A stretch of 21,299 nucleotides of DNA. Origin: a virus. The stretch spans positions 1 through 21,299 of the IMG/VR virus record IMGVR_UViG_3300009706_000075; one strand, 5' to 3'. Positions 1-21,299 of the stretch are shown one piece after another. Each line of letters starts with the position of its first letter. The first letter of the stretch is position 1. Below the pieces are notes generated by a model. The model ran no database searches, had not been told where the DNA came from, and saw only the letters and a list, made by a program, of their open reading frames with translations. A program made the position numbers and the translations under genes.

Positions 1-245
1 TCATCATCGTCTTCTAAATCTTCTTCTTCATCCTCATCAAGAAGATCATCGTCTTCTAAATCTTCGTCTTCATCATCCCATTCTATATCATCTTCTACTA
101 AATCTTCCTCGTCATCGTCATTCTCTTCCTCATCAATGACGATATCATCATTATAATCATCGTCATCATTGTAGTACGGATTATCCTCGTCATCGTAACT
201 GTAGGCATAAGCTTCTTCCATCCAATCTGGCATTTTATAAGACAT
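1..245 (-). CDS. Very acidic low-complexity protein, 3' end outside window (partial)
   Basis: The frame is open from an ATG at 245 down to the left edge, so 81 codons are visible and the C-terminus is missing. An AGGAG Shine-Dalgarno lies 8 nt before the ATG. After a short mixed start (MSYKMPDWMEEAYAYSYDDE) the protein is almost entirely Asp and Glu, with Leu, Ile, Val and Tyr scattered through it. The unit EEDLEDDD occurs twice near the left edge, and the DNA repeats with it. No known fold is visible and such tracts are usually disordered. Acidic phage proteins can mimic DNA or bind basic proteins, but that is only a possibility here. The CDS is likely; its function is unknown. Confidence 0.75.
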   Translation of the reverse strand, partial: MSYKMPDWMEEAYAYSYDDEDNPYYNDDDDYNDDIVIDEEENDDDEEDLVEDDIEWDDEDEDLEDDDLLDEDEEEDLEDDD

Positions 246-335
246 GTTGTTTACTCCTGATGAAATTAAGACATTGGAGTATATTAGAAGGAAGTTAAAG
301 AAAAATGCAATACCTTAAAGAATAAAACCAAAAAT

Positions 336-641
336 TTATCGAACAACTTTATATCGAAAAGAGCAACATCTCACTGGTCCGCTTTTTTCAACAGGCAAAG
401 GACACAAGGTTTTTTCAAAAGTATGAAAGAATCTTCCATCTTCTCCCAAAATATGTTCTATGACAGTAATCACTCTGCCGTGTATCTTTTCCCATTCATA
501 CAGCGCAGATCCTTCTACGGCCAATGAGGGCTTGTTACAGGTCTCTGGATCATAGACCCCACAACCCGCATTGTTCTCTGGCTTAAATTGCTTATTGTAT
601 TCCGGTGAAAATCCACTGGAGCCACATCCTCTGCAACTCAT
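336..641 (-). CDS. Small Cys-rich hypothetical protein, 101 aa
   Basis: Complete gene with a strong Shine-Dalgarno (AAGGAGGA) just before its ATG. Cysteines cluster at the N-terminus (MSCRGCGSSG), in the middle (AGCGVYDPETC) and near the C-terminus (LCPLPVE, RCC). This suggests a zinc-binding or disulfide-stabilised small domain, but the spacing fits no zinc ribbon I can name. It lies 9 nt downstream of the zinc-peptidase-like gene on the same strand, so the two are probably co-transcribed. No family recognised. Confidence 0.75.
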   Translation of the reverse strand: MSCRGCGSSGFSPEYNKQFKPENNAGCGVYDPETCNKPSLAVEGSALYEWEKIHGRVITVIEHILGEDGRFFHTFEKTLCPLPVEKSGPVRCCSFRYKVVR

Positions 642-650
642 AGTTCCTCC

Positions 651-2159
651 TTAAACAAAAAGTGTACGACAAAGTTTTCCACTTTGTATTTCAAATGGTG
701 TGTCGGTTCCTTCTCCAACGCCGCCAGTTTCATGCAGATGAATGATAGCATCCTGTGCAGCACTTAATGATTCTGATTGGGAAATCAAAATGGAATCATA
801 AATGTTCTTGTCATTGTCATACAAGTACACTTGGTCATGAGGAATTTCAATTTCAACATTGTACAAAGGATTGTCTGATTGTGCTCTCATCATATGATCG
901 CCCAGCTTGACATTCATTTTACTTTGAATACAAACGATTCCTTCATCATTGGTACATTCTGGAGCAGATAGCATCTTAACTTCTGGTCTCATGAGATTCC
1001 TGTCAAAAAAGATTTGTCTTATTTGATCATGATATTCATTATTGAATTTTGTCTTTTCTGCCCAGAGCATAGTCTTTGCAATTGATTCATAAAACTTCAC
1101 GTTCAAAGGTGCAGATTGAATAGCAGCAAACACTCTTCTTCCCAAAACATCTCGGGCATGTTTCATAGATTCAAACGGAGCATGACCCTTGGCAACAGTG
1201 TCTTCATAAACCATTACGAAGATGTCATAAAAAGCACCCAAGAAAACTCGACCAAAACTGTGACATTCAGCAGCCAGTTTATGGTGTGGTGCAGCTTTTG
1301 GAAGAGTCCCCGGATTAACATACTTGAAGTCATTGATCGTGCTTCTTAGGTATTGAGGGTTTCTTCCACTCTGTGCCCCAGTCACTCTGAATATCGCTTG
1401 GCCAACATGTTCTGCTAGATTGGTAATTACACTTGGTTTTCTCATGTCACCATTTGTTTGAACTAAAGCAAAATGCAAAATTTCGTCATGCGACATGATG
1501 TTAAGCATGGCTGTCATGTCAGCAAATGCTTCATGAAATGACCAAACTTCTAATGAGGCCGCTCCCCAAGTGTCAGGTCTGTAAGAATCTAAAATTGCAT
1601 GTCCTAATTCATGAGCAACAATGTCCGATGAATCGGCAGTAAACACATCGTTATAATAAAAGAACTGCATTGATGCTCTGTTGTAAAAAGCATTAAGGTC
1701 TTTTCCTGCTCTTGGGTTTACGATCAAATTATGAGTGCCAGCCCATCTTGGAATCTTTTTCCCAGACAAACGGTTAGCAATGTTATTGATTGTATTGGCT
1801 ACAGTAACATGACAGTTGGCTGCTTGAGACTCAACTGAGCTTCGTGGATAACCTCCACCTTTATATTTTACAACCGTAAATTTCAAGTTGGAAGGAATGA
1901 CCGGTGGGGGTATATTTTTAACCAAGTTAGGCGTAGTCATGTCATTTAAGACATATTGAATTAGCTTCGCATTGGGCACTGGTGCTGGTGCTGATACTGG
2001 TCGTGGCACTGGTCGGCGGCGTTTGTATCTTCTGCCAACTCTTTTGCTGGCGTCCATTGTTTTTTCAAATCCTATAAGATTCATAAATTTGTCATAACAA
2101 CCTGCCACACATTCCTTGGTCCGCATCCAACATATTCTAAATTGATCAAGTAAATTCAT
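651..2159 (-). CDS. Zinc metallopeptidase-like protein with HELGH motif, 502 aa
   Basis: The start at 2159 (MNLLDQFRIC) is preferred because GGAGGG lies 7 nt upstream; an ATG at 2204 would extend it by 15 residues. A basic, Pro/Ala-rich stretch (residues about 39-63, RRYKRRRPVPRP) follows a short amphipathic N-terminus. The core has HELGH at 183-187 and HEAFADM with Glu210 about 23 residues later. This fits a gluzincin active site (HExxH plus a downstream Glu ligand, as in thermolysin- and fungalysin-type peptidases). No signal peptide is evident, so it may act inside the cell or in the virion. The C-terminal 150 residues look unrelated to the peptidase core. The motif is plain; the family and substrate are not, and a virion-associated or maturation role is only a guess. 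Confidence 0.78.
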   Translation of the reverse strand: MNLLDQFRICWMRTKECVAGCYDKFMNLIGFEKTMDASKRVGRRYKRRRPVPRPVSAPAPVPNAKLIQYVLNDMTTPNLVKNIPPPVIPSNLKFTVVKYKGGGYPRSSVESQAANCHVTVANTINNIANRLSGKKIPRWAGTHNLIVNPRAGKDLNAFYNRASMQFFYYNDVFTADSSDIVAHELGHAILDSYRPDTWGAASLEVWSFHEAFADMTAMLNIMSHDEILHFALVQTNGDMRKPSVITNLAEHVGQAIFRVTGAQSGRNPQYLRSTINDFKYVNPGTLPKAAPHHKLAAECHSFGRVFLGAFYDIFVMVYEDTVAKGHAPFESMKHARDVLGRRVFAAIQSAPLNVKFYESIAKTMLWAEKTKFNNEYHDQIRQIFFDRNLMRPEVKMLSAPECTNDEGIVCIQSKMNVKLGDHMMRAQSDNPLYNVEIEIPHDQVYLYDNDKNIYDSILISQSESLSAAQDAIIHLHETGGVGEGTDTPFEIQSGKLCRTLFV

Positions 2160-2205
2160 TAAGACCCTCCATATTCTATATAGTCTTAAGAAGAGAGGTA
2201 ACAAA
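2160..2205. promoter_or_regulatory. Divergent intergenic region with back-to-back ribosome binding sites
   Basis: Only 46 nt separate the start of the minus-strand peptidase-like gene and the plus-strand gene at 2206. It contains the minus-strand Shine-Dalgarno (GGAGGG) and the plus-strand one (AGAGAGGTAACAAA). Between them is the palindrome CTATATAG. There is room for at most compact divergent promoters; no standard sigma70 pair is obvious. The plus-strand leader matches the AGGTAACA...ATGAGTTGG pattern seen in front of the terminase. Confidence 0.4.
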
Positions 2206-2781
2206 ATGAGTTGGACTCAAAAAGAAAATGCAATTCGAGAAAAAAGAACAATTGAAGCCACAAAGAAAAATTTCATGGGACCAGCAGGAAGATTAGGAGT
2301 GATTGCCAAAGCTCTTGGACACCCAATTATACGAGAAGGCAGTGGGTTCATGGATATAAGTTTTCTGGAAGATCCTTATGAAGATTTCACAGACAGTGAA
2401 TTTGCAACTACAGCCAGTGGACAAAAAGGACCGTTAGCATTCAAAGATGAACTCCCAATAGCTAACAGTGACTTCATTGAAGAAGAAGGTTATGTATTCG
2501 ATGGCTTGAGCCGTGGAATGCACCTTGAAATAAAATATTGGCACAGTAGTCATAAATTAGAAGTAACTTACAGAGGGTTTTTGGTTTACAAAGAAATTGC
2601 TGGAGAGCTTGATAATTACGCCCCATTTCCAGAATGGGAAGACATGATCAAAAGACTATATAAAGCGGCTAAAGTTAGAGCCAAAGATGACATTTCTGTG
2701 GAAGAAATAGAAATAAGCGAAGCAATTGATAGAAAAAAAAGAAGCATTTGGGAAAACCTTAAAAATAGATGGGGTCTCTGA
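2206..2781 (+). CDS. Hypothetical protein, 191 aa
   Basis: Starts MSWTQKENAI behind a good ribosome binding site (AGAGAGGTAACAAAATG). The protein is soluble-looking and charged, with no signal peptide or membrane segment. The middle (DISFLEDPYEDFTDSEF) is acidic and the C-terminus is helical and Lys-rich (AIDRKKRSIWENLKNRWGL). No family recognised. It is followed after 91 nt by the membrane-anchored gene at 2873 on the same strand, and both probably end at the hairpin at 3507-3539. Confidence 0.8.
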   Translation: MSWTQKENAIREKRTIEATKKNFMGPAGRLGVIAKALGHPIIREGSGFMDISFLEDPYEDFTDSEFATTASGQKGPLAFKDELPIANSDFIEEEGYVFDGLSRGMHLEIKYWHSSHKLEVTYRGFLVYKEIAGELDNYAPFPEWEDMIKRLYKAAKVRAKDDISVEEIEISEAIDRKKRSIWENLKNRWGL

Positions 2782-2872
2782 TACAACGAAATCGCTGCCA
2801 AAAAAAATAAGCTGAAAATCATAGATAGAGTGCAGTTAATCATCTAGTGCTAGAACCCATAGGAGGGGATTT

Positions 2873-3451
2873 ATGTCTCATAATCACAATAATTGTTGTA
2901 ACAAGTCTGACTGCGACCATGTAGAGGTCAAACAATTGACTCTTGATGATGGACGCAGAGCAGAACGTCATGTATCACATGATAGCGGCAACGAAGTAGT
3001 TGAAATTTTCGCTGAAGAGCGAAGACCGCTAAAAATGGAAAAGCGAATCATCCGAGAGCACAAGCAAATTGTCTCTAAGGAAACTCACGAAACAATCAAA
3101 GATGGAGAAGTATCTCACATCGAAGTTCGTTCACTCGAACCAGAAGTTCCACTACAAGTGCGTGAGCGCATTGGCCTAGTGGATCATCACAAAGTTGTTG
3201 ATGGAGACTATGTTCGCAAAGACGAGATTGGGCAGATTGTAGCCGACAGTGTTGTTACTGGCGTGGCTGCTCTTATGGACAACATGGATCACCCTGTAGT
3301 TCATGAGGACAAACAACCTATGTTCCATGCACAATCTGTTGTCGAGAATAATGTTGCTGAGAAAAAGAAAAGCGATGGAATGGCAAACGTAGTTATGGGC
3401 GTCCTTCTGGTTGCTCAACTTGCATTCTTTGGCTACATGTTCTTAATGTAA
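2873..3451 (+). CDS. C-terminally membrane-anchored hypothetical protein, 192 aa
   Basis: Very strong Shine-Dalgarno (TAGGAGGGG) 6 nt before the ATG. The N-terminus is rich in His, Asn and Cys (MSHNHNNCCNKSDCDH), a possible metal-binding segment. A long charged region follows, with repeated Glu-Val/Arg patterns such as EEVVEIFAEERR-like and EVRSLEPEVPLQVRERI. The last ~23 residues (MANVVMGVLLVAQLAFFGYM) form one hydrophobic helix preceded by KKK, giving a tail-anchored topology with most of the protein in the cytoplasm. No family recognised. It may tether something to the host inner membrane; no partner can be inferred. Confidence 0.82.
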   Translation: MSHNHNNCCNKSDCDHVEVKQLTLDDGRRAERHVSHDSGNEVVEIFAEERRPLKMEKRIIREHKQIVSKETHETIKDGEVSHIEVRSLEPEVPLQVRERIGLVDHHKVVDGDYVRKDEIGQIVADSVVTGVAALMDNMDHPVVHEDKQPMFHAQSVVENNVAEKKKSDGMANVVMGVLLVAQLAFFGYMFLM

Positions 3452-3506
3452 AAGAGGGGCCGACATTTGGAAACAATACAGTCTGCATAACTTTCCCTCC
3501 TATAAG

Positions 3507-3539
3507 AAAATCGTGATCTCTTCAAGGGATCACGATTTT
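3507..3539 (+). terminator. Strong hairpin terminator, possibly bidirectional
   Basis: AAAATCGTGATC (3507-3518) pairs perfectly with GATCACGATTTT (3528-3539), giving a 12-bp stem, 9-nt loop and T-rich 3' side (TTTTTCTTT). It ends the plus-strand pair 2206-3451. The A-rich left arm gives a shorter T tract on the minus strand, so it may also stop transcription from the gene ending at 3628. Confidence 0.85.
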
Positions 3540-3627
3540 TCTTTCAGTAGTACAAGGAAGATGGTTCGCAAACCAGTTTTCAAATACTCTTCTGAGGAGA
3601 GCGACTTAAACGATTTGTTTGAGGAGC

Positions 3628-4065
3628 TTACTCCTTTGGATGAGTCGGGCGTACTCTTACATCCCACCCTTCAATATCCTCTTCTGCGCATGATTCTTCA
3701 ATGTAACGAGTAGCTCTTGCCTTGGCTTCAGAAATAGCCACATCATAAGGAACTGAGCCCATCTCCCCAAGATCGACAAACTTTGGTCCACTCTTATGTC
3801 GATACATCAATTGCATAAACCAAACAGAATTTGACTGTTGAATGATGGCACTTTTATCTTTCCAAGCAACAAGACTTTTTGCTGTCTGTAAAGCTTCATC
3901 AAAAGTGTCAAACTTTATGAAAGAAGTATCTGGTTGAACGTCTGAAGTAATTGATGTTCTTGGATCAGTTTGTGTTGGTATTTTTTGTAACACAAATTTT
4001 GCATCATGACTATGAATCAAAAATCCTTTGTTCATTAAAACTTGATATAACTCGTCTACCATCAT
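3628..4065 (-). CDS. Hypothetical protein, 145 aa
   Basis: The start at 4065 (MMVDELYQVLMNKGF) is chosen because it lies downstream of the terminator at 4077-4107 and follows AGGGAAAT. A longer frame from 4110 would begin inside that terminator hairpin. Mixed alpha/beta composition, no signal peptide. Features visible are an aromatic middle (SNSVWFMQLMYRHKSG) and an acidic helix near the end (ARATRYIEESCAEEDIEGW). No family recognised. Because a terminator precedes it, it probably has its own promoter or is served by read-through of the upstream operon. Confidence 0.72.
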   Translation of the reverse strand: MMVDELYQVLMNKGFLIHSHDAKFVLQKIPTQTDPRTSITSDVQPDTSFIKFDTFDEALQTAKSLVAWKDKSAIIQQSNSVWFMQLMYRHKSGPKFVDLGEMGSVPYDVAISEAKARATRYIEESCAEEDIEGWDVRVRPTHPKE

Positions 4066-4076
4066 ATATTTCCCTA

Positions 4077-4107
4077 TAAAAAATGCCCACGCAAAAAGGT
4101 GGGCATT
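4077..4107 (-). terminator. Intrinsic terminator of the minus-strand operon
   Basis: Read on the minus strand, AATGCCCAC (4107-4099) and GTGGGCATT (4090-4082) form a perfect 9-bp stem with an 8-nt loop, followed by a run of six T (4083-4078). It lies 22 nt past the stop of the gene at 4129-4473 and closes the seven-gene operon that begins at 7867. Confidence 0.9.
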
Positions 4108-4128
4108 CATTTAATTGTGTTGAAAAAC

Positions 4129-4473
4129 TTATGCACCTTCGGTGAACATCACCGTGATTGGAAATCTTTCCAATGTGGAATCTTCTGGGTCTTTCATGAA
4201 GTTCTTAGAAGACTTTGTAAGCCTAGCATAATCACCCCATTTTGGAATTCGATCCTTGCGGTATGTCCGAACTTTAGAAACAGCCTCAGACCTTGTACGG
4301 ACTTCGTTTCCGCATCTAAACTCATATCCAGTAAGATGAGTTGGTGTTTCTTCAATTACCAATAGCGTCCTGCGTATTGGATGAGTATGATGTTTGCCCT
4401 GATAATACAATCGAGCGACTGGCTTGTTTGAAACAAGATCATACACTTTTTGTTTTTTAGTTTTCGTTTCCAT
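4129..4473 (-). CDS. Small hypothetical protein, possibly WYL-like beta barrel, 114 aa
   Basis: The start at 4473 ([12 protein letters not shown]) is preferred because AAGGAGAG lies 5 nt upstream; the frame itself is open from 4527. It overlaps the end of the CYTH gene by 17 nt, so translation is probably coupled. The pattern of short beta strands (ARLYYQGK, RRTLLVIEET, HLTGYEFRCGNEVRT) ending in TYRKDRI recalls the small WYL-type ligand-binding barrel, in which a conserved Arg-Ile follows the last strand. The match is weak and there is no DNA-binding domain. It is the last gene of the operon, with the terminator just behind it. Confidence 0.72.
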   Translation of the reverse strand: METKTKKQKVYDLVSNKPVARLYYQGKHHTHPIRRTLLVIEETPTHLTGYEFRCGNEVRTRSEAVSKVRTYRKDRIPKWGDYARLTKSSKNFMKDPEDSTLERFPITVMFTEGA

Positions 4474-5011
4474 CGATCTCTCCTTGAACGATTTTGTTAT
4501 AAATTTCTGTAGCGTATTCAACGTCACCTAATCTTTTATTCCCAAATCGATCATCTGTCAAGGGCACTTCATAAAGAAGATTGGCAGAAATAAATAAAGG
4601 AAGTTCTGGCCTCGCAGAACCTTCTTCAAGTTCCACCTCTGCCATCACAAAGTATAGATTTCCATTGTTAAAGAAATCTACTTCCCATGTGTTATCGTTG
4701 TTATCGACAACATAACGATCTTTCTTTAATTTGCCGACACACACAGACCACAAATCTTTTCCATCTCGTTGATCCATTTGTTGTTCGACTTCAATTACTC
4801 TTTTTCGAACTTTCTGTTTGAAAGTTAAGAACCATTTGGTGTCTCGATCTAATTGACCTTCTTCACGAGACGATCTGACACGACAAGTCATGCCTTTAGA
4901 GAAAGCCAGATATCCTTGTTGAATCACAAGGTGCTTCTTGCAATGTTTCTTAAAGTATGAATCGTTCGTGACGATATTGAGAACGTATTTGAATTCGTGT
5001 TCAGTCGGCAT
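4457..5011 (-). CDS. CYTH-domain / triphosphate tunnel metalloenzyme, 184 aa
   Basis: Family members hydrolyse inorganic or organic triphosphates inside a beta tunnel using divalent metal; some relatives cyclise ATP. The N-terminal signature ExExK is E4-H-E6-F-K8. Further tunnel residues are visible in order: CRVRS (R44, R46), FLTFKQK (K65, K67), VIEVEQ (E74, E76), KKDRY, TWEVDFF (E110, D112) and AEVELEE (E125, E127), ending with the family's DDRFGNKRL. The length matches the short single-domain form. Its start overlaps the ferredoxin stop by 11 nt. All expected catalytic positions are present, so it should be active. The true substrate (tripolyphosphate, thiamine triphosphate, RNA 5'-triphosphate or a signalling nucleotide) cannot be read from the sequence. 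Confidence 0.88.
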
Positions 5012-5285
5012 CGCAAAGGGGATCCTTCTTCTCTGTGATATTGGAGCACTGTGGAATCATCTCTTCATTCAGTTTAATGAAGTCTATCCACTCCTCGGGA
5101 ACTTCATCTTCTCGGAAGATCGCTTCCACCGGACATTCTGGCACGCAAGCCTGACAATCGATGCACTCGGCAGGATCGATATAAAGCATCGACTCGCCTT
5201 CGTAAAAGCAATCGACGGGACATACCACTACACAATCAGTGTATTTGCATCCAAAACATGGTTCTGTAACAACGTAGAAGCTCAT
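5001..5285 (-). CDS. fdxA: Seven-iron ferredoxin (FdxA type, [3Fe-4S][4Fe-4S]), 94 aa
   Basis: Small electron carrier closely resembling Azotobacter-type ferredoxin I. The first cluster motif is [17 protein letters not shown] (Cys10, 13, 18, 22, 26) and the second [12 protein letters not shown] (Cys41, 44, 47, 51). All nine cysteines of the family, including the free one, are present. The family's ending is also kept ([12 protein letters not shown]), though the C-terminal helix of longer relatives is absent. Start MSFYVVTE with GGGAG upstream. It lies between the adenine methylase (10 nt gap) and the CYTH gene (11-nt overlap), one gene away from the ferritin-like gene. In bacteria these proteins pass low-potential electrons; here it probably uses host reductases. 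No partner oxidoreductase is seen in the window. Confidence 0.95.
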
Positions 5286-5295
5286 CTACCACTCC

Positions 5296-5814
5296 CTAAA
5301 GGAAAACGTGCTTGCCTTCAATAAGGCCATCTTTGTTGGCCTTCATTAACTTCACTGTATCATATTGTCCATAAGCAATCAATACCGAAGGCCCACCAGA
5401 ATTATGTTTTGCTTTGGTGCCGTCTGGGTAATGGAAATACAATCGACCTTTAAGGAACAAAATTGAATTTGCATGATCCCACACATGGTCGAAGAACATC
5501 TTTGTCTCCGTGCGTGCAAAAATTAGAGTCGTTCCATGATTGTGCTCAGCCAGTTTGCCAATCCACTTTCCTGTCTCTGGACCATAAGGAGGGTTGAGCC
5601 AAACTCGCCCCAACCACTCCTTGTTGAATCCATCATCATCAATGTTGTAAGAATTCTCTGCCGTCTTCCAAGGCTGAGTGGCAGAACAACAAGGATCGAG
5701 GTCAAATGGACCGAGAGCATCTAAGATGAATTGAGGTGTAATCCAATCATCCGTTCTTCCTTGGTATGCTCTCGTATGGCCTCCAATGCCTTTGCTTTTG
5801 CTCTTCATTACCAT
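5296..5814 (-). CDS. Phage-type DNA N6-adenine methyltransferase, 172 aa
   Basis: Matches the small phage Dam family (DNA N-6-adenine-methyltransferase). The order of motifs is DDWITPQFILDALGPFDLDP (residues 22-41, SAM-binding and entry region), catalytic NPPY at 74-77 in VWLNPPYGPETGKWI, then the FARTETKMFFD segment. The C-terminus GGPSVLIAYG is typical. The product would methylate adenine in phage or host DNA, commonly giving protection from restriction. The stop of the ferritin-like gene and the ATG here share one base (TAATG), so translation is coupled; a second ATG two codons in (5808) is also possible. No restriction partner is nearby, which fits a solitary protective methylase. Recognition sequence unknown. 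Confidence 0.92.
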   Translation of the reverse strand: MVMKSKSKGIGGHTRAYQGRTDDWITPQFILDALGPFDLDPCCSATQPWKTAENSYNIDDDGFNKEWLGRVWLNPPYGPETGKWIGKLAEHNHGTTLIFARTETKMFFDHVWDHANSILFLKGRLYFHYPDGTKAKHNSGGPSVLIAYGQYDTVKLMKANKDGLIEGKHVFL

Positions 5815-6266
5815 TATGACTTCTCAGAACAACTTTTGTCCTTCGGAATCATCTTTTCAACTTCACGAGCCGTCTTCCATGAATCCAAAAGTTGTTCTTC
5901 ATAAAAGAGGTGCGTGTATGCTGTGGCCGAATTATCGAACTCCTCGGTCTGGTTAAGACGCTCAGTGTATTTGTCAGCCACTTCATCTTCCATCACTACG
6001 ATGGCTTTCATGATAGCACCGGGACATTTCAGGTCCGCTGGATATTCATTAACATCCGTGCCCGGCACGCCGCCCAGATGGACGATCAGTTCAGAGAATT
6101 GAGTTACATGAAGCAACTCATCAGCAGCTTGTTTTTCACAGAACTCCCGAAGTTCGTTTCTATGAAGTCCACGAATTTGCACGGCAAACTGAGTGTAAGC
6201 CGCAAGGTGTTTTCTCTCGTTCTTCAAATCTTCTTGTAGCAACGCAACCAAATCTTCATTCGTCAT
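5814..6266 (-). CDS. Ferritin-like diiron protein (bacterioferritin/ferritin relative), 150 aa
   Basis: Four-helix ferritin-like protein. Ligand-like residues sit at family spacing: Glu17 (KNERKH), Glu50-x-x-His53 (ADELLH) and Glu93 (VMEDE), with Glu123/124 in the last helix (YEEQLLDSW). In bacterioferritin that helix carries ExxH; here the His position is Leu. No haem-binding Met is seen next to Glu50. The expected role is ferroxidase and iron storage or detoxification in the host cytoplasm; a related non-storage diiron role cannot be excluded. Good Shine-Dalgarno (GAAGGAGA) supplied by the end of the HNH gene, which it overlaps by 11 nt. It ends in TAATG, coupled to the methylase. The nearby 7Fe ferredoxin suggests a redox partner, which is inference. 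Confidence 0.85.
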   Translation of the reverse strand: MTNEDLVALLQEDLKNERKHLAAYTQFAVQIRGLHRNELREFCEKQAADELLHVTQFSELIVHLGGVPGTDVNEYPADLKCPGAIMKAIVVMEDEVADKYTERLNQTEEFDNSATAYTHLFYEEQLLDSWKTAREVEKMIPKDKSCSEKS

Positions 6267-6690
6267 TGTGATCTCCTTCGTTTAGAATTTGTAGGTCATC
6301 ATTTACAGAGCATAGCATAGTTTCATCAAGATCGACAAGACCTACATGATACAACGCATGACAGCAAGCGCACAACACCACACATTTATTCATTTCGTTT
6401 GCTACAGACTTATATCCATAGTCTGCTCCACGTCCCATCTGAAACTGTTTCTTTTTAGGATCAAAATGATGAAATTCCAGTTGCGCCGAATGAAATTCCC
6501 CTTCCCATTTACATTCTGGGTTCTTGCATCCATAAGATAAACACACCTCATTGATCAATTTGCGTTTTACTTCACGATGCTTTTTGGCTCGTTCAAGTAT
6601 TTTGTCACGATTTTTTTCATAGTGAATTTTGGATTGTTTTTTAAGATGATCTTTGTTTTCCAAATAATACTTCCGATGTCTATTCGTCAT
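6256..6690 (-). CDS. Free-standing HNH endonuclease, 144 aa
   Basis: The start at 6690 (MTNRHRKYYLENKD) is chosen from GGAG upstream and from its overlap with the M28 stop; an open frame continues upstream to 6768. A basic helical N-terminus leads to the HNH core: zinc pair CLSYGCKNPEC, then LEFHHFDPKKK (catalytic His region) and KCVVLCACCHALYH, which supplies the second Cys pair and final His. This is the type found in mobile phage HNH genes. It overlaps the M28 gene and the ferritin-like gene by exactly 11 nt each. The two overlaps read ATGACGAATAG and ATGACGAATGA, so the gene is flanked by a 9-bp direct repeat (see findings). Probably a homing endonuclease inserted into the operon. Confidence 0.88.
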   Translation of the reverse strand: MTNRHRKYYLENKDHLKKQSKIHYEKNRDKILERAKKHREVKRKLINEVCLSYGCKNPECKWEGEFHSAQLEFHHFDPKKKQFQMGRGADYGYKSVANEMNKCVVLCACCHALYHVGLVDLDETMLCSVNDDLQILNEGDHNDE

Positions 6691-7867
6691 GTTTGTGCAA
6701 TTCTCCATTCCCATGTCTGTGATAACCATGAGGGAATGGAACCTCTGGATGTCCGTGGTCATGCACATAAGGCATTTTCTTAAATTCAGCTACATTGAAA
6801 ATTGGTCGGCCTTCGGCCTGACAGAGACGCCATGCTAATTCAAAACCATATCTAGCAACCTTCTCTATGCCATCGTAGTTAATTCTATCAGCAGTGTCAT
6901 CTGGAGTATGATAGTAAGAATGGCCTCCAGTATGTAAAAAAGCAATAGGAACTCTTTTGTTGTAGAAACATGCGTGGTCTGATCCACCTGATCCCCTGCT
7001 GGTGATCTGCTTTGCAAAAGAATACTTGCCGTTCAGACTGTCGATAATCCGACCAATATCTGGAGAACTGTCGCCTGCATTGAACCCAGCGAAGTATTGT
7101 CCCCGACCTAAGTATCCGACCATATCGAAGTTAATCATTGCGATGTGTTTTTTGATAGAAGGGGTACTTCTGGGAAACGTAGGATTGTCGCAATAATATC
7201 GACTGCCGATCAATCCCATCTCCTCTGCACTATAAGCTTGGAAGACAACAGTTCTTTTGACTTTTCCTTTAAGCATGGAAAATGCTTGTGCAATTTCCAT
7301 CAAAGCTACAGTGCCAGATGCGTTGTCGTCTGCTCCGTTATGGATGTCAACACGTCGTGATCGACTCATACTTGGCCCATATCCAATATGATCCATGTGA
7401 GCACCGATAACAATAATCTCGTTTTTCAAAACTGGATCATTGCCTTCGATCCAAGCAAATATGTTTTGCGTAAAGTCATCGCCCTTTTCGTTTTTAGGGC
7501 CAGCATTCATTCTGCGAATACTAAATTTCTGGTATTCAGTGTCCAGATTGTTCTCTTCGTGAAAATCCTTAATGTAAGTGGCGGCAACGACATTGCCCTT
7601 CTTGCCACTCATTCTTCCTTCTAGCTCATCTGAGGCCAGATAGCGAAGATGTTCTTCAAGCTCTTTGCTTGTAATAGATGCTAGAGCCTCTTCAAAGGTA
7701 GATTCCTTTGACTCTGGGATCGGTGTAATTTGTCCTGTGTCATCAGGTTTTGGATTTTCAGCTACTACAGGTGGCTGGTTTCTATCCTGAAATACCTTAT
7801 ATGCGATTACGCCTGTAAGGGCAAAGTTGACACAAATTACGATAGTTAACAGATTTCTAAGTTTCAT
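6680..7867 (-). CDS. Membrane-anchored M28-family zinc aminopeptidase, 395 aa
   Basis: First gene of the minus-strand operon, with GAGGTGA before the ATG. Residues 4-23 form a hydrophobic signal anchor (or uncleaved signal peptide), followed by a Pro-rich linker. The peptidase domain has all expected co-catalytic zinc residues: GAHMDH (His157, Asp159), GADDNASG (Asp180), SAEEMG (Glu215/216), FDMVGY (Asp248) and HTPDDT (His320). M28 enzymes remove N-terminal residues from peptides, here presumably in the periplasm or at the cell surface. The last ~28 residues hold eight His (HDHGHPE, HGYHRHG, LHKHDE), a possible metal-binding tail. Ends with TAG inside the start of the HNH gene. An exported exopeptidase of this kind is unusual in a T4-like phage. 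Confidence 0.93.
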   Translation of the reverse strand: MKLRNLLTIVICVNFALTGVIAYKVFQDRNQPPVVAENPKPDDTGQITPIPESKESTFEEALASITSKELEEHLRYLASDELEGRMSGKKGNVVAATYIKDFHEENNLDTEYQKFSIRRMNAGPKNEKGDDFTQNIFAWIEGNDPVLKNEIIVIGAHMDHIGYGPSMSRSRRVDIHNGADDNASGTVALMEIAQAFSMLKGKVKRTVVFQAYSAEEMGLIGSRYYCDNPTFPRSTPSIKKHIAMINFDMVGYLGRGQYFAGFNAGDSSPDIGRIIDSLNGKYSFAKQITSRGSGGSDHACFYNKRVPIAFLHTGGHSYYHTPDDTADRINYDGIEKVARYGFELAWRLCQAEGRPIFNVAEFKKMPYVHDHGHPEVPFPHGYHRHGNGELHKHDE

Positions 7868-7987
7868 GATTCACCTCAAAACGCATTGTAACTACTTTCT
7901 GTAATAAAGCAAAGAGAGAAATAGTACAAAAATTGCGACTTAGTTAATAACTATAGAAGGTAACAATGAGTTGGGAGGTAACACAAT
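7868..7987. promoter_or_regulatory. Divergent promoter region between M28 operon and terminase
   Basis: The 120-nt AT-rich space between the two divergent transcription units must hold promoters for both the minus-strand operon and the plus-strand terminase. No confident sigma70 -35/-10 pair is visible. On the plus side the element TAATAACTATAG directly precedes the ribosome binding site and recurs before the portal. It may be the phage's own late promoter or part of the message leader. Confidence 0.45.
7945..7975 (+). repeat. 31-nt leader repeat, copy 1 (before terminase)
   Basis: This copy matches 12795-12825 at 29 of 31 positions; it begins TAATAACTATAGAAGG and ends TAACAATGAGTTGGG. It contains an AAGG ribosome binding site and an ATG at 7966, opening an 11-codon frame (MSWEVTQYAIS, stop TGA at 7999-8001). 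That frame overlaps the real terminase start in another frame. A second AGGTAACACA follows immediately and serves the terminase ATG at 7988. The tandem arrangement looks like a leader peptide or a remnant of an older gene start. Confidence 0.75.
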
Positions 7988-9889
7988 ATGCCATTTCATG
8001 ACGTAGATCCAGAATGGAAGTCGAAATATGACACTTTAGAAGATCATTACAACGGTGAGTATGATCCAAAGTATTTCAGCTTCAACAAGTATGAAAAAAC
8101 AATCGATCCGATGGAACCCTTCGATGAAATCGAAGAATATGACCCAGTAACAATACACAAGGAAATGCTTAAATGTGCCATGTCCTTCACATATTGGTGT
8201 CATAAGTATGTAAAGATTGCGCATCCGAAGCGAGGACTCCTTCCTTTTATTCTTTACAAGTATCAGAAACGTGTAATCAAAGAATATGAAAACCGTTTCT
8301 GTATCTTGTCAAAATTTCGTCAAGGGGGCTTGACGACAGTGACAACCATTTGGGCTTTATGGAGATGTCTCTTTAAGCTCGATGAAACGCTTATGGTTCT
8401 TTCCAAGTCTGATCGTGAAGCTATCGCCGCTGGTGAAATCGTCAAAAGAGCGATGCAAGAGCTTCCAGAATGGATGAAACCTGATATGGAAAAGAACAAC
8501 GATCACCAGAAACTATTTCATGACACTGGTTGCAAATTGTTCTTCTACACACCGGAAGCTGCTCGTGGTCGTTCTATCACATATTTGATCTTGGACGAAG
8601 CAGCGTTTATTCCACAGATGGACAAGCACTGGAAAGCTATGTTTCCAACTATCTCTACTGGTGGACACTGTATCACAATTTCTACGGTTAACGGTGTCGG
8701 CAATTGGTACTATGACATTTTCATGGGTGCTAAGAGGGGACGAGGATTCGGTAAAGACTTCCACATCATCGAATTGGATTACTGGGAACATCCTGACTAC
8801 GATGATGAAGATTGGGTTAAGCAAACAAGATCACAACTTGGTGAAAAAGGTTGGTTACAGGAAGTTATGCGTGACTTCCTTGGTGCCGGTGAATCATACA
8901 TCGACCCGGAAATCATCAATGATCTCGATTTAGTAACACGTGAGGTTGAGCCAATTAGAAGGTTGTTCCCAGAGTACAACAACCATCACGAAGCTCAAGA
9001 TCAAAGACTTGAAGATTTAGATTCATGGATCAAAGGTGCTTTGGAAATCTGGAGAGAACCAGTTGATGGCAGAGAGTACATCATTGGAGTTGACTGTGCC
9101 GAAGGTATGGGAGACGAGAACGACAACAGTTGTTTTGAAGTCATAGACGCTGTGACTTGCGAGCAAGTGGCAGAGTTCTATTCAAACATCGTTCCTCCGC
9201 ACAACTTCTCTCAGATTTTGTCCATGGTGGGAAGAACCTACAACAGTGCTTTAATTGTTGTAGAATCTCAGAATGCTGGACTAACTGTTTTAGAAAAACT
9301 GATTCACGATTTGGCCTATGACAATCTGTTTGAATGCTCACAAGGAGCAAGTCTAAAAAGCAAAAACACACAACCGGGAATTAAAACCACTCGGGCTAAC
9401 AGGCCGAAATTCTTAGAAACAATGCAGACCAGACTTATTGCTCACAGTATGGCAATTCGTAGTCGTCGGTTCGTAAAAGAACTTAAAGGTTTCATATTCA
9501 ACGCTCAAACAAAAAGAGCAGAAGCTTCAAAGGGATTTCATGATGATGCAATTATGGCGATGTGTATTGCATTATATGCCAGAGGTGCATCTAACAGAAA
9601 TGTTCCTATTGGATACGAAGACGAAGATATGACTGAGGCTTTCAAGGCAGAGATATACGAAGAAATCAAAAGAGAACTATCAAAGGATGCTCCAAGTTAC
9701 ATAAATATTGACGATATGGATTTGTTAGAAGACGCAAACAAAGACATGGCATCAATTTCACATGGAAACAAAAGAAAACATAACGCTATCTTGAAAGAAT
9801 TTGGATGGAGTGTAATTCCATTCATGTTTGTAAATTTTAGACAAATTCATGATATTTTGACTAATTTGGTTGGCAATACACTATTTTAG
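7988..9889 (+). CDS. 17: Terminase large subunit (T4 gp17-like), 633 aa
   Basis: DNA-packaging motor ATPase and headful nuclease, docking on the portal. The ATPase half shows a Walker A region at 108-117 (SKFRQGGLTT, lacking the usual GKT lysine), Walker B LILDEAAF (Asp203, Glu204) and coupling motif TISTVNG (230-236). The RNase H-like nuclease half shows GVDCAEGMG (Asp369), VVESQNAG (Glu426) and FHDDAIMAM (Asp519/520). Length is near T4 gp17 (610). Ribosome binding site GGGAGGTAAC. The C-terminus ILKEFGW (to Trp607), as I recall it from relatives, is normally the end of the protein; the 26 hydrophobic residues after it are probably an addition caused by the endonuclease gene behind it. No small terminase, sheath or tube gene is adjacent, unlike T4. 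Confidence 0.96.
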   Translation: MPFHDVDPEWKSKYDTLEDHYNGEYDPKYFSFNKYEKTIDPMEPFDEIEEYDPVTIHKEMLKCAMSFTYWCHKYVKIAHPKRGLLPFILYKYQKRVIKEYENRFCILSKFRQGGLTTVTTIWALWRCLFKLDETLMVLSKSDREAIAAGEIVKRAMQELPEWMKPDMEKNNDHQKLFHDTGCKLFFYTPEAARGRSITYLILDEAAFIPQMDKHWKAMFPTISTGGHCITISTVNGVGNWYYDIFMGAKRGRGFGKDFHIIELDYWEHPDYDDEDWVKQTRSQLGEKGWLQEVMRDFLGAGESYIDPEIINDLDLVTREVEPIRRLFPEYNNHHEAQDQRLEDLDSWIKGALEIWREPVDGREYIIGVDCAEGMGDENDNSCFEVIDAVTCEQVAEFYSNIVPPHNFSQILSMVGRTYNSALIVVESQNAGLTVLEKLIHDLAYDNLFECSQGASLKSKNTQPGIKTTRANRPKFLETMQTRLIAHSMAIRSRRFVKELKGFIFNAQTKRAEASKGFHDDAIMAMCIALYARGASNRNVPIGYEDEDMTEAFKAEIYEEIKRELSKDAPSYINIDDMDLLEDANKDMASISHGNKRKHNAILKEFGWSVIPFMFVNFRQIHDILTNLVGNTLF

Positions 9890-9892
9890 TTT

Positions 9893-10840
9893 ATGACAAT
9901 CATAAACAAAAACAAATTAACACAACTACACGTTAAAGATGGCATGACTTACAAAGAGATAGCCGAAAATCTAAACACAACAATTTACTGGGTAAGAAAA
10001 TCTATTAAAGAACATGAAATACAGCCAAGAAAAGCAGGACAAAGAGAAGGAAAAACACACAGTGAAGAAACAAGAAAAAAGATATCTGCGATACACAAAG
10101 GGAAAACAGTAAGCAAAGAAACTCGCATTAAAATGAGCGAATCTAAAAAAGGTTCGTTAAATCATAACTTTGGGAAGAAACATAAACATCATGGAAAAAG
10201 ACATTGGTGTAAGTGCCCTGACGGTAAGACAGTATCCATGCGAAGCACTTGGGAAATTGCTTATACCGAACATCTTAATCAGATAGGGACAATGTGGAAG
10301 TACGAACCCAAAACATTTGTTCTTGAAGATGGCAGAGCTTATACACCAGATTTTTATCTTTCTGATGACAAAACATGGGTGGAGGTAAAAGGCTGGCTTA
10401 CACCAGAGCATAAGACAAGAATGGAATCGTGGAAAAAAGAAAACCCTGATGAGTCTTTGATTTTAGCTGATAAGAAGTATTTGCAATCTCTTGGAATTGA
10501 TCTTAAGAAGAAGTGGATAACATCAAAACCAAAATTTGAATGCCTAGAGTGCAAAGAACTATTCTACAGAAAAGAGCCAAGTCAAAGATTGTGTTCTGTA
10601 ACTTGCAGAAATAGATTTGTGGCAAGTGGTAAAAGATTAACAAAAGAAGAGGATAAACCCAAAAGAAAGTACAATGGAAATCAGTCATATGGAAATAACA
10701 ACTCTTCAAAATTGACCCAAACAGATATTCAAGAAATTAGAGATATGAAAAAATCCAAAGCAGCAGAAGAGATAGCTATGTTAAAGAAAACTTCGGTTTC
10801 AAATGTGTACAATATATGCAGAGAGGTGTCATGGAAATAA
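9893..10840 (+). CDS. PD-(D/E)XK-type homing endonuclease with NUMOD-like motifs, 315 aa
   Basis: Modular mobile nuclease. Domains in order: helix-turn-helix at ~9-45 (MTYKEIAENLNTTIYWVRKS); two NUMOD3-like DNA-binding motifs at ~57-88 (HSEETRKKISAIHKGK and SKETRIKMSESKKG); a PD-(D/E)XK-like core at ~113-202 with Glu121, TPDF (Asp153) and VEVKGW (Glu164, Lys166); a zinc finger CLEC...CSVTC (Cys217, 220, 234, 238); and a second helix-turn-helix at ~273-312. No Shine-Dalgarno precedes the ATG. It begins 3 nt after the terminase TAG and lies in the same frame, so translation may depend on termination-reinitiation. It is very Lys/A-rich compared with the terminase. Probably a selfish gene at the terminase 3' end. 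Confidence 0.88.
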   Translation: MTIINKNKLTQLHVKDGMTYKEIAENLNTTIYWVRKSIKEHEIQPRKAGQREGKTHSEETRKKISAIHKGKTVSKETRIKMSESKKGSLNHNFGKKHKHHGKRHWCKCPDGKTVSMRSTWEIAYTEHLNQIGTMWKYEPKTFVLEDGRAYTPDFYLSDDKTWVEVKGWLTPEHKTRMESWKKENPDESLILADKKYLQSLGIDLKKKWITSKPKFECLECKELFYRKEPSQRLCSVTCRNRFVASGKRLTKEEDKPKRKYNGNQSYGNNNSSKLTQTDIQEIRDMKKSKAAEEIAMLKKTSVSNVYNICREVSWK

Positions 10841-10865
10841 CAGACAACAACAGATAAGAGGTAAC

Positions 10866-11003
10866 ATGAGTCATCAATTTATAAAAAACATGAAAACAGG
10901 AGTTTTGCGTATGGAGCGATCTAGTGAAGAGGTCCATATGCCAATTACATTAGACTTTCATTTTGAACTAGCAGAAGAACATAAGGGAAGCGAGGAAAAA
11001 TAA
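10866..11003 (+). CDS. Small hypothetical protein, 45 aa
   Basis: Begins MSHQFIKNMKTGVLRMERSS behind AAGAGGTAAC, the same ribosome binding site type used elsewhere in the head region. The frame is open upstream to 10803, but that lies inside the endonuclease gene. Its TAA overlaps the next ATG (TAATG at 11001-11005), which supports a real, coupled gene. The charged C-terminus (AEEHKGSEEK) is all that stands out. No family recognised. Confidence 0.65.
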   Translation: MSHQFIKNMKTGVLRMERSSEEVHMPITLDFHFELAEEHKGSEEK

Positions 11004-11374
11004 TGGATTACGGAACAGATCAACTCGGAAGAATAAAAGGTCTTTTGTCTCAGGCATTGGGCGTGGCTAATCACAATATGAAAAGCAACAGGTCTGTAGA
11101 TGAGGCCAAGTCTCATATTAGACAAGCCATGAAAAATGTTGATAAGGCATCAAAATCAAAATCGAAAAAAGCCCAGCAGACAGAAACCGACTATCAGCAA
11201 TGGTGGGGAAATGTTCAAGCAGGAGTGGCTAGTGTGGCAGCTTCACCAATGTCAAAAGAGGCTAACGAAAAGTCCCTTAATGAACTCGATAAGATGATTG
11301 ACGACGAAGAAACCAAACTAAAAGAACTTGAAGCTCTTCAAAATCAAGGGCCTAACCAATTATTACAAGACTAA
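11003..11374 (+). CDS. Helical hypothetical protein, 123 aa
   Basis: Starts MDYGTDQLGRIKGLL and shares one base with the preceding stop. Predominantly helical and charged: a Lys/Ser-rich middle (KASKSKSKKAQQTE) and a Glu/Lys coiled-coil-like C-terminus (LNELDKMIDDEETKLKELEAL). No membrane segment. It lies between terminase and a hairpin terminator, so it probably belongs to the terminase transcript. T4 has tail genes 18 and 19 in this position; this protein is far too small to be the sheath and shows no tube-protein pattern. Function unknown. Confidence 0.75.
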   Translation: MDYGTDQLGRIKGLLSQALGVANHNMKSNRSVDEAKSHIRQAMKNVDKASKSKSKKAQQTETDYQQWWGNVQAGVASVAASPMSKEANEKSLNELDKMIDDEETKLKELEALQNQGPNQLLQD

Positions 11375-11393
11375 AGACGCTAAAATTGCAAAC

Positions 11394-11418
11394 AAGGCCC
11401 GAATTTTTTTCGGGCCTT
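11394..11418 (+). terminator. Probable hairpin terminator after the terminase transcript
   Basis: AAGGCCCGA (11394-11402) pairs with TCGGGCCTT (11410-11418) across a 7-nt A/T loop. The tail after the stem is ATTCATTTATAAG, T-rich but without a clean run, so termination may be partial. It lies 20 nt after the stop at 11374 and 15 nt before the next start. Confidence 0.65.
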
Positions 11419-11432
11419 ATTCATTTATAAGA

Positions 11433-11981
11433 ATGATCATGCAAAGATTTAGAAAGTTCTTAGAAATGAAAAACACACAATATGACTACTCGTCAGTTCA
11501 CGTAGATGTTCCAACTGAAATAGCAGAGGACATAATAAAATGGGGAAGTCAGAAAATACCAGACAATGAAATATTTGTCAGCCAGACTGACCCCTCTTTT
11601 GGTCGAGAAGACGAAATGCACGTCACAATCCTTTATGGAATACATTCAGAGACTTCCGAACAAGTAAGAAAACTGATTACTGAAAAGCCACTAAAAGTCA
11701 AACTGGGCAAAATAGAAGTATTTACAAACCCATTAAAATTTGACGTGGTTGTAATTGGGATTGATAGTCCTGATTTGTCTGACTTTAATGAAAAAATGAA
11801 GGATGACATCGAGTATACCAATAAATACTCAGAATATAAGCCTCATATCACAATTGCTTATGTCAAAAAAGGCAAGGGCTGGAAACACAGAGGCAATAAC
11901 AAATGGGAAGGGAAAGAGTTCTCTTGCGACAAAATTGTTTTTTCATCTAAGAATGGAACTAAGGAGAGAATCGCTCTCTAA
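11433..11981 (+). CDS. 2H phosphoesterase (LigT/Acb1-like), 182 aa
   Basis: Two HxT motifs mark the 2H superfamily: MHVTILYG (His63, Thr65) and YKPHITIAYV (His138, Thr140), 75 residues apart as expected for the pseudo-symmetric fold. Members act on 2',3'-cyclic or 2'-5' phosphodiester bonds in RNA and nucleotides. T4 gene 57B (Acb1) has similar HVT/PHIT motifs and destroys the cyclic nucleotide signals of CBASS defence; that makes the same job here plausible but not shown. Start chosen at 11433, past the terminator; ATGs at 11439 and 11466 are alternatives, all with weak ribosome binding sites. The 3' end overlaps the convergent minus-strand gene by 39 nt. Confidence 0.85.
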   Translation: MIMQRFRKFLEMKNTQYDYSSVHVDVPTEIAEDIIKWGSQKIPDNEIFVSQTDPSFGREDEMHVTILYGIHSETSEQVRKLITEKPLKVKLGKIEVFTNPLKFDVVVIGIDSPDLSDFNEKMKDDIEYTNKYSEYKPHITIAYVKKGKGWKHRGNNKWEGKEFSCDKIVFSSKNGTKERIAL

Positions 11982-12350
11982 AGAAGGATTCCACAATCCT
12001 CCTGTTTTCTTGTGATACCACTTCATGCCAGATAGTCGATTCAAGTAATAGTCTTCTGGCTTAGGAAGTGCAATATTTGCATTAAACGGTGAAGTCCAAT
12101 ATACAAACTTACAACTTTTTCTTAAAGCTCTGCAAGTGAAGTCTTTATTGTGCAATATGACATCGCACCAAATAGACGCAGAATTCTCTCGTTTGTGATC
12201 ATTATTGGTCAGAATCTCCAAATCTTCTGGATGATGGTAATAAAAATCCGTCTTGAAGAAATCAAACCTTTGATCTTCTTTAAGTTTTTCTACAAGTGAT
12301 TCCCAACCAGATCCCAAATGTGTCATTATGAAGAGAGAATTTTTTTGCAT
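11943..12350 (-). CDS. Hypothetical protein, possibly sulfotransferase-like, 135 aa
   Basis: Second of a minus-strand pair, overlapping its upstream neighbour by 25 nt, with GGAGG 9 nt before ATG (MQKNSLFIM). The N-terminus FIMTHLGSGWESLVEKL recalls the phosphosulfate-binding start of small sulfotransferase-like P-loop proteins, and KFVYWTSPFNA could be a core strand. The protein is short for that family, and no classical Walker A is present. Its stop lies 39 nt inside the convergent 2H gene. No confident family; it could also be a truncated relative. Confidence 0.68.
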   Translation of the reverse strand: MQKNSLFIMTHLGSGWESLVEKLKEDQRFDFFKTDFYYHHPEDLEILTNNDHKRENSASIWCDVILHNKDFTCRALRKSCKFVYWTSPFNANIALPKPEDYYLNRLSGMKWYHKKTGGLWNPSLESDSLLSSILR

Positions 12351-12736
12351 TCTTTTAACTCCTCCATTTTAACCTTCCAACTTGCAATAGATTTATCAAA
12401 AACAGATTCCATACCTGCTAAAAATGCTGGATCACTAAAATTGTATTTACCACTAATCATAGTCTTTGTCGCCAAAAAAGTTGGCACAGTAGATCCATTT
12501 TTTAAGGCAGTTCCTACAGAGAAAATGCTCCATAAATAAGACCACTCACCATTTCTCTGTCTTTTGACAGCACCTATAACATGACCAGTTTGTGATACTT
12601 TAACCATTATCTGTGCTACTCCGGGGCCAGCCCAATTGTTTTGTGTAAGTTCAAGCCCTACCCATCTATTTTTTATAGCTTGAGCAACTTGGTTTATTTC
12701 TTTCTCAATTCTACGTTTGATCCAATAGTTCTTCAT
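12326..12736 (-). CDS. Hypothetical protein, 136 aa
   Basis: Strong Shine-Dalgarno (TAGGAGGAA) before ATG (MKNYWIKRRIEKE). Basic helical N-terminus, then a beta-rich middle with Gly and aromatics (NNWAGPGVAQIMVKV, GEWSYLWSIFSVGTA), then a helical C-terminus (SIASWKVKMEELKECKK). No signal peptide or obvious membrane helix. No family recognised. With the following gene it forms a minus-strand island between plus-strand terminase and portal genes. Confidence 0.75.
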   Translation of the reverse strand: MKNYWIKRRIEKEINQVAQAIKNRWVGLELTQNNWAGPGVAQIMVKVSQTGHVIGAVKRQRNGEWSYLWSIFSVGTALKNGSTVPTFLATKTMISGKYNFSDPAFLAGMESVFDKSIASWKVKMEELKECKKILSS

Positions 12737-12849
12737 GGGAACTTCCTCCTAGATACTGTAATTAAAGTAAGCCATTGCAAAATGTGCCCAACCCTAATAA
12801 CTACAGAAGGTAACAATGAGTTAGGGTAATACCCCGAAGGAGTAAAATT
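12737..12849. promoter_or_regulatory. Divergent region before the portal gene
   Basis: This 113-nt gap separates the minus-strand pair from the portal. It holds the minus-strand ribosome binding site at its left end, the second copy of the 31-nt leader (12795-12825) and the portal Shine-Dalgarno (GAAGGAG, 8 nt before ATG). ACCCTAA (12791-12797) can pair with TTAGGGT (12821-12827), folding the leader's own ATG and AAGG into a loop. No clear sigma70 promoter is seen. Confidence 0.45.
12795..12825 (+). repeat. 31-nt leader repeat, copy 2 (before portal)
   Basis: Matches 7945-7975 with two differences (C for T in CTACAG, A for G in GTTAGG). The second change turns the short frame into ATG-AGT-TAG, a minimal two-codon frame behind a good AAGG site. 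The portal ATG follows 22 nt later with its own Shine-Dalgarno. Confidence 0.75.
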
Positions 12850-15435
12850 ATGGCTTGGTGGGATTTTTTCAAAGTCTTTACGTATGCGTTCACTGATGAT
12901 CCTCTTACAAAGAGAGATCAAAAAGACCTTATGGGTGCTGGTGTGTCCCAGCCCGATGCCATCCCGGATATTCGTGCCGGTCAGGACGGCAACTGGGGCG
13001 GTGGCGGTGGGGCGATTAAGTTACGTGACACAAACGATTTTGTCGATTTGTCTACGGTCACGAACCGTATTCATAGATATAAAGAGTACGAACGCTTAAG
13101 AAACATGGCAGAAATTGAAATGGCCATGACCGTTTTCGCTGACGAAGCATGTTTGGCAGGCAGTACAAAAATTGCAACGCCACATGGATTTAGAACAATC
13201 AAAGACCTAGCAGAGAATGAGACCGAAAGGTTTTTGGTCTATTGCTACGATCATAATAAAAGAGACTACACCCTTGGTTGGGCATTCAATCCACGAAAAG
13301 TAAAGACAGCACCAACTATCAAAATCATGCTTGATGATGGAAACTCTTTTATCGTCACAACAGATCATGAAATTCTATTGAGAGATGGAAAGTGGATAGA
13401 AGCAGGCGAGCTTAATTACGGACATGAGTTAATGCCGTTCTATCATCTGGAAGCCAGACAGGACTTAACGGGAATTAAAACAAATCAATTCCCGAGAATA
13501 TGGACACACGAAAAAGGTTGGGTTCATGAAAGACAATTCGTAGATGAGTGGACTACTGGAAAAACCAAAGATGAACTCAAGGCAGTTAACAGCTATTGCC
13601 AAATGATTGCTGAAGGATTGACAGTAAGGCAAATAACAAAACTCACAGGAAATAATTTTGTCACAGTAAGAGACAGAATTGAAAATGCTGGATTCTCAAA
13701 TAAAGAGATGAAGTGGCTTGGCAACAAAGAAGATCGCCGACGAGTGGTCGGTGTTCAACCATGGAAAGAAATTGATGTCTATGACATGTCGGTAGAGAAA
13801 CACAAAAACTTTGCAACCAATTGGGGCATCGTTCACAATTGCCAAAAAGATGATGAAGGTCATGTGATGAATATCATGTGTGCAAATCAAGAAGTTAAAG
13901 AAGAAGTTGAATGGTTATTGTTCCATCGCAAAATGCTTAACTTCGATCAAAAGAAAATGTGGGACTTGGCAAAAAGACTGTTCATTAACGGAGACTTCTT
14001 TTATGAACTGATTATTGATATTGAAAATCCTAAGAACGGAGTTATTGGTTTAATTCCTTTGCCAGCAGACAGCATCTACAGAATCGAAACAACCAAAGGC
14101 AAGATCGTAGAATATCAACAATCTAAGGAAGGCCCAGATTATCAAAGTTTGGCCAGAGTGGAAGTCACTCAGGCAACTGAGGCCGATCTTCAACAGGCCA
14201 CAGCCGTAAGGTTCGCTCCAACACAGGTAGTTCACTTTAAGATCGGAGACGATAGAAAGACATTCTATCCATACGGCGTGTCTCTTATTGAGGCCGCTCG
14301 TGGGCCAGCACATCAATTAAGATTGATGGAAGATGCCATGGTTGTTTACAGACTGACACGTGCGCCTGAAAGAAGAGTGTTCTATATTGACGTTCAACAA
14401 TTGAATCCGGCTAAAGCCGAAGCATTCATAGAACGTATGAAAGATCAATTTAAGAAAAAGAAAGTTGCTAGTGGTAAAGGTGGAGGCAGCGGAGCGTCCG
14501 CTGTTGAAGAACGCTGGCACGCTCCTGCGGCTGATGAAGATTACTGGATTCCTATTCGTCCTAATGCCAACACACGTGTTGAAACATTACCGGGTGCTCA
14601 GAATCTTGGAGAGATCGACGACACAGTTTACTTCAGAAACAAACTGTTCACCGCTTTGAATTTCCCAAAGAACTATTTCAACAACGAAGATTCACAAGCA
14701 ACCAGAATTTCATTATCAGCACAAGACATTAAATTCGCTCGAATGATCGAAAGACTTCAAGCACACATCGAAGATGCTTTCTGGGAAATCTGTGATAGGC
14801 ATCTAAGGTTAATGGGATACACAGAAGATTCCTACGAAGACCTTGAAATAAAAATGACTCCACCGTCTGACTGGCGTGAACTCACAAGAGCAGAGGTTGT
14901 AACTAATCGATTAAATAACGCAGCCAACTTAAAGGGTTCACAATTGATGTCAGATTATGACATTCTAGTATTGTGGCTCAAGTACAGTGAAGATGAAGCC
15001 AAAGAAATGTTAGCTCGACTCAAAATACAAAAATTGGAAGAGTTGAAGCTACAGATCATTGCACAGAATCCAGCCTTGTTAGGTGTAGGTCTTCCCGGCC
15101 CAGATGATGGAGAAGAAATTGGAACAGAACCCGGTGGTCCTAATCCAATGCTTGGTCCAGAGATGGGAGCGCAAGGAGATGCCATGGGTATGCCTCCCGG
15201 TGCAGGAGAAGCTGGCGGAATGCCAACTGGTGCTCCGGGAATGCGTAAATACATGGACGCAGAAGAAGGCATGGGAGGAGAAATGGGAATGGATCAAGGC
15301 CCACCTCCAGCAGCCGGTTCTGGAAACCCAATTCCTGATGCTACAGAAACGGATATCAAGAAATTCGATCTGGAAATCAAAGACTTTGCCCAAGAAATGG
15401 ACGAAGAAGAAACTGATAGGAGCGAGGAAGGATGA
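12850..15435 (+). CDS. 20: Portal protein (T4 gp20-like) interrupted by an intein, 861 aa precursor
   Basis: Forms the dodecameric vertex through which DNA enters and on which the prohead nucleates. The precursor contains a 230-residue intein (residues 101-330); splicing would leave a 631-residue portal, longer than T4 gp20 (524). Family landmarks are the inner-membrane-like N-terminus (MAWWDFFKVF), YRLTRAPERRVFYIDV, EDYWIPIRPN and ETLPGAQNLGEIDD, then FTALNFPKNYF. Extras are a Lys/Gly-rich loop (KKKKVASGKGGGSG) and a C-terminal Gly/Pro/Met-rich tail, about residues 745-820 of the precursor, ending in an acidic helix. It starts after GAAGGAG. The intein sits at ADEA^C, with Cys331 as the +1 nucleophile. 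Confidence 0.96.
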   Translation: MAWWDFFKVFTYAFTDDPLTKRDQKDLMGAGVSQPDAIPDIRAGQDGNWGGGGGAIKLRDTNDFVDLSTVTNRIHRYKEYERLRNMAEIEMAMTVFADEACLAGSTKIATPHGFRTIKDLAENETERFLVYCYDHNKRDYTLGWAFNPRKVKTAPTIKIMLDDGNSFIVTTDHEILLRDGKWIEAGELNYGHELMPFYHLEARQDLTGIKTNQFPRIWTHEKGWVHERQFVDEWTTGKTKDELKAVNSYCQMIAEGLTVRQITKLTGNNFVTVRDRIENAGFSNKEMKWLGNKEDRRRVVGVQPWKEIDVYDMSVEKHKNFATNWGIVHNCQKDDEGHVMNIMCANQEVKEEVEWLLFHRKMLNFDQKKMWDLAKRLFINGDFFYELIIDIENPKNGVIGLIPLPADSIYRIETTKGKIVEYQQSKEGPDYQSLARVEVTQATEADLQQATAVRFAPTQVVHFKIGDDRKTFYPYGVSLIEAARGPAHQLRLMEDAMVVYRLTRAPERRVFYIDVQQLNPAKAEAFIERMKDQFKKKKVASGKGGGSGASAVEERWHAPAADEDYWIPIRPNANTRVETLPGAQNLGEIDDTVYFRNKLFTALNFPKNYFNNEDSQATRISLSAQDIKFARMIERLQAHIEDAFWEICDRHLRLMGYTEDSYEDLEIKMTPPSDWRELTRAEVVTNRLNNAANLKGSQLMSDYDILVLWLKYSEDEAKEMLARLKIQKLEELKLQIIAQNPALLGVGLPGPDDGEEIGTEPGGPNPMLGPEMGAQGDAMGMPPGAGEAGGMPTGAPGMRKYMDAEEGMGGEMGMDQGPPPAAGSGNPIPDATETDIKKFDLEIKDFAQEMDEEETDRSEEG
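13150..13839 (+). mobile_element. Intein in the portal protein, 230 aa, without recognisable endonuclease
   Basis: Self-splicing protein element. Block A is CLAGSTKIATPHGFRTIKDL (intein residues 1-20, nucleophile Cys1); block B is FIVTTDHEILL (Thr70, His73); blocks F/G are IDVYDMSVEKHKNFATNWG and IVHN, ending in His229-Asn230, followed by Cys+1. All residues needed for splicing are present. The central ~95 residues contain no LAGLIDADG or HNH motif but do contain a helix-turn-helix-like unit (147-181, EGLTVRQITKLTGNNFVTVR). This resembles the N-terminal helix-turn-helix of the endonuclease at 9893. It may be a relic of a lost endonuclease or a DNA-binding module working with a separate nuclease. 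Confidence 0.93.
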
Positions 15436-15447
15436 TGAAAAATTTTT

Positions 15448-15615
15448 ATGAATATAATAACACAACAAAAACAGGATCGTCAATCATTGGCAAATCAAAA
15501 GTTTCAAAATAGCAGAATGTTAGAAAAGCTAAAAGTTATTGCGATGAATGCAAAAAAAATCTGCATTAACCAACTCAAGTCTAAATTCAAAAATGAGCAA
15601 CATTCAAAAGGTTGA
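15448..15615 (+). CDS. Possible small protein, 55 aa
   Basis: Open frame 12 nt after the portal stop, starting MNIITQQKQDRQSLANQ; Gln/Lys/Asn-rich and helical. The ribosome binding site is poor, the closest candidate (GAGGAAGG) being ~17 nt upstream. A competing 26-codon frame (15432-15512, MMKNFYEYNN) uses that site better. At most one of these is likely to be translated. Kept because it fills the gap between portal and the next gene with little overlap. Confidence 0.35.
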   Translation: MNIITQQKQDRQSLANQKFQNSRMLEKLKVIAMNAKKICINQLKSKFKNEQHSKG

Positions 15616-15781
15616 GTTAATGGCAGCATCACAAGATGTCAATAATTTTATCTCTCAATACAATCCAGAAGAATATTATGGGACTGATTTAGAAACCATT
15701 AAAGTTAATTTATTGGCTATGATAAAACAAGTTGCCAAAGGAAAGTTCAATTCAACTTACAAATGGAAAAATGCAGCATGA
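15593..15781 (+). CDS. Small hypothetical protein, 62 aa
   Basis: Reads MSNIQKVELMAASQDVNNFI and ends KFNSTYKWKNAA. The start is uncertain: 15548 would add 15 residues, and 15620 has the best upstream purines (AAGGTTGAG). Its TGA overlaps the next ATG (ATGA, 15778-15781), so it is probably coupled to the zinc-ribbon gene. Helical, no family recognised. Confidence 0.6.
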   Translation: MSNIQKVELMAASQDVNNFISQYNPEEYYGTDLETIKVNLLAMIKQVAKGKFNSTYKWKNAA

Positions 15782-15996
15782 AGCCATCAGAAGCCCCATT
15801 TCAAGCAATGAAAAACCGCAAGAACTTGAAAGGTTCTTGCGGTTGCTTCAAATGTTTAGAAATATTTGATATTAGTGAAATAAAAGAGTGGACTGATAAT
15901 GATCAGACGGCTATTTGTCCAAAATGTAATGCAGACTCCGTTTTGCCAGAGACAGATAACTTAGAAGCCATAAACAAACATTGGTTTAAGAGTTAG
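15778..15996 (+). CDS. Zinc-ribbon protein, 72 aa
   Basis: The ATGA overlap with the preceding gene decides the start (MKPSEAPFQAMKNRKN). Two Cys pairs form a zinc ribbon: SCGCFKCLEIF and AICPKCNADSVL, with the intervening IKEWTDNDQTA. This pattern (GCFxC ... EW.D...TA.CPxC..DSV) occurs in small uncharacterised bacterial proteins I remember as annotated 'cytoplasmic protein', so it may have been acquired from a bacterium. Role unknown. A perfect 12-bp hairpin lies within its 5' third. Its TAG overlaps the convergent gene's stop by 4 nt. Confidence 0.78.
   Translation: MKPSEAPFQAMKNRKNLKGSCGCFKCLEIFDISEIKEWTDNDQTAICPKCNADSVLPETDNLEAINKHWFKS
15814..15844 (+). other. Perfect 12-bp inverted repeat inside the zinc-ribbon gene
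   Basis: AACCGCAAGAAC (15814-15825) and GTTCTTGCGGTT (15833-15844) are exact reverse complements around a 7-nt loop (TTGAAAG). It has the shape of a terminator stem but no T-run follows (GCTTCAAATG), and it lies in coding sequence (KNRKNLKGSCGC). It may be an RNA structure that slows or shapes translation, a processing site, or a protein-binding site. Confidence 0.7.
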
Positions 15997-16349
15997 TCTT
16001 CGCCTTCTCCACCACCGTATCCTGTGTCAGCACCGGATGGTACCACCTCGTCTCCATCAGATGGATGGTCAGGCTCTTTGTTGGCAGTTGGACCAATATC
16101 TCTCTGCAACTTCCTTAAAAGACCAGCTATCTCTTGATCTCCACGTTGCGCAATGCCTTCAAAAAATTGCATTGTTTCTTCGGGATATTTATCAAGCACG
16201 GCTCTGAATAACTCTTGCTGAACATGTTCATAATCATCAGCGTAATCTTCTTCCCCCGAACTAAACTTAAAGTTTGAAACAGGGTCGCCGCCCTCTCCAA
16301 ACCCTTCTCTTACTTCCCGTTCTTCACTCCATCTGCGCCAGTTGGACAT
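15993..16349 (-). CDS. Acidic hypothetical protein, 118 aa
   Basis: The start at 16349 (MSNWRRWSEEREVREGFGEG) follows AAAGGGG, which favours it over 16370. After a short Trp/Arg-rich N-terminus the protein is acidic (SSGEEDYADDYEHVQQELF), has a helical middle (AVLDKYPEETMQFFEGIAQR) and ends in a Gly/Glu/Asp tail (GYGGGEGED). Such small acidic proteins occur among phage head and scaffold accessory proteins, but no family is recognised. It is alone on the minus strand within the head cluster. Confidence 0.75.
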   Translation of the reverse strand: MSNWRRWSEEREVREGFGEGGDPVSNFKFSSGEEDYADDYEHVQQELFRAVLDKYPEETMQFFEGIAQRGDQEIAGLLRKLQRDIGPTANKEPDHPSDGDEVVPSGADTGYGGGEGED

Positions 16350-16412
16350 TACAAACCCCTTTCTTATCAAAAATCACATCTCTCTGCATAACTAGATAGT
16401 AGTAGGCAGAAG

Positions 16413-16421
16413 GTATTTATG
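16413..16421 (-). promoter_or_regulatory. Candidate T4-like late promoter for the gene at 15993-16349
   Basis: Minus-strand CATAAATAC differs by one base from the T4 late promoter core TATAAATA(C). It lies 64 nt before the ATG, a normal leader length. No -35 element is needed for this promoter type. A single short motif in AT-rich DNA could arise by chance. Confidence 0.35.
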
Positions 16422-16454
16422 TGGATCTGAGTCAATTTCGTGCCTATTCGAGTA

Positions 16455-16463
16455 TATAAAACA
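16455..16463 (+). promoter_or_regulatory. Weak candidate late promoter for the 579-aa gene
   Basis: TATAAAACA lies 54 nt before the start at 16517 in the divergent region and matches the T4 late core TATAAATA at 6 of 8 positions. Paired with the stronger minus-strand candidate, it would make this a compact divergent late promoter region. Speculative. Confidence 0.25.
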
Positions 16464-16516
16464 TACACTTGCAAGCTGTACGTGTCAAACACATTAGAAG
16501 TCGAGGAGTTAAAACC

Positions 16517-18256
16517 ATGAGAAGAAAACTCATAAAGCAAGATGCCTTCGATAGAATGACTAATGAGTCAGTAACAACGGCTGAGCGTGAATTGGTTGAA
16601 GCAGCACCGGCCTTAGCAAAAGCATTAGGAACAGAGCACATTGCTCTACATGGATTCACAGAATCCACTGTCGTTTATGAAACACCAAACGACACCTATG
16701 TTCATGCTGGGTACGAACTGAAGGAATCCAAGATCACCTTTAATAATATTGAAGAACTTGTCATAGACGAATCTTCTCGCAAAACAAAAATGCGTGGAAT
16801 GCTTTCGGAAATGCTTGATTCAATTCTTAAAGATGAACATGCACAGGCGACTGCTCAATTTCAAGACTATCTAGGAATGGTTCGTTGGAACGAAAATGTT
16901 CAAATACGAAACAAAGCTACGAACGACAAGAGCCACAGGGACGACAATCACAGAGCTAATGTTCTTCAAGCAGCAAAGGCTGCTGGATTCGACAACGCTT
17001 ATGTGACTTCGCAGAATGTTCTTGAATACGTAGAATTCATGAAAGTTGGTCCGACTCTCCGAGAGTCTACTTTGAAAACAGATAAGGCCGGAAACGTGGT
17101 AGGCATGTTAATGCCGACCATTAACGAAAGAAACAAAAACAAGGTTCAGTCCTTCAAGTGGAAGACAATCAACGCTGACAACCATCAGGTTCGTGAAAGT
17201 GTTGCGGCTCTGCCACAAGATCAAAATTTCTGCAAAGCAATTTCTGATCTGAAGCGACAGAATGCTTTCTCTGACCAGAAATCACTGGAAGAGTCTCTTG
17301 ATCATGTAGTTTCTACATGGCCAAGTCTTCTTTATGTCACACAAAGCGAACTCGCTCAGATTGTGTCCGAAGCACTTCACACTGCTGGTGCCCGCAATTA
17401 TGAAGACAAAACTTGTGTGTTTATGGCAGAAGGTCTGCTTCGTAAAGCCCACAGTGCTTACACAGAAAAGGTCAACCAGATTCTTCATCTGGCCGGTGCC
17501 TCAAGATGTGATGAGGAAACTGATCCTTATGCACACTTCCAAGGCGTTGTTGAGCAGTTCTACCCAACATTGGATGAACAGTTCGGTCTTGAAAGAAAAG
17601 TATTCTCTGACTTGTATGAAACCTACCAAGGTCTTTACAAGATGGCAGAGAGACGTGATGAAAAATCCATTATGAAGCAATCTGCAAGTTATCTTAATGA
17701 GCTTGCTGACGTTCTTAATGAAAACATCAAACCTGATTTGCTACTCGTTGAAGAAGCAGCCACTTGGCTAGCTCAATTCGTCGAAGCAAACGTCCAATAT
17801 GCTTCTGAGAAGTGGGATGTTTCTAATACACCTCACCTGACAGTCTCAGGCGATCATCCACACATGGCAAGAAACGCTAAAGTTCCTGCTATTGCTGGTC
17901 GTCATGATGGCGAATGGGGAGATTCCGCTCCTGCAATCGGTCAGGACAACCACAACTATAAAGGCGGTAAAAACGCCAAGACTATGAGAAACAATAGTTG
18001 GGGTCAAGAAGGCGGTGGAGAAGTCTTCCCGAAACTTAAGAATCCTTACGTGCCGAAGCCATTTGGTGACTACACGATGAAGGGCGAAAAAGGCGTTGAT
18101 AAAGATGCTACAGGCCAACACTGGTCTACATGGCAGACATCCGATACATGGCCTGATCTTCAGAACCCATATGTACCGGGCGAAGCTGGTGGAGAAGGTG
18201 GTAGTGGCCACAAGATGAAGAATGGTCCTGAGACCGATTTAGTAGTTGACAAATAA
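16517..18256 (+). CDS. Head-cluster protein of unknown function, 579 aa
   Basis: Start chosen at 16517 (MRRKLIKQDAFDRM) with GAGGAG 9 nt upstream; an ATG at 16469 lies in frame but has no such site. It occupies the place between portal and protease where T4 has the small core proteins gp67 and gp68, but it is far larger and not recognisably related. The first ~450 residues are mainly helical and soluble. The last ~130 are Gly/Asn/Trp-rich with a repeated unit: FPKLKNPYVP (504-513) and WPDLQNPYVP (545-554), 41 residues apart. No signal peptide or membrane segment. A virion or prohead core protein is likely from position, and the NPYVP repeats could be binding peptides; both are inference. Confidence 0.85.
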   Translation: MRRKLIKQDAFDRMTNESVTTAERELVEAAPALAKALGTEHIALHGFTESTVVYETPNDTYVHAGYELKESKITFNNIEELVIDESSRKTKMRGMLSEMLDSILKDEHAQATAQFQDYLGMVRWNENVQIRNKATNDKSHRDDNHRANVLQAAKAAGFDNAYVTSQNVLEYVEFMKVGPTLRESTLKTDKAGNVVGMLMPTINERNKNKVQSFKWKTINADNHQVRESVAALPQDQNFCKAISDLKRQNAFSDQKSLEESLDHVVSTWPSLLYVTQSELAQIVSEALHTAGARNYEDKTCVFMAEGLLRKAHSAYTEKVNQILHLAGASRCDEETDPYAHFQGVVEQFYPTLDEQFGLERKVFSDLYETYQGLYKMAERRDEKSIMKQSASYLNELADVLNENIKPDLLLVEEAATWLAQFVEANVQYASEKWDVSNTPHLTVSGDHPHMARNAKVPAIAGRHDGEWGDSAPAIGQDNHNYKGGKNAKTMRNNSWGQEGGGEVFPKLKNPYVPKPFGDYTMKGEKGVDKDATGQHWSTWQTSDTWPDLQNPYVPGEAGGEGGSGHKMKNGPETDLVVDK

Positions 18257-18275
18257 TTTATTAAGGAGCAGTTAC

Positions 18276-18992
18276 ATGGACAATATGTTGTTGATTGATT
18301 GTTGTAATAACTCCGGTTTTGAATTTGAACTGAATGAAAGCGAGGCCCCAAGCGAACGGGGTCTCGTGAAGTTCAGAGGAAAATTTCAAGAAGCCGAAGC
18401 TATCAACAAAAATAAGCGCATGTATCCGTATGGTGTCCTTGATGAAAATGTCAAACGTCTTCAAGAAGCTCTTGAAGAAAGAAGACTTGTCGGAGAACTG
18501 GACCATCCAACGGATTCAATAATTCACTTTGCAGACGCTTCCCACGTTATCACCAACCTTTGGTGGGATGGGAATGTCTTAATGGGAGAAGGCGAAATTC
18601 TGAATACTCCTCACGGTAAAGTCCTTAAAGCACTTATCAATGATGGAGTAAAAGTCGGAATTAGTTCGAGAGGTGTTGGGAATGGTTCTACAAACGAAGA
18701 TGGCATCCTAGTTATTGGTGAAAGCTACAAGCTTATTACCTTTGACGCAGTTGCCGATCCTTCTACGTTTGCAGCGTTCCAAGAGAAAGTAGTAGATGCA
18801 CCATCAGGAAAGAAGCGAGAGAGCGTAACTCCCCGCCAAAACCTTGAGGGACGAGGGAATCATATAGAAGCAGGAATTACTAAAAACGAGTCCTGCGGCA
18901 TAGATATGATTAACAAAGAAGCATTGATCGCCTGTCTGGGCGGCTTTGTTAAATCTCAATCAGAAAAATATATGTCGAGGTTAGGTAAATGA
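18276..18992 (+). CDS. 21: Prohead core serine protease (T4 gp21-like), 238 aa
   Basis: Matures the prohead by cutting scaffold and capsid proteins after (L/I)xE sites. Start chosen at 18276 (MDNMLLIDCC) behind AAGGAG; an upstream ATG at 18246 is unlikely. Family motifs: NKNKRMYP (45-51 region), VGELDHP with catalytic His77, and KVGISSRG with the nucleophile Ser130 or Ser131, the pattern of the herpes-protease-like fold. Then FDAVADPS. Size is close to T4 gp21 (212). The C-terminal ~60 residues (from ~KKRESVTPRQ) are beyond the core and may be removed on self-cleavage. It overlaps the scaffold gene by ATGA. Confidence 0.96.
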   Translation: MDNMLLIDCCNNSGFEFELNESEAPSERGLVKFRGKFQEAEAINKNKRMYPYGVLDENVKRLQEALEERRLVGELDHPTDSIIHFADASHVITNLWWDGNVLMGEGEILNTPHGKVLKALINDGVKVGISSRGVGNGSTNEDGILVIGESYKLITFDAVADPSTFAAFQEKVVDAPSGKKRESVTPRQNLEGRGNHIEAGITKNESCGIDMINKEALIACLGGFVKSQSEKYMSRLGK

Positions 18993-19894
18993 AAACAATC
19001 ACAGAAGCACTAAAGAAGATTCTTCCTGCTGAGCATGTGAATGAGGTTGCCAAAGCTGTCGAATCAATGATGGCTGAGCAAGTCAAAGGACTCGAAAAAG
19101 AGTTTCAGACGAAGCTTGAAGAAGCTTACTCACAACTAGCTGAAGAAAAAGAAGCAGACGAAGCTATAGCCGAACAGGGTTATAAGCAAGCTTACGAATG
19201 TGTCGCCTCTCTAATGGGACGACTTGATGAACAACGTGAAGAGTTCGAAACGGCTCTCGAAGAAGGTTTCGAGGAAGCATGGAATGAACTTAACACAGAG
19301 AAGGGCAAAAATGGAAACATTGAAGTCGAACTCTACGAAGAATTTGATAACAAGCTTAAGGAAATGCAAGAATTCATGGTCGATAAGATGGATGAATTCC
19401 TAGCACTACAAGAGCAAGAAATTTATGAGTCTGCCAAGAAAGATATCCTCGCAGATCCACATGTACTTGAGCAAAGAGTAGCAGTCGAAAAAATGGCTGA
19501 AATTCTTTCCGACTACATTGATCGTGATGATATGAATGGCATTACATCAAAACAGCTTGAAGAGACGCACAAGTCCGTTGAGTCACTCAGAGGACAGCTT
19601 CGAATCGTCGAAGCACGTAATGTAAAGCTGTCGGCAAGAAACAATAAGCTTAATGAGCAAGTCGGCGAAGCTGACGCACTGCTTACAGAAGCAACAAAAG
19701 CCGGAAGAAAAGAAAGAGCAAAGAAAGCGAAGAATGCAAGTGGGCGTGGCCAAAGGGTAACTGCGGATCAGGTAATTGCCGAGTACGCAGCACCAACACA
19801 TGAAGGCAGCAACAAAAAAGAGGAGACCCTGACGGAAGGGTCAAATCCGCTGAACGACCTTCTAGTTCTATCTGGTATCGAGGAGTCTCGCTAA
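18989..19894 (+). CDS. 22: Prohead scaffold/core protein (T4 gp22-like), 301 aa
   Basis: Internal scaffold on which the capsid assembles, later degraded by gp21. Called from position (between protease and capsid), ATGA overlap with the protease gene, and composition: almost entirely charged helix with coiled-coil segments (QTKLEEAYSQLAEEKEADE, RNVKLSARNNKLNEQVGE). Candidate gp21 sites of (L/I)xE type occur near the C-terminus, LLTE before ATKAG and LTE (281-283) before GSNPLNDLL. The C-terminus (DLLVLSGIEESR) probably contacts the capsid protein, as scaffold ends often do. Slightly longer than T4 gp22 (269). Confidence 0.9.
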   Translation: MKTITEALKKILPAEHVNEVAKAVESMMAEQVKGLEKEFQTKLEEAYSQLAEEKEADEAIAEQGYKQAYECVASLMGRLDEQREEFETALEEGFEEAWNELNTEKGKNGNIEVELYEEFDNKLKEMQEFMVDKMDEFLALQEQEIYESAKKDILADPHVLEQRVAVEKMAEILSDYIDRDDMNGITSKQLEETHKSVESLRGQLRIVEARNVKLSARNNKLNEQVGEADALLTEATKAGRKERAKKAKNASGRGQRVTADQVIAEYAAPTHEGSNKKEETLTEGSNPLNDLLVLSGIEESR

Positions 19895-19923
19895 GAGAAC
19901 TCTTCTAAGAGAGGAAATCAATT

Positions 19924-21299
19924 ATGTCATTTAATGCACGTTATCTAAACGAAGCAAGAGAGATTGAGTCCAGATGGTCGAAGCCACTTTCTAACGGTAA
20001 GTCAATGCTTCACGGTATTACAAATCGTTACGAAAGAGCCACAGCCGCCGTTATGCTGGAAAACCAGCGTCTAATTAACGAGGCCATGACCGACACTGGC
20101 GACATCGCTCAGTTCAAGCGAATTTCTATTCCGCTTGTACGAAGAATTTACCCGCAGCTTATTGCAAACAAGATCGTTTCAGTCCAGCCATTGCTTGGGC
20201 CAACCGGTTTGGTTTACTACCTGCGTTTCCGATACTCATCCAACAAGGGAGCTATGAGAGGTGCTGACCTCAATGGCGGATTCCCCGGCGATGATGCTAC
20301 TTCACTTCAGCAGTTAGCTTCCGGTGACGGAAACTTGGAAATCTTCTACACGCACCAGTTTGTGCAAAATGAAGTTTCCAGCACTGATGTTGGTGGAGAT
20401 TCAACTTCTGTATTCGCTCCACTTGAGCACACCCCAGTTTTGGCTGGCACAATGACTGGTACTGTCTATGACGGTGCAGTCGCTATCCAAACTTTTGTAG
20501 TGGCTGAAGACGGAACATTCACCTTCACAGCTATTGGCACACCTCCAGACGCCGTTGCGGTTACTGCTGGTTCAAGCCTTGACGTTGTAACTGGTGAAAT
20601 CGTTCTTGAATGGGACGGAACACAGTCTACCGCAAACCACATCGTTGTCTCTTATGAGTACAACATGGAATGCAACCAAGACTTGCCAGAAGTTAACTTG
20701 GTCATCGAGTCCGAAGAAATTGCTGCCAAGACAAGAAAGCTTAAAGCTGTCTGGTCTTACGAAGCACAGCAAGACCTTCGTTCACAACATAACCTCGACG
20801 CCGAAGCTGAGTTGACCGCTGTGCTTGCACAAGAAATCAACTTGGAAATCGACCGAGAAGTTTTGACTGACTTGCGTAACAACGCTGGTACAATCGCTGT
20901 ATGGGACTTCAATACAGCACTTGGCGACACCATTAAAGAGAAGTACGAGTCTCTTTATGTTAAGGTCGTTGAAGTAAGTAACGTAGTTCATCGTAAGACC
21001 CTCCGTGGCGGATGTAACTGGCTTGTTACTTCTCCAGAAGTTGCATCTGTGTTTGAAACAGCTACGGCTGGTTTCGCTCCTGCACCATCTGAAACCTTCA
21101 CTTCATCGTTGGGTATTCAGTACGTCGGAACGATCAACAACAGATGGCGTCTGTATAAAGACCCACTGTTCCCACAGGGACAGATTTTGATGGGTTATAA
21201 AGGCGATTCTTACATGGATTCGGGATATTTTTACTGTCCATATGTACCCCTGACACAAACGCCAGTGGTACTAGATCCAGAGAGCTTCTGCCCAAGAAA
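19924..21299 (+). CDS. 23: Major capsid protein (T4 gp23-like), 3' end outside window (partial)
   Basis: Open from an ATG with AGAGGAAA upstream to the window edge: 458 codons, most of the protein (T4 gp23 is 521). Typical segments are PLVRRIYPQLIANKIVSVQP, LGPTGLVYYLRFRY, LPEVNLVIESEEI, TRKLKAVWSYEAQQDLRSQH and LTAVLAQEINLEIDREVL. A beta-rich insert around residues 155-245 (YDGAVAIQTFVVAEDGTFTF) corresponds to the variable region seen in marine T4-like capsids. LINE^AMTDTGDIAQF gives a gp21 cleavage site after Glu53, equivalent to the T4 LTE^AE site, so the mature protein should lose its first 53 residues. It forms the hexameric capsid lattice. Confidence 0.97.
   Translation, partial: MSFNARYLNEAREIESRWSKPLSNGKSMLHGITNRYERATAAVMLENQRLINEAMTDTGDIAQFKRISIPLVRRIYPQLIANKIVSVQPLLGPTGLVYYLRFRYSSNKGAMRGADLNGGFPGDDATSLQQLASGDGNLEIFYTHQFVQNEVSSTDVGGDSTSVFAPLEHTPVLAGTMTGTVYDGAVAIQTFVVAEDGTFTFTAIGTPPDAVAVTAGSSLDVVTGEIVLEWDGTQSTANHIVVSYEYNMECNQDLPEVNLVIESEEIAAKTRKLKAVWSYEAQQDLRSQHNLDAEAELTAVLAQEINLEIDREVLTDLRNNAGTIAVWDFNTALGDTIKEKYESLYVKVVEVSNVVHRKTLRGGCNWLVTSPEVASVFETATAGFAPAPSETFTSSLGIQYVGTINNRWRLYKDPLFPQGQILMGYKGDSYMDSGYFYCPYVPLTQTPVVLDPESFCPR

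Follow-up and report, generated by a model that had tools for sequence, protein, structure and literature searches.

In phage T4, the freestanding homing endonuclease gene mobE adjoins the essential gene nrdA, shows presence/absence polymorphism and lacks a ribosome-binding site of its own, and coupled starts have been proposed for T4 freestanding endonucleases such as mobE, which follows nrdA with the sequence UAAUGA (PMC2988022). A second precedent is I-TevI, which is autoregulated through an operator in which 15 of 20 bases agree with its homing site (PMC2988022). The neighbourhoods of terminase genes are known hot spots for homing endonuclease genes (PMC10448857).

Here, we analysed a 21,299-nucleotide stretch of viral DNA (IMG/VR record IMGVR_UViG_3300009706_000075, positions 1 to 21,299; the window in the following), in which a homing-type endonuclease gene, HE1, follows the gene of the terminase large subunit. 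Comparison with relatives points with high confidence to a homing-type endonuclease element inserted behind the last terminase codon and ahead of the stop, and to the family that it belongs to. We estimate a probability of roughly 78% that this is a freestanding homing endonuclease element with its home at the terminase last-codon/stop junction, which would home by cutting and be expressed through reinitiation. Like mobE, HE1 is freestanding, adjoins an essential gene, is present or absent among relatives, has no ribosome-binding site of its own and has a start that appears to be coupled to the upstream stop; unlike mobE, its element separates the final codon of the host gene from the stop, and the 5′ segment of the element extends the host protein. 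The catalytic domain is T7-endonuclease-I-like, not HNH or GIY-YIG as in T4-type freestanding endonucleases, and although HE1 shares with T7 endonuclease I and the PD-(D/E)XK nucleases the E, PD, ExK active-site pattern and a profile match, it differs from the former in being fused to NUMOD3, zinc-finger and HTH parts. As with I-TevI, the nuclease ORF is preceded by a degenerate copy of the presumed target; HE1, however, is freestanding, belongs to another nuclease class and has no recognised promoter, and an operator role is putative. Compared with other terminase-adjacent homing endonuclease genes (PMC10448857), two unrelated families are found here at one codon-exact site at the gene end. 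Measured against the open-access PMC literature, the element is of a known kind, with an unusual placement and a host-protein tail.

Insertion between the last terminase codon and the stop

The terminase ORF, tail included, occupies 7988-9889 on the plus strand, and Pfam matches to Terminase_6N and 6C above cut-off identified its product as a T4-type large subunit. As the first-pass annotation had read, the protein reaches ILKEFGW at Trp607 (codon 9806-9808) and then runs through 26 extra, hydrophobic residues to a TAG at 9887-9889. The native part (7988..9808, plus strand, ending ...AILKEFGW) stops where most relatives stop: EFGW or EFGF followed by a stop codon was the usual terminase end in this lineage, found at 66 of 89 distinct ends, and the presumed homing site is therefore conserved DNA in an essential gene. 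The first-pass annotation had also given ILKEFGW as the usual end of marine T4-like terminases, which was borne out for this mostly uncultured lineage; the EFG(W/F)-stop rule is limited to it, because cultured terminase relatives are distant, mostly below 32% identity. Separately, small ORFs that end in LLKEFGW-stop were observed directly 3′ of the terminase in L006 (7800-8147), L049/L047, L059 and L253, repeating the terminase C terminus on a second protein.

An empty site was provided by L002, a relative with a 95% identical terminase and no nuclease. Its terminase ends EFGW-stop with no tail, the sequence reading ...EFGW-TAA-CATGAGTC (TGG-TAACATGAG at the site) with no insert; past the TAA it continues with CATGAGTCATCAATTT, which is found identically in the window at 10865. 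When the window was compared with L002 by blastn, the left match ended at 9808 and the right match started at 10860, with GG shared, placing an inserted element of 1,053 nt at 9809..10861 (plus strand) with edges that can slide by 2 nt. The extra sequence lies exactly between the Trp607 codon (TGG, to 9808) and the TAA at 10862, leaving both intact; this alignment shows the insertion directly. Presence and absence at the exact site were likewise seen among near relatives in L186/L103 and L020/L073, in addition to the window/L002 pair, which is resolved to 2 nt. Furthermore, the contig L001 is 99.99% identical to the window over 12.7 kb including this region, and an assembly error peculiar to the window is thereby ruled out. 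On the 3′ side, in-frame QTTTDKR codons lead to the original terminase stop (10841..10864, plus strand, with the TAA at 10862-10864), as judged from the sister comparison L186/L103, in which the L186 nuclease terminates directly at the stop that corresponds to the old terminase TAA. The next gene (MSHQFIKN..., 10866..11003, plus strand) has its start abutting the old terminase stop, as in L002; it comprises 45 codons in the window versus 82 in L002 (3211-3459), an internal deletion beside the insertion.

The first-pass annotation had proposed a 1,026-nt endonuclease cassette at the last codons of the terminase, delimited by the ATGGA copies at 9805 and 10831, the joining of which would give EFGWK-stop. 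The empty L002 site confirmed a cassette at the very end of the gene, and both ATGGA copies are present, but the insert measures 1,053 nt and its edges are not ATGGA; joining TGG (9808) to TAA (10862) restores EFGW-stop instead. An ATGGA direct repeat as the junction was ruled out by the L002 empty site and by the frequency of this motif (54 plus-strand copies, 8 of them within 9700-10900), and the copy at 10831 is part of an SWK motif (TGGAAA/TGGAAG) conserved at the C terminus of the nuclease family. Two further candidates were set aside: a ten-pair hairpin at 9802-9824 (TGGATGGAGTGTAATTCCATTCA), which spans the left junction in the window, was dropped as a general feature since it was not common to the other tails examined, and the motif TTTGGNNGGYAANNTACTAT was rejected as a general mobile-element end because its matches outside terminase ends look chance-like and none lies near a terminase.

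Removal of 9809-10861 restores TGG-TAA exactly, as would be expected if the insert were a self-splicing intron and the mature terminase ended EFGW-stop. However, a search of the window with Rfam gave no group I or group II intron match even at E values up to 5, and the part of the insert outside the ORF amounts to only about 105 nt (47-84 nt before the nuclease start in the homologues with both tail and HE1), too little for a known intron core to fit, which makes an intron highly improbable. An intein was ruled out by the stops at 9887 and 10838 inside the insert.

The nuclease HE1 and its start

HE1 (9893..10840, plus strand) encodes 315 amino acids and was identified from its NUMOD3 motif, PHROGs matches, a T7 endonuclease I profile match and seven same-site homologues. 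As first read, its ATG follows the terminase TAG after three bases (TTT) in the same frame and with no Shine-Dalgarno sequence, and the gene closes in that frame with TGG-AAA-TAA (TAA at 10838-10840). Its parts are ordered HTH, NUMOD3, T7-endonuclease-I-like PD-(D/E)XK domain, zinc finger and HTH. The NUMOD3 motif (residues 70-97, 10100..10183, plus strand) matched Pfam PF07460 at 39.4 bits against a cut-off of 20.4, and no HNH domain was found in HE1 with Pfam. The nuclease domain (residues 112-194, 10226..10474, plus strand) matched PHROG 945 and PHROG 9019, the PHROG matches of HE1 being Holliday junction resolvase and endonuclease families, and a profile of the eight homologues, run against the PDB, matched T7 endonuclease I with E=2e-6. 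Its residues E121, D153, E164 and K166 are invariant in all eight homologues, as are the four cysteines (C217, C220, C234, C238) of the zinc-finger-like segment at 10541..10606 (plus strand). Three helices were predicted in the C-terminal HTH-like segment (residues 276-309, 10718..10819, plus strand), which is missing from the shorter homologues L020 and L132. An AlphaFold model (mean pLDDT 78) displayed a mixed nuclease core flanked by a helical segment at either terminus; matches in a fold search were weak, with a best E of 5e-3 and T7 endonuclease I at rank 6 (E 0.04). Comparison of the L186 and L208 nucleases gave a dN/dS of 0.15, indicating purifying selection, and a search for HE1 in cellular genomes found none. 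Because the TAA of the window HE1 lies seven codons before the old stop and homologues extend a few residues more, this putative nuclease may be slightly truncated.

Two other loci of the window bear on mobile sequences. The portal (gp20) gene at 12850-15435 contains an in-frame intein splicing domain at roughly 13150-13845, with no evident nuclease, and portal inserts at the same place are visible in L084, L100, L108 and L199. On the minus strand, an ORF at 6256-6768 with an HNH-like Cys/His pattern (CKNPEC...HHFD...CACCHALYH), noticed by eye, is a possible second mobile nuclease.

The start of HE1 in the window had a best anti-Shine-Dalgarno energy of +1.7 kcal/mol, versus a median of -8.05 for 18 other starts of the window. 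Energies of +0.6 to +1.7 were obtained for the HE1 starts preceded by a tail, except in L139 (-2.9); by contrast, L020 and L132, the homologues without a tail, have their own Shine-Dalgarno sequences (-10.0 and -4.2, respectively). At five of six loci with tail and HE1 (window, L139, L244, L186 and L231), the terminase stop either precedes the nuclease ATG by at most 7 nt or overlaps it, by up to 4 nt; L208 is the exception, with a stop 41 nt before the nuclease start. Shuffling gave chances of 0.04, 0.07, 0.13, 0.42 and 0.33, respectively, for a stop within 10 nt at the five loci. From the stops near nuclease starts, the tailed starts lacking a Shine-Dalgarno sequence and the tail-less homologues having one, we infer with moderate confidence a termination-reinitiation coupling, in which the tail would bring terminase ribosomes to the nuclease start. 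Coupling is not the universal way of expressing these genes, because the starts of the unrelated nuclease family HE2 (L064 and L075) have neither tail nor Shine-Dalgarno sequence; nor does it alone explain the tails, which persist, and are hydrophobic, where no nuclease was found. A late-promoter-like TATAAATA near the nuclease was not above chance.

Recurrence at the site and the terminase tails

Seven other viral lineages (L139, L186/L100, L208/L108, L199/L244, L231, L020 and L132) carry an HE1 homologue immediately behind the terminase EFGW, and HE2 (Homing endonuclease associated repeat, PF18780) occupies the same spot in L064 and L075. Decayed nucleases were detected there in L026 (HE1, E=5.6e-7), L050 (HE1 C terminus, E=2.4e-5) and L005 (HE2, E=4e-23), and most relatives have no nuclease beside the terminase. 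On a terminase tree of 86 rows, 10 changes are required to account for the occurrence of nucleases or remnants. Homing endonucleases leave just such a record of gain, decay and loss at a single exact site, which suggests homing here. The nuclease could instead assist the terminase in packaging, in the manner of the HNH proteins found next to some terminases, given that its gene is adjacent and its fold class appears to be junction-resolvase-like; yet HE1 is not HNH, is missing from most relatives, gives way to an unrelated family in two and persists elsewhere as remnants, and such a partnership is very unlikely.

The in-frame tail of the window, SVIPFMFVNFRQIHDILTNLVGNTLF followed by TAG (9809..9889, plus strand), is missing from L002. 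When a tail was defined as an extension of more than 5 residues past the native end (a single shorter case, L144, ends EFGWW-stop), about 15 of the 89 distinct terminase ends were tailed in frame and a pattern search added two more, giving tails in about 17 lineages. Six lineages, the window included, combine a tail with HE1, and their terminase frames stay open through 12-26 residues; tails with no adjoining nuclease were found in L003, L016, L057, L084, L086, L129, L142, L145, L152 and L157. Against its own idea of an insertion, the first-pass annotation had set nuclease-free relatives with an SVIPFMFVNF-type tail, and in part this is what was found, as tails of the form W-S/A-x-(I/L)-P-F occur in the nuclease-free L086 (SFLPFVITLNQFF) and L084 (AVLPFIFTACEVLTNSVSGLA). 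Nevertheless, these tails are additions at the same point, and in L050 a tail still stands before the C terminus of a decayed nuclease, the clearest leftover, so that the insertion idea is widened rather than refuted. Simple stop-codon loss was rejected as the origin of nuclease-free tails, since tailed phages carry extra sequence at this point compared with tail-less relatives, in which mostly short spacers separate the stop from the next start. Being additions at the same point, the nuclease-free tails appear to fit best as leftovers or as independent gains at the same landing site. In L208 (2290-2370), the tail DNA occurs twice before the nuclease, first intact and then in a decayed form with TAG at the Trp codon, as though the 5′ segment had been gained in two events.

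On the same 86-row tree, 15 changes of tail state are required, making the tail as patchy as the nuclease. The mean hydropathy (GRAVY) of 13 tails, close copies removed, was 1.62 versus 1.01 ± 0.17 in stop-free shuffles (0 of 2000), and the 11 tails that lack an intact nuclease gave 1.68 versus 1.09 ± 0.19. T was enriched at codon position 2 of the tails (56% versus 37% and 44%), and each of the 17 tails keeps its frame open over 11 codons or more. Patchy on the tree and more hydrophobic than their composition predicts, the tails are not plain noise. Thus, the earlier description of an altered but tolerated tail holds in that the insertion extended the terminase, but "merely tolerated" is too weak for frames that are open and hydrophobic beyond chance. 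This composition may be a sign of protein-level constraint, either because an end that has to remain buried is tolerated or because the tail has a function; our confidence in a benefit to the phage is low. If such a benefit existed, the tail might be a functional alternative terminase C terminus, with the nuclease a passenger, and the hydropathy, seen with or without a nuclease, the T enrichment and the open frames would fit. That reading is rather unlikely, as the tails are sporadic, with tail-less relatives nearby at almost every one of the 15 changes, and vary widely in sequence; moreover, L125, close to L208, has the same DNA but a stop right after W. Equally tentative is the proposal that the tail is an active part of the element, under protein-level selection, which modifies the terminase and outlasts the nuclease, perhaps because it leaves the target split, as a scar conferring immunity, or by docking where the native EFGW end binds, with the terminase stop as a shared landing site. 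As a separate observation, the tails of L186, L139, L231 and L244 encode, in an alternative frame, DKLV(V/L)FGW-stop, which nearly repeats the terminase C terminus, with mostly synonymous differences; no clear slippery site for a frameshift that would restore the FGW end was found in the L186-type tails (alternative frame DKLVVFGW-stop).

A duplicate of the terminase 3′ end and a proposed life cycle

Upstream of HE1, a profile of 61 empty terminase ends picked up the terminase 3′ end a second time, in degenerate form (TATTTTGACTAATTTGGTTGGCAA, 9853..9876, plus strand). In the window, this copy scored 1.8 versus -10.9 ± 4.8 in shuffles (p=0.017), and higher scores were obtained in L064 (18.6, p=0.003), L075 (10.6, p=0.003), L050 (8.7, p=0.007) and L186 (4.4, p=0.003), where shuffled means ranged from -10 to -14. 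This copy may be a dead by-product of insertion. Alternatively, it could be a live operator for autoregulation, putatively bound by the nuclease as in the I-TevI precedent; scores far above shuffles in L064, L075, L050 and L186 would agree with this, as would the finding that about 27 nt differ at few sites among L186, L139, L231 and L244, yet their nucleases share only ~50% residue identity. On the other hand, no plus-strand promoter-like site overlaps the copy in the window, where it reaches merely p=0.017, and the copy is weak in L132 and L020; a live operator is accordingly the less probable of the two and, in our judgement, unlikely.

For the freestanding homing endonuclease element that we favour, the following life cycle is proposed. 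HE1 would recognise the conserved DNA that encodes (K/R)EFGW-stop in phages lacking the element, its presumed target being GARTTYGGNTGG-TAAC, with GAATTTGGATGG-TAACATG as the empty-site form. It would cut this empty site, and the element would be copied in by repair, whereupon the split target would protect the carrier. The 5′ segment of the element would keep the terminase frame open, and ribosomes released beside the nuclease start would reinitiate there. The cost would be a short hydrophobic extension of the terminase, which is accepted and may sometimes outlive the nuclease.

Such an element would represent an uncommon route into an essential gene without an intron or intein: entering before the stop, extending the host protein and borrowing the ribosomes of the host gene for its own start. 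Empty, occupied and decayed alleles are abundant, and they offer a natural series in which the life cycle of homing could be studied in large uncultured phages. The recurring hydrophobic tails pose the question of what role the far C terminus plays in the T4-type packaging motor. Furthermore, if the tail is indeed an active part of the element, then unrelated nucleases and the small LLKEFGW-ending proteins would add and remove C-terminal peptides at the terminase stop.
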